Source of the DNA: Acidimicrobiales bacterium
Lineage (GTDB): Bacteria > Actinomycetota > Acidimicrobiia > Acidimicrobiales > UBA8190
Direction: 5' to 3'
NCBI GenBank assembly: GCA_035531755.1
Contig: DATKSK010000035.1
Span: 1 to 52,771 of the forward strand
Length of the DNA stretch: 52,771 nt
In this document: in pieces, positions 1 to 52,771 of the stretch
How positions within the stretch are numbered: position 1 is the first letter of the stretch
How the letters are laid out: every line of letters starts with the position of its first letter
Program-made: the position numbers and the translations under genes
Notes under the pieces: generated by a model
Databases searched by the model: none
Told to the model about the DNA's origin: nothing
What the model saw: the letters and a program-made list of their open reading frames with translations, nothing else

Positions 1-303
1 CGAGATGCCGAGCGCCCGGGCCACGTCACTGAGGGACGACCCCTGCTCCTTGGCCAGGTCGAACATGGCCAGACGGACCTGATGACGCACCGCCTCGAAC
101 TCCTCGATGGCTTCGGTCACCTCGCTGCGCCGCACCCGCCCGTCGAGGTTGTCCAGCGCGGTCACGAGGTTGGCACCCTCGTCGACCTTCGACGCGAGCC
201 TGACGCTGGCCGTGTCGAAGCGCTCGAGGACGGCGCGGAGGCGTTCGACGATCCCGCTGAGCTCCCGCAGGTGATGTGACAGCTGGTCGCTCTTGACCGA
301 CAT
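1..303 (-). CDS. Partial HTH-containing protein (cut by window edge)
   Basis: An open frame begins at ATG 303 (MSVKSDQLSHHL) and runs off the left edge without a stop, so only the first 101 residues are visible. The N-terminal ~45 residues are helical and rich in Leu, Arg and Glu, resembling a short coiled coil. The visible end, EQGSSLSDVARALGIS, has the spacing of a helix-turn-helix (first helix, turn, recognition helix start). The protein may be a small DNA-binding protein or carry a sigma-region-4-like HTH. The family is not recognised, and the missing C-terminus prevents a firmer call. Confidence 0.6.
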   Translation of the reverse strand, partial: MSVKSDQLSHHLRELSGIVERLRAVLERFDTASVRLASKVDEGANLVTALDNLDGRVRRSEVTEAIEEFEAVRHQVRLAMFDLAKEQGSSLSDVARALGIS

Positions 304-387
304 CGCGCGTGGCCCCCTTCACTCGTCGACAGGGCAAGCGGGCGTGGACCGAGGCTAGTTCTCGGCGCGCACCCGGACGTGGACGCG

Positions 388-409
388 AAAACGCCCCCGA
401 ACGGGGGCG
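388..409 (-). terminator. Rho-independent terminator, minus strand
   Basis: A perfect 7-bp stem (CGCCCCC / GGGGGCG, 392-398 with 403-409) encloses a 4-nt loop. On the minus strand it is followed directly by TTTT (plus-strand AAAA at 388-391). It lies just downstream of the minus-strand Clp N-domain remnant and upstream of the partial HTH gene, so it fits as that gene's old terminator. Confidence 0.55.
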
Positions 410-419
410 ATCTCGCGGG

Positions 420-927
420 TACATGCGTCGCTCGAGGTCCTTGAGCGGGGGGCCGGCCAAGGACCTCGGACCCAGCTTGGCCCAAGCATCCGGTGTTGTC
501 AAGAGGTGTTGACAGGCGGCGTCGGGGCCGCAGGGGGCGCCGGAGGCCCGTCCCCGCCCGGTGTCGCCGGGCCCGGGTCCTCTCCTCGTCCCAGCTCGCC
601 GGCCCGGCTGCGGATGCAGTTCGTTGTGCTCGCGCTTCGGCGCCTCGCGCAGAGGCAGCTCGAGGTCCATGTTGGCGCGGGCGTGAAGGGCGGCGAGCGT
701 CGGTGAGCGGTCTCGTCGGGCGGCACGGCCCGGGTGACGAGACCGCGCACCGCCTGCCGACACGTCCATGTGCATCAGCGCCTCGGCTGCCACGCCGTCG
801 TTCTCGACGATCAGCCGAGGCGGATGCGTTCGGTGCCGATGTGGTCGCGGCCGAGCGCCGTCGACTCCTCCTGGGCCAGCACGAGGATACGACGAGCCCG
901 GTCGGTGAAGCGCTCGAACACCTCCAC
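420..927 (-). pseudogene. Clp N-terminal-domain protein remnant, multiply frameshifted
   Basis: Starting at GTG 927, preceded by a GGGGGG-type ribosome site, the frame reads MEVFERFTDRARRILVLAQE and then GRDHIGTERIRLG. This is the classic start of a ClpC/ClpA N-terminal substrate-binding repeat. A stop follows at once (811-813). Homology resumes in other frames: LIVENDGVAAEALMHMDVS, then AVRGLVTRAVPPDETAH, then MDLELPLREAPKREHNELHP (second Clp N repeat), then HLLTTPDAWAKLG near 480-515. At least three small indels are needed to join them, the first consistent with loss of one C near 815. The intact gene would be a short adaptor-like protein with two Clp N repeats and no ATPase. Sequencing error is possible but would need several errors in one gene. 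The 3' boundary is approximate. Confidence 0.75.
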
Positions 928-1041
928 GGGATCCCCCCGGCGTCGTCGCCTGCCCGGGTCGGCAGCGCCCGGGACCCGGTCGTAAGCTCCGACGGTCTGC
1001 GTGGCCTCTGCACGACGGTGGAGAGGGGGAGGGCTCGGAAG

Positions 1042-2352
1042 GTGCGTCGGCGGTGGGTCGGGTTCGTGTCCACGCCCCTGCCCGCTTCCTGGCGCTACCT
1101 GTTCCTCGCCGGCACGTGCGTGGGCTTCCTGGCGGTCATCTTCGTGCGAGGAGGCCCCAACCCGGCGGAGACCGACGCCCACGCCGTGACGTACCCGGCG
1201 ACGGCGATCTCCCACGGCGATCTTCGTCTCGCCGAGCAGCAGACCTACGTCCCCAACCCGCCGGGCTACCCGCTGCTGACAGCCCCCTTCGTGGTGGCCC
1301 TGCGGCCGTGGTTCGGATCGCCCCGGTGGTGCGACGACAAGCCGATCCCGGCACCGCTGCGCGGGTCGGGCGCGGCGTTCTACCGGACGATCCTGATGCC
1401 GTGTACCGCGCAACACCCGCGCGCCCAGGGGCCCGCGCTCCCGCACTGGTACCGCTCGCAGGCCATCTTCGTCGTCCTGGCGTGGGTGGTGCTGCTCGTG
1501 GGGGCCATCATGCTCTTGCGTTCGGCGGGAGCGGGCGGCGGTGCCGGGGAGCTCGTACTGGCCGTCGCACTTCTCGCCCTGCCCGCCACGACCGACGCCG
1601 TGGCGCAGACCTTCCACCCCCAGGACCTCGTGAGCGTCGGCTGCACGTGTGCGGCCCTCTCGCTGACGTTGCGGCGGCGCTGGGTCCCCGCCGGTGTGCT
1701 CCTCGGCGCCGCCTTCATGGGCAAGCAGTTCGCCGTGCTGGCGTTGCCGGCGCTCGTGGCCGCCGCCCCCGGATGGCGGCCACGAGCCCGGATCGTCCTG
1801 GCGGCGGCCGCCGTGGTGGCACTGGGGGTGATCCCGTTCTACCTCGCCGACCGGGTCGACACCGTGCACGCGCTGACGGCCTCGTACGTTGTCGGTGTGG
1901 GCGTGCTCAAGACGGCGACGGTGGTCGGGCTCCTCGACATCCAGGAGCAGACGAAGATCGAGCTGGCGCGCACCCTGCCGATCGTCGCCGCCGTCGTGCT
2001 CGCCGCCCTGGCGTGGTGGCGCGCCCGGGGCCGGCTGCTGGCGCCGGCGCCGCTCGTCGGGCTCGTCCTCGCCAGCCTCGCCCTTCGGCTCGTCTTCGAA
2101 CTGGGGTTCTTCGACTACTACTTTCTGGCGGTGGGGGCGTTCCTCCTGGTGTTCGACCTCGTCAGGATGCGACCGCCGCTGTGGGCGATCGCCTGGATCG
2201 TGGCGACCCGTTTCGGCCTGACGGCGCTCGTTCCGTCGATCCCGATCGGGCTGACGGCCGCCCTGTTCCTGGCGGCCGCGGTCCTGCCTGTCGTGCTGGG
2301 CTCGGCGCCCGCTCTGACGGCTCGTCCGTCACGATCCGTGCTCGTGGAGTGA
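1042..2352 (+). CDS. Polytopic membrane protein, possible GT-C/GT87-like glycosyltransferase
   Basis: The start is GTG 1042, preceded by a GAGAGGGGGAGG ribosome site; the frame is open further upstream, but only into the Clp remnant. The product is 436 aa. A first membrane helix (about residues 16-34) is followed by a loop with an acidic E-T-D motif (NPAETDAHAV), then about eight more hydrophobic segments. Clusters of Arg on short loops suggest cytoplasmic sides. The architecture, with a first TM followed by an acidic first extracytoplasmic loop, resembles polyprenyl-phosphate-sugar-dependent GT-C mannosyltransferases (GT87/DUF2029). No motif makes this certain. It stands alone, with no co-directional neighbour. 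Confidence 0.7.
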   Translation: MRRRWVGFVSTPLPASWRYLFLAGTCVGFLAVIFVRGGPNPAETDAHAVTYPATAISHGDLRLAEQQTYVPNPPGYPLLTAPFVVALRPWFGSPRWCDDKPIPAPLRGSGAAFYRTILMPCTAQHPRAQGPALPHWYRSQAIFVVLAWVVLLVGAIMLLRSAGAGGGAGELVLAVALLALPATTDAVAQTFHPQDLVSVGCTCAALSLTLRRRWVPAGVLLGAAFMGKQFAVLALPALVAAAPGWRPRARIVLAAAAVVALGVIPFYLADRVDTVHALTASYVVGVGVLKTATVVGLLDIQEQTKIELARTLPIVAAVVLAALAWWRARGRLLAPAPLVGLVLASLALRLVFELGFFDYYFLAVGAFLLVFDLVRMRPPLWAIAWIVATRFGLTALVPSIPIGLTAALFLAAAVLPVVLGSAPALTARPSRSVLVE

Positions 2353-2675
2353 CTCCGGGGGAGTATCGATCGTCGTTAGGGACTTTCGGCCCTTACGGCG
2401 TGTCAACCCCCGTGGCACCCTCGCAGAGACGACCACCAAGTGCAGATGCCCCCCATTTACCTTGGTCGCGTGTCTCTCGGTGAGGAGTGTGCAGCCCGAC
2501 TCACCGAGGGCACGGTCGTCACCTCTCTTCTCTCCGGGTAACCCCGGCGCGCGTCACCCTTCGATGCGTGGCCGCCACATCGCTCCGGGGCGGACCGGTC
2601 CTGGAGCGGCAAGGCTCTCCGGCGGCGCCCGCCGGGGTGTTGCGGGGCCCCCGATTGCCCGCGCTGGGGGCAGTC
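2353..2675. other. Intergenic gap between convergent genes
   Basis: No convincing coding frame is visible. Directly after the membrane-protein stop there is a short dyad (ACTCC-GGG-GGAGT) without a T-run, too weak to call a terminator. Confidence 0.4.
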
Positions 2676-2987
2676 CTACCTGTCGGCGGTGGGCCCGAAG
2701 GGCTCGCGCACGTCGCCGAAGGCGATGACCTCGCCGAAGACGGCGCCGTCCGACGCCCGCCTGATCCGGTAGCCGTCACGGTGCAGGGCGGCCACCTCGA
2801 ACCCGGGGCTCCAGGTCCCGAGGTAGCGGTTGCGGACGGCGACCTTCGCACCGACCCGGTGGGCGCGTCCGCCGTCCGCGAGGGCCCGATCCGTGTGGCG
2901 TGCGTCGAAGCGCCTCGGGCTCGCGTGCGTCTTGCCGCCACGCGACACGTCCAACTGTTCCGGAATGTTCACGTCGACGATGCTCAC
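2676..2987 (-). CDS. Hypothetical protein, 103 aa
   Basis: The start is GTG 2987, with a perfect AGGAGG 7 nt upstream, which makes expression credible. The sequence begins MSIVDVNIPEQLDVSRGGKTH and continues with a basic stretch. The C-terminal half is beta-rich (VRNRYLGTWSPGFEV, then YRIRRASDGAVFGEV). No signal peptide, membrane segment or metal motif is seen. The C-terminal half could be a small beta-barrel of PilZ or SH3 type, but I cannot assign a family. The next minus-strand gene upstream ends about 175 nt away, so it is probably transcribed on its own. Confidence 0.65.
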   Translation of the reverse strand: MSIVDVNIPEQLDVSRGGKTHASPRRFDARHTDRALADGGRAHRVGAKVAVRNRYLGTWSPGFEVAALHRDGYRIRRASDGAVFGEVIAFGDVREPFGPTADR

Positions 2988-3163
2988 GGGACAACCTCCT
3001 CGTGCACATGGCGCCGGCGGGCATGGCCGGCGGCTGGGGGAGACCTCGTGGCGTTTCGTCGTCGCGTCGCCGTAGGAACTTGACCCCTGTCACCGTCCGT
3101 GGCGGGACACCGTCACTGATGGCAGCGGTCAGGCACGAGCCGTCCCGGGCCCGCCCTTCGATG

Positions 3164-3865
3164 TCATGCGACGCAGGACGGGGCGGTGCCGGCAGCCGCG
3201 GCGGTGCGGGCCGAGCCGAGCGGGCCGGCGCATCGTTGCAGCGTGATGCGCAACGAGCCGGCGCCGTGTGCCGTCATGCTGCCGGCGAACCCGAAGCCCG
3301 AGAACTCGGTCGGCGCCCCCCCGGTCGTCCATCCCTGCAACGACAGGGCCAGCAGCACGGCCGTCTCGGCGACACCCGCGGCCATTGCAGCCGGGTACGA
3401 GTAGACGAGGTCGACGTCGTCCACCCCTCCGGCCGCGCCGCGCGCCGCGTCACGCTCCTGCAGCAACGTGAACCTGGGGGGAAGCACGAGGGACGCAGGG
3501 ACGGCCGCGGGGCGCGGGACGTCGCGGACAGGCGACGCACCGGCCACGGACACGAGCACCGTGACCACGCCCACGATCACCGGAATCACCACCCGTCGCC
3601 ACAGGCGTCCACGAGCGCGGGCGGCACCATCGCCGGCCCGGGCAGCGGCCCGCGCGTTGTCGTGCGGGTCGGGCGACGGCGAGATGTGCGGCTCGCCCGG
3701 CGTTCGCGGTGGAGGCGCCGGGGTGCCACCGGTGGTGCGGCAGAACTGTGTCCCCGGCGGCACTTCCCGCCCGCACACGGCGCAGAAGCCGAACCGGGCT
3801 TCGATGTCGGGCACGGGTGTGAGCAATCGCGCCGCCGCCTGCTGCTTCGCCGCTACTCGCCCCAT
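3164..3865 (-). CDS. Zinc-ribbon membrane-anchored protein
   Basis: The start is ATG 3865, with a GGGGG-type ribosome site 8 nt upstream; the product is 233 aa. Residues ~27-45 hold two Cys pairs (CAVC ... FCRTTGG), close to a zinc_ribbon_2 domain but with the last Cys replaced by Thr (C-R-T-T instead of C-x-x-C). A Pro/Ala/Arg-rich linker follows. A single membrane helix (VVIPVIVGVVTVLVSVAGA, ~95-115) precedes an extracytoplasmic domain of ~115 residues ending in a Cys. The layout of cytoplasmic zinc ribbon, one TM and outer domain is common in actinobacterial envelope proteins of unknown role. The third/fourth ligand change suggests weakened zinc binding. Confidence 0.65.
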   Translation of the reverse strand: MGRVAAKQQAAARLLTPVPDIEARFGFCAVCGREVPPGTQFCRTTGGTPAPPPRTPGEPHISPSPDPHDNARAAARAGDGAARARGRLWRRVVIPVIVGVVTVLVSVAGASPVRDVPRPAAVPASLVLPPRFTLLQERDAARGAAGGVDDVDLVYSYPAAMAAGVAETAVLLALSLQGWTTGGAPTEFSGFGFAGSMTAHGAGSLRITLQRCAGPLGSARTAAAAGTAPSCVA

Positions 3866-4248
3866 GCGCAGTGCCCCCGTTGACGCATCAGTGTCCCGGC
3901 TGATCGTCCACGGGAGGATTCGCCGACCCGCCCGGGCGGTTGCACCTCTCGCGGCCCGGATGCTACCGGCTGGGCGTTGGGAACGGACGGAACAGAATTT
4001 CGCCGGCACGGGCCCCGGCGCCTCCGACCGCCCTTCGTGACATGACGTCGCCCTCGGCGCCCGGCGTGTCGCCGCGACAGGCCGATGGAACCCCCGAGGT
4101 CGAACGTAAGCGGGACGCCACGCCGAGGCGCCCCCGGGTTGCCGGCCGTCGCACTCGAGCGCGGCCGCCTCGGCGCCGTCCCCGTGCCCGTGGCGGCTCG
4201 CGAGGTGCGCAACGGCGTCGACGTCCGCGCGCCGCGTCCCCGCTGTGG
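3866..4248. other. Non-coding / degraded stretch
   Basis: This lies between the zinc-ribbon gene start and the cyclase fragment. Frames are open here only because of the GC content. I see no motif, start with ribosome site, or repeat. It probably holds further decayed sequence from the event that left the cyclase fragment. Confidence 0.35.
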
Positions 4249-4428
4249 CGCGCCCAGGGCGGACGCGGCGACCGGCCGGCGCCTGCTCCTGACCATGAGC
4301 GACTCCACCGCGGAGGTGTCGAAGGTGATGCCGGACCCTTCGAGGACCTCGGGTGTGACGAGCCCCTGGCCCGGAGCCGCCGTGCTCAGCACCCGGGTGG
4401 CGAGGTTCGCGGTGTCGCCCGTGGAGCC
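4249..4428 (-). pseudogene. Fragment of a class III adenylate/guanylate cyclase catalytic domain
   Basis: Directly after the stop of the Gfo/Idh gene, and in the same frame, about 60 residues read GSTGDTANLATRVLSTAAPG, then QGLVTPEVLEGSGITF and a V-R-S-R-R-R-P-V-A-A-S-A tail. In multidomain cyclases (cyclase plus ATPase signalling proteins) the corresponding stretch is G-D-x-V-N-x-A-A-R-L, then P-G-x-x-x-V, then a K-G-K-x-x-P-V-x-A-Y segment. There is no start codon and no upstream catalytic part, so the piece is dead. It looks like debris of a larger gene joined here by deletion or rearrangement. Confidence 0.65.
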
Positions 4429-5571
4429 TCACACGGGCGCCACCTCCGTCCAGGCGCCCCCGGCCCGGGCCGAATGGCGCACGGCGTCGAGGACCGCCAT
4501 CTGGGCGACGCCGTCCGCGAAGGTCGCGGGCTGGGGCCCCGCCGCCGGCCGGCCCAGGATGCGGTCGCGGAAGGCGGCCGCCAACCGGGTATAGGGGCCG
4601 TACTCGACGCCGAAGGTGATCATCTGTTCGTAGGTGGTCGTGACGGCCCCGTCGGGCAGGGGCGGGGCGGGGTCGCCGCGCAGGTCGTCGGGCACCGGGA
4701 GGCGGCGCACGCCCGAGGCGTCGGCGACCCGGACGGTGTCGCCCACGCCTTCGATCCAGGCCGAGCCGGTGGAGCCCGTGACCCTGGTCTCCACGATGAT
4801 GCCCCGGTCCGAGGCCGTGCTCTGGAGCACGCCCACACACCCGGTGCGCATGCGGAAGTGGATGACGAAGCCGTCGTCGGCGGTCATGGGCCGTTCGACG
4901 ACGTGGATGACCGACGCGCTCACGCCCTCGAACTCCCCGAGGGTGACGCGGATCTGGTCGATGAGCTGTGAGCCGTGGGCGCCCAGCCATCCGCCGCCGG
5001 CGTCGGCGTCGGCCCACCACTCGGGGAGCTGCGCCCCCGGGTCGGCGAGCATCGGGACGTGCATGAGCCACGTGGCGATCCGGGGCGCCCCGACGAGGCC
5101 GGCGCGCACGGCGTCGGCGAGCAGCGCCTGCCCGGCGTCGTAGCGGAACTCCGTCCCCAGCAGGTGAACGATCCCCTCCTGTTGCGCCGCCGCCAGCACG
5201 GCCCGCCCCTCGGCCGTGTTGCGGGCGAAGGGCTTCTCGCACAGCACGTGCTTCCCCGCGGCGATGGCTTCCAGGGCCAGCGGGGCGTGCGTGTGCGGGG
5301 GAGTCGCGATGGTGACAGCGTCCACGTCGACCGCCCCGAGCGCCTCGGCCAGCGTCGCGCAGGCGCGTGGCACCTCGAACAGGCGGGCGCGCTCGGCCGT
5401 CTTCGCCGGGTCGCGCCCCACCAGGGCGCGTACCTCCACCCCGGCGTGGTGCAGGGCGCGCACGTGCGAGTAGCACCCGAAGCCGGTCCCGACGACGACC
5501 GCGCCGAGCGCGCCGCCACCACCACCACCACCGACCGCGCCGCCGGTGTCGGGGCGGTCCGGGGCGCTCAT
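4429..5571 (-). CDS. Gfo/Idh/MocA family oxidoreductase
   Basis: The start is ATG 5571, which overlaps the stop of the upstream small gene as ATGA; the product is 380 aa, normal for the family. The NAD(P)-binding fold begins with VVVGTGFGCYSHVRAL (residues ~17-32). The hallmark EKPFARN follows 'GKHVLC' near residue 122, where Lys is the conserved catalytic/cofactor residue. A C-terminal alpha/beta domain follows (GGGWLGAHGSQLID). A run of glycines at residues 10-17 is probably a repeat expansion. Family members oxidise or reduce sugars, inositols or biliverdin-like substrates; the substrate here is unknown. It is the last gene of the RDD / small-ORF / oxidoreductase unit. Confidence 0.85.
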   Translation of the reverse strand: MSAPDRPDTGGAVGGGGGGGALGAVVVGTGFGCYSHVRALHHAGVEVRALVGRDPAKTAERARLFEVPRACATLAEALGAVDVDAVTIATPPHTHAPLALEAIAAGKHVLCEKPFARNTAEGRAVLAAAQQEGIVHLLGTEFRYDAGQALLADAVRAGLVGAPRIATWLMHVPMLADPGAQLPEWWADADAGGGWLGAHGSQLIDQIRVTLGEFEGVSASVIHVVERPMTADDGFVIHFRMRTGCVGVLQSTASDRGIIVETRVTGSTGSAWIEGVGDTVRVADASGVRRLPVPDDLRGDPAPPLPDGAVTTTYEQMITFGVEYGPYTRLAAAFRDRILGRPAAGPQPATFADGVAQMAVLDAVRHSARAGGAWTEVAPV

Positions 5572-5789
5572 GAGCGTCCCGGACCGGCGGCCCTGAGCAC
5601 GGACCGGGCGGCGTCGGCGGCGGGGTGTGCAGCGGGCACGGCCCCCGACGTGTGCAGCGTGGCGTGGACCAGGTCCTCCTCGGGCTTGCCGGCGCACGGG
5701 GCGGTGTGGAGTCGGCCCGCAACGTCGGCGAACGTCCCTGTCTCGAGATCGTGGTGGAGCTCGAGGACTGATCGGTCGGGCGGCCACAT
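5568..5789 (-). CDS. Small hypothetical protein, 73 aa
   Basis: ATG 5789 lies 2 nt after the stop of the RDD gene, and its TGA overlaps the ATG of the oxidoreductase by 4 nt. That spacing is the main support for translation. The protein begins MWPPDRSVLELHHDLETG and is acidic in the N-terminal half and Ala-rich in the C-terminal half (AAHPAADAARSVLRAAG). A His pair and two further His are present, with one Cys. There is no signal or membrane segment. I do not recognise a family. It might be a subunit or regulator of the downstream oxidoreductase. Confidence 0.5.
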   Translation of the reverse strand: MWPPDRSVLELHHDLETGTFADVAGRLHTAPCAGKPEEDLVHATLHTSGAVPAAHPAADAARSVLRAAGPGRS

Positions 5790-5791
5790 GG

Positions 5792-6616
5792 TCACGTCTT
5801 CACGACGACGGTGTTGGTGACCTTGTCGTGAAGGGTCTGGCGGCGCTGGTCCCAGAGGGGGAACAGCATGTCCACGATCCACGGGAGGAACAGGACGACG
5901 GCGAGGAGGTACTCGAACACGACGCGGCCCAGCGCCCGCCCGTACCCGATCCCTCCACCGCCGGCGGCGTCGACCGCCCGTGCCCGCACCGCCATCATGC
6001 CCGGCGTCTGGCCGCGCCATCCGATGAACACCGTGGCGTAGATGACGACGATGAGCGCCGAGATGGCGACCCCCCGACCGGAGACGTTGAACCGCGACCC
6101 GTTGACGACCACGCTCTGGCGCACGGCGTGCAGAGGGAGGAGCACGACCGCGCCGATCACGCTGGTGATCAGCCAGTCGATCAGCCACCCGCCCACGCGC
6201 GCCCCGTAGCTGGCGAAGGGTGATACGGGGACCGTGTACCCGGGGCTCCACTGCGGCGCGCCCTGGGGTGCGCCGTAGGGCCCGCCGTACGCCGCACCGT
6301 ATCCGGGTGGCGGTGGGGGGGGCGGGAAGCCGCCCGGCGGGGGCTGCGCCCAACCGCCGGCGGCGGGTGGCGGGTAGCCGGGCGCCTGCGGTGCCGGCGG
6401 CGGGTGGCCGTTCGGGTAGAGGGGAGGGGGCGGGTAGCCGGGTGGTGGGGATGGCGGGTACCCCGGCGGCGGGTAGTCCGGTGGCGCCGGGGGCGGGTAG
6501 TCCGGTGGAGACGGGGGTGCAGGCGCCGGTTCGGGGGAGGTGCCGGGCCCCTCCCCGTCGGGTCGCTCGCCGGGGATCGGGGACACAGGATCGTCGGTAG
6601 GGGGGGTGTCAGGCAT
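5792..6616 (-). CDS. RDD-family membrane protein with proline-rich N-terminus
   Basis: The product is 274 aa. The first ~130 residues are disordered and dominated by P, G and Y (repeated PPGYPP-type units), as in many actinobacterial envelope proteins. The RDD domain follows: YGARVGGWLIDWLI (the R...D signature), three to four membrane helices, GQTPGMMAVRARAVD, and a C-terminal DMLFPLWDQRRQTLHDKVTN ending, typical of RDD proteins. Function in the family is broad (transport or envelope roles). It is first in a three-gene minus-strand run. Confidence 0.85.
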   Translation of the reverse strand: MPDTPPTDDPVSPIPGERPDGEGPGTSPEPAPAPPSPPDYPPPAPPDYPPPGYPPSPPPGYPPPPLYPNGHPPPAPQAPGYPPPAAGGWAQPPPGGFPPPPPPPGYGAAYGGPYGAPQGAPQWSPGYTVPVSPFASYGARVGGWLIDWLITSVIGAVVLLPLHAVRQSVVVNGSRFNVSGRGVAISALIVVIYATVFIGWRGQTPGMMAVRARAVDAAGGGGIGYGRALGRVVFEYLLAVVLFLPWIVDMLFPLWDQRRQTLHDKVTNTVVVKT

Positions 6617-6678
6617 CGCGCGTCATTGTGCCAGTCCCCAGGTCCGTCGCCCGGATCCGTTGCTGCCTCGAGGAAGCG

Positions 6679-6750
6679 CCGACGCCGGGTCGCGGTGTTG
6701 TGCGAACGCCAGGTCGCGGTGTCATGCCGACGCCAGGTCGCGGCGCCAGA
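6679..6750. repeat. 24-bp tandem repeat, 3 copies
   Basis: Units begin at 6679, 6703 and 6727, each close to CGACGCCAGGTCGCGGTGT plus 4-5 variable bases. The array covers the last codons and stop of the ABC permease (6722-6724) and the spacer after it, so the permease C-terminus is repeat-encoded. Confidence 0.8.
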
Positions 6751-8371
6751 ATGCGATGCCGCCTGCAACGGCGGCGACGGCTCCCAACGCCGTGAGCACT
6801 GCCGAGCTGGTCCAGTCGGGGCTGGTGGCCGGCGCCGGGGCCATGTGGAACAGCAACGACGTGTCGAGGAACCAGTGATCGGCCCGCACGACCGTGCCCA
6901 CGAGCTCGACGAGGAACGACCACGCGATCACCCCGTAGGTGACGATGGAAGCCGCCCGCGGTCGCACGCCGAGGACGAGCACGCCCACGCCCAGGACGAA
7001 GAGTGCGGGGGGCACCGTGTTCACGCCCGCCTCGAGGAGGCTGGTGATGCCGACGTCGGCGTGCTGGCTGAGGGCCCCCGCCCAAGCGAGGAGGGCCGTG
7101 ACCATCGCACTCGCCACCACGAGGCCCACGGCCACCACGACGCGCCCGGTCAGCCACGCCACGCGCCCGACCCGACGGACGAGGAGATTGTCGAGGCGCC
7201 CGCCGGCCTCGTCGTCGCGCGCTGCGCTGACCTGCCCGCAGGCGACCACCGCCACCATGGCGGTCACGAAGAGAAAGGCGAAGCCGAGATAGGCGCCGGC
7301 GCCGGTGCCGTGGCCGCCGAGACGCGCCAGCGCGTCCGACACCGCCGTGGAGCCCGAGACCGACGACGTCGCCGATTGCGCGACGAGGCCCAGGACCAGT
7401 CCGGTCGCGCCCAGCGCCACCAGCCAGGCGATGCCCACGGGCCGGGCCAACCGGAGGGCGAGCCCGGTCGGGCCCGTCAGCAGCCTGGTGTGCGGTTCCC
7501 CGCGGTCGCGATCGGGCAGGACGCTGGCGCCGAGGTCGCGGGCTCCGGCGATCCGCGCGCTGGCGACGCAGAGCACCACCACCAGGAGGGCGATGGGAAC
7601 GAAGGGCCCCGCGTGCGAGCCCGTCAACGGATGGAGCTCCTCGACCCAGCCGAGCGGGCTGACCCATGCCAACCAGTGCAGCCCCGTCCCGGCGTCGGCC
7701 ACCATCCTGATCAGGTACGCCACGCCGAGGACCCCGCCGGCGAGGCCGGCGGCCTGACGACGGGTGGCGGCCACGTTGCCGGCGAGCGCCCCGAGCGCCA
7801 GGAACACGGCTGCGCTCGAGACCAGCGCGACGGAAAAGAACAGTGCGGCCTGGACCGAGATGCGGGGGTGGGCCGTGGAGGCGACCCCGACGGTGATGAC
7901 GGCGGTGGTGGACCACAGCGCCCCGAGCCCGGCCCCGAGCCCGGCGAGGCCCTGGACCGCGGCCCGGCGCCTGGTGGTCTGTCCGCCCAGGAGGAGCTCC
8001 CACCGCCCGGCGTCCTCCTCGCCGCGCAGGAGCCGGGTCCCCGTGAGCAGTCCCCAGACGGCACCCACGATGCTCAGGATTCCGAGGCTCCGCCACGCCG
8101 TGAAGCCCGCCACGGTCTCGAGATGGCGGCCCGGCCCGATGATCGCCTCGATGCCGATGTTGGCGCCGAACGTGCGTGCGAACGCGGTCCGGGCCGCCAC
8201 CGTCGGGTATGCCGAGGCGTACCCCTTCATCGAGGCGGCGACGTAGACACCGAACACGAGTCCCCAGATCGCCGCCGAGGTGCTCGCCCGCCGGGCCACC
8301 AGCCGTGCCACCACCGTCGAGGGAGACCTGCCCTCGGGACGCGCCCTCGGGCATGCCGTGGCGGTCACCAT
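6722..8371 (-). CDS. ABC exporter permease (polyketide-antibiotic exporter type)
   Basis: The product is 549 aa with about twelve hydrophobic segments in two similar halves. Each half contains a 'GEEDAGRWELLLGG' or 'DDEAGGRLDNLLVRRVGR' segment, a conserved feature of large ABC-2 permeases of the actinobacterial drug/polyketide exporter group. ATG 8371 follows the stop of the ATPase gene by 3 nt, so the two are co-translated. The pair probably exports a hydrophobic compound; the substrate is unknown. The last residues are encoded by a 24-bp tandem repeat. Confidence 0.8.
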   Translation of the reverse strand: MVTATACPRARPEGRSPSTVVARLVARRASTSAAIWGLVFGVYVAASMKGYASAYPTVAARTAFARTFGANIGIEAIIGPGRHLETVAGFTAWRSLGILSIVGAVWGLLTGTRLLRGEEDAGRWELLLGGQTTRRRAAVQGLAGLGAGLGALWSTTAVITVGVASTAHPRISVQAALFFSVALVSSAAVFLALGALAGNVAATRRQAAGLAGGVLGVAYLIRMVADAGTGLHWLAWVSPLGWVEELHPLTGSHAGPFVPIALLVVVLCVASARIAGARDLGASVLPDRDRGEPHTRLLTGPTGLALRLARPVGIAWLVALGATGLVLGLVAQSATSSVSGSTAVSDALARLGGHGTGAGAYLGFAFLFVTAMVAVVACGQVSAARDDEAGGRLDNLLVRRVGRVAWLTGRVVVAVGLVVASAMVTALLAWAGALSQHADVGITSLLEAGVNTVPPALFVLGVGVLVLGVRPRAASIVTYGVIAWSFLVELVGTVVRADHWFLDTSLLFHMAPAPATSPDWTSSAVLTALGAVAAVAGGIAFWRRDLASA

Positions 8372-8374
8372 CGG

Positions 8375-9298
8375 TCAGTCCCCGTCGTCGGGCGCTCGTC
8401 GCAGCGGCCCGTCGTTGCCGTAGTGGGCCAGGAAGAGCTCCTCCAGCGACGGCTCGCGGCTGAGCAGCTCGCGGACACCCGTGTCGCCGAGTGCCGCCAG
8501 GAGGGGGTCGACGGGTCCCTGGACGTGGCATCGGAGCCGGTGCCCGTGCACCTCCACCGCCGACACTCCGAGGACCCCCGTCACGTCGGGCACCGGGCCG
8601 TCGAAGACCGCCTCCACCGAGAGCGCCGACAGATGGCGCATCTCCGCCAAGGTTCCCATCTCGACGAGCACCCCCTCCCGGAGGATGCCGATGCGGTCAC
8701 AGAGGGCCTCGACCTCGCTCAGGATATGGGACGACAGGAAGACCGTCTGGCCCTGTGCCCGGGCCTCCTGGATGCATCGCCGGAAGGCCTGCTCCATGAT
8801 GGGGTCGAGGCCGCTCGACGGCTCGTCGAGGACTAGCAGGTCCGGCCGGGTCATGAAGGCGGCGATCAGGATCAGCTTCTGGCGGTTGCCCTTCGAGTAG
8901 GCGCGCACCTTCTTCGACGGGTCGAAGGCGAAGCGCTCGATGAGCTCGTCGCGGTACGCGTCGTCGACCGCGCCCTGGAGACGACCGAGGAGATGCAGTG
9001 TCTCCGCACCGGTGAGCGAGGGCCACAGGTTGGTCTCCCCGGGCACGTAGGCGAGCCGGCGATGCGCCTCCACGGTCTGGCGCTGGCTGTCGAGGCCGAA
9101 GATCTCCGCGCTCCCCGACGTCGGACGGACGAGCCCCAGGAGGAGACGGATGGTGGTGGTCTTCCCCGCGCCGTTGGGGCCCAGGTAGCCCATGACCTCA
9201 CCCGGCGCGATCTCGAGGTCCAGGTCCGTCAGCGCCGCGATCCGGCCGAAGTGCTTGGTCAGCCCGACAGTCCGGACGGCGGGTGTCCCCGTAGTCAT
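8375..9298 (-). CDS. ABC transporter ATP-binding protein (exporter)
   Basis: The start is ATG 9298 with GGGAGG upstream; the product is 307 aa. Visible parts are Walker A GPNGAGKTT (~residue 41), a Q-loop region at VPGETNLWP (Q replaced by E, as in this exporter subgroup), a signature segment YSKGNRQKLILIAAF, Walker B LLVLDEPSSGLDP and the switch His in FLSSHILSE. The C-terminal ~90 residues form the DUF4162-like extension seen in drug-export ATPases. It pairs with the downstream 12-TM permease. Confidence 0.9.
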   Translation of the reverse strand: MTTGTPAVRTVGLTKHFGRIAALTDLDLEIAPGEVMGYLGPNGAGKTTTIRLLLGLVRPTSGSAEIFGLDSQRQTVEAHRRLAYVPGETNLWPSLTGAETLHLLGRLQGAVDDAYRDELIERFAFDPSKKVRAYSKGNRQKLILIAAFMTRPDLLVLDEPSSGLDPIMEQAFRRCIQEARAQGQTVFLSSHILSEVEALCDRIGILREGVLVEMGTLAEMRHLSALSVEAVFDGPVPDVTGVLGVSAVEVHGHRLRCHVQGPVDPLLAALGDTGVRELLSREPSLEELFLAHYGNDGPLRRAPDDGD

Positions 9299-9482
9299 GC
9301 GGCCTCCCTCTCGGTCTCGGGGCAGTCCTGAGGCTAAGAGGAGGAGTCGTGCCCGTCGAACATGGGGGGTTCTGTGCCTCGACCCGCCGGTGGCTGACCG
9401 CGTCGGGTTGTCGCTCCGGCACGGGGCAACGCGCCGGCCGAGCCGTGTTGAGCCTCGGTGCCCGCTCCGATAGACCCTGTCC

Positions 9483-10232
9483 ATGTCGTTGCCCGCCGCC
9501 CTGGCCGTCGTCGGCGCGGGCCTGCTGGCGGGAACGATCAACACCATCGTCGGTTCCGGTTCGCTCATCACGTTCCCGACCCTGCTCGCCCTCGGGTTCA
9601 CGCCTGTCGTGGCCAACGTGAGCAACACCGTGGGGCTCGTTCCCGGCTCCTTCAGTGGGGCTGTCGCCTACCGGGCCGAGCTGCGCGGCCAACGGCCCCG
9701 GCTGATCGTCCTGGGGACGGCGTCGGTCATCGGCGGCGCCACAGGAGCGCTCCTGCTCCTGAACCTGCCGGGCAGTGTGTTCCGGCACGTGGTGCCGGCG
9801 CTCATCCTGGTGGCCTGCGCCCTGGTGGCGCTCCAGCCGTGGCTGTCGGCGCGCTTGGCCCACCGGCGCGAGCGCCACGCCCACGGCGGCCCTGCGCTGT
9901 TTCTCTCGGTGTTCGCCACCGGGGTGTACGGGGGGTACTTCGGGGCCGCCCAAGGAGTGATCCTGGTGTCGCTCCTGGGCATCTTCTTCGTCGACCATCT
10001 CCAGCGGCTGAACGCCGCCAAGAACGTCCTGGCGCTGTTGGTGAACGGAATGGCCGCGGCGCTGTTCATCGCCTCGACCCACGTGTCGTGGGAGGCCGCG
10101 GGGCTCATCGCGGCGGGATCCGTCGCCGGCGGCCAGATCGGCGGTGTCGTGGGTCGCCGGCTCCCGACCCCGTTGCTGCGGGTCGTCATCATCCTCGTGG
10201 GCGTGACCGCCGCGGTGGCCCTCCTCGTCTGA
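9483..10232 (+). CDS. TauE/SafE family anion permease
   Basis: The product is 249 aa with seven to eight membrane helices. The N-terminus AGLLAGTINTIVGSGSLITF carries the family motif (G-x-x-x-x-x-x-G-x-G-S-x-x-x-x-P), and an internal repeat GVYGGYFGAAQGVILV marks the second half. Members move sulfite, sulfonates or other small organic anions across the cytoplasmic membrane. It is transcribed away from the ABC exporter operon, with 184 nt between them that must hold both promoters. No substrate can be inferred from neighbours. Confidence 0.85.
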   Translation: MSLPAALAVVGAGLLAGTINTIVGSGSLITFPTLLALGFTPVVANVSNTVGLVPGSFSGAVAYRAELRGQRPRLIVLGTASVIGGATGALLLLNLPGSVFRHVVPALILVACALVALQPWLSARLAHRRERHAHGGPALFLSVFATGVYGGYFGAAQGVILVSLLGIFFVDHLQRLNAAKNVLALLVNGMAAALFIASTHVSWEAAGLIAAGSVAGGQIGGVVGRRLPTPLLRVVIILVGVTAAVALLV

Positions 10233-10418
10233 GTCGCGTTCCCGGATCCCGTCGACCTGCGGTCGGGTGCAACGGCGTCCCGGGGCCCGGTCGGGGCGCC
10301 GGGGCCGGAGCGGGCCGGCCGCGACGAAACCCGCCATGATGTGCGCCGGCCGCCGACGGCTCGGACGGCCCCCGGCGATCGGCGACGCGTCGAACGTGAC
10401 GCAGTGAGGAGGGCAGCG

Positions 10419-11309
10419 GTGCGGCTGGGCATCGTGACCCCGGTGGTCAACCTGAACCCCCGGTTCGACCCTCCGCCGTGGGAAGTGGACGGGGGGATCG
10501 ACGACATCGTGGCGGTGGCCCGGGCCGCCGAACGTCTCGGGTACGACTGGGTGTCGTGCCCCGAGCACATCGCCATTCCCGAGGAGGTGGCGGGCGCCCG
10601 GGGTGCGCGGTACTGGGACCCCCTGACGACGCTGAGCTTCGTGGCCGCCACGACGAGCACCATCGGCCTGCTGTCCCACGTCCTCGTCCTCGGCTACCAC
10701 CACCCCCTCGACGTGGTCAAGCGCTTCGGGACGCTCGACGTCGCCAGTGGCGGCCGGGTGATCCTCGGCGTCGGCGTCGGTTCGCTCGAGGCGGAGTTCG
10801 ACCTGCTCGGCGCGCCGTTCGCCGATCGCGGTGCCCGCGCCGACGACGCCCTGCGGGCCATCCGGGCGTCGTTCGCCCGGGCGCGGCCGAGCTACTCGGG
10901 CACCCACTACCGCTACGAGGGGTTCGTCGTGGAGCCCAGCGGCGCCCAGGAGGGTGTGCGCATCTGGGTGGGTGGTCGCACGCGGCGGTCGCTGCGGCGC
11001 GCCCTCGAGCTCGGGGACGGGTGGATACCCTTCGGCCTCGGGCTCGACGACCTCGGGGCCCTGCTGTCCGCCCCCGACGTCACCGCCGCCCTCGCCGCCC
11101 GCGCCGGCCGGTTCGACATGGTGCTCGCCCCCGAGCCTCCGCTCGACCCGCTGGGCGATCCCGATGCCGCCGTCGCCGCGGTGCGCGCCTATGGCGACAT
11201 CGGGGCCACCGGCCTGTCCCTTCGCTTCCGGCACCGGTCGCGCGCCCACTACGTCGAACAGCTCGAGGCCATGCGGTCCGCCGCGGCCGCCGCCTCGGAC
11301 GGTCGCTGA
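10419..11309 (+). CDS. LLM-class (luciferase-like) flavin/F420-dependent oxidoreductase
   Basis: The start is GTG 10419 with GAGGAGGG 5 nt upstream; an upstream in-frame extension lacks any ribosome site. The product is 296 aa and begins MRLGIVTPVVNLNPRF. Family features are AERLGYDWVSCPEHI, 'WDPLTTLSFVAATTSTIGL', a non-prolyl-type HHPLDVVKRFGTLD, GRVILGVGVGS and IWVGGRTRRSLRRALELGDG near the end. These enzymes form a TIM barrel using FMN or F420. Actinobacterial context favours F420, but no residue proves it. It is followed 90 nt later by the RraA-like gene. Confidence 0.85.
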   Translation: MRLGIVTPVVNLNPRFDPPPWEVDGGIDDIVAVARAAERLGYDWVSCPEHIAIPEEVAGARGARYWDPLTTLSFVAATTSTIGLLSHVLVLGYHHPLDVVKRFGTLDVASGGRVILGVGVGSLEAEFDLLGAPFADRGARADDALRAIRASFARARPSYSGTHYRYEGFVVEPSGAQEGVRIWVGGRTRRSLRRALELGDGWIPFGLGLDDLGALLSAPDVTAALAARAGRFDMVLAPEPPLDPLGDPDAAVAAVRAYGDIGATGLSLRFRHRSRAHYVEQLEAMRSAAAAASDGR

Positions 11310-11399
11310 GGACCCGCCGGGTCGGTACGCTCGGCGGCCGACGCCGGGCCCGCCGTCGACCGAGAGAGCACGGGCCCACCCGAGGAGAGCCGCACGCCG

Positions 11400-12050
11400 A
11401 TGCCCAGCCCAGTCGACCCCGTCGCCGCGATCACCGAGCACGCCGCCGCGCTCCTCGGACTCGGGGCGGCCACGGTGGGCGAGTCCGGCGGCCTGCCCAT
11501 GCGTGCCCGGGTACGCGCCGCCTGGCCCGGTGCCCGCCTGGCGGCACCGGCGTTCCCGGTCCGGTGCACGCCCGGCGACAATCTCGCCGTCCACGTGGCG
11601 GTGGCGCGTGCCCCTCGCGGCTGCGTGCTGGCCGTCGACGTGGGGGACGCCGAGGAATTCGGCTACTGGGGCGAGGTGCTGACGACCGGGGCGGAGGCCC
11701 GGGGCCTGGTCGGGCTCGTGATCGACGGCGGCGTCCGTGACACCGCGGCCTTGGCGGCCCACGGCTTCCCCGTGTTCTCCACGACGGTGGCGCTGACGGG
11801 CGCCTCCAAGGTGTCGCCGGGCGTCGTGGGCACGCCCGTCGACGTCGGGGGGGTGACGGTGGCGGCCGGGGACTGGCTGGTGGGCGACGGCGACGGTGTC
11901 GCCGTCGTGCCCGCCGCCGCCCTCCACGAGGTGTTGGCGGCGGGGCGGGCCCGCGACGAGAAGGAGCGCGCCCTGTTCGTCGCCCTGCGCGCCGGCGCCA
12001 CGACGCTGGAGCTGCTCGGGCTCGACCCGTCGCCTGTGTCCGGGAGCTGA
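11400..12050 (+). CDS. RraA-like protein / aldolase-superfamily demethylmenaquinone-methyltransferase-like fold
   Basis: The product is 216 aa, with GAGGAGAGCC just before ATG 11400. The conserved substrate/metal loop GLVGLVIDGGVRDT is present (the RD pair positions the Mg/oxalacetate in class II aldolases), along with GDWLVGDGDGVAVVP near the C-terminus. Homologues include RraA (RNase E inhibitor) and 4-hydroxy-4-methyl-2-oxoglutarate or oxaloacetate aldolases. With a D-2-hydroxyacid dehydrogenase next door, a catabolic aldolase or oxaloacetate decarboxylase role is more likely than RNase regulation. Confidence 0.8.
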   Translation: MPSPVDPVAAITEHAAALLGLGAATVGESGGLPMRARVRAAWPGARLAAPAFPVRCTPGDNLAVHVAVARAPRGCVLAVDVGDAEEFGYWGEVLTTGAEARGLVGLVIDGGVRDTAALAAHGFPVFSTTVALTGASKVSPGVVGTPVDVGGVTVAAGDWLVGDGDGVAVVPAAALHEVLAAGRARDEKERALFVALRAGATTLELLGLDPSPVSGS

Positions 12051-12092
12051 ACGCCGGGTCGCCCGCGTGGCGGCGATGCGAGGGGCGTTCGC

Positions 12093-13043
12093 CTACGGCC
12101 CGACGAGGTTGGCCGGCATCCGGCCGGCCAACACGTCGCACACTCCCTGGCCGGCCACGCGTGCCATCTGCGTCCGGGTCGCCCGGCTGGCGCTGCCGAT
12201 GTGGGGGAGCAGCACGGCGCGCGGGGCGCTCAGCAGGCGCGGGTGCACGAGCGGCTCCCGCTCGAAGACGTCGATGCCCGCGGCGAGGATGGCACCGCTG
12301 TGCAGTGCTTCGGCCAGCGCCTCCTCGTCGACGACCGGACCGCGGGCGGTGTTCACCAGCACGGCATGGGAGCGCATCAGCGACAGCTCCCGGCCACCGA
12401 TGAGATGCCGAGTGGCGTCGTTCAGGGGGACATGCAGGCTCACGATGTCCGCTTCGGCCAGGAGCTGGTCGAGCACCGGGACGTACCCGGGCATCCCCGT
12501 GTCGCTGCGGCTGTGGTGGAGGACCTGCATGCCGAACCCCGAGGCGCGGCGGGCGACGGCCCGGCCGATGCGCCCGTAGCCGACGAGCCCCAGGGTCGCC
12601 CCGTGCACGTCGTGGCCCAGGTACTGGTTGATGCCCCAGCCGGGCCAGTCGCCCGCTCGGAGGTCACGCTCCGCCTCCGACGCCAGCCGACACGCCGCCA
12701 GCACGAGAAGGAACGCCAGGTCCGCGGTGGTCTCGTCGAGGACCCCGGGTGTGTTGCATACGGCCACGCCCAAGGCCCGGGCCGTCTCGACGTCGATGTT
12801 GTCGTAGCCCACGGCCACGTTGGCCACGACCCGGAGGCCCCGCGCCGCCCCGGCGCGCAGGACCTCCTCGTCGATCCGATCGGTGAGCAGGCACACCAGG
12901 GCGTCGACGGTCCCCGCCACGGCCACCAGCTCCTCGTGGGAGTAGGGCGTGTCGTCACGTCGCTGGACGACGTCGTGCCCGGCGTCCACGAGGGGGTCGA
13001 GCCCACCGTCGGGCAGGTGGCGGGTGACGAGGACTCGGGCCAC
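12093..13043 (-). CDS. D-2-hydroxyacid dehydrogenase (glyoxylate/hydroxypyruvate reductase type)
   Basis: The product is 316 aa. The NAD(P) motif is GLVGYGRIGRAVARR (~150-164). Catalytic residues sit in the usual places: Arg in VNTARGPVVDEEAL, Glu in DVFEREPLV and His in LLPHIGSASRATR. N-terminal VANVAVGYDNIDVETAR is typical of glyoxylate reductases. It acts in the cytosol, reducing glyoxylate, hydroxypyruvate or related 2-oxoacids. It converges with the RraA-like gene (42 nt apart) and is preceded by a cupin gene on the same strand. Confidence 0.9.
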   Translation of the reverse strand: MARVLVTRHLPDGGLDPLVDAGHDVVQRRDDTPYSHEELVAVAGTVDALVCLLTDRIDEEVLRAGAARGLRVVANVAVGYDNIDVETARALGVAVCNTPGVLDETTADLAFLLVLAACRLASEAERDLRAGDWPGWGINQYLGHDVHGATLGLVGYGRIGRAVARRASGFGMQVLHHSRSDTGMPGYVPVLDQLLAEADIVSLHVPLNDATRHLIGGRELSLMRSHAVLVNTARGPVVDEEALAEALHSGAILAAGIDVFEREPLVHPRLLSAPRAVLLPHIGSASRATRTQMARVAGQGVCDVLAGRMPANLVGP

Positions 13044-13135
13044 GACGCGGTGACGGCGCGGTCAGGCGGCCGTCGACGACGACACCGACAGCGTCGCCAT
13101 CCGGCCGGCGCGAACCGGCGTGCGGCCATCCACGG

Positions 13136-13519
13136 TCAGTGGTTCGTGTAGTCGATCGCGCCGGCGCCCTTGACGCCGATCGCGAAGCAGAAACAGTGGA
13201 TGGGGGCGTGGTCGCTCACGGGACGCAGGCTGTGCACCTTGTCGGGTGGGATGTACACCAGGTCCCCCTGCACGATGGGGCGGTCCTCGCCGTCGATGGT
13301 CATGATGCCCCGACCGGAGGTGACGTAATAGAACTCGTGGGTCGGGTGCGAGTGCGGGTCCACGTAACCGCCGCCGGCGACCTCGAACTCGTTGGCGAGC
13401 TCGAGGAAGCCCCCGTCGGTGATCTGCTTCATCTCGCCCGCCTTGACCAACCACCACACGGGGACGGTGCCGTTGTGCTCCACCTTGGGCTCGACGTCCT
13501 CGATGCTCCGAACGTCCAT
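13136..13519 (-). CDS. Cupin-domain protein
   Basis: The product is 127 aa, a single-domain cupin. Motif 1 is DPHSHPTHEFYYVTSGRG (two His and a Glu as metal ligands) and motif 2 is GDLVYIPPDKVHSLRPV (third His). It starts at ATG 13519 with an AGGAGGGG-type site. It is likely a small metalloenzyme or sugar/acid-binding protein. It is divergent from the ureidoglycolate-lyase-like gene across 74 nt, which suggests shared regulation. Confidence 0.85.
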   Translation of the reverse strand: MDVRSIEDVEPKVEHNGTVPVWWLVKAGEMKQITDGGFLELANEFEVAGGGYVDPHSHPTHEFYYVTSGRGIMTIDGEDRPIVQGDLVYIPPDKVHSLRPVSDHAPIHCFCFAIGVKGAGAIDYTNH

Positions 13520-13557
13520 GACGTCCCCTCCTCGCTCCCGGTCGACGGCTCGTAGAC

Positions 13558-13571
13558 TGACGGCGTCGTCA
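13558..13571. promoter_or_regulatory. Candidate operator in divergent promoter region
   Basis: The dyad TGACG-GCGT-CGTCA lies in the middle of the 74-nt gap between the divergent cupin and ureidoglycolate-lyase-like genes. TAGACT (13553-13558) and TAGATC (13576-13581) nearby could be -10 elements. The short arms make this tentative. Confidence 0.3.
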
Positions 13572-13593
13572 GCGTAGATCAGGGGGACGCCGC

Positions 13594-14100
13594 ATGGCCG
13601 AGGGCACGAGGCGCGTCGACGCCGAGGGCGTCACCGGGGAGACGTGGGCGCCGTTCGGCTGGATACCCCTCCCCGACACCGACCCGGACGACGGGGCCCA
13701 CCGCCTGGAATTCGAGTGGGGTGATCCCCACGTCAACGTGATCAGCCACGCCCCGGACGAGGTGGTGCGGGAGGGGGACGGGCTCGTCTGTGACCGGATG
13801 TACCGCCACGACACCCACACCCAGGTGTTGATGACGCTGAACGGCCCGTCGGTGATCGCCGTGGCCCCGGCCGACACCGACCTGTCCACCCCTGCCGGCC
13901 TCGCCGCGGTGCGGGCCTTCCGGCTGGAGACCCAGGATGCGGTGGTCCTGCACCGCGGCACCTGGCACTGGGGCCCCTTCCCCCTGGGAGCCGACCCGGT
14001 CCTCCTGTTCAACGTCCAAGGGCTCGGCTACGTCCGCGACAACGCGTCGGCCGACCTCGGCGGTCTCGGCGAGAAGCTCCTCGTCGTGGCGGGGGACTGA
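13594..14100 (+). CDS. Ureidoglycolate lyase (AllA)-like protein
   Basis: The product is 168 aa, the normal size for the family, a bicupin-like beta fold. Features are APFGWIPLPD near the start, a central THTQVLMTLNG, PSVIAVAPAD and VVLHRGTWHWGPFPLG, matching the AllA LHxGTWH active-site signature. AllA releases glyoxylate and urea from ureidoglycolate. No other purine/allantoin gene is nearby. The adjacent glyoxylate-reductase-like gene would consume glyoxylate, which gives an inferred link. Confidence 0.75.
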   Translation: MAEGTRRVDAEGVTGETWAPFGWIPLPDTDPDDGAHRLEFEWGDPHVNVISHAPDEVVREGDGLVCDRMYRHDTHTQVLMTLNGPSVIAVAPADTDLSTPAGLAAVRAFRLETQDAVVLHRGTWHWGPFPLGADPVLLFNVQGLGYVRDNASADLGGLGEKLLVVAGD

Positions 14101-14263
14101 GCCGGGCGGCCGCCGGGCGCCGCCTTCGGGGCCCGGTCCCGCCACCGGCTCCGCCCAGCGGGCGAACGCCATCACCCGCCGCAGTCGGCGACAATGACCG
14201 CGTCATGGGCCATCGGACGCGTCACCGGACTTCGCCGTCCGGCGACGCGGTCTCGGTGGGACC

Positions 14264-16771
14264 GTGAGGATCTCCCGGCGGCGACTGCTCGCCGCCGCCC
14301 CGCTGGCGGCGGCGGCGGTCGGGCTCGCCTCGTGCGGTGGCGCCGGGGACGACGAAGACCACCCGCTCGGGCTCCTCTCCCACGGGCCCCAGCTGTGGGA
14401 CATCCCCGATGCCGCCTGGCGCCGGTCCCTGGGCAGCCATCCGCCCGGGGCGACCGGGTCGTTCTCGCCCATCGGGACGTCGGCGCGGCCCGTCAGCCGG
14501 ACCAAGCGGGGGATCCCCGTCGGCGGCATCGGGACGGGGGCCTTCATGGTGAACCTGTCAGGGTCGTTCGGGCCCTGGCACCTCGACATCGGCGGTGACG
14601 ACTCGGTGGGCTCCCACTGGGGTTCCCCGGTGAACAGCGGGTTCGAACAACGGTTCCTGGCCGAGGCGGCCTTCCACGTCCGCCTGTCCACGGGCCCGTC
14701 GCCCACCGTCGTGGCTCTCGCCACGGAGGACCTCCTCCCGGCCTGGCAACTGCTCGAGCCGGGCGCCGGGCTCTACGCCGCGCTCTTCCCCAAGGCCTGG
14801 TTCGTCTACGACGACCTGCCCCTCCCGGTGGCCCTCAAGCAGTTGACCCCGTTCGTGGCGCGCGACGAGCGCCGGTCGTCGTTGCCGGGGGGGCTGTTCC
14901 AATTGGCGGTCGCCAATCCGACCAACGCGCCGGTCGACGTGGCCTGCATGCTCAGCTTCCCGAACGCGCCGTACCGCATGCCCACGACCGAGTACGAGTA
15001 CACGCGCAAGGGACTGCGTTCCGCAGCGGTGCGGGCACCGGGCATCGCCGGCGTCCGCCTGCAGGCCCAGCACCCCGAGAACGTGGCCGAGACGCAGCGC
15101 ACCGAGTGGGTGATCGCCGCCAAGGGACCGCGAGGGTCGTCGCTCACCACGACCGAGGACTGGGCGACCGACGGCGACGGGTCGGACCTGCTGGCCGCGT
15201 TCAACGCAGGCTCGCTCCCCGACCGGCCGCTCGATCCACGAGGGTTGGGCCTCGGCGGCGCGGTCTGCGTGTCGTTCTCGTTGGCACCCGGCGAGCGCCG
15301 GGCAGCCACGTTCGCGCTGACATGGGACTTCCCCGTGGTGCAATTCCGCAACCCCATCGACGGGACCAAATGGTGGAAGCGCTATACCGAGTGGTACCGG
15401 GGGCCGTACCGGGGATGGGCGATCGCACGCGACCTCCTCGACGGCGCATCGCGGCTCGAGCGTGGCATCGACGCGTGGTGGTCCCCGGTCGCGCAGGACC
15501 CGACGTATCCCCTCTGGCTCCGCAGCGCGGCGCTCAACGAGCTCTACTACGACGTGTTCGGCGGGGTCTTCTGGGAGAACGGCTGCATCTCGAAGCCCAA
15601 ACGCGCCGGGGCCCGCCCGGGCCAGCACCTCTATTTCGCCCTTGAGACCGACGTCTTCCGGGACTGCGAGTCGATGGACGTGCGCCACTACGAGACCCGT
15701 CACCTGCTCCAGCTGTTCCCGACGATCGAGCGCGACGTGCTGCTCGGGTGGGCGGACCTCGTCGCCGCCGACCCCAAGGGCCGGACGCCGCACGACGCCG
15801 GCAGCCCCGTGGACGACCCGTGGTTCGTCGTCAACCAGTACTCGGCCACGCGGCCGGGGGAGTCGCCGGTCGGCATCGACTGGCTCGACCTCCCGGCGAA
15901 GTTCGTCCAGCAGGCCCACGCCTACTGGACCTACACCGACGACGACACGTTCGCGGCGGACGTCTACCCGTCGTTGCGCCGGGCCATGGCCCACCTGATG
16001 GCGCGGGACCACGACGGCGACGGGATACCCGACGCCCTCGGCCTGTGCACGACCTACGACGCCATCGACATGGTGGGGGCGGCCATCTACGTCGCCGCCC
16101 TCACCATCGGCGCCTGTGAGGCCATGGCCGACTTCGCCCTCGTGCTGGACTCGTCTGCGGTGCAGGAGCAGTGGGCCGACGCCGCCGCCAAGGCGAGGGC
16201 GTCGGCGGAGGCCTCGCTGTGGGTCGACGCGGAGGGCTATTACAAGCTCGACACGGACGGGCCCTACAGCACCGCCTTGCTGGCGGACGCGCTGTGCGGC
16301 CAGCGCTATGCGGCGGGCGACGGCCTGGCCGACGTGCTCGACACCCAGCGCATGGCGTCGCATCTGTGGAGGGTCTACCAGCGCAACGTGCTGGGCGTCT
16401 CGAACGGGCAGTTCGGCGCCGTGAACGCCGTGGACACGTCGGGCGAGCCCGTGGCCACCGCGCAGGGAGAAGCGGTGTGGCCCGGGGGGACGTACTACAC
16501 GGCCTCGCTCATGCACACCATCGGGACGGCCGCCGGCCGCGACGACCTGGTGGCGGCCGCGCTCACGACCGGATACGGCGTGTACCGCACGACGTACGCC
16601 GACGACCGGACGGCGTTCTGGTTCGACACGCCCGCGCTGTGGCTCCCCGGGGAGGCGCCCGGTGACCCGATCCGGTACCGCGGCGCCCAGTACCAGCGGA
16701 GCCGGGCCGCCTGGGAGCTGCTCGTCGCCATCAAGGACCCGTTCCCACCGGGTTGGAGCCCGTCGGCCTGA
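14264..16771 (+). CDS. Secreted GH116-family glycosidase (GBA2/bile-acid beta-glucosidase-like)
   Basis: The start is GTG 14264; the product is 835 aa. The N-terminus MRISRRRLLAAAPLAAAAVG followed by LASC combines a twin-arginine-type SRRRLL with a lipobox, so export and lipid anchoring are likely. The N-terminal beta-domain has GIPVGGIGTGAFMVNLSGSF (the GG-x-G-x-G start of GH116). The C-terminal (alpha/alpha)6 domain has the regions DVFRDCESMDVRHYETRHL and DHDGDGIPDALGLCTTYDA, corresponding to the catalytic region of GH116 enzymes. Family members cleave beta-glucosides, beta-xylosides or glucosylceramide. The substrate is unknown. It stands apart from other sugar genes. Confidence 0.8.
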   Translation: MRISRRRLLAAAPLAAAAVGLASCGGAGDDEDHPLGLLSHGPQLWDIPDAAWRRSLGSHPPGATGSFSPIGTSARPVSRTKRGIPVGGIGTGAFMVNLSGSFGPWHLDIGGDDSVGSHWGSPVNSGFEQRFLAEAAFHVRLSTGPSPTVVALATEDLLPAWQLLEPGAGLYAALFPKAWFVYDDLPLPVALKQLTPFVARDERRSSLPGGLFQLAVANPTNAPVDVACMLSFPNAPYRMPTTEYEYTRKGLRSAAVRAPGIAGVRLQAQHPENVAETQRTEWVIAAKGPRGSSLTTTEDWATDGDGSDLLAAFNAGSLPDRPLDPRGLGLGGAVCVSFSLAPGERRAATFALTWDFPVVQFRNPIDGTKWWKRYTEWYRGPYRGWAIARDLLDGASRLERGIDAWWSPVAQDPTYPLWLRSAALNELYYDVFGGVFWENGCISKPKRAGARPGQHLYFALETDVFRDCESMDVRHYETRHLLQLFPTIERDVLLGWADLVAADPKGRTPHDAGSPVDDPWFVVNQYSATRPGESPVGIDWLDLPAKFVQQAHAYWTYTDDDTFAADVYPSLRRAMAHLMARDHDGDGIPDALGLCTTYDAIDMVGAAIYVAALTIGACEAMADFALVLDSSAVQEQWADAAAKARASAEASLWVDAEGYYKLDTDGPYSTALLADALCGQRYAAGDGLADVLDTQRMASHLWRVYQRNVLGVSNGQFGAVNAVDTSGEPVATAQGEAVWPGGTYYTASLMHTIGTAAGRDDLVAAALTTGYGVYRTTYADDRTAFWFDTPALWLPGEAPGDPIRYRGAQYQRSRAAWELLVAIKDPFPPGWSPSA

Positions 16772-16775
16772 CCGG

Positions 16776-16825
16776 CCCGGTCCACCGGCCACCGGACCGG
16801 CCCGGTCCACCGGCGACCGGACCGG
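16776..16825. repeat. Two 25-bp tandem copies, each a hairpin-forming dyad
   Basis: Units 16776-16800 and 16801-16825 differ at one base. Each contains CCGGTCC and GGACCGG arms about 10 nt apart, so either copy can form a hairpin. They follow the GH116 stop by 4 nt and may act as a GC-rich termination or mRNA-stabilising structure, though no T-run follows. Confidence 0.6.
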
Positions 16826-16871
16826 CCGGGGGTGCCAGACGGACGGCACCGTGGCGGGCCATGATCGGACG

Positions 16872-17471
16872 ATGGTGCGACACCCATCGCAGTGGGGTGC
16901 CGGGCGTCCCGCCGCCGACCTCACCGGCCGACTGCTGGTGGCGTCCACGCGGCTCGGTGACTCGAACTTCGAGGGGACGGTCACGCTCCTGCTCGACCAC
17001 GGGCCCGAAGGGGCACTGGGGGTCGTCCTCAATCAACCCACGCCCGTCCCCGTCGGGGAGATCCTGGCGCCGTGGCAGGAGGAGGCCGAGCGGGTCCCCC
17101 CCGGTGTCGTCTTCCGGGGAGGGCCGGTGTCGCCCGACGCCGTGATCGGCCTGGCACGCGCCGCCGCCCCCGTCGAGGATGCCCTGGGATGGCGATCGGT
17201 CATGGCGTCGGTCGGCACCGTCGACCTGGCCGTCGGGCCCGAGGCCCAGCCCGTGGTGCTCGCCGGCGCCCGGCTCTTCTCGGGGTACGCGGGCTGGGCG
17301 CCCGACCAGCTCGAGTCCGAGCTCGGCGAGCGGGCGTGGTTCGTGCTCGAGGCGCTGGAGTCCGACGTGTTCTGCACCGACGCCGACCGGCTCTGGCACG
17401 ACGTGTTGCGCCGCCAGGGCGGCGAGCTGTCGTTGCTCGCCGCCTACCCGAAGCACCCGACGCTCAACTGA
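16872..17471 (+). CDS. yqgE: YqgE/AlgH family protein
   Basis: The start is ATG 16872 (MVRHPSQWG); the product is 199 aa, normal for the family. The motifs are clear: LTGRLLVASTRLGDSNFEGT, LLDHGPEGALGVVLNQPTP, FRGGPVSPDAVI and FSGYAGWAPDQLESEL. YqgE/AlgH proteins are widespread cytosolic proteins (DUF179) with no settled biochemical role, although AlgH affects alginate and stress pathways in Pseudomonas. The spacing to the GH116 gene (100 nt of repeats) argues for a separate transcript. Confidence 0.9.
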   Translation: MVRHPSQWGAGRPAADLTGRLLVASTRLGDSNFEGTVTLLLDHGPEGALGVVLNQPTPVPVGEILAPWQEEAERVPPGVVFRGGPVSPDAVIGLARAAAPVEDALGWRSVMASVGTVDLAVGPEAQPVVLAGARLFSGYAGWAPDQLESELGERAWFVLEALESDVFCTDADRLWHDVLRRQGGELSLLAAYPKHPTLN

Positions 17472-17498
17472 GCGGGAGGGGCCCCGGCGGGCCGGCGT

Positions 17499-17632
17499 CA
17501 GGCCCGGTTCCAGGCCCGGTTCCAGGCCCGGTGCCAGGTGCGGTGTCAGGGGCCGGTGCAGGGGTCGGTGCCAGGGGTCGGTGTCATGGGCGGTGCCATG
17601 GGCGGTGCCATGGGCGGTGCCATGGGCGGTGC
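17499..17632. repeat. 12-13-bp tandem repeat array, 11 units
   Basis: The array fills the spacer between yqgE and the GNAT gene. It starts with degenerate units (CAGGCCCGGTTC at 17499 and 17511) and drifts to four identical CATGGGCGGTGC units at 17585-17632. The gradient from variable to identical units fits recent slippage at the right end. The array stops 15 nt before the GNAT start and includes possible spurious start codons. Confidence 0.85.
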
Positions 17633-17647
17633 AGGGCCGGCGGTACC

Positions 17648-18289
17648 ATGCGCCCGGTGACGACCGGCCGCGGCGCGCCTCATGCTGTGCGACGAGCCGT
17701 CCCGTCCGATGTCGACGCGTTGGTGGAGGTCCTGGCGCGCGCCTTCGACGACGACCCCGTGCCGCGATGGATGTTCCGCGGCGACCGGCGCCGCCATCGT
17801 GGCCTGCGCGCCTTCTTCAGGATCCAGATCCGCCACACCTACCTCGAGCGCGGCGAGGTGTGGACGACCGACGAGTTGGCCGGCGCGGCGATGTGGGCTC
17901 CGCCCGGCAAGGCGCGCGCCGGGTGGCGCGACGTCGCCAACCTGGTGCCCGTCCTGCCGTATCTGGTGGGACTGGGGCGCGACACCCCCGACGCCGCCCG
18001 CATGCTGGCGGCGGTGGACGCCGCCCGGCCCCGCGAGCACCACTGGTACTTGGCGACTCTCGGCACCGATCCCGATCACCAGGGGAGCGGTGTCGGTTCC
18101 GCGCTCCTGCGGGCCGTGCTCGGACGCGTGGACGCCGAGGGGTTGCCCGCGTACCTGGAATCGTCCAAGGAGAGCAACGTGCCGTTCTACGCGCGGCACG
18201 GCTTCGGGGTCACCGGCGAGATCCACACGCCTCGCGGCGGGCCGACGCTGTGGTTGATGTGGCGCCATCCCCGTCCGCCGAACGCCTGA
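17648..18289 (+). CDS. GNAT-family N-acetyltransferase
   Basis: The start is ATG 17648; the product is 213 aa. Features are the N-terminal AVPSDVDALVEVLARAFDDD, the acetyl-CoA site LGTDPDHQGSGVGSALLRAV (Q-x-x-G-x-G) and the C-terminal YLESSKESNVPFYARHGFGV motif. This arrangement is typical of actinobacterial GNATs of the FDDDP subgroup. The substrate is unknown. The start lies immediately after a tandem array, with a poor ribosome site (GGCGG). GTG 17657 is an alternative start. Confidence 0.85.
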   Translation: MRPVTTGRGAPHAVRRAVPSDVDALVEVLARAFDDDPVPRWMFRGDRRRHRGLRAFFRIQIRHTYLERGEVWTTDELAGAAMWAPPGKARAGWRDVANLVPVLPYLVGLGRDTPDAARMLAAVDAARPREHHWYLATLGTDPDHQGSGVGSALLRAVLGRVDAEGLPAYLESSKESNVPFYARHGFGVTGEIHTPRGGPTLWLMWRHPRPPNA

Positions 18290-18299
18290 CCGGTGGCAA

Positions 18300-19271
18300 T
18301 CAGCCGTTGGGCATTCCCACGGCGCGCAGTGACCCCTCGGCGCGCGTGCGTTGCTCGGGGTGGATGGCATGCAGCCCGGGGGGGAGGCGGTCGGGCATCG
18401 CCATCAGCTGGCGCACGGTGTCGAGCACCACGCGGGCGGGCGCGGACGGCAGACCCCGACTGCGCTGGGCGATGCCGACGCGCCGGGGCAAGAGCCCGTC
18501 CACCGCCACCAACCGGAAGCGGGGGCGCAGGTGCGGCGGGACGGCGGTGGCGGGGAGCACGGCGGGGCCGTAGCCCTCGAAGGTGAGCGAGGCCAGGAGG
18601 CGCACCCCGTCGAGCTCGGCCCGGGGCCGGAGCCGCACGCCGACCGGCTTCACCGCGGCGTCGATCTCCGACCGGAAGGGGGTGCCCGGAGCGGGCAGGA
18701 GGAGCTCGAAGCGCTCCAGGTCGGCGAGGTCGATGCGCTCGGCGCCCGACAGCGGGTCGCCGTCGACCGGGACGACCAGGACGATGTCCTCGTCGAACAG
18801 CGGTTCGAAGACCAGGTCGCGCCCGGGCACGGGGAACGTCAGCACGGCGAGGTCGAAGCGCCCGGCGGCCAGTTGGGGCTCCAGCCCGAGGGTGGTGCCG
18901 TCCGCCACCGTGAGGTGGAGGCGGGGATGGTTCTCGGCGAGCTCGGCGAGCAGCATGGGCACGAGCCAGCGGGCCGTCGTGCCGATCATGCCCATGCGCA
19001 CGTTCCCGGCCACGGCCTCGCGCAGGGCGCCCACGTCGGCCCGCAGGGCGTCGAGCTCGCCCAGCACCCGGTAGGCCCGGGCCACCACGACCTCTCCCTC
19101 GGCGGTCAAGCGCCCGGCCGAGCGGTCGACGAGGGTGCTGGCCAGCTCCCGCTCGAGACGGGCCACGTGGGCCGAGATGTTCGACTGGACGGTGCCCAGG
19201 TGATCGGCTGCCGATGAGAACGAACCCTGTTCGGCCACCGCCACCAGCGCCTGGAGGTGCCTGATCTCCAT
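18300..19271 (-). CDS. LysR-family transcriptional regulator
   Basis: The product is 323 aa. The N-terminal winged HTH reads MEIRHLQALVAVAEQGSFSS then AADHLGTVQSNISAHVARLE, the canonical LysR recognition region. The effector domain starts near residue 90 (GNVRMGMIGTTARW). It converges with the GNAT gene (10 nt) and is divergent from the HAD-PlsC/MurT-GatD unit, about 260 nt away. It is the obvious candidate regulator of itself and possibly of that unit. A dyad lies just upstream of its start. Confidence 0.92.
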   Translation of the reverse strand: MEIRHLQALVAVAEQGSFSSAADHLGTVQSNISAHVARLERELASTLVDRSAGRLTAEGEVVVARAYRVLGELDALRADVGALREAVAGNVRMGMIGTTARWLVPMLLAELAENHPRLHLTVADGTTLGLEPQLAAGRFDLAVLTFPVPGRDLVFEPLFDEDIVLVVPVDGDPLSGAERIDLADLERFELLLPAPGTPFRSEIDAAVKPVGVRLRPRAELDGVRLLASLTFEGYGPAVLPATAVPPHLRPRFRLVAVDGLLPRRVGIAQRSRGLPSAPARVVLDTVRQLMAMPDRLPPGLHAIHPEQRTRAEGSLRAVGMPNG

Positions 19272-19273
19272 CG

Positions 19274-19302
19274 CTATTTACGATACCACCAATCTGTAAT
19301 AG
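19274..19302. promoter_or_regulatory. Putative LysR-type binding dyad / promoter
   Basis: CTATTTAC (19274-19281) and GTAATAG (19296-19302) form an interrupted inverted repeat centred just upstream of the LysR start, in an AT-rich patch unusual for this sequence. LysR regulators commonly bind an imperfect dyad with a T-N11-A core near their own start, so autoregulation is plausible. Confidence 0.45.
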
Positions 19303-19530
19303 CTGTTTGACTGATCGAGAGCGATCCTCCACAATGGTCCCCAGAGACCCCAGGATCCGGACACCCCCCCTCCGTTCCTGTCGAGTCGGTGCGAAGGGAC
19401 CGGTCCCCCTCCGGTCCCTTCGCCGCGTCCGGGCCGGGTTCGTCCGGGTCGCCGTGCCGTCGGGGTCGCCGTGCCGTCGGGCGCCGACGGTCCGGCGGCT
19501 CGACGGGCGGGTGGCGGTATCGTCTCGGCC

Positions 19531-20985
19531 ATGGTGACGGACCGCTCGCCGCAGACCCATCACCACAACGGCTCGGCCGACCCCGAGGACCCCTCGGTGG
19601 CCCGGGCTGCGGTGTTCGTCGACCTCGACAGGACATTGCTGCGGGGTGCGAGCGGCCTCGTCCTCAGCGCGGCGATGCACGCCGAGGGCCTCTTCGAGGG
19701 CCGCCGGTCGGTCCCCGGCGAGCGCCTCGCCTACGGCCTGTACGACCTCATGGGGGAGAGCCTGGCCTTCATGGCGATGGTGCGCGCCGCGCCCCGCTTC
19801 GTGCGTGGCTGGCCCGTCGAGTCGGTGTGCCGGGCGGGGGAGCTTGCCGCCCCGGAGCTCGCCGAGCTGGTGCAGCCGTATGCGCCCGGCGTGCTGGCCG
19901 AGCACCGCGAGGCCGGGCGCCTGCTGGTGCTCACCACGACGACTCCGGTCGACCTCATCACCCCGTTCGCCACGCTGTTCGGGTTCGACCACGTGCTCGC
20001 CACCCGGTACGCCCGCGCCGAGGGCCGCTACACCGGGGGGATCGACGGCGGTTTCGTGTGGTCGACCGGGAAGCTCGCGGCCGTGCGTCGGTGGGCCGAG
20101 CGGTCCTCGGTGGACATGGCGCAGAGCCACGCCTACTCCGACAGCGTCTTCGATCTTCCGCTCCTGAGCGCCGTGGGCAGACCCCATGCCGTCAATCCCG
20201 ATCGACGCCTGCACGCCGTCGCCCTGGTGCGGCGCTGGCCGGTCGAGCGTTGGGACCGTCCTCCCGGTGTTCCCAAGGTCGGGGGCCTCGAGCCCTACGA
20301 CATTCTGCGACCCTGGGTCCGCCCCGCCCTCATCCCCTACGCCCGCTTCGACATCGACGGGGTCACCCGCATCCCCACCCGCGGGCCGGTCATCCTGGCC
20401 GCCAACCACCGCAGCTACTTCGACGTCGTCGCCCTGGCGATCGTGGCCGCGCGCCTCGGCCGCCCGGTGCGCTTCCTGGCCAAGCGCGAGCTGTTCGACG
20501 CCCCGGTGGTGGGGCAGATCGCCCGGGCGCTCGGTGGCATCCCCGTGGACAGGGGGAGCCGATCCGACGCGCCGCTGCGCGAGGCCCGGCGCGCCCTGGA
20601 GGCCGGGGAGGTCGTCGTCATCCTTCCCCAGGGGACCATCCCCCGCGGCAGGAAATTCTTCGACACGGTGCTGCACGGCAAGTCGGGCACAGCGCGCCTG
20701 GCGGCGATGACCGGCGCCCCCGTGATCCCGATCGGCGTGTGGGGGACCGAAGCCGTGTGGCCCCGTTCGGCGCGCGTCCCCGACGTGGGCAACCTGCTGC
20801 ATCCCCCTCCGGTGCGCGTCCGGGTGGGCAAGCCCGTCCCCCTGGGACTGTGCGATGCCGCCGCCGACACCGAGGCGATCATGTCCGCCATCGCGGCGCA
20901 GCTCCCGGCCGAGGCGCAGCGACCGCACCAGCCCACGGCCGAGGAGCTGGCCCGCACCTACCCACCCGATCACGCCGAGAAGTGA
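19531..20985 (+). CDS. HAD-IB phosphatase / PlsC acyltransferase fusion
   Basis: The start is ATG 19531; the product is 484 aa. Residues ~25-240 form a SerB-like HAD-IB domain: VFVDLDRTLLRG (DxDxT motif), a TTTTPVDLITP segment (motif II) and a SDSVFDLPLL segment (motif III/IV). Residues ~270-470 form a 1-acylglycerol-3-phosphate acyltransferase domain with ANHRSYFD (NHxxxxD, ~291) and LPQGTIPRG (E-G-T motif with Q for E). Such fusions are known in actinobacteria and proteobacteria. They probably dephosphorylate and acylate lipid intermediates at the inner membrane. Its TGA overlaps the GTG of MurT-GatD. Confidence 0.88.
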   Translation: MVTDRSPQTHHHNGSADPEDPSVARAAVFVDLDRTLLRGASGLVLSAAMHAEGLFEGRRSVPGERLAYGLYDLMGESLAFMAMVRAAPRFVRGWPVESVCRAGELAAPELAELVQPYAPGVLAEHREAGRLLVLTTTTPVDLITPFATLFGFDHVLATRYARAEGRYTGGIDGGFVWSTGKLAAVRRWAERSSVDMAQSHAYSDSVFDLPLLSAVGRPHAVNPDRRLHAVALVRRWPVERWDRPPGVPKVGGLEPYDILRPWVRPALIPYARFDIDGVTRIPTRGPVILAANHRSYFDVVALAIVAARLGRPVRFLAKRELFDAPVVGQIARALGGIPVDRGSRSDAPLREARRALEAGEVVVILPQGTIPRGRKFFDTVLHGKSGTARLAAMTGAPVIPIGVWGTEAVWPRSARVPDVGNLLHPPPVRVRVGKPVPLGLCDAAADTEAIMSAIAAQLPAEAQRPHQPTAEELARTYPPDHAEK

Positions 20986-23270
20986 CGGGGCGGCCCGTCG
21001 ACGGCGTGCTGCCCCTGCGGTCCCGACTCGCCGGCCGGGCGTCGGTGGCGGTGAGCGCGGCGTCACGTCGGTTGCGTCTGGGCGGCGGGTCGGTCATCGG
21101 CGGCCGCGTGGGGCTCTTGATCGCCCCCGACCTCCTGGCCGGGCTGACCGTCGGGCGCCAGGTGGCGCTGGTCACCGGGACGAACGGCAAGACGACCACG
21201 ACGCGGCTGCTGGCCGCGGCCCTGGGAGGGCCGGACGCGGTGGCCACGTCGGTGGCGGGTGCGAACCTCCCGCCGGGCCTGGCGGCCGCGCTGGCGGCGG
21301 CGCCGCTCGGGGTGCCGGCGGTGCTGGAGGTGGACGAGGGGTACCTCGGCCGGGTGGCGGCGGCCGTGCACCCCGCCGTCGTGGCCCTGCTCAACCTGTC
21401 GCGCGACCAGCTCGACCGGGTGAGCGAGGTGCGCATGGTGGCGGCACGCTGGCGCGCCGGGCTCTCCTCGGCATCCGGCACGGTCGTCGTGGCCAACGCC
21501 GACGACCCGCTCGTCGTCTGGGGCGCCCAGGGTGCGTCACGCGTGGTGTGGGTGGCGGCCGGACAGCTGTGGCATCAGGACGCCGTGGGCTGCCCGTCGT
21601 GCGAGGGCCACATCGTCTTCGGCGCCGGCGGCGACTGGTGGTGCACGTGCGGGTTCCGCCGCCCGCGTCCCGACGCCGAGCTGCGCGGGGAGACGCTCGT
21701 GGCCGGCGACGGCCGGCACCTCCCGGTCCGGCTGGCGCTCCCGGGCCGGTGCAACCGCGCCAACGCCGCCGTGGCCGCCGTGGCCGCCGGCCTGCTCGGA
21801 GTGGACGAGGCCGACGCGTTGCAGGCCATGGAGTCCGTCGGCGACGTCGAGGGTCGTTTCGCCCGCCTGGTGCATCGCGGCACGACGGTGCGGCTCCTCC
21901 TGGCCAAGAACCCCGCGGGGTGGACGGAGCTGCTCGACCTCCTGGAGGGCGGCACTGACCCGGTGGTGATCGGGATCAACGCCCGCATCGCCGACGGGCA
22001 CGACCCGTCGTGGTTGTGGGACGTTCCCTTCGAACGGTTGGCCGGCCGCCTGGCGGTGGCGACCGGTGAGCGCCGGCTCGACCTGGCGGTTCGCCTCCGC
22101 CACGCCGGCGTGGCCCACGTCACGGTCGCCGACGAGCTCGCCGCCGTCACGGCGACGGGTGCGCCGGAGGTGGAGTACGTCGGCAACTACACGGCGTTCC
22201 AGTCGCTGCGTCGGCGGCTCGCCCCCACCGGGCCCCGACCTGGCGGGCCGCCGAGCGCCGGAGTGGCGCCAGGTCCGGCCGTGCCGCCGGGTGGCGCACC
22301 TGCCGGTGGCGTTCCGACCGTGTGGCCGGCCGCGACGGTGGCGGCGCCCGGCATGCCGGTGCGCGTCTCGGTCGCGACCGGTGACGAGCCGGACGCGCCG
22401 GCCGCACCCGCGGCCCGGCGCGCGCGCCCCCGAGCGGGGGGAACCTCGGCGCTCCGGGTCGTGGTGGTCCATCCCGACCTGCTCGGGACGTACGGCGACG
22501 GGGGCAACGGGCGAGTCCTCGCGGGCCGCGCCGTCTGGCGCGACATACCCGTCGAGCTCGTCCACGCCCTCTCCGACGCGCCGCTTCCCGCAAGTGCCGA
22601 CGTCTACCTGCTCGGCGGGGGCGAGGACGGTCCGCAGGTGCAGTCGGCCCAGCGGCTGCGCGACGGGGCGCTCGCCACAGCGGTCGGTGCCGGCGCCGTG
22701 GTCCTGGCCGTGTGTGCCGGGTACCAGGTCGTCGGCACCGCCTTCCCGGGTGCCGACGGGCGCCCGCACCCCGGTGTCGGCCTCCTCGACGTCGTCACCG
22801 TGAAGGGCACGGGTCGTCGCGCTGTCGGCGAGCTGGCCACCGAGCCCATGCCCGGCGCAGCCGACGACGCCCCCGATCCCGTGCCTCTCGAGACGTTGAC
22901 CGGCTTCGAGAACCACGGGGCGGTCACCCGCCTCGGTCCGGGCGTGCGTCCGCTGGCGCGTGTCCTCGTGGGTGTGGGCAACGGGGCGGGCGACGGGGCC
23001 GACGACACGGACAGCACCGACGGGGCGCGGGCCGGCAGGGTGATCGGCACCTACCTCCACGGTCCTGCGCTGGCGCGCAACCCCGCGCTCGCCGACCTCC
23101 TGTTGGCATGGGCCGTGGGGGAGGCCCCGGCGCCGCTCGCCGACGACGAAGAGCGGGCGCTTCGGGCCCAGCGCCTGGAGGCCGTCGGCGTGCGCGGCGG
23201 CCACCGCGCCGGCAGCGCCGGTGACGGGCTGCGCAGGATACGCGGCCTTCTGCGGACGCGACGGACGTAG
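20982..23270 (+). CDS. MurT-GatD fusion: lipid II isoglutaminyl synthase in one polypeptide
   Basis: The start is GTG 20982, overlapping the previous stop as GTGA; the product is 762 aa. MurT part: Mur-ligase P-loop GTNGKTTTT (~66-74), an inserted zinc ribbon CPSC ... CTC (~204-221) and the DUF1727 C-terminal domain (NPAGWTELLDLL, ~313). A linker of ~75 residues (about 413-486), rich in P, G, A, V and R, follows. GatD part: YGDGGNGRVL (~503), the nucleophile Cys in VLAVCAGYQVVG (~577) and the His in IGTYLHGPALARNP (~691), as in class I glutaminase domains. Known MurT and GatD are separate proteins that form a complex amidating D-Glu of lipid II to D-isoGln. Here they are covalently joined. 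No frameshift or internal start is needed. Confidence 0.9.
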   Translation: MTGRPVDGVLPLRSRLAGRASVAVSAASRRLRLGGGSVIGGRVGLLIAPDLLAGLTVGRQVALVTGTNGKTTTTRLLAAALGGPDAVATSVAGANLPPGLAAALAAAPLGVPAVLEVDEGYLGRVAAAVHPAVVALLNLSRDQLDRVSEVRMVAARWRAGLSSASGTVVVANADDPLVVWGAQGASRVVWVAAGQLWHQDAVGCPSCEGHIVFGAGGDWWCTCGFRRPRPDAELRGETLVAGDGRHLPVRLALPGRCNRANAAVAAVAAGLLGVDEADALQAMESVGDVEGRFARLVHRGTTVRLLLAKNPAGWTELLDLLEGGTDPVVIGINARIADGHDPSWLWDVPFERLAGRLAVATGERRLDLAVRLRHAGVAHVTVADELAAVTATGAPEVEYVGNYTAFQSLRRRLAPTGPRPGGPPSAGVAPGPAVPPGGAPAGGVPTVWPAATVAAPGMPVRVSVATGDEPDAPAAPAARRARPRAGGTSALRVVVVHPDLLGTYGDGGNGRVLAGRAVWRDIPVELVHALSDAPLPASADVYLLGGGEDGPQVQSAQRLRDGALATAVGAGAVVLAVCAGYQVVGTAFPGADGRPHPGVGLLDVVTVKGTGRRAVGELATEPMPGAADDAPDPVPLETLTGFENHGAVTRLGPGVRPLARVLVGVGNGAGDGADDTDSTDGARAGRVIGTYLHGPALARNPALADLLLAWAVGEAPAPLADDEERALRAQRLEAVGVRGGHRAGSAGDGLRRIRGLLRTRRT

Positions 23271-23272
23271 GG

Positions 23273-23300
23273 CACCCGTCACCCGTCACCCGTCACCCGT
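23273..23300. repeat. 7-bp tandem repeat (CACCCGT), 4 copies
   Basis: Four perfect CACCCGT units begin 2 nt after the MurT-GatD stop. This is another short array placed at a gene end. Confidence 0.8.
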
Positions 23301-23352
23301 CGTGTCGGCCTGATCGTGGCTGTGCGATGCTTCGCGCCGCCAAGGGGGATCG

Positions 23353-24084
23353 ATGGAGAAGCTCCAGTACCTGGTGTGGCTGCCCGAGGGGACGCCGCGC
23401 CGCGCCGTGAAGCCGATGATGATCGACGAGGTCGCGCCGAGACTGCTGGCCGAGGGCCTCCACGGCCTCACCATGGACCTCGACGACGACGATGCCGACG
23501 TCGCCTCGCCGGTGCCCCCGCCCGATGGTGAGCACACGCCACAGGCACTCGTCTCGGTCTGGGTCGACTGCTACGACCGCCGGTCCCGTATCGAGAACGT
23601 TCTCGGCGACGTGTCGGTCCGCCTCGACGGCTACCAGGTGCTCGAGTCGCTCTACACGGACTACGGCGCGAGCCCGTGGGCGGCTCGGCGCCACTGGCCC
23701 GATGGGGCGCGCTCGCCCGGGATCCTCACCGTGGCGACCTTCGAGCAACTGCCGGGCACCGACTTCGAGGAGTGGCTGGCCTTCTGGCACGGCCACCAGT
23801 CGCCGATGTCGGAGGCCATCCAGCCGCGCTGTCGGTACGTGCGCAATCTCGTGGTGCGGGCCCTCGAACCGGGGAAGCCGGCGTGGCGGGGCATCGTCGA
23901 GGAGGCGTGGCCGAGCGCCGAGCACGTTACCGACCCCATGCTCTTCTATTGCGCCGACGGGGACCCGGCCGTGATGTCGGCGAACATCACGACCATGCTC
24001 GACCACGTCACCAAGCTCATGGACCTGACGACCATGCGGAGCATGACCATGAGCGAGTGGATCGTGAAGACACTTGGTGCCTGA
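23353..24084 (+). CDS. EthD-like / dimeric alpha-beta-barrel protein
   Basis: The product is 243 aa, begins MEKLQYLVWLPEGTPRRAVK and has no signal or membrane segment. Two ferredoxin-like halves are apparent, the second with GTDFEEWLAFWHGHQSP, resembling the EthD 'W...H' signature, and RCRYVRNLVVRALEPG. EthD-type proteins act in degradation of ethers and polyketides or as small oxygenases. The assignment rests on the fold pattern and W/H-rich motif only. It is probably monocistronic. The sequence becomes less GC-rich just after it. Confidence 0.6.
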   Translation: MEKLQYLVWLPEGTPRRAVKPMMIDEVAPRLLAEGLHGLTMDLDDDDADVASPVPPPDGEHTPQALVSVWVDCYDRRSRIENVLGDVSVRLDGYQVLESLYTDYGASPWAARRHWPDGARSPGILTVATFEQLPGTDFEEWLAFWHGHQSPMSEAIQPRCRYVRNLVVRALEPGKPAWRGIVEEAWPSAEHVTDPMLFYCADGDPAVMSANITTMLDHVTKLMDLTTMRSMTMSEWIVKTLGA

Positions 24085-24169
24085 CCCGCACGGCTCGGGC
24101 TCACCGGACGGAGGTGTCGAGCACGGCGTGTCGTCCCAGGGTCACGTCGGATGATTCGTAGATCGGTCT

Positions 24170-24609
24170 TTGTTGCCATGTCTCGACGTCGCGGTCATCA
24201 CCGAGGACCCCACCCATCGATATCGTGCCATCGGCAATCTGACCGGGTTGACGGCTGCCTTCATGCTCGGTGCACTGGTCGTGATGGGAGGTCAGAACCA
24301 TCAAGCGGTGGGAACCGAGGTGCTGATTGTTTCGAGCATCGCAGGAGCGGTTCTGGTCTGCGGATACATCCAGGCCCGGAGGTTTGGCGGGAGCGGGCAG
24401 AGCCTCAGCAACTCTCGCATGATCGGCGGCAGCATCTGTCACCTGCTCGAAATGGTGGGGCGGTAGTCCTCATCGTCGGCCACATCACTGGGCTCCACGT
24501 GGTTGCTGTAGGAATCGTCGTTGACTTCTACTTCATGATGTCTGGAGCATGGCCCGTGACTGTTCGCGTCGGTTCAGATCAAACGACGCCGGTAGCCCCA
24601 CATCAGTAG
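24170..24609 (+). pseudogene. Small membrane protein interrupted by a frameshift
   Basis: Starting at TTG 24170, a frame reads IGNLTGLTAAFMLGALVVMG, then a second helix VLIVSSIAGAVLVCGYIQAR, and stops at a TAG just after 'HLLEMVGR' (24466). In the next frame the sequence continues as a third hydrophobic stretch, AVVLIVGHITGLHVVAVGIV. One missing G in the run at 24455-24462 would join them into a single ~145-aa membrane protein. This could be a true frameshift mutation or an assembly error. The family is unknown. Confidence 0.45.
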
Positions 24610-25010
24610 CGTTGACGCCTGGCACCACTCGGTACTGCCGTACAGGTTGCGCACTCCCCGTCGGCTGCCCTGATGGCCGCCAACCAGGGCGACCGCTCGG
24701 AGAACACGGATTGGAGACTTCGCGGCGAGCTCGTGAGCACGCAATTAAGGGTCCATCGCGCCCATTCGGCGTTCGGGCCCTGGGCGCGTGCGGCTCGATG
24801 ATGCCGCCCAATTCTGCAGATCGCGGGTCCAAGTAGACCGCTTGGCAATGCCGGGAGGAGTTCACCCTCCAGGGCGCCCAGGCGATCGGGACCCAGTGCA
24901 CCCACACTCACTGGAATTGCCCTCGACCGCGGATACTGCGCGGGTCAGCCTTGGGCCGGGTGCGAACGACAGGCACTTTGCGGATGCCACTCCTGCGGAG
25001 AACCCAGGTT
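24610..25010. other. Non-coding stretch with lower GC
   Basis: No convincing gene is seen on either strand. Short open frames lack ribosome sites and protein-like composition. The lower GC, the neighbouring frameshifted gene and the lipoprotein at 25011 suggest an acquired or decaying patch. Confidence 0.35.
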
Positions 25011-25460
25011 CTAATTCGGTCTGTTGAACGAGTAGACGAAAGGCTTACCGCAGGCGCCATTGTCCGTGCCGATGGTGATTCCCAAGTTCTCTGGCCTGTC
25101 CGTGATCACGATACCCAACGATCCGATTGAGCCGAACTTGTGTGGAACGTTGTCGATCCGGAACTCGCGATGTACTCGTCGTAGGACAACTGACCAATTG
25201 TGCTCCACGACCTGACATGACATTGCGCTGACGTATTGGCGGCTGACTTCTCTGTACGTCGCAGTCGTGAATCCAGGCCCGTCCTCGACACTCCGGCTTT
25301 CACGGACAAACGTGACCCCCTTCGGCACCGGTACTGCGGAGGCGTCCGCGGCTAACTCGGCGAACGTCCGAGATTGAGCAAAGCTGCTGCATCCAGCCAT
25401 GGCGGTCGGTACGAGGCCGCAAAGGAGCATCGGAACGATCTTCCGAGTCGTTCGAGTCAC
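25011..25460 (-). CDS. Putative lipoprotein
   Basis: The start is probably GTG 25460 (MTRTTRKIVPMLLCGLVPTA); the product is 149 aa. A positively charged N-terminus precedes a hydrophobic core and the lipobox M-A-G-C, with the lipidated Cys at ~24. The mature part is polar and contains VPKGVTFVRESRSVEDGPGF, then mixed alpha/beta sequence and TIGTDNGACGKPFVY near the end. There are two more Cys, possibly a disulfide. Homologues with this layout are common small actinobacterial lipoproteins of unknown role. Codon use is less GC-biased than in neighbouring genes. Confidence 0.65.
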   Translation of the reverse strand: MTRTTRKIVPMLLCGLVPTAMAGCSSFAQSRTFAELAADASAVPVPKGVTFVRESRSVEDGPGFTTATYREVSRQYVSAMSCQVVEHNWSVVLRRVHREFRIDNVPHKFGSIGSLGIVITDRPENLGITIGTDNGACGKPFVYSFNRPN

Positions 25461-25689
25461 AGCGCGGCTCGGCTTCCCGCTGGGCGAGGACGGGCATGAC
25501 GTTCGCAAATGCAGCCCAGACAGGGCGCTCGGAGCGACGCAGCCGTTGCCACATGCATGGCATCGACACCGGGCAGGACCACCTTGAAGGCCGGGCGCAG
25601 GGGCCCGTCGATACAGTGCGGTCCGCCTTCGCTGCCAACCGCACGCGGTGCACGCGCCGCGGGATGATTTGGCTCGTGCATTGAGCTCG

Positions 25690-26742
25690 TCAGGGGTGCC
25701 CCCCGCCGTTACCGCCGGGGAGCGCCTCGTTCCTCGTGACGGCGAGTTCGATGACGGACCCGGCGCCGGCGCCGTGCACTGCCACTGGCGCGAGGCCCGC
25801 CCTGGCTGCGAGCGCCGTGAGCTCGCCGAGGTCCCGCTCGCGCCCACCGAAGTAGGCGAGCATGAGCAGGCCCCGGGCGGTGTCGACGGCGTCGCCGTCA
25901 GAGGGGACCCGCTCCACGACGAGCACCCTGCCGTCCGGACGAGCGGCCTCGGCGCAACGCCGGAGGATGGCGGTGGCGGCGGCGTCGTCCCAGTTGTGGA
26001 GGACCTCGCACAGCAGGTACCCGTCGGCACCCGGGGGCAGCGGGTCGAAGAAGCTCCCGGCGACGGCGCCGGCCCGGCCGGACAGACCTGCCTCCTCCAG
26101 CACGACACCGGCGGCGCGTGCTGCCCCGGGGAGGTCGAGGACCGTGCCGTGCAGCGCGGGAAAGGCCCGCAACAGGGCGACCACGAGGGTGCCGTTCCCA
26201 CCTCCGACGTCGACGATGTGGCCGAGCGTCCCCCAGTCGAGGGCGGCCACGACGGCCGGGGCGTGGGCAGCGACGTCGGCGCCCATCATGGCGTCGAAGG
26301 CCTCGGTGCGGGTCGCGTCGGCGGACAGGTCCTCCCAGAAGGTGCGCCCGAACTGCGCCGGGAACCCCGCCCGCCCCGTGCGCACGGCGTGGAGCAGCTG
26401 CACGAAGGATTGGTCGGCACGACCCAGCGGACCGTCGATGTCCAGCCTGGCCCGCACGCTGTGGGGATGGTCGGAGCGAAGCGGACCGCCCACCGTCGTC
26501 AGCGCGTAGCCGCCCGCCCCGTCGGAGCCGAGCACCCCGACGGTGACCAGGTGGCGCAGCACCCGGTCGAGGGCGTCCGCGTCGGCGTGCACGGCGTCGG
26601 CCAATGCCGGTGCGGTCCGCGCCCCGCCGGCCACCTGGTCGGCGATGCGCAGCGTGGCCGCCACCCGGAGCGCCATCGGTGTCGCCAGGTCGGCCAGGGC
26701 CAGCACCCGGGCAGGGTCGTCGGTGGGGCCGTCCTCGCGCAC
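25690..26742 (-). CDS. SAM-dependent O-methyltransferase
   Basis: The product is 350 aa. The N-terminal winged-helix dimerisation domain (TPMALRVAATLRIADQVAGG ... RVLRHLVTVGVL) is followed by the SAM site HIVDVGGGNGTLVVAL (~175-190) and LCEVLHNWDDAAATAILRRC, in which the His is the usual catalytic base. This is the acetylserotonin/polyketide O-methyltransferase class that methylates small-molecule hydroxyls. It follows the acyltransferase by 15 nt and is the last gene of the FAR-ADH-LarA-PlsC unit, so it probably modifies the product of that pathway. Confidence 0.88.
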   Translation of the reverse strand: MREDGPTDDPARVLALADLATPMALRVAATLRIADQVAGGARTAPALADAVHADADALDRVLRHLVTVGVLGSDGAGGYALTTVGGPLRSDHPHSVRARLDIDGPLGRADQSFVQLLHAVRTGRAGFPAQFGRTFWEDLSADATRTEAFDAMMGADVAAHAPAVVAALDWGTLGHIVDVGGGNGTLVVALLRAFPALHGTVLDLPGAARAAGVVLEEAGLSGRAGAVAGSFFDPLPPGADGYLLCEVLHNWDDAAATAILRRCAEAARPDGRVLVVERVPSDGDAVDTARGLLMLAYFGGRERDLGELTALAARAGLAPVAVHGAGAGSVIELAVTRNEALPGGNGGGHP

Positions 26743-26757
26743 GGCGCCCCGGTCGAA

Positions 26758-27690
26758 TCAGTCGTCGGCGAGCGCCCAGCGCCCGGGGTCGTCGGTGTCG
26801 CCGCCCGGTGCGGGCCCGAGCGCCCAGGCCCGGCGCCAGGGCGACGCCTCGGGCCCTCGCGGCGAGGGGGTGCGTCCTGTGCCGGCGTGGCGGCGCGCCG
26901 TCCACCAGTCCGTGCGAGCCTCGTCGGCCAGCGTGGCCATGGCGGCGTCGATGCGCGCCTCGAGGCGACGGGCGTCCTCACCCTCGGCGGCGACGATGGG
27001 CGAGCCGACGGTGATGCGGGTCGGGCTCCGGCGCAGGCGTTCGCCGCCGCGGGGCAGGATCCGGTAGGTGCCGTCGATGTGCACCGGGACGACGGGGCGC
27101 CCGGTGCGGGTGGCGAGGTAGGCGGCACCGCCGCGCATGGCCTGGAACCACCCGTCGTGGGTCCGGCCCCCCTCGGGGTAGATGACGAGGTTCCAGCCGT
27201 CGCGCAGGAGGGCGGCCGCGCTCTCGGCCGAGCGGCGGTTCACGCGGTGGCGCTCGATGGGGATGGCGGCGAGGAACAAGGCCCACAGGTGGGCCTTCCA
27301 GCGGCGGTCGAAGAAGTGGTCGGCGGCGGCCGCGACCACGGTGCGGTGGCGCACGCTCGTCGGGAGCACCGACAACAGCAGGGGTGTGTCGACGTGGCTG
27401 GCGTGGTTGGCCACGTAGATGGCGGGCGCCTCCACGTGCTCGAGGATCTCGTTGCCGCGCACCGCCGGGGAGGCCATGACGTGGGCGAGCGGGCGCGTGA
27501 CGTTGTCGAGGACGACGGCCCGCAGCAGGCGGGCGGGGTAGCGCCGACTCCATTCCGTGTCGTACTCCACGCCGAGGTGGCGCTCGGGACGCGGGCGGTC
27601 GACGGTGACGGGCCACGTGGGCGCCGACCACGGGAACCCCTCGGGGCGCAACCGGCGTGCGCGCCTCATCAGGCGCTCCACCGCGCTCAC
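26758..27690 (-). CDS. PlsC-type lysophospholipid acyltransferase
   Basis: GTG 27690 (MSAVERLMRRARRLRP) has a GGGGGACGAG site; the frame stays open upstream through a tandem repeat, which would add an unlikely Cys/Asp/Leu-Arg repeat. The product is 310 aa. Acyltransferase block I is VANHASHVDTP (NHxxxxD, ~92) and block III is IYPEGGRTHDGW (~172); block IV VVPVHIDGTYRILP follows. The first ~55 residues are basic, with a membrane-associating segment near VVLDNVTRPLAHVM. It transfers a fatty acyl chain to a glycerol-phosphate or related alcohol acceptor. It lies in the minus-strand lipid operon. Confidence 0.85.
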   Translation of the reverse strand: MSAVERLMRRARRLRPEGFPWSAPTWPVTVDRPRPERHLGVEYDTEWSRRYPARLLRAVVLDNVTRPLAHVMASPAVRGNEILEHVEAPAIYVANHASHVDTPLLLSVLPTSVRHRTVVAAAADHFFDRRWKAHLWALFLAAIPIERHRVNRRSAESAAALLRDGWNLVIYPEGGRTHDGWFQAMRGGAAYLATRTGRPVVPVHIDGTYRILPRGGERLRRSPTRITVGSPIVAAEGEDARRLEARIDAAMATLADEARTDWWTARRHAGTGRTPSPRGPEASPWRRAWALGPAPGGDTDDPGRWALADD

Positions 27691-27770
27691 CTCGTCCCCC
27701 GTCCGCCCCTGGCGGATGACGACTTCGGTCCGGGACGCGGCCGCGCCGGGCGTCGTTCCGGGTCCCGAGG

Positions 27771-27840
27771 GGTCAGCGCACCGGGGGTCACCGCACCGGA
27801 GGTCAGCGCACCGGAGGTCAGCGCACCGGAGGTCACCGGA
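27771..27840. repeat. 15-bp tandem repeat, ~4.7 copies
   Basis: Units of GGTCAGCGCACCGGA (or one-base variants) start at 27771, 27786, 27801, 27816 and 27831. The array sits between the LarA-like gene and the acyltransferase, and the last partial unit supplies the TGA stop of the LarA-like gene (27833-27835). Confidence 0.85.
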
Positions 27841-29419
27841 CGTCGGCCATGAGTAGCGGGGGCGAATGCAGGTGCGTGATGGTCGGGTCCGGCCCCACCA
27901 CGTCACTCGCCATCTCGAGCGCGTCGGCCATCGACGACGCCGGCTTGAACCCGAGACGGCGCACGGCGGCCCGGTCGCCGCCGACGATGATCACGGCCCC
28001 GACGTGCTCGAGGGCATGCGCGCACCAGTACCACATGTAGAAGGGGTGTACCCCGTGGTACGCGTTGCCGGTGCGGTAGAGGTGCACGTACCAGGGGTCG
28101 GTGGCGAAGGACTCCTCGTACTTGCCGATCTCGTTCGGGTCGGTGGTCTCGGCCAGGACCTGCTCGAAGAAGTCGATGTAGCTCGGGTGGTGTCCCGGGT
28201 GGAAGGCCCACGGCGTGGGGTGGCTCATGATGACCACGCCGCCCTCGCGCACGATGGGGCGGCCCCGGTACATGTTGAAGAAGTACCCGAGGCCGAGGCA
28301 CGCCACCAAGATGGGGTTCATGATCGAGTTGACGTTGTACGGGCAGATGTAGGGCAGGCCCATGGTCAGCACGTCACTCTGCCCGTCGACCTCGAGCAAC
28401 TGCTGTGCGTAGACGTTCTCCGTGGTGCGGGCGTGCACCGCCTCCACCTCACCGGCCTGCACCGAGGTCATGCGGTGCGGGGCCTTGATGGAGTGGAAGA
28501 TCGTGCGCGCCACCCGTGGGGGGGTCGCCGCCAGGACCTTCGACGACGCCAGGAAGGCGGCCCGGTCCCGGGCCCCCCACTCCCACTCGCGCCGCTGGAG
28601 GAAGCGGAACTGCTCGGGGAAGGTGTCGGTGTTGAGCGTCGTCTCGATCTGGAACACCTTGACGCCCGACGCCGCGATGAGCCGACCCATGCGCCAGTTC
28701 GACGAGTGCAGCTCGGAGCGGTGCTGGTCCATGAACGACCGGCTGTGCGCCATGGTCCGGGCATTGTGGTGGTGGCGGAGGCTCTTGTAGCTGGCGAGCC
28801 CCGTGGCCACCGACTTGTGGCCGCCGTCCATGGCCACCAGGTTGATGTTCACGTACACGAGGAGATCGGACTCCGCGGCGCGCTTGTTGATCTCGACGTC
28901 CTCGCCCTGCTCGGTGAGCCCGAGGTGGACGAGCTGGTCGGGGTCCTCGGCGTCGTGCTGCCACAGCAGGCCGTGCGGCGCGAAGGCGTCGTAGACGCGG
29001 TCGCCCAGCGCGTGGCGGAGTTCGGCGTCTGTCATGCGCCGGTGCAGCGCCAGGGCGGCGATGAGCACGACGTCGTCCACCCCCGCCTCGGCGGCCACGT
29101 CGAGCACCTGCTCGATGACGAGCTGGCGCACATCGGGGCGGCGCATGGGCGGGAGGGGCAGCGACACGTCGTCGAAGGCGATGGTGAGCCGCATGCCGGG
29201 GCGCAGCTGCGAGGCCAGCGGTTCGGCGTCACCGAGCGGGTTCGCCAGCGCCTGGCGGATGGCGCCCACGGGGTCGGCCAGCGCGTCGAACGGCTCGGGG
29301 GCGTACAGCACGCGGCTCCCGGTCGGCAGCCGCTCCAGGCGATAGCCCTCGCCGTGCCAGAAGAGCGTCGGTGGGGTGGAGCGGTCCACCTCGAGGACGA
29401 AGCCGGGCCTCGGGCTCAT
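27833..29419 (-). CDS. LarA-family (nickel-pincer lactate-racemase-like) protein
   Basis: ATG 29419 overlaps the previous gene's stop (ATGA); AAGGACG lies upstream. The product is 528 aa, about 100 longer than LarA (~425). The N-terminal domain (DUF2088) contains IAFDDVSLPLPPMRRPDVRQ and VDDVVLIAALALHRRMTDAE, parallel to the LarA 'DxTRPxP' and 'AxGxHR' motifs. The central INLVAMDGGHKSVATGLASY then SLRHHHN matches the LarA G-G-x-K-S ... N-H-N segment, whose Lys anchors the nickel-pincer cofactor. The C-terminal region is divergent and His/Trp/Tyr-rich. Known LarA homologues racemise or epimerise 2-hydroxyacids. No larB, larC or larE lies in this window. Confidence 0.75.
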   Translation of the reverse strand: MSPRPGFVLEVDRSTPPTLFWHGEGYRLERLPTGSRVLYAPEPFDALADPVGAIRQALANPLGDAEPLASQLRPGMRLTIAFDDVSLPLPPMRRPDVRQLVIEQVLDVAAEAGVDDVVLIAALALHRRMTDAELRHALGDRVYDAFAPHGLLWQHDAEDPDQLVHLGLTEQGEDVEINKRAAESDLLVYVNINLVAMDGGHKSVATGLASYKSLRHHHNARTMAHSRSFMDQHRSELHSSNWRMGRLIAASGVKVFQIETTLNTDTFPEQFRFLQRREWEWGARDRAAFLASSKVLAATPPRVARTIFHSIKAPHRMTSVQAGEVEAVHARTTENVYAQQLLEVDGQSDVLTMGLPYICPYNVNSIMNPILVACLGLGYFFNMYRGRPIVREGGVVIMSHPTPWAFHPGHHPSYIDFFEQVLAETTDPNEIGKYEESFATDPWYVHLYRTGNAYHGVHPFYMWYWCAHALEHVGAVIIVGGDRAAVRRLGFKPASSMADALEMASDVVGPDPTITHLHSPPLLMADVR

Positions 29420-30777
29420 GGGACGCGTCCTTTCGTGGCCGTCGGGCCTGTCGTGGCGGGGCCACGGGCCCCGTGGCGGGCGCCGGCGCGCAGGTCGAAG
29501 ACCACCTTGACCGCTCCCCGGCGCCCGGCGGCGCCGGCGTGGGCGAGGGCTTCCTCGAAGTGCTCCAGCGGGTAGTGCGCCGAGACCAGCCGACCGAGGC
29601 CGGCCGCGGCCACAACGTCCATGGCGATGTCGAAGGTCCGCCGCAGGGTCCCGCCCACGTCCTCGACGCCGTAGGCGTAGGCGCCGGTGACCGCCACCTC
29701 GCGGTGCCACAGCGAGGCCAGGTCCACGCTCACGCGCCCGGGCATGCCCACCAGCACGACCCGCCCCCGGGGCCGCACCATGGTGAGCGCCTGGGCCAAG
29801 GACTCGTCGCTGCCAACGCAGTCCACCACCACGTCGGCCCCCCCGGTGAGGGTCCCCGACACCGACAACGAACGCGAGCGTCGCCGCACGGCACGCGCCA
29901 GCTGTCCGGGCTCGACCACCACGTCCGCCCCGAGCTCCTCGGCCAGGCGACGCTGGTGGGCGTAGCGGGCGCCGACGAGCAGGGTGTCGGGCGCGGCGAG
30001 GCGCCGCAGGGCCGCCACCGTGCACAGGCCCAGCGTCCCGGCCCCGAGCACCGCCACGGTGTCCCCGGCCTCGACCTCGGCGTCGACGGCGGCGTGCACG
30101 GCGCAGGCGGTGGGCTCCACCATCACGGCGTCCTCGTCCGACATGGCGTCGGGCACCCGGTGCAGCTGCGCCTCGTGGGCCACGAGCCCACCGGCTGACC
30201 AACCCCCGCCGGTGTCGCTGCAGAAGCCGATCTGCAGGCCGGGCGACAGATGGCCGAACGCCACGCGCTCGCACCCGCCGGTGCGGCCCGCGGCGCACGC
30301 CGCACAGAGCGGCTGGATGCCGCGGGCCACGCAGCCCAGCACGGGCTCGATGACGACGCGCGTCCCGACGCCACCGACCGGAGTGCCGCCGACCGCAGTG
30401 CCGCCGACCGGAGTGCCGCCGACCGGAGTGCCGCCGACCGGATTGGCGTCGCCGGGGACGCCGGTTCCGGGGACGCCGGTTCCGGGGATGCCGTCCTCGA
30501 GGATGCCGACCACCTCGTGGCCGGGGACGAAGGGGAAGCTCACCACGTCCTCGAAGTAGCGCGAGCTGCGGCCGTCGATGGTGGAGAGGTCCGACCCGCA
30601 GATCCCCGCCAGCAGCGGCTGCACCCGGTGCCATCCGGGACCGGGGAGGTCGGGGGGCGTGACGTCGGTGAGCCGCAGGGGGCCGACGGCCGCGCCACGG
30701 CCCGAGCCGCCGATGGCCGAGGCCAGCCGGGAGGCGGCGAAGCGCGGCAGGTTGCGTTCGAACAGCAGGCCCTTCAT
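29416..30777 (-). CDS. Zinc-dependent alcohol dehydrogenase with repeat insertion
   Basis: The product is 453 aa, about 100 longer than a typical medium-chain dehydrogenase. Catalytic zinc residues are in AGICGSDLSTIDG (Cys) and FVPGHEVVG (His-Glu). The structural zinc lobe has four Cys in CVARGIQPLCAACAAGRTGG C. The NAD(P) fold is VAVLGAGTLGLCTVAALRRL. Between the catalytic His-Glu motif and the structural zinc lobe (residues ~96-136) lies a low-complexity stretch of GTGVP and GGTPV units encoded by a 15-bp tandem repeat. It probably oxidises or reduces an alcohol made by the FAR gene just upstream (10 nt away). Confidence 0.88.
   Translation of the reverse strand: MKGLLFERNLPRFAASRLASAIGGSGRGAAVGPLRLTDVTPPDLPGPGWHRVQPLLAGICGSDLSTIDGRSSRYFEDVVSFPFVPGHEVVGILEDGIPGTGVPGTGVPGDANPVGGTPVGGTPVGGTAVGGTPVGGVGTRVVIEPVLGCVARGIQPLCAACAAGRTGGCERVAFGHLSPGLQIGFCSDTGGGWSAGGLVAHEAQLHRVPDAMSDEDAVMVEPTACAVHAAVDAEVEAGDTVAVLGAGTLGLCTVAALRRLAAPDTLLVGARYAHQRRLAEELGADVVVEPGQLARAVRRRSRSLSVSGTLTGGADVVVDCVGSDESLAQALTMVRPRGRVVLVGMPGRVSVDLASLWHREVAVTGAYAYGVEDVGGTLRRTFDIAMDVVAAAGLGRLVSAHYPLEHFEEALAHAGAAGRRGAVKVVFDLRAGARHGARGPATTGPTATKGRVP
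30370..30489. repeat. In-frame 15-bp tandem repeat inside the alcohol dehydrogenase
   Basis: Eight 15-bp units: five variants of GCCGCCGACCGGAGT (30370-30444) and three variants of GCCGGTTCCGGGGAC (30445-30489). Unit length is a multiple of three, so copy-number changes keep the reading frame. Confidence 0.9.
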
Positions 30778-30787
30778 GGCGTGCCCG

Positions 30788-33355
30788 TCATCGCATGCCC
30801 TCGACCCGGGCCCACCAACGCGACGCGTCGAGGTCGACGGGACCGTAGGGGAGGGGTGGGCGGGCGCCGCCCCCGGCCTTGTCCCACTGCTCGACGTGCC
30901 AGCCCCGGCGCCGCGCGATCGTCGCCAGCCGGGCCTCGGGGTTGACCGCCACCGGGAACCCGACGCACTCGAGCAGGGGCAGGTCTGACGCCGAGTCGGC
31001 GTAGGCGACGGACTCGCCCAGGTCGAGGCCTTCGGCGGCGGCGTACTCGGCCAGCACCAGCGCCCGGGCCTCGCCCGTGGGCGGGAGCCGGTCGAGGCGG
31101 CCCGTCAGGCGGCCGTCGGCGTCCTCGCCCAGCCGGGCGCACACCACCTCGTCGAAGAGCGTCCGCAACGGCTCCACCACGAAGTCGAGCGCACCGGTGA
31201 TGAGCACCGTGCGGTGCCCGAGCGCCCGGTGCGCCCGCACCCGGGCGATGCCGGCGGGGAACGACTTGCGTAGCAGCAGGTGGTGGAACATCTCGGCGGC
31301 GTCCCGGCGCAGCAGCTCGGCGGGGGCGCCGTCGTAGCGCCGGTAGAAGTTGCGCAGGAAGTCGCCGCGGTCGCGCCGGTCGAGGGCGAGCAGCTGCGGG
31401 GCCTCGCGCAGGATCCGGGCCGTGAGCCGGACGCGCTCGCCGACCGGCAGGTGTCGCCCCGCCAGCCAGGCGTAGGACTCCACCACGTTGGAGGCCACGA
31501 GTGTGTTCTCGAGGTCGAAGGCGGCCAGGTGGCGCTCGGGGGACAGGATGGCGGTGCGCGCCCGGTCGGAGCGGCTGGCCATGGTCGAGCGGCGCGGCGA
31601 CGACCGCACCCGGGCGTGCTCCACCACCGACGGGAGGTGCACGTCGTGCACGTAGCTCGGCCACGAGATCACCGCGGGGTCGAAACAGAAGGTGTCGCGA
31701 TCGGTGGGCGAGAGCCGCTCCCACAGCGCCACCAGGCGGGTCACGTCGAAGTGCGCCTCGGTCTCGGTGTAGGCGCCGTAGAGCTCGGTGTAGCCGAGCG
31801 CGCGCTCGGCCTGGGCCCGCCGCTCCTCCACACGCGCCGCGAACTCGGCCCGCTCGCCGCGCACGGGCAGCGCGCCGAGCACGCGCTCGGCCGTCGACAG
31901 TGCCTTGGTGGCCCGTTGGAGCTGGCGCTGGACGCGGCCGCGCCCGGGGAAGGACCACTCGGGCACCATGATCGGCTGCCCGTCGGCGTCGTACAGCGGG
32001 TGCTCCGAGAACCACGAGCGCACCAGGTCGACGAGCTGCCCGTAGCGCAGGGGGTTCCGGACGCTGGAGGCCACGTGGTACACCGACGGGCCCCCGGGGT
32101 CGGGCCCGGCCGCCGCCACCGTGATGATGGCGGCCACCACCATGTCGACGGGGATGACGTCCACGACGCCCTCGGGGACGCCGGGGAACTCGCGCAACAG
32201 GCCCCGTCCGTAGGAGACGATGATGGGCTCGGCCATGCGGAAGCCCCGGATCCACCCGGGGCGGGGCTCGGCCAGCGACGACTCGATGATCGACGGCCGC
32301 ACGATGGTCGTGGGCACCCCGGCATGGGAGCTCACGAGGGCGCGCTCGCCCAGTGCCTTGGTGAAGGCGTAGGCGTCGGGCCACCCGAGCGCCTGGGCGC
32401 GGGCCCGGCCGGTGTCGACGAGCTGCGTGCGAACCCACTCGTCGCGCACCTTCTCGGCTCGCTCGGCGAGGAGGTGCGTGCCGGCTGCGCCCAGCTCGGC
32501 GCGCGCCCGCTTGGTGAACTGTCGGAGGCGCTCGGGCGATCGGGACGCCGCCTCCAGATCGGCGCGCAGTCGCCGGGCGGCGGCCACCTCGGCGTCGATG
32601 TCGACCTCGGTGGTGACGGTGGTGTGCGTGCGGGCCCTGGCGCCCGAGGCCATCGCCACGGTGGCGAGCGTCTCGGTGGCGTCCCCTTGGTGGGTGCCGG
32701 CGACGTACGCCGTCGAGACCGACACGAGGTGCGTGGCGCGACGGTCGGGGAAGTCCGTGGCACGATCCGCGGCCACCGACTCGATGGCGGCCGCGACCCG
32801 CGACGGGCCCAGCAGGTTCACCTCGACGGCGGTGTCGAGGGGCGCGTCGAACGCCACCGTGGCGGCCGAGTGCACGACCACGTCGCACGAGGCGAGCACC
32901 CGCCTGCCCTCGTCGTCGAGCCCCAGGCCGTCGCGGCCCACGTCCCCGGCGACGGCGGAGAGCCGACCGGCGAGGTGCGCCTCGAAGCCCGCCCCCAACT
33001 CGGTGCGCAGGCGGTCGAAGCAGTCGTTGCGGACGATCTCGCGCGCCAGGCGGGCGGCGGCGTCGGAGCGCCTGGTGGGCCGGACGAGCACCACGACCTC
33101 GCAACCGGGGACGGTGCGCACCAGTCGCTCCACGAGGGCCGTCCCGAGGAAGCCCGTTGCCCCCGTCACGAAGATGCGGGCGCCGTCGAGGGCGCTGAGG
33201 ATGTCGAGGGCGTCGAGGACGGTCGCGGTGGCGTGCGCGTCGACGGTGGCGTGCGCGCCGAGGGCAGAGGCGGCGGTGGCGGGGCTGGCCCCCGACGGGG
33301 GATCGTCCGGCCCGGGTGTCCCGGACCGTGCTGAGGGGGTCGTCACCTCGGCCAC
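30788..33355 (-). CDS. Fatty acyl-CoA reductase / HAD hydrolase fusion
   Basis: The start is GTG 33355; the product is 855 aa. Residues ~55-590: male-sterility/FAR-type extended SDR with TGATGFLGTALVERLVR (NADP site), VVVLVRPTRRSDAAARL, a HLVSVSTAYVAG segment and the catalytic pair in WPDAYAFTKALGE (Y-x-x-x-K, ~327). Residues ~600-840: HAD-IB phosphatase-like domain, AAFDLENTLVASN (the DxDxT motif reads D-L-E-N-T), TVLITGALDFVVEPL and AYADSASDLPLLE. FAR domains reduce fatty acyl-CoA to an aldehyde or alcohol; the HAD domain could remove a phosphate. It is the first gene of the TetR-opposed operon. The N-terminal ~40 residues are Ala/Ser/Pro-rich and probably disordered. Confidence 0.87.
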   Translation of the reverse strand: MAEVTTPSARSGTPGPDDPPSGASPATAASALGAHATVDAHATATVLDALDILSALDGARIFVTGATGFLGTALVERLVRTVPGCEVVVLVRPTRRSDAAARLAREIVRNDCFDRLRTELGAGFEAHLAGRLSAVAGDVGRDGLGLDDEGRRVLASCDVVVHSAATVAFDAPLDTAVEVNLLGPSRVAAAIESVAADRATDFPDRRATHLVSVSTAYVAGTHQGDATETLATVAMASGARARTHTTVTTEVDIDAEVAAARRLRADLEAASRSPERLRQFTKRARAELGAAGTHLLAERAEKVRDEWVRTQLVDTGRARAQALGWPDAYAFTKALGERALVSSHAGVPTTIVRPSIIESSLAEPRPGWIRGFRMAEPIIVSYGRGLLREFPGVPEGVVDVIPVDMVVAAIITVAAAGPDPGGPSVYHVASSVRNPLRYGQLVDLVRSWFSEHPLYDADGQPIMVPEWSFPGRGRVQRQLQRATKALSTAERVLGALPVRGERAEFAARVEERRAQAERALGYTELYGAYTETEAHFDVTRLVALWERLSPTDRDTFCFDPAVISWPSYVHDVHLPSVVEHARVRSSPRRSTMASRSDRARTAILSPERHLAAFDLENTLVASNVVESYAWLAGRHLPVGERVRLTARILREAPQLLALDRRDRGDFLRNFYRRYDGAPAELLRRDAAEMFHHLLLRKSFPAGIARVRAHRALGHRTVLITGALDFVVEPLRTLFDEVVCARLGEDADGRLTGRLDRLPPTGEARALVLAEYAAAEGLDLGESVAYADSASDLPLLECVGFPVAVNPEARLATIARRRGWHVEQWDKAGGGARPPLPYGPVDLDASRWWARVEGMR

Positions 33356-33364
33356 CGTCTCTGT

Positions 33365-33378
33365 CTACCATATGGTAG
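33365..33378. promoter_or_regulatory. Perfect 14-bp palindrome, probable TetR operator
   Basis: CTACCATATGGTAG is self-complementary and fills most of the 23-nt gap between the divergent TetR gene (GTG 33379) and the FAR-HAD gene (GTG 33355). A TetR dimer bound here would block both transcripts. The TetR start directly abuts the palindrome with no ribosome site, so either it is translated from a leaderless mRNA or the real start is the GTG a few codons later. Confidence 0.65.
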
Positions 33379-34098
33379 GTGAGCGCATCGGACGCCGGCC
33401 GGCGAGTGGGTGCGGAGCGCCCCGAGGGAGGTACGGCCGAGCGCATCCTCGATGCCGCCCTGGTGTCGTTCGGCTCGCGTGGCTACGAAGCGACGTCCCT
33501 CGACGCCCTCGCCGAGTCGTTGGGCGTGCGCAAGCAGTCGATCCTCTACTGGTTCCCCTCGAAGGACGCGCTGCTGGAGGCGCTCATCGACCGTTCCGCC
33601 GGGGAGCTGGCGGCGGCCCTCGAGGCATCCCTGGCGAGCGCCGGCTCCGGTTGGGCGCGCGTGGAGGCGGTCGTGCGGTCGGTCTTCCGGCTGGCGGCGC
33701 GCCGCCCCGAGCTCCTTGGCCTGCTGCGCGAGGTCGGACGCCTGGGCCCGCCGTCGGCCACCCGCCTGATGCTCGTGCTGGAGCCCCTCGTGCAGCGGGC
33801 GTCGGCCTTCCTCGAGGAAGAGATGGATGCCGGGCACATGCGTCGCCACGAGCCCCGCCTGCTGCTGCTGGCCATCTACTCCACCGTGGTCGGGATGATC
33901 ACCGAGGTCGAGGTGCTCCGGGCGCTCGGCGAGGAGCCGACGGCGCGGTCGCTGGTGCGGCGCCGGCAGGAGATCCTGCGGCTCCTGCGCTCGGCGCTGC
34001 TCGTCGACAGCGGGGACGGCGCCGGGGGCGGCCCGGGTCCGGGCGGAACGAGAAGCGCGGGCGGCGCGCCAGGCGTGGGCGGCGCGGCGCGGGGGTGA
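33379..34098 (+). CDS. TetR-family transcriptional regulator
   Basis: The product is 239 aa from GTG 33379; a second GTG (33406) would give a product about 9 residues shorter. The HTH region is AERILDAALVSFGSRGYEAT then SLDALAESLGVRKQSILYWF, a textbook TetR DNA-binding domain. The C-terminal ligand domain is helical, and the last ~30 residues are Gly/Ala-rich and probably disordered. It is divergent from the FAR-HAD operon and is the likely repressor of it. Many TetR proteins of this type bind acyl-CoA or fatty acids, which would suit the neighbours, but the ligand is unproven. Confidence 0.92.
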   Translation: MSASDAGRRVGAERPEGGTAERILDAALVSFGSRGYEATSLDALAESLGVRKQSILYWFPSKDALLEALIDRSAGELAAALEASLASAGSGWARVEAVVRSVFRLAARRPELLGLLREVGRLGPPSATRLMLVLEPLVQRASAFLEEEMDAGHMRRHEPRLLLLAIYSTVVGMITEVEVLRALGEEPTARSLVRRRQEILRLLRSALLVDSGDGAGGGPGPGGTRSAGGAPGVGGAARG

Positions 34099-34114
34099 CG
34101 GGCCCGCGGCGCGC

Positions 34115-35110
34115 TCAGGAAGGCGGTGCCGGAGGGCGGGGCCGGGTCGGCTTGGGCGGCGTGTAGCGCTTCGACGGCGTCGGCCCCGTCGGTTCGGGCG
34201 GTCGCCGGCCGCGCTGGCGCGCCGCCTGGGCGCGGTCGCGGCCCGCGGACGCTCCGGCGCGCGCCGCTCCCCGGGGGTTGGCCGGGACGCGTCCGCCCCG
34301 AGCGGGACGGCCGGGCGCGCCACCTCTGGCGTTCAGGGCCTTCTGGTACTTGAAGACGCGCCAGATGAGGTAGCCGCCGAGGGCCCAGAAGGGCAGGGCG
34401 AAGAGCGGGGAGCCCATCGACGTGCCCAGGAAGAGCAGCGAGAAGCCGACCAGGGACCGCCGTCGGGACATGGCCGCGGCGACGACGATCCCCGACAGGA
34501 GGATGCGCGCCCCGCCCTCGAGCAGGATGAGCGAGGACGTCTGGTGGTTCTTGGTGCCGACCGCCGGGTTCACGTGGAAGGTGACGACGGTCAGCAGGAC
34601 GCCGACGGCGACACCCAAGACCGCCGAGAACAGCGCCATGAGGCGCTCACGGTCGTCGATCTTCTTGATCAGGAGGACGATCTCCTCCTTGCTCATGGCG
34701 GCGAGCGCCTCGTCGGGGCGCTGGGCCGGGCGGGCGGCTCCGGCCTGCGGCTTGAGGAACGCGTCGCGCAGCCGCGCACCCCGGGGTGCGGGGGCGCCGA
34801 GGGCTTCGTCGTCGTGCGCGTCGGTGTCGGCGTCGATGACGGCGTCCGGGACGACGACGACGTCGTCAGCGGCGGAGCTCGTGCCCTTGCGACCGGAGCC
34901 CGCCGCCTTGTCGCGACCCGCACCCGAGGCGCCCGGGGCACGCGACGTGCCCGGTCCGGACGCGCCCTTTCGGGTGGCGGGGGCGTCGGGGGCGGGCGTC
35001 TCGGGGGTCGGCGCGGGGGCGCGTTGCAGGTTCGGCAGCGCGGTGAGCAGACGCTGGCCGAGCGTCAGCTTCGGTGGGGCGCCGGTGGCGCCGGAATCGT
35101 CGTCGGTCAC
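34115..35110 (-). CDS. Membrane protein with disordered ends, unknown function
   Basis: The product is 331 aa. Residues 1-130 are low-complexity (A, P, G, T, then acidic VIDADTDAHDDEALG). A short helical segment, MSKEEIVLLIKKIDDRERLM, precedes four hydrophobic stretches (~165-260), the first being LFSAVLGVAVGVLLTVVTFH. The C-terminal ~70 residues are basic and rich in R, G, A and P, ending KRYTPPKPTRPRPPAPPS. This resembles conserved actinobacterial membrane proteins of unknown role. The stop is 17 nt from the stop of the convergent TetR gene. Confidence 0.65.
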   Translation of the reverse strand: MTDDDSGATGAPPKLTLGQRLLTALPNLQRAPAPTPETPAPDAPATRKGASGPGTSRAPGASGAGRDKAAGSGRKGTSSAADDVVVVPDAVIDADTDAHDDEALGAPAPRGARLRDAFLKPQAGAARPAQRPDEALAAMSKEEIVLLIKKIDDRERLMALFSAVLGVAVGVLLTVVTFHVNPAVGTKNHQTSSLILLEGGARILLSGIVVAAAMSRRRSLVGFSLLFLGTSMGSPLFALPFWALGGYLIWRVFKYQKALNARGGAPGRPARGGRVPANPRGAARAGASAGRDRAQAARQRGRRPPEPTGPTPSKRYTPPKPTRPRPPAPPS

Positions 35111-35183
35111 CGGTTCTCCCTCACAGCACCGTCCAGGCTAGCGAAGGCCGGGAACGGGTCTCCCCGTGCCACGTCGGCTCGGC

Positions 35184-36155
35184 TCAGGCGCCGCTGTCGG
35201 TGTGGTCGTCCGGGCTGCCGAAGAGCACGAGACGGGTCCCGAGGTTGTCCTCCGGCTCGATCACATCGCAGGGGCCGTCTGCCGGCAGTACCCCCGGCAC
35301 CGGGCCGGCTGTCACGGTGCCGGTCCCGCCCGCGCCACGGTGGGCAGTGTCCGAGCCGTCATCTTGACGGGGCACGCCGTCACCCCGGCGAGGTGGCTGC
35401 TCTACGGCCGGCTCGAAGGCCGCCTCGAAGGCCAGATGGTGGAGGCGGCCCGGTAGGGTCCCGAGCCAGGCCCGGAGCGGGGTGTCGCCGGATTCGGAGG
35501 GCGGCGCGACCCGGATCGGAGCGACGAGACGCAGCACCGGTGGCGTGGGCCACTCGAGGTCTGCGAACTCCCAGGTGCCGTCGGGGGCGGTCCCTCGGGC
35601 ACGGACCCGGCCGTCCAGGAGGCCCTCGAAGAGGGCCAGGCCCGACTGCAGGTCGGCGACGGCGTGGGTCGCCCGGACCAGGGACGCCGGAGGCTGACGG
35701 CGCTCCGTGGGGAACCCCTCGGGCGCCGGGGACTCCCACGCGTAGGCGGCCTGTGCCAGCTGGACGACGATGCCCGTGGCCTGCTTGGGATGGAGGAACG
35801 CCTCCATCCAGTCGGGGTTGGTCAGGTCCACGTTCACCGGGGAGAAGCCGGCGTCCTCCGCCTGACCGAGCGCGCCGGCCAGGTCGGGGACCTTGAAGGT
35901 CATGTGGTGGGGGCCGGGCCCGTGGCGATCGAGGAACCGGCGCAGGAACGGGTTGTCCTCGGCCTGCCACGGCTGGAGCACCTCGACCCGCCCGCCGTTG
36001 GCGTAGCGGAGCTGGGCCGGGCCGAATCCCACGTTGAGGCCACCCGAAGTCCACGTCCCGCCGAGGTCGACGGCGTAGCGGGGCCACGCGTCGGGCCAGC
36101 GTTCGACGGCCACGGCCACGTGGTCGAGCGTCGCGCCGGCGATGGTGGTGGGCAC
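35184..36155 (-). CDS. Two-domain VOC (glyoxalase-fold) protein
   Basis: The start is GTG 36155; the product is 323 aa. Domain 1 (residues ~8-135) begins TLDHVAVAVERWPDAWPRYA and contains GPHHMTFKVPDLAGAL and ETGIVVQL-type strands (KQATGIVVQLAQ). Domain 2 (~165-320) has THAVADLQSGLALFEGLLDG and RLHHLAFEAAFEPA. An inserted low-complexity stretch (PRRGDGVPRQDDGSDTAHRG) interrupts domain 2, probably a repeat-driven expansion. VOC proteins bind a divalent metal and act as lyases, isomerases or dioxygenases; activity is unknown here. It is divergent from the amidase gene. Confidence 0.75.
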   Translation of the reverse strand: MPTTIAGATLDHVAVAVERWPDAWPRYAVDLGGTWTSGGLNVGFGPAQLRYANGGRVEVLQPWQAEDNPFLRRFLDRHGPGPHHMTFKVPDLAGALGQAEDAGFSPVNVDLTNPDWMEAFLHPKQATGIVVQLAQAAYAWESPAPEGFPTERRQPPASLVRATHAVADLQSGLALFEGLLDGRVRARGTAPDGTWEFADLEWPTPPVLRLVAPIRVAPPSESGDTPLRAWLGTLPGRLHHLAFEAAFEPAVEQPPRRGDGVPRQDDGSDTAHRGAGGTGTVTAGPVPGVLPADGPCDVIEPEDNLGTRLVLFGSPDDHTDSGA

Positions 36156-36236
36156 GGGCCCAGGTTGCCGTGTGCCGAGCCGGCCTGTCCATCTCGCGCA
36201 CGAGCGCCGCCGGGCGCGTCGTGCTACGCGTGGGTC

Positions 36237-37643
36237 ATGGACTTTCGACGCGAGACCCTCACCGGCCTGGCCGCGCAGGTGCGGTCGGGAACGCTCGCCG
36301 CACGCGAGCTCGTCGTGCACGCGCTCGAACGGATCGAGGCGCTCAACCCGCGGATCAACGCCTTCGTGGCGGTGGACGCGGACGACGCGTTGGTTGCCGC
36401 CGCCCGCATCGACGACGCGGTGGCGGCCGGCCTGGACCCCGGCCCGCTGGCCGGCATCCCGATCGGGGTGAAGGACCTGGAGGACGCCGCGGGCTTCGTC
36501 ACGTCGTACGGCTCCGCCGCCTTCGCCGGCGGGGCGGCCGCCACCGCCGACTCGCCACTGGTGGCGCGCCTGTGCGCGGCCGGGTGCGTCGTGGTCGGCA
36601 AGACCAACACCCCCGAGCTCGGGTGGAAGGCCGACACCGACAACGCCACCTTCGGCGCGACCTGCAACCCGTGGGACCTGGCGCACAGCCCCGGTGGCTC
36701 CTCGGGAGGCTCCGCGGCCGCCATCGCGTCGGGGATGGTCCCGCTCGCCACCGGGTCCGACGGCGGCGGGTCGATCCGCATCCCCTCGTCGTGCTGCGGG
36801 ATGAGCGGGGTCAAGCCCTCGCTCGGCCGTGTGCCGTCGGGAGGGCCGCACGGGTCGGACTGGCACGACCTGTCCACCAAGGGCCCGATGGCGCGGCGCG
36901 TCGCCGACGTGGTGGCCGCGCTCGAGGTCGCCGTGGGACCGGACCCGACCGACATCCGCTCGTTGCCGCGGCCGGAGGCGTCGTGGACCGCCGCGCTCGA
37001 GGGCGCACAGGTCCCCACCAAGGTGGCGTGGGCGCCCACCCTCGGGTACGCCCCGCTCGACGACGGCGTGCGTGCCCTGTGTGAGCGCGCCGTGGCGTCG
37101 TTGGAGCCCCTCGGCGTGGAGGTGATCGAGATCGAGACGGTCTTCGACGAGGACCCGGTGCGTGAGTGGCTCACGATGGCGGTGGCGTACAACCTGCGGA
37201 CGCTGGCGCCGTACCGGGGGACCGATGTCTGGGAGCGGGTCGACCCGCTCCTCGCCGCGCAGGTCGACTGGGCGGCCGAGCACCTCAGCGCACTCGACCT
37301 CGTCAAGGCGCAGGACGCGTGCCACCGGCTGAACCTGCGGCTGGTCGAGCTCTTCCACGAGGTCCGGCTCCTCATCACCCCCACCTGCGCGGGCTCGCCG
37401 CCGCCCCGGGCGCTGCAGGGGCAAGGGCTCGTCAACGGTGAAGTCGACGCCAACTGGGTCCGATTCACCTACCCGTTCAACATGACGCGCTCGCCGGCGG
37501 CATCCGTGTGCGCCGGGCTCGACGCCGACGGCTTGCCCGTCGGCCTGCAGGTCGTCGGCCCCCAGCACGCCGACCTCGCCGTCATCCGTTCCGCCGCGGC
37601 GCTCGAGGCCGCCATCGGGTTCGACGAGGTCGCCCCCGTCTGA
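36237..37643 (+). CDS. Amidase-signature family hydrolase
   Basis: The start is ATG 36237; the product is 468 aa. The Ser-cisSer-Lys triad is visible: Lys in LAGIPIGVKDLEDA (~80) and the serines in HSPGGSSGGSAAAIASGM with GSDGGGSIRIPSS. The C-terminal FTYPFNMTRSPAASVCAGLD then DGLPVGLQVVGPQHAD is standard for aryl-acylamidases and GatA-like amidases. It lacks neighbouring gatB/gatC, so it is probably a stand-alone amidase of unknown substrate rather than a tRNA-amidation subunit. It is followed by direct repeats and the B12 riboswitch region. Confidence 0.9.
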   Translation: MDFRRETLTGLAAQVRSGTLAARELVVHALERIEALNPRINAFVAVDADDALVAAARIDDAVAAGLDPGPLAGIPIGVKDLEDAAGFVTSYGSAAFAGGAAATADSPLVARLCAAGCVVVGKTNTPELGWKADTDNATFGATCNPWDLAHSPGGSSGGSAAAIASGMVPLATGSDGGGSIRIPSSCCGMSGVKPSLGRVPSGGPHGSDWHDLSTKGPMARRVADVVAALEVAVGPDPTDIRSLPRPEASWTAALEGAQVPTKVAWAPTLGYAPLDDGVRALCERAVASLEPLGVEVIEIETVFDEDPVREWLTMAVAYNLRTLAPYRGTDVWERVDPLLAAQVDWAAEHLSALDLVKAQDACHRLNLRLVELFHEVRLLITPTCAGSPPPRALQGQGLVNGEVDANWVRFTYPFNMTRSPAASVCAGLDADGLPVGLQVVGPQHADLAVIRSAAALEAAIGFDEVAPV

Positions 37644-37645
37644 TT

Positions 37646-37725
37646 CCGCACGTGTCGTGGGTGGCCGGCATCACTGTGACTCGTTCCCGCACGTGTCGTG
37701 GGTGGCCGGCATCACTGTGACTCGT
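37646..37725. repeat. Direct repeat, 2 x 39 bp (41-bp period)
   Basis: The copies 37646-37684 and 37687-37725 are identical and each contains ACGTGTCGTGGGTGGCCGGC. They begin 3 nt after the amidase stop. There is no transposase or terminal inverted repeat nearby, so simple duplication is the likeliest origin. Confidence 0.85.
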
Positions 37726-37790
37726 GGGTCGGTGATGACCGGCGACCGACCGGCGCATGTGCGGACTCGGCCTGATGTTCACCTGATAAT

Positions 37791-37903
37791 CGCCTGGCAC
37801 CAACCGTGCGTTCGCCTGCCCCCGGCCGTGTCGGTCGCCTGGCACCGGCCGTGTCGGTCGCCTGGCACCGGCCGTGCGTTCGCCTGGCACCGGCCGTGTC
37901 GGT
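37791..37903. repeat. 22-23-bp tandem repeat array upstream of the B12 riboswitch
   Basis: Five units begin at 37791, 37813, 37836, 37859 and 37881, each close to CGCCTGGCACCGGCCGTGT plus 3-4 bases. The units alternate between two endings (CGTT and TCGGT). The array ends about 50 nt before the riboswitch, in the region expected to contain the btu promoter. Confidence 0.85.
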
Positions 37904-37954
37904 CGTGCGGCACGGCCCACGGCTGCGATGGCGCCTGCGGCGGTGGAGGGGTAA

Positions 37955-38092
37955 CGTGCGGACGCTTCGGTCGTGAGCCGGAGTGGTGCAGTCCAGCGAA
38001 GACCGGTGAGATCCCGGCGCTGTCCCGCAACGGTGATGCCCCCGACGAGGGGATGAGCCCGGGCGCCTGTCCTGTGCCGCGAAACCTGTCCT
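37955..38092 (+). promoter_or_regulatory. Cobalamin (B12) riboswitch
   Basis: Conserved elements occur in order: AGCGAAGACCGGTGAGATCC (37995-38014), CTGTCCCGCAACGGTGAT (38020-38037), then ATGAGCCCGGGCGCCTGTCC (38053-38072). These match the conserved core of cobalamin riboswitches (GGTGxxAxTCC, CCCGCAAC-x-GT, AGxCxGGxxxCCTG). The 5' boundary is approximate. It lies about 85-200 nt upstream of btuF and should repress uptake genes when adenosylcobalamin is plentiful. A hairpin (GGGCACC ... GGTGCC near 38114-38132) downstream may be the expression platform. Confidence 0.88.
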
Positions 38093-38176
38093 CGGAGGAA
38101 GGGCGGTTCGTTGGGCACCACCATCGGGTGCCGCAGCGGGCGCACTTCGTCCTCCGCAACCGATGGAGGATGACCA

Positions 38177-39133
38177 ATGTCCCAATACCCGCAGCACGCC
38201 GGACGACGACCGGGATTGCTCGTCATCGCCGCGGTCGGGCTGCTCGCAGCCGCCTGCAGCAGTACGACGTCCGCCGCCGCCAAGGCCTCTGCCGCCGGCT
38301 CGTTTCCCACGTCGATCGCCGCCGCCAACGGCACCGTGCACATCACGGCGCGACCCCGGGCGATCATCTCGCTGTCGCCCACGGCGACGGAGATGCTCTT
38401 CGCCATCGGGGCCGGGGGCCAGGTGAAGGCGGTCGACAAGGACTCCGACTATCCCCGCTCGGCCCCGCACACCTCGCTCGACGGGTTCCAGCCGAACGTC
38501 GAGGCCATCGCCGCCTACCGGCCCGACCTCGTCGTCATGGCCGGCGACACGAGCGGGCTGATTGGCCGGCTCCGGACCCTGGGCATCCCGGTCCTGTCCC
38601 TACCGGCGGCCACGACCCTCGCCGACAGCTACAACCAGTTCGACGAGCTCGGAGCGGCCACCGGCCACGTCCACCAGGCGGCCGCCGAGGTGTCCACGAT
38701 GAAGGCGCAGATCAGCCGGATCGTGCACGGGGCGGCGGTGTCGCACGCCATCCGGACCTACTACTACGAGCTCGACCCCACGTACTACTCGGTCACGTCG
38801 TCGACGTTCGTCGGAAGGGTGCTCTCGCTCCTCGGCCTGCGCAACATCGCCGACGCCGCGCCGGGCGCGGCGTCGAGCGGCGGGTACCCGCAGCTCTCCT
38901 CCGAGTTCATCGTGCAGGCGAGCCCCGACTTCATCTTCCTCGCCGACTCGATCTGTTGCGGGCAGAGCGCGCACTCGGTGGCGTCGCGGCCCGGCTGGTC
39001 CACGGTGACGGCGGTCCAGAAGGGCCAGATCGTGACCATCAACGACGACATCGCGTCGCGTTGGGGCCCGCGAATCGTCGACCTGCTGCGCATCGTGGCG
39101 TCGGCCCTCCAGAAGCACCCTTCCAGCCGGTGA
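38177..39133 (+). CDS. btuF: Cobalamin ABC transporter substrate-binding lipoprotein
   Basis: The product is 318 aa. The N-terminus has a signal segment ending in the lipobox LAAAC (Cys ~27), so it is a membrane-anchored lipoprotein. The core matches the helical-backbone metal/vitamin-receptor fold: PRAIISLSPTATEMLFAIGA, VKAVDKDSDYP, FQPNVEAIAAYRPDLVV and the C-terminal RWGPRIVDLLRIVASAL. It captures cobalamin or other corrinoids and delivers them to BtuCD. It is the first gene after the riboswitch. The stop overlaps the btuC GTG. Confidence 0.88.
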   Translation: MSQYPQHAGRRPGLLVIAAVGLLAAACSSTTSAAAKASAAGSFPTSIAAANGTVHITARPRAIISLSPTATEMLFAIGAGGQVKAVDKDSDYPRSAPHTSLDGFQPNVEAIAAYRPDLVVMAGDTSGLIGRLRTLGIPVLSLPAATTLADSYNQFDELGAATGHVHQAAAEVSTMKAQISRIVHGAAVSHAIRTYYYELDPTYYSVTSSTFVGRVLSLLGLRNIADAAPGAASSGGYPQLSSEFIVQASPDFIFLADSICCGQSAHSVASRPGWSTVTAVQKGQIVTINDDIASRWGPRIVDLLRIVASALQKHPSSR

Positions 39134-40230
39134 GCACGACGCTCCCGAGGCAGGTGGCGGTGGCGACGCCTCGGCGGACGGCCGACGGGACCACGGTGGC
39201 GCTCCACCCGCCGCCGGTGCGCGGCGCCGTGCTCGTGGCGCTGGCGGCGCTGGCCGGGGCGATGCTCCTGGGTGTGTCGACGGGGCCGGCCGACGTGTCG
39301 TTCTCGGCGGCAGCCCGCGTCCTTCTGTCCCACGTCCCGCTGCTGCACTTCCATTCCGGGGTGAGCCGGACCGACGCCGACATCCTGTGGCAGATCCGGC
39401 TCCCCCGGGTCGTGCTCGGGGGCATCGTGGGTGCCATGCTGGCGGGGGGTGGGGCGGCCTTCCAGGGGGTCTTCCGGAACCCCCTCGCCGACCCGTACCT
39501 CCTCGGCGTGGCCGCCGGCGCCGGACTGGGTGCCACCGCCGTGATCGTCGGCGGGCCGCATCTCTCCGAGCTCCTGCCGCTGGCGGCCTTCGCCGGCGCG
39601 GTGGGGGCCGTCACGCTGACCTACGTCATCGGTGCCACCGTGGGCCGCCAGGGTGCCACGGCGTCGATCGTCCTCGCGGGCGTGGCTGTGGCCGCCCTGC
39701 TCACCGCGATCCAGACCTACCTGCAGCAGCAGCACTCGCAGGACCTGCAGGACGTCTACGGATGGATCCTCGGCCGGCTGACGGTCGCCACGTGGTCCGA
39801 TGTCGTGCTCATCCTGCCGTACGTGGCCGTCAGCGCCATCGTCCTGTTCGCGCACCGCAGGCTCCTCGACGTCCTGCGGGTCGGGGAGGACGAAGCCGAC
39901 AGCCTGGGGGTGCGCTCCGCCCGTGTCCGGATCGTGGTGGTGGCGGCGGCCACACTGGGCACGGCGGCCGTGGTGTCGGTGAGCGGGCTCATCGGGTTCG
40001 TGGGCATCATCGTCCCCCACACCGTGCGGCTCACCACCAATGCGAGCTACCGGGTGGTGATGCCGGTCTCGATGATCGGCGGCGCCGCCTTCCTGATCCT
40101 GGCCGACATCGCGGCCCGCACGGTCCTGTCGCCCAGCGAGGTCCCGATCGGTGTGGTGACGGCGTTCGTGGGCGCACCGTTCTTCCTCTTCGTCCTCCGT
40201 TCCCGGCGCGCCGGGCGCAGCGTGTCGTGA
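39130..40230 (+). CDS. btuC: Cobalamin ABC transporter permease
   Basis: The start is GTG 39130 (GTGA overlap with btuF); the product is 366 aa. About ten membrane helices are seen. FecCD/BtuC motifs are IRLPRVVLGGIVGAMLAGGG, 'FRNPLADPYLLGVAAGAGLG' and VSVSGLIGFVGIIVPHTVRL, with the ATPase-contact G-loop region. An N-terminal extension of ~30 residues precedes the first helix. It forms the translocation channel with BtuD. The B12 identity comes from the riboswitch and linked cob genes. Confidence 0.9.
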   Translation: MSTTLPRQVAVATPRRTADGTTVALHPPPVRGAVLVALAALAGAMLLGVSTGPADVSFSAAARVLLSHVPLLHFHSGVSRTDADILWQIRLPRVVLGGIVGAMLAGGGAAFQGVFRNPLADPYLLGVAAGAGLGATAVIVGGPHLSELLPLAAFAGAVGAVTLTYVIGATVGRQGATASIVLAGVAVAALLTAIQTYLQQQHSQDLQDVYGWILGRLTVATWSDVVLILPYVAVSAIVLFAHRRLLDVLRVGEDEADSLGVRSARVRIVVVAAATLGTAAVVSVSGLIGFVGIIVPHTVRLTTNASYRVVMPVSMIGGAAFLILADIAARTVLSPSEVPIGVVTAFVGAPFFLFVLRSRRAGRSVS

Positions 40231-40290
40231 CCGGCCGACGATGACAGCGCGTCCGGGCTCCGCCTCGGCCCCGGCCGGCGGCGAGCGGCC

Positions 40291-41061
40291 ATGATCGGCC
40301 TCGAGGACGTCACCGTCCGCTACGGCCCGACGGAGGTGTTGCGCGGGCTCACCGAGCAGATCGACGCCGGGGAGTGGGTGGGCCTCATCGGGCCGAACGG
40401 TGCCGGGAAGACCACGGCGCTGCGCGCCATCGCCCGCCTCGTCCCCCACGACGGCACGGTGACGATCGGTGGAGAGCTCTCCACGGCCCTGACGCCCAAG
40501 CGCCTGGCCCGGCTCGTCGCCTTCGTACCGCAACAGCCCGAGCTGCCCGCCGACATGACGGTGGCCGACTACGTGCTGCTCGGCCGCACCCCGCACATCA
40601 GCTACTTCGCCGTCGAGACCGCTGCCGACCGCCGGGCCTGCGCTGAGCTCCTCGACTCCCTCGGGCTCGCCACCATGGCGCGGCGTCCGCTCGGCACGTT
40701 GTCGGGTGGCGAGTTACAGCGCCTCGTCCTCGCCCGGGCCCTCGCCCAGGAGGCGCCCGTCCTCCTCCTCGACGAGCCCACCAGCGCGCTCGACCTGGGG
40801 CGGCGCGTCGACGCCCTCGAGCTGGTGGACGCCTTGCGCCGCGAGCGGGGCCTCACGGTGTTGAGCGCCATGCACGACCTGACCCTGGCCGGCCAGTTCG
40901 CCGACCGGTTGGTCCTCCTCGGCGACGGACGGGTCGTCGGGGCGGGAAAGCCCGACGAGGTTCTCACCGAGGAGTCGCTGTCGGGTCACTTCGGCACCAA
41001 CGTGCGGGTCATCCGGTCCGACGACGGGGATCTCGTCGTCGTGCCCAGGCGGTCCCGATGA
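40291..41061 (+). CDS. btuD: Cobalamin ABC transporter ATPase
   Basis: The product is 256 aa. Walker A is GPNGAGKTTALR (~35), the Q-loop is in FVPQQPELP, the signature is LSGGELQRLVLARALAQE, Walker B is VLLLDEPTSALDLG and the switch His is in SAMHDLTLAGQFADR. This is a standard FecE/BtuD-type subunit powering corrinoid import with BtuFC. Its stop codon lies inside the first unit of a 19-bp repeat that fills the spacer to cobO. Confidence 0.9.
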   Translation: MIGLEDVTVRYGPTEVLRGLTEQIDAGEWVGLIGPNGAGKTTALRAIARLVPHDGTVTIGGELSTALTPKRLARLVAFVPQQPELPADMTVADYVLLGRTPHISYFAVETAADRRACAELLDSLGLATMARRPLGTLSGGELQRLVLARALAQEAPVLLLDEPTSALDLGRRVDALELVDALRRERGLTVLSAMHDLTLAGQFADRLVLLGDGRVVGAGKPDEVLTEESLSGHFGTNVRVIRSDDGDLVVVPRRSR

Positions 41062-41146
41062 CGACAGACGGTCCCGATGACGACAGGCTGTCCCGATGAC
41101 GACGGGCTGTCCCGATGACGACAGGCGGTCCCGATGACGACAGGGA
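41052..41146. repeat. 19-bp tandem repeat, 5 units, between btuD and cobO
   Basis: Units of GTCCCGATGACGACAGG plus two bases start at 41052, 41071, 41090, 41109 and 41128. Each contains ATGA, and the first supplies the btuD stop. The array ends with GGGAG, the ribosome site of cobO. Confidence 0.88.
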
Positions 41147-41153
41147 GCACGGC

Positions 41154-41726
41154 ATGACCAAGGACGACGGCGTCAGGGACAGCGAGGCGGTAACGGCGTC
41201 GCCGGCCAGGGTCGCCTCACTCGTGCTGGTCAACACGGGGGACGGCAAGGGCAAGTCGTCGGCCGCCTTCGGCGTCATGGGCCGGGGCTGGGCGCGGGGC
41301 TGGAAGGTGGGCGTCGTGCAGTTCATGAAGAGCGGCAAATGGAAGGTGGGCGAGCGGAAGCTGGCCGAGCACCTCGGGATCGATTGGCAGACACTGGGCG
41401 ATGGCTTCACCTGGGAGTCGACGGACCTCGACGAGTCGGCGGCCAAGGGTCGCCATGCCTGGCAGGTGGCCCGGGCCAAGCTGGCCTCGGGCGACTACGA
41501 CCTTTTGATCCTCGACGAGTTGACCTACGCCGTCACCTTCGGGTGGGTCGACGTCGCCGACGTGGTGGCGGGGATCACCGGACGGGCCCCGCGCACCAAC
41601 GTCGTCATCACCGGTCGGGACGCCGCACCCGAGATCGTGGAGATCGCCGACACCGTCACCGAGATGCGCAACGTCAAGCACGCGTATGAGCGGGGCATCA
41701 CAGCGCGCAAGGGAATCGAGTACTGA
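41154..41726 (+). CDS. cobO: Cob(I)yrinic acid a,c-diamide adenosyltransferase
   Basis: The start is ATG 41154 with GGGAG 6 nt upstream; the product is 190 aa. P-loop GDGKGKSSAAFG (~29-40), VVQFMKSGKWKVGE, and YDLLILDELTYAVTFGWVD identify a CobA/CobO-type corrinoid adenosyltransferase. It transfers the 5'-deoxyadenosyl group from ATP to Co(I) corrinoids, either newly made or imported. The stop is 2 nt before cbiZ. An upstream ATG (41115) inside the repeat array is in frame but lacks a ribosome site. Confidence 0.92.
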   Translation: MTKDDGVRDSEAVTASPARVASLVLVNTGDGKGKSSAAFGVMGRGWARGWKVGVVQFMKSGKWKVGERKLAEHLGIDWQTLGDGFTWESTDLDESAAKGRHAWQVARAKLASGDYDLLILDELTYAVTFGWVDVADVVAGITGRAPRTNVVITGRDAAPEIVEIADTVTEMRNVKHAYERGITARKGIEY

Positions 41727-41728
41727 CG

Positions 41729-42457
41729 ATGGCCGGATCGACACCCCGGCAGCTGATCACCGATGTGCGCCCCGAGGCGCACGAGCACGTCGAGGACGGC
41801 GAGGTGCTGACCATGCTGGTGTGGCGCTTCGCCCAACCCGTGCTCACGGTGTCGTCGGCCCCCCTCGGCGGCGGGTTGGGCCTGCGCCGGTGGGTGGTCA
41901 ACGCGCAGGTGCCGTATTCGTTCGCGCGCCTCGACCCCGAGGCTCATCTGGAGGAACTGGCGTCGCACGCCGGCTTGGTGGGTGACGGTGTCGGGATGCT
42001 CACCGCCGTGGACCTTCGTCGCGCCATCGGGGCATCGGACGACGGCGCCCGTGCGGAGGTCTCGGTTGGCCTCGCCTTCCCCACGTGGGCGGCCGCTCCC
42101 GACGAGGGCAGCTACATACTGCTCGCCGAGGCGGACCGCGTCGGCCCCGGCGCACACGGCGGGGCCGTGCCGGGAAGCATCCCCGGGACCGTCAACATCG
42201 TCGGGGTCGTACCCGAGCGGCTTTCACCCGCGGCACTCGTGAACGCCGTGCTCACCGTGACGGAGGCGAAAGCGCAGGCACTGTGGGAGGCGGGGGTGGC
42301 GGCGACCGGGACGGCGTCCGACGCCGTGTGCGTCGCCTGTCCCGCCGAGGGCCCCGAACAACCGTTCGGCGGCCCCCGCTCGCTGTGGGGTGCTCGCTTG
42401 GCGCGTGCCGTCCACCGCGCCGTGCTGGACGCCTGCCGGCCGGGGACGGCCCCGTGA
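41729..42457 (+). CDS. cbiZ: Adenosylcobinamide amidohydrolase
   Basis: The product is 242 aa. CbiZ features are VLTVSSAPLGGGLGLRRWVV near the start, GVGMLTAVDLRRA, and the C-terminal PGTVNIVGVVPERLSPAALV then EAKAQALWEAGV, followed by CVACPAEGPEQPFGGP. CbiZ cleaves the aminopropanol side chain and nucleotide loop from (pseudo)cobinamides, allowing scavenged corrinoids with foreign lower ligands to be remodelled. It is placed between adenosylation and loop-assembly genes, as expected for salvage. Confidence 0.88.
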   Translation: MAGSTPRQLITDVRPEAHEHVEDGEVLTMLVWRFAQPVLTVSSAPLGGGLGLRRWVVNAQVPYSFARLDPEAHLEELASHAGLVGDGVGMLTAVDLRRAIGASDDGARAEVSVGLAFPTWAAAPDEGSYILLAEADRVGPGAHGGAVPGSIPGTVNIVGVVPERLSPAALVNAVLTVTEAKAQALWEAGVAATGTASDAVCVACPAEGPEQPFGGPRSLWGARLARAVHRAVLDACRPGTAP

Positions 42458-42975
42458 TCACGCTCGTGCTCGGCGGCGCCCGCTCGGGCAAATCAGTGGT
42501 GGCCGAACGACTCGTGTCCGGCTTGGCGCCGCCGGTCACCTACGTCGCCACGGTGGACGTCGGTGACGACGCCGACCTCGCCGCTCGGGTCGAGCGCCAT
42601 CGGGCGCGGCGCCCGGCTGGGTGGCGCACGGTGGAGGCCGGGCCAGGGCTCGCCGGCGTGCTGCGGGACCTGTCCGGGACCGTCCTCGTGGACTCGCTCG
42701 GGCCCTGGGTGGCCGCCGGCTGCGCACGCGGGTCCGAGGTTGTTCGAGGATCCGTCGACGCAGCCGCCTTGTGCGCGGCGCTCGTCGAGCGCGCCGGGGA
42801 CGCCGTGGTCGTCTCCGAGGAGGTCGGGCTGTCGGTCCATCCATCGACCGAGGTGGGGCGTCGCTTTCAGGACGCGCTCGGCGCCGTGAACCAGGCGGTG
42901 GCGGCCTGCGCCGACGACGTCCTCCTCGTGGTGGCCGGCCGGACCCTGCGGCTGGAAGCGCCGGGGGCGCCGTAA
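42454..42975 (+). CDS. cobU: Adenosylcobinamide kinase / guanylyltransferase
   Basis: The start is GTG 42454 (GTGA overlap with cbiZ); the product is 173 aa. The P-loop is LVLGGARSGKSVVAERL at the N-terminus. ARVERHRARRPAGWRTVEAG contains the guanylylated His (HRxxRPxxWxT), and VVVSEEVGLSVHPSTEVGRR then FQDALGAVNQAVA is the CobU C-terminal signature. It phosphorylates adenosylcobinamide and converts it to adenosylcobinamide-GDP. Its TAA overlaps the cobS ATG by one base. Confidence 0.93.
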   Translation: MITLVLGGARSGKSVVAERLVSGLAPPVTYVATVDVGDDADLAARVERHRARRPAGWRTVEAGPGLAGVLRDLSGTVLVDSLGPWVAAGCARGSEVVRGSVDAAALCAALVERAGDAVVVSEEVGLSVHPSTEVGRRFQDALGAVNQAVAACADDVLLVVAGRTLRLEAPGAP

Positions 42976-43817
42976 TGCGTCGGGCGATCGCCTTCCTGAC
43001 CCCCTTCGGTCCCGCGTCGGTGCCCGATCCCGGCGCGCTCGACTGGTTCCCGGTCGTCGGCGCCGCCATCGGGCTCGCCGTCGGAGGTGCGTGGTGGCTG
43101 GCGACGAAGGCATGGCCGCCGATCGCCGCCGCCGCCGTCGTCGTGGTCGTCGACGTCGCCCTCACGGGCTACCTGCACCTCGACGGGTTGGCCGACGCCG
43201 CCGACGGCCTGCTCCCGCCGATGCCGAGAGAGCGCCGGCTCGAGGTGATGGCCGACCCCGCGGTGGGAGCGTTCGGCGCGGTGACGCTCCTCGGCGTGGT
43301 CGTGCTCCGATTCGCCGCCCTGGCGTCATCGGTCGCTCTCCCACTCGTCGTCGGCGCCCTGTGGTGCGGGTCGCGCACGGCGATGGCGATCGTTGCCCGC
43401 ACGGTGCACTACGCGCGGCCTGGTGGCCTGGCGTCCGCCTTCGTGGACCCTCCGACACCGGAGCCGTCGGGCGGGCCGGGGTCGGGCGGTCTGTCGGAGT
43501 CGTCGGAGTCGTCGGAGAGGCTCGACGTCCGGGGGGGTGCGGCTCGGGGGGGTGCGGCTCGGGGGGGTGCGGCTCGGGGGGGTGCGGTCCGGGTCGCAGC
43601 CGTGCCCGCCGTCATCGGGGGCGTGCTCACCATCGGGATGGCGTTCGCCGGTCGTGGTGTGCACGGCCTGGCTGCGGTGGGGGCCGAGGTGATCGGTGTC
43701 AGCGCCGTGGTCGTCCTCGCCCGCCGGCGGATCGGTGGCTTCACCGGCGACGTGCTCGGTGCCGCCGGCGTCGTCGGCGAGACACTCGGGCTCCTGGTGC
43801 TGGCGGCAAAATGGTGA
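42975..43817 (+). CDS. cobS: Adenosylcobinamide-GDP ribazoletransferase (cobalamin synthase)
   Basis: The start is ATG 42975 (TAATG overlap); the product is 280 aa. AIAFLTPFGPASVPDPGALD then WFPVVGAAIGLAVGG starts the protein; the signature GYLHLDGLADAADGLLPPMP (Mg/substrate site) is at ~57-76, and about five membrane helices follow. Residues ~157-205 are a hydrophilic insert with SESSESSE and four G-G-A-A-R units from an in-frame 15-bp repeat, in a loop that CobS homologues keep short. It joins AdoCbi-GDP to alpha-ribazole. Confidence 0.9.
   Translation: MRRAIAFLTPFGPASVPDPGALDWFPVVGAAIGLAVGGAWWLATKAWPPIAAAAVVVVVDVALTGYLHLDGLADAADGLLPPMPRERRLEVMADPAVGAFGAVTLLGVVVLRFAALASSVALPLVVGALWCGSRTAMAIVARTVHYARPGGLASAFVDPPTPEPSGGPGSGGLSESSESSERLDVRGGAARGGAARGGAARGGAVRVAAVPAVIGGVLTIGMAFAGRGVHGLAAVGAEVIGVSAVVVLARRRIGGFTGDVLGAAGVVGETLGLLVLAAKW
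43531..43590. repeat. In-frame 15-bp tandem repeat inside cobS, 4 units
   Basis: Units GGGGGGGTGCGGCTC start at 43531, 43546 and 43561; the fourth (43576) ends in TCC. They are translated as repeated Gly-Gly-Ala-Ala-Arg in a predicted loop. Confidence 0.9.
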
Positions 43818-44809
43818 CGAGCGCCTCGACGGTCCCGGAGCGTGCCAGGTCGTCGGTTCCCCGGCCGTTGTCCGCCGCCCTCGGGGTCCTGGCCGACGGC
43901 ATCGTGGGTGAGCCGCCGGCGCGTCTGCACCCGGTGGCGTGGTTCGGCCGCGCCCTCCAGGAGGTCGAGCGCGCCGTGTACGCCGACAGCCGGGCTGCCG
44001 GCGTCGTGCACGCCGTGACGGGGGTCGGCCTCGGTCTCGTCGCTGGGCGACTCGTGGGCTCGACCGAGGCCGCGACCTGTCTGGCGGTGGCGGGCCGCGC
44101 CCTCAGGGAGACGGCGACGTCCATCGGCGACGCCCTCGAGGTCCCCGACCTCGAGGGCGCCCGCGGCCTCCTTCCCGGCCTCGTCGGCCGCGACGTGTCG
44201 GGGCTCGACGCCAAGGGTGTGGCACGGGCCGTGGTGGAGTCGGTGGCCGAGAACACCGTTGATGCCGTGGTGGCGCCGGCCCTCTGGGCGGCTGTCGGGG
44301 GTGCTCCCGGCGTCCTCGCCTACCGGGCGGTGAACACCCTCGACGCCATGGTCGGGTACCGCGACGAGCGCTACCTCCGGTACGGCTGGGCCAGCGCCCG
44401 CCTCGACGACGCCGCCGCGTTCGTGCCGGCACGGGTGACCGCGGGGCTGGTGGCCCTCGTGCGGCCGACCGCCGCCGGCGCGGTGTGGGGCGCCGTGCGG
44501 ACGCAGGCGCCATCACACCCCTCGCCCAACGCCGGGGTGGCCGAGGCCGCGTTCGCCGCCGCCCTCGGCCTGCGCCTCGGTGGCACCAACCGGTACGGGG
44601 CGATGGTCGAGGTCCGACCGACGCTGGGTTCGGGCCGCAGTGCCGAGCCCGCCGACATCGCCCGCGCCGTGACGCTCTCGCGCGACGTGGGCGCGGCGCT
44701 GGCGGGGACGTTGGCGATCGCCGGCATGTGCGCAGCCGTTCGGGGTCGGGCGCGGCGGCTGACGAGGACCACGCCCGCTCGGGCGCTCGTAGGCGGGCCG
44801 AGCCGATGA
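43811..44809 (+). CDS. cbiB: Adenosylcobinamide-phosphate synthase
   Basis: ATG 43811 overlaps the cobS stop; the product is 332 aa. Motifs are ALGVLADGIVGEPPARLHPV (D-x-x-x-x-x-P-x-x-x-H-P), then VSGLDAKGVARAVVESVAEN, DAVVAPALWAAVGGAPGVLA then YRAVNTLDAMVGYRDERYL, and the C-terminal THPSPNAG-type segment (APSHPSPNAGVAEAAFAAAL). CbiB/CobD attaches (R)-1-aminopropan-2-ol phosphate to cobyric acid in the membrane. Adjacent cobC-like and cobS genes complete this step. Confidence 0.92.
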   Translation: MVTSASTVPERARSSVPRPLSAALGVLADGIVGEPPARLHPVAWFGRALQEVERAVYADSRAAGVVHAVTGVGLGLVAGRLVGSTEAATCLAVAGRALRETATSIGDALEVPDLEGARGLLPGLVGRDVSGLDAKGVARAVVESVAENTVDAVVAPALWAAVGGAPGVLAYRAVNTLDAMVGYRDERYLRYGWASARLDDAAAFVPARVTAGLVALVRPTAAGAVWGAVRTQAPSHPSPNAGVAEAAFAAALGLRLGGTNRYGAMVEVRPTLGSGRSAEPADIARAVTLSRDVGAALAGTLAIAGMCAAVRGRARRLTRTTPARALVGGPSR

Positions 44810-45771
44810 CGGGGGTCCCGCCACCGGGCATGCACGGCGGGGATGCGCTTGCCGTCGCAGCCGCGCTCGGCCTCGACCCCGACGGCGTCCTCGACCTGTC
44901 GCAGTCGCTGAACCCCGTGGCGCCGGACCCGGTCCCGGTCGTGCGGCGACACCTCGGGGCACTGCGCCGCTATCCCGATGCCTCGGCCGCGACCGCCGCC
45001 GTTGCCGACGTCATCGGCGTGGACCCATCGCGGATCCTCCTCACCAACGGGGGCGCCGAGGCGATCCGTCTGGTGGCCGACGAGCTCGGCGGGCACGTGG
45101 CCGAGCCCGAGTTCTCTCTCCACCCCAGGGAGGGCAAGGCCCTGTGGCGGTCCAACCCCCACAACCCGAGCGGCATCCTGGCGGGCCCCGACGAACACGC
45201 CGACGTCTGGGACGAAGCCTTCTACCCGCTCGCCACCGGTCGCTGGACACGCGGGGACGTCTCGTCCGTGGTGGTCGGCTCGCTGACGAAGCTGTTGGCG
45301 TGCCCGGGCCTGCGCATCGGCTACGTCCTGGCCCCCGCCGGGGGAGCCGCACTCGCCGCCCGCTGTCGGGCGCGGCAGCCGGCATGGGCGGTCAACGGGT
45401 TGGCCGCCGCCGCGCTCCCCGAGCTGCTCGCTCGCGTGGACCTCGGCGCGTGGTCCCATGCGGTGGCGCGCCTACGGGAGGACCTCGCCGGCGTGCTGGG
45501 GCGGCACGGGCTGGACCCGCGCCCATCGGACGCCAACTGGGTGCTGGTGGACGCGCCGGGTCTTCGGGCGCGGCTCGCGCCGCACGGCGTGGTGGTGCGC
45601 GACTGCACCTCGTTCGGGATGCCGGATGTGGTGCGCATCGCCGTCCCCCCGTCGTCCGGGCTCGAACGGCTCGACGCCGCCCTGTCGAGGATCGATCGAT
45701 CGCCGGACCACGGCGCACCGGTGCCGGTGGGCACAGCCCCATCGGCGCCGGTGCGGCCCGGCCGGCGCTGA
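44806..45771 (+). CDS. PLP-dependent aminotransferase, L-threonine-phosphate decarboxylase type
   Basis: ATG 44806 (ATGA overlap with cbiB); the product is 321 aa, a little short of the usual 350-360. Fold type I features: MHGGDALAVAAALGLDPDGV, YPDASAATAAVADVIGVDPS, NPHNPSG, DEAFYPLATG and the PLP lysine in VVVGSLTKLLACPGLRIGY. CobC/CobD enzymes make (R)-1-aminopropan-2-ol phosphate for the nucleotide loop. Position between cbiB and cobT supports this role, though a histidinol-phosphate-aminotransferase relative cannot be excluded. I therefore leave the symbol blank. Confidence 0.8.
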   Translation: MTGVPPPGMHGGDALAVAAALGLDPDGVLDLSQSLNPVAPDPVPVVRRHLGALRRYPDASAATAAVADVIGVDPSRILLTNGGAEAIRLVADELGGHVAEPEFSLHPREGKALWRSNPHNPSGILAGPDEHADVWDEAFYPLATGRWTRGDVSSVVVGSLTKLLACPGLRIGYVLAPAGGAALAARCRARQPAWAVNGLAAAALPELLARVDLGAWSHAVARLREDLAGVLGRHGLDPRPSDANWVLVDAPGLRARLAPHGVVVRDCTSFGMPDVVRIAVPPSSGLERLDAALSRIDRSPDHGAPVPVGTAPSAPVRPGRR

Positions 45772-45784
45772 GGAAAGGCCCGTC

Positions 45785-46861
45785 ATGACCGACCAGCGCT
45801 TCGCCACTGCCTGCGCCCGAGTCCGGCCCGTGGACGCCACGGCGGCCTCGGCGGCGTCCGATCTCCACGACACCCTCACCAAGCCGCGCGGATCGCTCGG
45901 TCGCCTCGAGGAGATCGGTGTCCGCCTGTGTGCCATCGCCGGCGAGTGCCCGCCACCTGTGCCCTCGCCGGCCACGGTGGCGGTGTTCGCCGCGGATCAC
46001 GGCGTGGTCACCGAGGGCGTCACGCCGTGGCCCCAGGAGGTGACGGCGCAGATGGTCGCCAACTTCTGCGCCGGCGGTGCCGCCATCAACGTCCTCGCCG
46101 GCCATGCCGGGGCCGCGGTCGTCGTCGTGGACGTCGGCGTGGCCACCCCGATCCCGGTCGACGCCGGCAACCTCCTGCGCAGGGCGGTGCGCCCGGGGAC
46201 CCGCAACCTCGCCGTCGAGGCGGCCATGACCGAGGACGAGGCGACCGCCGCGCTCGGGGTGGGCGTCGACGTGGCCGCCCTGGCGGTCGACGGTGGAGCC
46301 CGGCTCCTCGTGACGGGGGACATGGGCATCGGGAACACGACAGCGTCGGCGGCTCTGATCGCGGCGTTCACCGGTCGTCACGCTGCTGACGTGACCGGGC
46401 GCGGGACCGGTGTCGACGACGCCACACTGGCGCGCAAGACGGCGGTCGTCGAGCGCGCCCTGGCCCGGATCCCGGAGGGGGCCGACCCCCTGGTCGTCCT
46501 GGCCGAGCTCGGTGGCCTCGAGATCGCCGCCCTCTGCGGGTTCGTCGTCGGCGCCGCGTCGATGCGGGTGCCGGTGGTGGTGGACGGGGTCATCGCCGCT
46601 GCCGCCGCACTGGTGGCGGCCGCGTTCACCCCCGACGTCGTCGGCTACCTCATCGCCGGGCACCGCTCGAGCGAGCCGGGCTCGTCGGCCGCGCTCGAGT
46701 ACCTGGGACTATCGCCGGTCCTCGACCTCGGCATGCGGCTGGGGGAGGGCAGTGGCGCCGCGCTCGCCATCCCGACGGTCCAGGCGGCGGCCAAGATCCT
46801 CCGAGACATGGCCACCTTCGACGCTGCCGGTGTCACCGACAAGGGCGGCTCCCAAGGTTGA
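45785..46861 (+). CDS. cobT: Nicotinate-nucleotide:dimethylbenzimidazole phosphoribosyltransferase
   Basis: The start is ATG 45785 with GAGGAAAGG upstream; the product is 358 aa. Motifs: LHDTLTKPRGSLGRLEEIG, VAVFAADHGVVTEGVTPWPQ then EVTAQMV, TGDMGIGNTTASAAL and VGYLIAGHRSSEPGSSAALE, all typical of CobT. It activates the lower-ligand base to alpha-ribazole phosphate. No bluB or other base-synthesis gene is in the window. It is the last gene of the cob run, 120 nt before tRNA-Val. Confidence 0.93.
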   Translation: MTDQRFATACARVRPVDATAASAASDLHDTLTKPRGSLGRLEEIGVRLCAIAGECPPPVPSPATVAVFAADHGVVTEGVTPWPQEVTAQMVANFCAGGAAINVLAGHAGAAVVVVDVGVATPIPVDAGNLLRRAVRPGTRNLAVEAAMTEDEATAALGVGVDVAALAVDGGARLLVTGDMGIGNTTASAALIAAFTGRHAADVTGRGTGVDDATLARKTAVVERALARIPEGADPLVVLAELGGLEIAALCGFVVGAASMRVPVVVDGVIAAAAALVAAAFTPDVVGYLIAGHRSSEPGSSAALEYLGLSPVLDLGMRLGEGSGAALAIPTVQAAAKILRDMATFDAAGVTDKGGSQG

Positions 46862-46984
46862 GGCCGGCCCCGATCGGTGCGGATCGGCCCAGGTGCGGGC
46901 CCCGCCCGGTCGATTGGGACCCGCTCGGAGGCGGCCGGTGGCCGACGGCCCGGGTGTGGTGACGCGGTACGATCGGCTCCTTGC

Positions 46985-47058
46985 GGGCGCATAGCTCAGT
47001 TGGTTAGAGCGCAGCCTTCACACGGCTGAGGTCGGGTGTTCGAGTCACCCTGCGCCCA
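46985..47058 (+). tRNA. tRNA-Val (anticodon CAC)
   Basis: A 74-nt cloverleaf. The acceptor stem GGGCGCA (46985-46991) pairs with TGCGCCC (47051-47057) and the discriminator is A 47058. The D arm has AGCTCAGTTGGTTAGAGC. The anticodon arm CAGCC-TTCACAC-GGCTG gives anticodon CAC. The T arm has GGGTGTTCGAGTCACCC. CCA is not encoded. The gene is the integration target of the element to its right. Confidence 0.95.
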
Positions 47059-48260
47059 CTCCCGTTTATCAAGGTCAGCGGGGTTTTCTTGCCTGGAGCA
47101 TCCCTTCGCTCGCCCGCGGCGGGCGCGCCTTGGGCGCGATCCGATGCCGACGCAGCAAGCGCGTCCAGGGCGTCGTTGACTCGTTCCTCTGAGCCCGGGA
47201 AGAGATGACCGTAGCGGTCGAGGATGAATGCCACCGAGGTCACACCGGCTCGCGTCTTTACCTCTAACGGATTCGCGCCTGCCGCGATCCAAAGCGCCAC
47301 CGCGGTGTGACGAAGGTCGTGTGGCCGTAGAGGAGAGAGGCCAGCAGATGTCACGGCGGGTCGCCAAAAGCGCGTCCGCCACTGATTCAGGGATACAAGT
47401 CCACCATGAGGTGCCGGGAATACCAAGTCATTTGGCCCCGCCGCCCGTTGCTCAAGATGATCCCGCAGCGCATCGGCGGCAACTCTGGGGAGCGGAATTG
47501 TGCGGTGACCGGAGCGAGTCTTTGGGGGACCAACGACAAGATGTCCTCCGACATCGGTCACGATCTCAACGATTCTCACACTGGACTTTTCAAGGTCCAC
47601 ATAGTTCGTACGCAATCCCCAGACTTCGCCCATCCTTAGGCCCCCATAGGCGGCCAAGAGGACGGCGGCCCGATATCTGTGGTCCATTGTGTCACTGAGA
47701 TTGCGCACTTCCGCTGGGTTGAGAAACCGCATCTCCTCACGTTCGATTCGCGGCCGGGGCGTTCCCTCGCATGGCGAAGACGGAATCTTTCTTGCCAGGA
47801 CAGCACTCTTCATGATCTTGCCCATGATCTGAGAAGCCTTGACGACCGTTGCCGGAGCGAGAGGTTTGCCCGCATTGGCCTCCCCATTCGAAAGACCAGC
47901 AATCCAGTTGCAAATGGTCATGTAGCCAATATCACCGAGGCACAGGTGGCGGAAGTGGGGGAGGATATAGCGGTCGACATAACCCAGATCGCGGACCCTT
48001 GTCGAGAGCCGCAGATCAACGGTGGTGGTCTTCCATTCGTTGACCCATTCGCCAAACTTGAGCTTTTGCCCCGTGGGGTTCATCCAAGTTCCCTTGGCCA
48101 ATTCGACCTGCTGTGTCGCAAGTGCTGCATCTGCGTCGGCTCTTGTCGGGAACGTCCCTAGCGGCACGCGTCCTCCACCAGGTGCCGTATAGCTGGCCTG
48201 CCAGCGTCCGGACTTTCGCTTTCGGATACTCCCGAATTGGCGCCGTCCCTTCCTACTCAT
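47004..48260 (-). CDS. Tyrosine-type site-specific integrase
   Basis: The start is ATG 48260 with TGGAG 6 nt upstream; the product is 418 aa. The AP2-like arm-binding domain is GSIRKRKSGRWQASYTAPGG plus the next ~30 residues. The SAM-like core-binding domain covers ~65-170. Catalytic residues: Arg in AAYGGLRMGEVWG, His-x-x-Arg in RPHDLRHTAVALW, and Tyr in ILDRYGHLFPGSEER. The reading frame runs through the 3' half of the tRNA on the opposite strand and ends at TAA in the tRNA D-loop region (47004-47006). The last ~18 residues (RRVTRTPDLSRVKAAL) are antisense-tRNA coded. It integrates and excises the element. Confidence 0.93.
   Translation of the reverse strand: MSRKGRRQFGSIRKRKSGRWQASYTAPGGGRVPLGTFPTRADADAALATQQVELAKGTWMNPTGQKLKFGEWVNEWKTTTVDLRLSTRVRDLGYVDRYILPHFRHLCLGDIGYMTICNWIAGLSNGEANAGKPLAPATVVKASQIMGKIMKSAVLARKIPSSPCEGTPRPRIEREEMRFLNPAEVRNLSDTMDHRYRAAVLLAAYGGLRMGEVWGLRTNYVDLEKSSVRIVEIVTDVGGHLVVGPPKTRSGHRTIPLPRVAADALRDHLEQRAAGPNDLVFPAPHGGLVSLNQWRTRFWRPAVTSAGLSPLRPHDLRHTAVALWIAAGANPLEVKTRAGVTSVAFILDRYGHLFPGSEERVNDALDALAASASDRAQGAPAAGERRDAPGKKTPLTLINGSGRRVTRTPDLSRVKAAL
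47020..47058. other. Probable attachment site (attL) in the 3' half of tRNA-Val
   Basis: The integrase gene abuts the tRNA and tyrosine integrases of this type usually recombine between the anticodon loop and the tRNA 3' end. The exact core is unknown because no second copy of this sequence is present in the window. Confidence 0.5.
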
Positions 48261-48464
48261 CGAGTGCTCCAGAAGGGCCGTAGAGCGAATCGAGGCAGTG
48301 AGCTACCAGACGGGGATTTCGACGCCTCTAAAGGCACTACAGAGGCTGTGAGACCCTCTGGGCAGTCCGATTCAGGTGCAGAAAGTCCTGGGTTCTGGAA
48401 CGATTGTTCCCACCACAGGGTGGTCCGCGACAGGAGCGAGCGTTTCGCGGAATGCGCGTCCGTT

Positions 48465-49145
48465 TTACGCATTTGCGTTGGCTGCCTGGCGACCGAGGAC
48501 GGCTCGCACCGTGCTCGCGTGCCACTGCGATCCTCCATGCGCGGTCGGCACGCCATCGGCGTTGAGAGCACGGGCGATGGCGGAAAGCGATTCTCCAGCT
48601 TCCTTGGCCACGGCGATTCGCTGGGCGACGGCTGCTGGCAGCAGAACGGGGCGCCCGAGACGGACACCGGCGGCCTTCTTGGCGGCCAGGGCGTCACGGG
48701 TTCTGACGCCAATCGCGCGGCGCTCCCACTGTGCAACCGAGGCCATGAGGTTGGCGACCAACTCGCCGGTGGGCGTGCTGGGGTCGAGTCCGAGGTCGAG
48801 GGCGACCAAAGTCCACCCTTCTCGCTGACCCTGTGCCAGTAGATTGCCAGCGTCCATGACCGACCGGGTCGCCCGGTCGAGCTTGGCCACGACGAGCGCC
48901 CCCGCTTGACCAGAGCGGAGCAAGTCGAGCACGTGCCCCATCCCAGGCCGATCGAGGCTCTTGGCGCTGAATCCTGCGTCCTCGACCATCTCCACGAGTG
49001 TCCAGCCCTTACGGGCGCACTCAGCCAAGATGGACGCCCGCTGGGCATCGAGACCCAGGCCGCTGTCAGACTGCTCTTGGGTCGAGCAGCGGCAGTAGCC
49101 GACCACCCGGGTCGGATCTGCTGCCTGTTTCGGACGCCTCGCCAT
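48465..49145 (-). CDS. Serine recombinase (resolvase/invertase family)
   Basis: The product is 226 aa. The catalytic domain starts VVGYCRCSTQEQSDSGLGLD, with the nucleophile Ser in CST, followed by AGFSAKSLDRPGM and VAKLDRATRSVMDAG (the Arg pair). The C-terminal HTH (ESLSAIARALNADGVPT ... STVRAVLG) is of the Hin/resolvase type. It could resolve dimers or co-integrates of the element, or invert DNA. It is codirectional with the integrase and separated from it by ~200 nt with no recognisable gene. Confidence 0.9.
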   Translation of the reverse strand: MARRPKQAADPTRVVGYCRCSTQEQSDSGLGLDAQRASILAECARKGWTLVEMVEDAGFSAKSLDRPGMGHVLDLLRSGQAGALVVAKLDRATRSVMDAGNLLAQGQREGWTLVALDLGLDPSTPTGELVANLMASVAQWERRAIGVRTRDALAAKKAAGVRLGRPVLLPAAVAQRIAVAKEAGESLSAIARALNADGVPTAHGGSQWHASTVRAVLGRQAANANA

Positions 49146-49159
49146 GCGGTCATCTTACA

Positions 49160-49372
49160 CTAAACGTCCGTATCATGTAAAGAGAGATCCTCGGAAAGGT
49201 CCTCAACGGTGGGCGCGTGGCCATCCGCAAGGCTCCGGAGAGCGATGTATGCGCCCTCAAGGCGAGCAGTGGCGCCCGCGGGAGCCGAGACCTCGCCCGC
49301 ATGGATCGCGCGCAAAAGGTTGGCGAGCACCCGAGCTGCATCGCCCGGGTCGGGGGGCACAGATGTGGTCAC
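49160..49372 (-). CDS. Small hypothetical element protein, 70 aa
   Basis: The start is GTG 49372 with GGGAGGGGG 4-10 nt upstream, which strongly supports translation. The sequence starts MTTSVPPDPGDAARVLANLL and is acidic at the C-terminus (VEDLSEDLSLHDTDV). It is helical, with no Cys and no membrane segment. Its stop is 14 nt before the resolvase start, so it is probably co-transcribed with it. The family is unknown; it could be a recombination directionality or regulatory factor. Confidence 0.55.
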   Translation of the reverse strand: MTTSVPPDPGDAARVLANLLRAIHAGEVSAPAGATARLEGAYIALRSLADGHAPTVEDLSEDLSLHDTDV

Positions 49373-49534
49373 CGAGCCCCCTCCCGTGCGAGGGGTGATG
49401 CCGACACGCGTATGAACGCACTACTCGGCACAGGCTTGGTTAGGGACACGATCCCTCCATGGTGTTTAGCCACGGTACTGAGCTTCCATGCTGTCGACTC
49501 GGCCCGACCTACCACACCGGCGCGGCGACTAGCC

Positions 49535-49972
49535 CTAGCTCTCCGGATCATGCCGACTCCTGCGATCGAAGGCTTTGACTCTAGAGGCCTCCTGTCGGCC
49601 GCGAGAGTCCTTCTGGCCATCATGGCCACGGAGTGGTGCCAGCGGGGCTAGGAGGGCCGTTTGCGACCCCGTGACCGATGTCACAGAAACCAACTCGTCG
49701 GGCCGGAACCAGACGAGTCCAACTCGGTCGCCCAAGTGCACGCCAACCTCACCGACCCAGACACGTAGCCCCGACTCGGTAATTGTCGCCACGACGTCCT
49801 GAACCGTGCCCTCTTGCCCCTGGAAGCGGCTCCATGTCCCCTTGGGTGGGCACTTGCGGGCGCAGCGCACGCGCTGGCCGCGTTCGATCGGAGGTCCGTC
49901 TGGCCAACAGAGTTCATTCCAAGAGTCGGGGATGTCCTCCTCGACGAGGTCCGGTATCGCGAGAGCGGTCAC
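49535..49972 (-). CDS. Hypothetical element protein, 145 aa
   Basis: GTG 49972 overlaps the stop of the replication-initiator-like gene (GTGA), indicating coupled translation. The N-terminus is acidic (MTALAIPDLVEEDIPDSWNE), and the middle is beta-rich (GTWSRFQGQEGTVQDVV, then RVWVGEVGVHLGDRVGLVWF), reminiscent of an SH3/KOW-like or Tudor-like small barrel. The C-terminus is basic and rich in R and S, probably disordered. No known family is recognised. Confidence 0.6.
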   Translation of the reverse strand: MTALAIPDLVEEDIPDSWNELCWPDGPPIERGQRVRCARKCPPKGTWSRFQGQEGTVQDVVATITESGLRVWVGEVGVHLGDRVGLVWFRPDELVSVTSVTGSQTALLAPLAPLRGHDGQKDSRGRQEASRVKAFDRRSRHDPES

Positions 49973-51045
49973 TGGCGCTGGCCTTCCGTCAGCGACAGCA
50001 CCTTTGCAGTGCCATCGATCAGGTCGAGATAACGAACGCTCTCCGAAGATTCGGCAATGTCGGGGAGGATCGGCAGATGAAGGCCCAACTTGGCGAGCCT
50101 TTTGGCGTACCTGCTCTTGGTCCCCGGAGCCATGCGACCGAGTTGGTCATGGTGTGCGAGCAGGACGTACGCCTTCAAGTCGCGCTGCCCCCTGTCGTCA
50201 TAACCAGATCGGTTCACCAATTCGAGCACTTGGGGAACGCCCGCCACAAAGGATCCAAATCCAGACCAGCACCAACGGTTCCAAGCCAGAGTGGCGAGCC
50301 TCTCTTCCGTGAGATCCCTGACACAACGAATGCCCCCCTGTGATTGCGCCCAGGCCCTGCACTGAGCCTCGAAGCGAAGTGTCCCCTCGGGTGCCCTACC
50401 GTTGGATTCGATGGACTTGTCGTACAAAAGAACTCTTCCACCCGACCTTGAACCACTGGAGATTCCCTCGATGACACCCCCCGTTCCAAGTGAGAGGGTT
50501 GTAACCGTCGCGTTGGGCCGAAGAGCACCGAGAAATCCCTTGATGAACGAGCTGCTCGGTCCGACGTCGGTAATGTCACGGGTGACGTCAACACGTTTGA
50601 CTCTTGCGGAAGAGACATCTTCGGCAAGTTCGATCACGTCTCCGGCGATTCTCATGGCATCCGCAATGCATCCGGGCAAGCTTGAGATAGGAGCTAGCCC
50701 GACGCCATCGGGGTCAAAGAAGCGCGATGGGTTGAAATCCACCGTTCCCCAGAGCACATCGTGATCAGGGAAGACACGGACGTGCACAGGAGAGCTTCCC
50801 GTCTTCGCCGGTAGGGGTACCTCCAAGCGGCCATGGCGCCTGATTGTCCACCAGGATCGAGGGTCCTCGTCATACGATCGGAGGCGCGCGCTGAATGAGA
50901 GCTTGTCGATCCCGATCACACGTCCGAGTCGGCTGATGACTTCATTCTCTGATGAGGATTGGACCTTAGAGAAAGCATCCGTCGGCGCGAGGGCAATGAC
51001 GTCCACAGCGCCAAGGGATTGGGATGAAGATTCGCTATAGGTCAC
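49969..51045 (-). CDS. Probable replication initiator (rolling-circle / phage-CRI type)
   Basis: The start is GTG 51045 (GAGGAAGAGG upstream; GTGA overlap with the upstream gene); the product is 358 aa. Segments match the Rep_trans/phage replication-initiation pattern: IDKLSFSARLRSYD, a VHVRVFPDHDVLWGTVDFNP strand, the R-x-D motif in ARVKRVDVTRDITDV (~170), GRVLLYDKSIES, and LRFEAQCRAWAQ (the LRFE-x-x-x-R motif). Such proteins nick an origin and start single-strand replication of integrative elements and plasmids. I cannot pick the catalytic Tyr with confidence. This suggests the element replicates after excision. Confidence 0.6.
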   Translation of the reverse strand: MTYSESSSQSLGAVDVIALAPTDAFSKVQSSSENEVISRLGRVIGIDKLSFSARLRSYDEDPRSWWTIRRHGRLEVPLPAKTGSSPVHVRVFPDHDVLWGTVDFNPSRFFDPDGVGLAPISSLPGCIADAMRIAGDVIELAEDVSSARVKRVDVTRDITDVGPSSSFIKGFLGALRPNATVTTLSLGTGGVIEGISSGSRSGGRVLLYDKSIESNGRAPEGTLRFEAQCRAWAQSQGGIRCVRDLTEERLATLAWNRWCWSGFGSFVAGVPQVLELVNRSGYDDRGQRDLKAYVLLAHHDQLGRMAPGTKSRYAKRLAKLGLHLPILPDIAESSESVRYLDLIDGTAKVLSLTEGQRQ

Positions 51046-51272
51046 GGGCGCCTCTTCCTCGGAACCGAAGAGGACCGAGCAGGAACTTCTACGGGGACAC
51101 TCTCCAAGTCTTCGCGTGCTAGATATACCTTCCGGCCCACGCGCCACGACCGAATGTCTCGGTCTAATACAAGCTGCCTTAGCTTCCTCAGAGAAAGATA
51201 CGAGTATTCCGCTGGCGCGTCGGGCAGCCAAATCAGTCGGATTGGTGACATGGTTTTGGGCTTTCTGTTCAT
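51042..51272 (-). CDS. Excisionase-like HTH protein
   Basis: ATG 51272 gives 76 aa (ATG 51251 is an alternative seven codons later); its TGA overlaps the next start. The core PAEYSYLSLRKLRQLVLDRD then IRSWRVGRKVYLAREDLESV has the winged-helix pattern of the MerR/AlpA-like excisionase family (helix, turn, 'R-x-G-R-x-x-x-x-x-x-D-L'). It probably acts as Xis or as a regulator of the rep module. It is the first gene of the xis-rep-hypothetical operon. An AT-rich region with two dyads lies upstream. Confidence 0.7.
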   Translation of the reverse strand: MNRKPKTMSPIRLIWLPDAPAEYSYLSLRKLRQLVLDRDIRSWRVGRKVYLAREDLESVPVEVPARSSSVPRKRRP

Positions 51273-51302
51273 GCGCGAGGACTGCGACCGGTGCTCGCAA
51301 TC

Positions 51303-51346
51303 CCTGAGGACCGCCCTCAGGACTGACGTAATTACTACCATGTAGT
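51303..51346. promoter_or_regulatory. Two dyads upstream of the xis-rep operon
   Basis: CCTGAGG-ACCGC-CCTCAGG (51303-51321) and ACTAC-CAT-GTAGT (51334-51346) lie in an AT-rich patch 30-75 nt upstream of the excisionase start. GTAATTAC is nearby. They are good candidates for the operator/promoter of the replication module, or for binding sites of the XRE or Xis protein. Confidence 0.45.
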
Positions 51347-51555
51347 TTGAGGCAGGCAACCCCCGCGGCGCCGCGTCAGCCCTGGTCAAAGGAGGGAGGC
51401 AAAAGAATTTCGTCACCAGCACCCCCGCCACCGCGGTCCGAGGATGAATATGACGATGAATATGACCGTGCGGGAGGCGGCGACGCATCATTCCGAGGCG
51501 GTGTGCTCTACGTTGCCCGAACAGCCATCGGTCGAATTGCCGAAAGCCGGTATCA

Positions 51556-52314
51556 GTGGAACCCCACTTCTCCGCCGCAGACGAGATTGCCAAACTCGCC
51601 GATCTTCGCGACCGCGGGTTACTAACCGACGAGGATTTCAACCGGCAGAAATCTGCTCTCCTTGCTCGCGCAGCGGGCCTGCCTATCGCGAGGAGTGGCG
51701 CACATCATTCGGTATGGAAGCCGCACATCGGGAGCGATGGAATACCAGTATTCAGAGCTGCGATGGGTGCAGTCCTCTTGCTTGGACTGGCGGCGGGTCT
51801 GTCCTACGTGGCCCTTAGCGGAAGATCGACTGGCAAGTCGGCACCTCACCGCTTGGTTCCTACGACCACGGGCAATGCGAGTCCGAGTACGATGGCGAGT
51901 GCTTCAACGACGACAAGCAGCCCGACATTACGAACGATCTTGGCACCGGCGACCGCTCCCCCCGTTAGCGATGAATGCACGCTTCAACTCACATATGATG
52001 CCGACGGAAACGTAACTCCGCTTCTCTGTCCCAGCGGGGGCGTGAATGTCCTCGCGTGGCAACACTATGCCGGGGGATCGATTGGCAGCGAATCCCCAAG
52101 GCCCACCACGGTGATGGAGTTGGGACCATACGCGAGCCCGCCGCAGGTCTATCAAGCGATGTGTTCGGACTACGTCAATATCTTCGGAACAAATCCATTG
52201 ACGATCTCGGCCGAGGAGCTTTCGGCTTCATACTACGGGTGGAAGTTTGCAGGTGACGATCCGGTCGCAGACTTTGAACAGGCTGTCACTGACGCCAACA
52301 GTAGCTGCGAGTAG
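51556..52314 (+). CDS. SHOCT-like membrane-anchored protein
   Basis: The start is GTG 51556; the product is 252 aa. The N-terminal AADEIAKLADLRDRGLLTDE then DFNRQKSALLA is an SHOCT-type short helical motif. One membrane helix follows (AAMGAVLLLGLAAGLSYVAL, ~70-90). The outer part has a Ser/Thr-rich linker (residues ~100-135) and a C-terminal domain with four Cys (DECTLQL, PLLCPSG, AMCSDY, SSCE), consistent with two disulfides. It is the only plus-strand gene in the element region and could be cargo. Confidence 0.65.
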   Translation: MEPHFSAADEIAKLADLRDRGLLTDEDFNRQKSALLARAAGLPIARSGAHHSVWKPHIGSDGIPVFRAAMGAVLLLGLAAGLSYVALSGRSTGKSAPHRLVPTTTGNASPSTMASASTTTSSPTLRTILAPATAPPVSDECTLQLTYDADGNVTPLLCPSGGVNVLAWQHYAGGSIGSESPRPTTVMELGPYASPPQVYQAMCSDYVNIFGTNPLTISAEELSASYYGWKFAGDDPVADFEQAVTDANSSCE

Positions 52315-52498
52315 TTATCTCGCGATGGGTGCTCTGGGATCAAGCGGAGAAGTCGATTGCGAAGGTTACGTGATCGTGATGGAGGGCGCACGTGATCGCA
52401 GTGCTCCGCATTGCGGGATGATGCCTTGTCTCAAGCTTCATGACCACGATCTTTCACAATGACGGCGCACAACCTGCCACGCATGTTCGTGAGAGTCG

Positions 52499-52750
52499 CT
52501 ACTTCAATGCCTGCTCCCACTGCCGGACCACGCGCGTCAAATCAGCGCCGACCTCCTGGCAGAACTGACGGAGTTCGACGAGATCGAGGCGCCGCTCGGC
52601 GCGCTCCACCTTCGAGACGAAGGACTGTGGGCGGCCCAGGCGTTCCGACAGTTCGACCTGAGTAAGACCGGCTGAGAGCCGCAGATCCCGAAGGAGTCTG
52701 ACAAGGGTGCGGTACTCCTGAGTATGGATAGTGGTCCTCCCCACCCACAC
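52499..52750 (-). CDS. XRE-family HTH regulator
   Basis: The product is 83 aa (MWVGRTTIHTQEYRTLVRLL start). The DNA-binding domain is LRLSAGLTQVELSERLGRPQ then SFVSKVERAERRLDLVEL, a standard HTH_3/XRE motif. The C-terminal tail is GADLTRVVRQWEQALK. It is probably a regulator of the element, possibly an antitoxin-type or maintenance regulator, but no toxin-like partner is visible before the window end. Confidence 0.85.
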   Translation of the reverse strand: MWVGRTTIHTQEYRTLVRLLRDLRLSAGLTQVELSERLGRPQSFVSKVERAERRLDLVELRQFCQEVGADLTRVVRQWEQALK

Positions 52751-52771
52751 GATTCAGCAACCCAGAAGCGA

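Follow-up and report, generated by a model that had tools for sequence, protein, structure and literature searches.

A conserved, predicted TetR-regulated lipid operon with an orphan nickel-pincer-family enzyme in Acidimicrobiia and other deep-branching actinobacteria

Background

The LarA homologues of groups 14 to 16 (LarAH14/15/16; Desguin et al. 2020, PMC7583248) constitute a branch of the nickel-pincer family with no known reaction, and the main text of that paper does not describe a conserved lipid operon around their genes. Groups 14 and 15 are reported to lack an equivalent of LarA H174 (PMC12611868), i.e. the second catalytic histidine. The single-histidine LarA proteins of Streptococcus plurextorum and Blautia wexlerae (PDB entries 9q3k and 9q3j; PMC12611868) have one catalytic histidine and keep the residues that bind the nickel-pincer cofactor (NPN); they carry an Asn in place of the second histidine and have a carbohydrate gene context.

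On the lipid side, the closest described system is the elb operon, which is needed for the formation of ether lipids in myxobacteria (PMC9131029). It encodes a fatty acyl reductase (FAR)-like part, an acyltransferase, a HAD protein and an NAD-dependent dehydrogenase, as well as ElbC, described in PMC9131029 only as being of unknown function. According to work cited in PMC11150832, mixed ether/ester membrane lipids are dominant in Rubrobacterales. AGPS and Ger/PlsA represent two other routes to 1-O-alkyl glycerolipids. A lipid study of Rubrobacterales by Sinninghe Damste and co-workers from 2023 reportedly refers to a possible operon for making 1-O-alkyl glycerol phosphate.

We report that a LarAH14/15/16 family member in an Acidimicrobiales genome is encoded within a conserved four-gene cassette that Acidimicrobiia share with further deep-branching actinobacteria. 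That this is a strictly conserved, regulated lipid operon with an orphan nickel-pincer-family enzyme is well supported; what it produces is a deduction of moderate strength, and the reaction that we assign to the LarA-like protein (LarAH) is speculation.

Gene organisation of the locus

The window, i.e. the whole stretch of DNA that was analysed, comprises 52,771 nt. In the open reading frame (ORF) listing, genes for FAR-HAD, an alcohol dehydrogenase (ADH), LarAH, PlsC and an O-methyltransferase (OMT) follow each other on the minus strand, and a TetR gene faces them on the plus strand (Table 1). The FAR-HAD and ADH genes are separated by 10 nt, the ADH and LarAH genes overlap by 4 nt (ATGA), and the PlsC and OMT genes are 15 nt apart. 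Between the LarAH and PlsC genes there is a gap of approximately 142 nt, part of which is filled by 15-nt tandem repeats (positions 27771-27845); the start of PlsC, a GTG, was set by the point where its homologues begin to align. The ORF listing and a check of the sequence returned the genes, spacings and palindrome reported in a first-pass annotation of this DNA, and its family calls coincide with the Pfam and NCBIfam assignments (NAD_binding_4, Sterile and HAD; zinc ADH; Lar_N; Acyltransferase; Methyltransf_2; TetR_N). Within the ADH gene a 15-nt repeat (30355-30474) encodes PVGGT-type peptides and constitutes an in-frame low-complexity insertion at residues ~97-135. The only structured RNA detected in the window is a tRNA (46985-47058).

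Table 1 Features of the locus (positions in the window)
Feature	Position	Strand	Length	Basis
FAR-HAD, fatty acyl-CoA reductase fused to HAD-IB phosphatase	30788-33355	-	855 aa	Pfam NAD_binding_4 7e-57, Sterile 6e-9, HAD 2e-27
ADH, zinc-type medium-chain alcohol dehydrogenase	29416-30777	-	453 aa	Pfam ADH_zinc_N, ADH_N
LarAH, LarA-like, LarAH14/15/16 family	27833-29419	-	528 aa	NCBIfam NF052592, 890.6 bits (cut-off 740)
PlsC-type acyltransferase	about 26758-27690	-	~310 aa	Pfam Acyltransferase 2e-20
OMT, O-methyltransferase	25690-26742	-		Pfam Methyltransf_2 3e-38
TetR-family regulator, divergent from the operon	33379-34098	+		Pfam TetR_N 2e-14
Predicted TetR operator, between TetR and FAR-HAD, here TCTACCATATGGTAGG	33364-33379			consensus TCTACCANNTGGTAGA

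Conservation of the cassette

Homologues of LarAH were found in 89 of 99 related genomes. Neighbouring genes were counted by tblastn at 80 named Acidimicrobiia loci, each gene being scored only where the contig reaches, and on this basis the ADH gene adjoins the LarAH gene in 79 of 79 loci, FAR-HAD accompanies it in 70 of 70 and PlsC flanks it in 76 of 76. The same gene order was observed at 16 loci of other Actinomycetota (ADH 16/16, FAR-HAD 16/16, PlsC 15/15). The conserved unit is thus four genes in the order FAR-HAD, zinc ADH, LarAH and PlsC. In the loci examined LarAH was never absent from the cassette; its gene lies between those for ADH and PlsC and often overlaps the former. Genome G050, which is from the order and has the cassette, showed no ADH. 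None of the cassette neighbours was in place at the genes of 13 more distant LarA relatives that score below the family cut-off. Of the five genes that the first-pass annotation had grouped together, four are consequently retained, with FAR-HAD beside the LarA-like gene as it had proposed to check by a neighbourhood search, and the OMT is not: it was present in 0 of 63 testable Acidimicrobiia loci, and here it lies next to the unit on the downstream side.

The Rubrobacteraceae loci read plsY, FAR-HAD, ADH and LarAH, with PlsY in place of PlsC; plsY is located upstream of FAR-HAD in all five loci whose contig reaches that far, and in R. radiotolerans (L169) the four genes are contiguous. In some members of this family (L166, L167 and L168) a protoglobin and a MOSC-domain protein are encoded between ADH and LarAH. 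Cultured type strains that carry the cassette include Acidimicrobium ferrooxidans, Ilumatobacter coccineus and Rubrobacter radiotolerans; we take genome G204 to be that of I. coccineus, and G138 is presumably R. xylanophilus. Plasmid-borne copies of the cassette were also considered and gave no match in the plasmid collection.

A predicted TetR operator

Between the TetR and FAR-HAD genes there is a perfect 14-bp palindrome, CTACCATATGGTAG (33365-33378); its 12-bp core has a single match in the window and none in 100 shuffles. Among 47 loci where a divergent TetR homologue faces FAR-HAD, the consensus TCTACCANNTGGTAGA was present in the intervening gap with at most two mismatches in 46, and the best match in shuffled controls had three mismatches. 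We predict that the palindrome serves as a conserved operator for TetR, and since it is positioned between both start codons TetR probably controls both sides. This agrees with the earlier proposal of a TetR-controlled unit with respect to FAR-HAD, ADH, LarAH and PlsC.

The LarA-like protein

LarAH matches the NCBIfam model NF052592 (LarAH14/15/16) over its entire length (model positions 1-520 of 520) and well above the cut-off, and its AlphaFold model (pLDDT 94.5) has the LarA fold full length. The best structural and sequence matches are the two single-histidine LarA proteins, 9q3k (Z 42.2, rmsd 2.1 over 453 residues) and 9q3j (Z 38.4), while lactate racemase LarA (5huq) aligns with a Z score of 30.6 and ~19% identity in the structural alignment. 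Conservation of individual residues was assessed in 107 cassette homologues and a 38-row alignment. The counterparts of the residues that bind NPN, K202 (Lys184 in LarA), H218 (His200) and R98 (Arg75), are invariant or nearly so, the NPN lysine and the nickel-ligand histidine being invariant over the 107 homologues, and the loss of all cofactor residues that would have spoken against the first-pass annotation was thus not seen. H126, which corresponds to the first catalytic histidine, His108, and D83/D84 (D72) are also invariant.

These residues are shared with LarA, but the second catalytic histidine (the His174 equivalent) is absent from the alignment of cassette homologues, in line with what has been published on groups 14 and 15, and a conserved NIN motif occupies its place. 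Compared to the single-histidine LarA relatives, with which the protein has the lone catalytic histidine and the NPN residues in common, the loop carrying this motif is four residues shorter and the genes around it point to lipids instead of carbohydrates. The missing histidine implies that LarAH is not an ordinary racemase; plain 2-hydroxy-acid racemisation, as by a two-histidine LarA proper, was rejected on this ground and is, judged from the residues present, unlikely.

Nickel-pincer cofactor genes

In the source genome larB and larC are neighbours on one contig (C72) and a LarE-type gene (TIGR00268) is present on another (C54); all three genes that the first-pass annotation had proposed to look for are hence in the genome. 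Within the order, larC was detected in 30 of 33 genomes with the cassette and in 0 of 14 without it (Fisher p 2e-9, a value that overstates independence as many of the larC-negative genomes are from one clade). LarB and LarC were not found in five incomplete cassette genomes. Three of these are from the order (G035, G462 and G050; L240-L242), and their LarAH has GGWK, not GGHK, at the cofactor lysine. This combination reflects a gap in the assembly or, alternatively, a branch that does not depend on NPN.

These data bear on whether LarAH uses the cofactor at all. It might be a pseudoenzyme or a scaffold within a lipid operon that no longer employs NPN, in keeping with the five genomes without LarB and LarC, with the lost second histidine and with the Frankia LarAH14, which was inactive in seven of seven isomerisations tested (PMC7583248). 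However, the invariant NPN lysine and nickel-ligand histidine, the tracking of larC with the cassette within the order and the fold, which is that of 9q3k, argue against such a role, and we give it only a slim chance.

Other enzymes of the cassette

The closest PDB relative of the FAR part of FAR-HAD is the fatty acyl-CoA reductase 7eoz. Its YxxxK motif and the HAD nucleophile are invariant; at the second acidic residue of the HAD domain, the inspected Acidimicrobiia sequences have Glu and most of the others have Asp. Most of the PDB entries related to the ADH are dehydrogenases of polyols and secondary alcohols. The PlsC motifs NHxSHxD and PEGxR are invariant or nearly so. The types of parts are similar to those of the elb operon. 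In elb, however, the multidomain protein ElbD combines FAR, ACS, ACP and acyltransferase domains, whereas Pfam and NCBIfam detect neither an ACS nor an ACP domain in the cassette proteins; moreover, the elb dehydrogenase belongs to a different family than the cassette ADH, and PMC9131029 states no counterpart of LarAH.

Other ether-lipid routes in cassette genomes

Neither AGPS nor Ger/PlsA is part of the cassette. An AGPS-like gene that is unlinked to the cassette is present in the source genome (C44:14048-15373; L198); the encoded protein has an HHHGIG motif and could use the fatty alcohol itself. FAR-HAD and ADH might then feed fatty alcohol to a separate enzyme, such as this unlinked AGPS-like protein or a wax-ester synthase, with LarAH having a side role. 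AGPS-like genes are indeed common in the order, but they do not track the cassette (25 of 33 genomes with it, 13 of 14 without it), and AGPS was rejected as a missing partner. The constant position of LarAH between ADH and PlsC likewise argues against a side role, and we regard this supply of alcohol to another enzyme as rather improbable. None of the matches in several complete cassette genomes, e.g. those of R. radiotolerans, A. ferrooxidans and I. coccineus, has the HHHG motif that AGPS-like proteins carry, an absence that is based on the motif and E-values.

A protein of Ger/PlsA size with the PF01869 (BcrAD_BadFG) domain was not found in these cassette genomes; PF01869 gave no match in the source genome, A. 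ferrooxidans and G109, and elsewhere it occurred in frames of 341-795 aa. Ger/PlsA was therefore rejected as the ether route, there being no match of the right size.

Proposed product and mechanism

Taken as a TetR-regulated lipid-biosynthesis operon, the cassette probably serves to make an unusual membrane lipid, which may be an ether lipid; a 1-O-alkyl (ether) glycerolipid is the product that we consider most likely, as a tentative assignment at somewhat less than an even chance. Three lines of evidence point to ether glycerolipids: PlsC or PlsY ties the cassette to glycerophosphate acylation, the Rubrobacterales carry the cassette and have reported mixed ether/ester lipids, and the elb operon has similar types of parts. 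The strict co-localisation of the genes, the lack of a clear AGPS or Ger in several complete cassette genomes, the invariant NPN residues and the tracking of larC also count in favour of this assignment. The first-pass annotation had listed an unusual long-chain alcohol, a hydroxy-lipid or an ether/ester lipid; the unusual lipid gains from the conservation of the cassette, and the ether option is favoured over the others by distribution and analogy, its reaction being a proposal. In the literature we found no lipid data from cassette-bearing species of Acidimicrobiia, and the AGPS-like gene of the source genome and the five incomplete genomes without LarB and LarC speak against the ether assignment.

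In the route that we envisage, FAR would convert acyl-CoA to fatty alcohol, the HAD domain would take off a phosphate, and PlsC, or PlsY in Rubrobacteraceae, would acylate the glycerol-phosphate backbone. The ADH would interconvert secondary alcohol and ketone on this backbone (acyl/alkyl-G3P and -DHAP). LarAH, with NPN as hydride store and one acid/base histidine, would carry out a hidden-redox step on one enantiomer with no racemisation, and where AGPS was not found LarAH would be the strongest candidate for forming the ether or activating the substrate. Once the other parts have been given their roles, LarAH alone is left over, and it may catalyse a hydride-borrowing step on the backbone, possibly ether formation, which we offer as a reasonable, if unproven, guess. 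The specific proposal that hydride borrowing by a single-histidine NPN enzyme creates the ether bond in bacterial 1-O-alkyl glycerolipids, in place of the flavoenzyme AGPS and the reductase Ger, is in our judgement distinctly unlikely.

2-Hydroxy acids are the substrates of the NPN enzymes known so far, the characterised LarA enzymes included (PMC7583248, PMC11770544), which speaks against an ether product and in favour of a pathway to 2-hydroxy fatty acids or 1,2-diol lipids. LarAH would here isomerise a 2-hydroxyacyl substrate, FAR, which could reduce 2-hydroxyacyl-CoA, would generate the 1,2-diol, PlsC would esterify the secondary alcohol and HAD would trim the phosphate, giving glycerol-free diol lipids as in Thermoleophilum and Thermomicrobium. 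Non-cassette single-histidine LarA relatives (~40% identical; L173 and L184) lie beside genes for CoA-transferase III and an AMP-ligase (AMP-binding), as expected for the activation of acyl acids, and these neighbours are a possible clue to the substrates of the single-histidine branch. It is because of the 2-hydroxy acids used by known LarA enzymes and these neighbours that a diol or 2-hydroxy product stays under consideration. The lack of the second catalytic histidine in LarAH, the PlsY beside the Rubrobacteraceae cassette, which indicates glycerol-3-phosphate, and the lack of a conserved 2-hydroxylase in the cassette count against it, and we judge it unlikely; a cassette that feeds alcohol to some other enzyme, or a LarAH that does without the cofactor, is less probable still.

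On the ether reading that we prefer, the genes of the cassette are candidates for making the ether lipids that Rubrobacterales are reported to contain, and the orphan LarAH14 branch gains a strictly conserved metabolic setting. Should the ether linkage be formed or activated by LarAH, the range of nickel-pincer chemistry would no longer end at the isomerisation of hydroxy acids, with a bearing on the 'lipid divide'; if LarAH forms the ether bond, this would constitute a further bacterial ether-lipid route, and LarAH would be the first NPN enzyme with a lipid substrate.

The source genome (G000) also encodes a second LarA (C30:8227-8859; L001 and L192), which has the canonical EPHFFAGFSGG motif and the second catalytic histidine, and whose gene adjoins a sugar-kinase-like gene.
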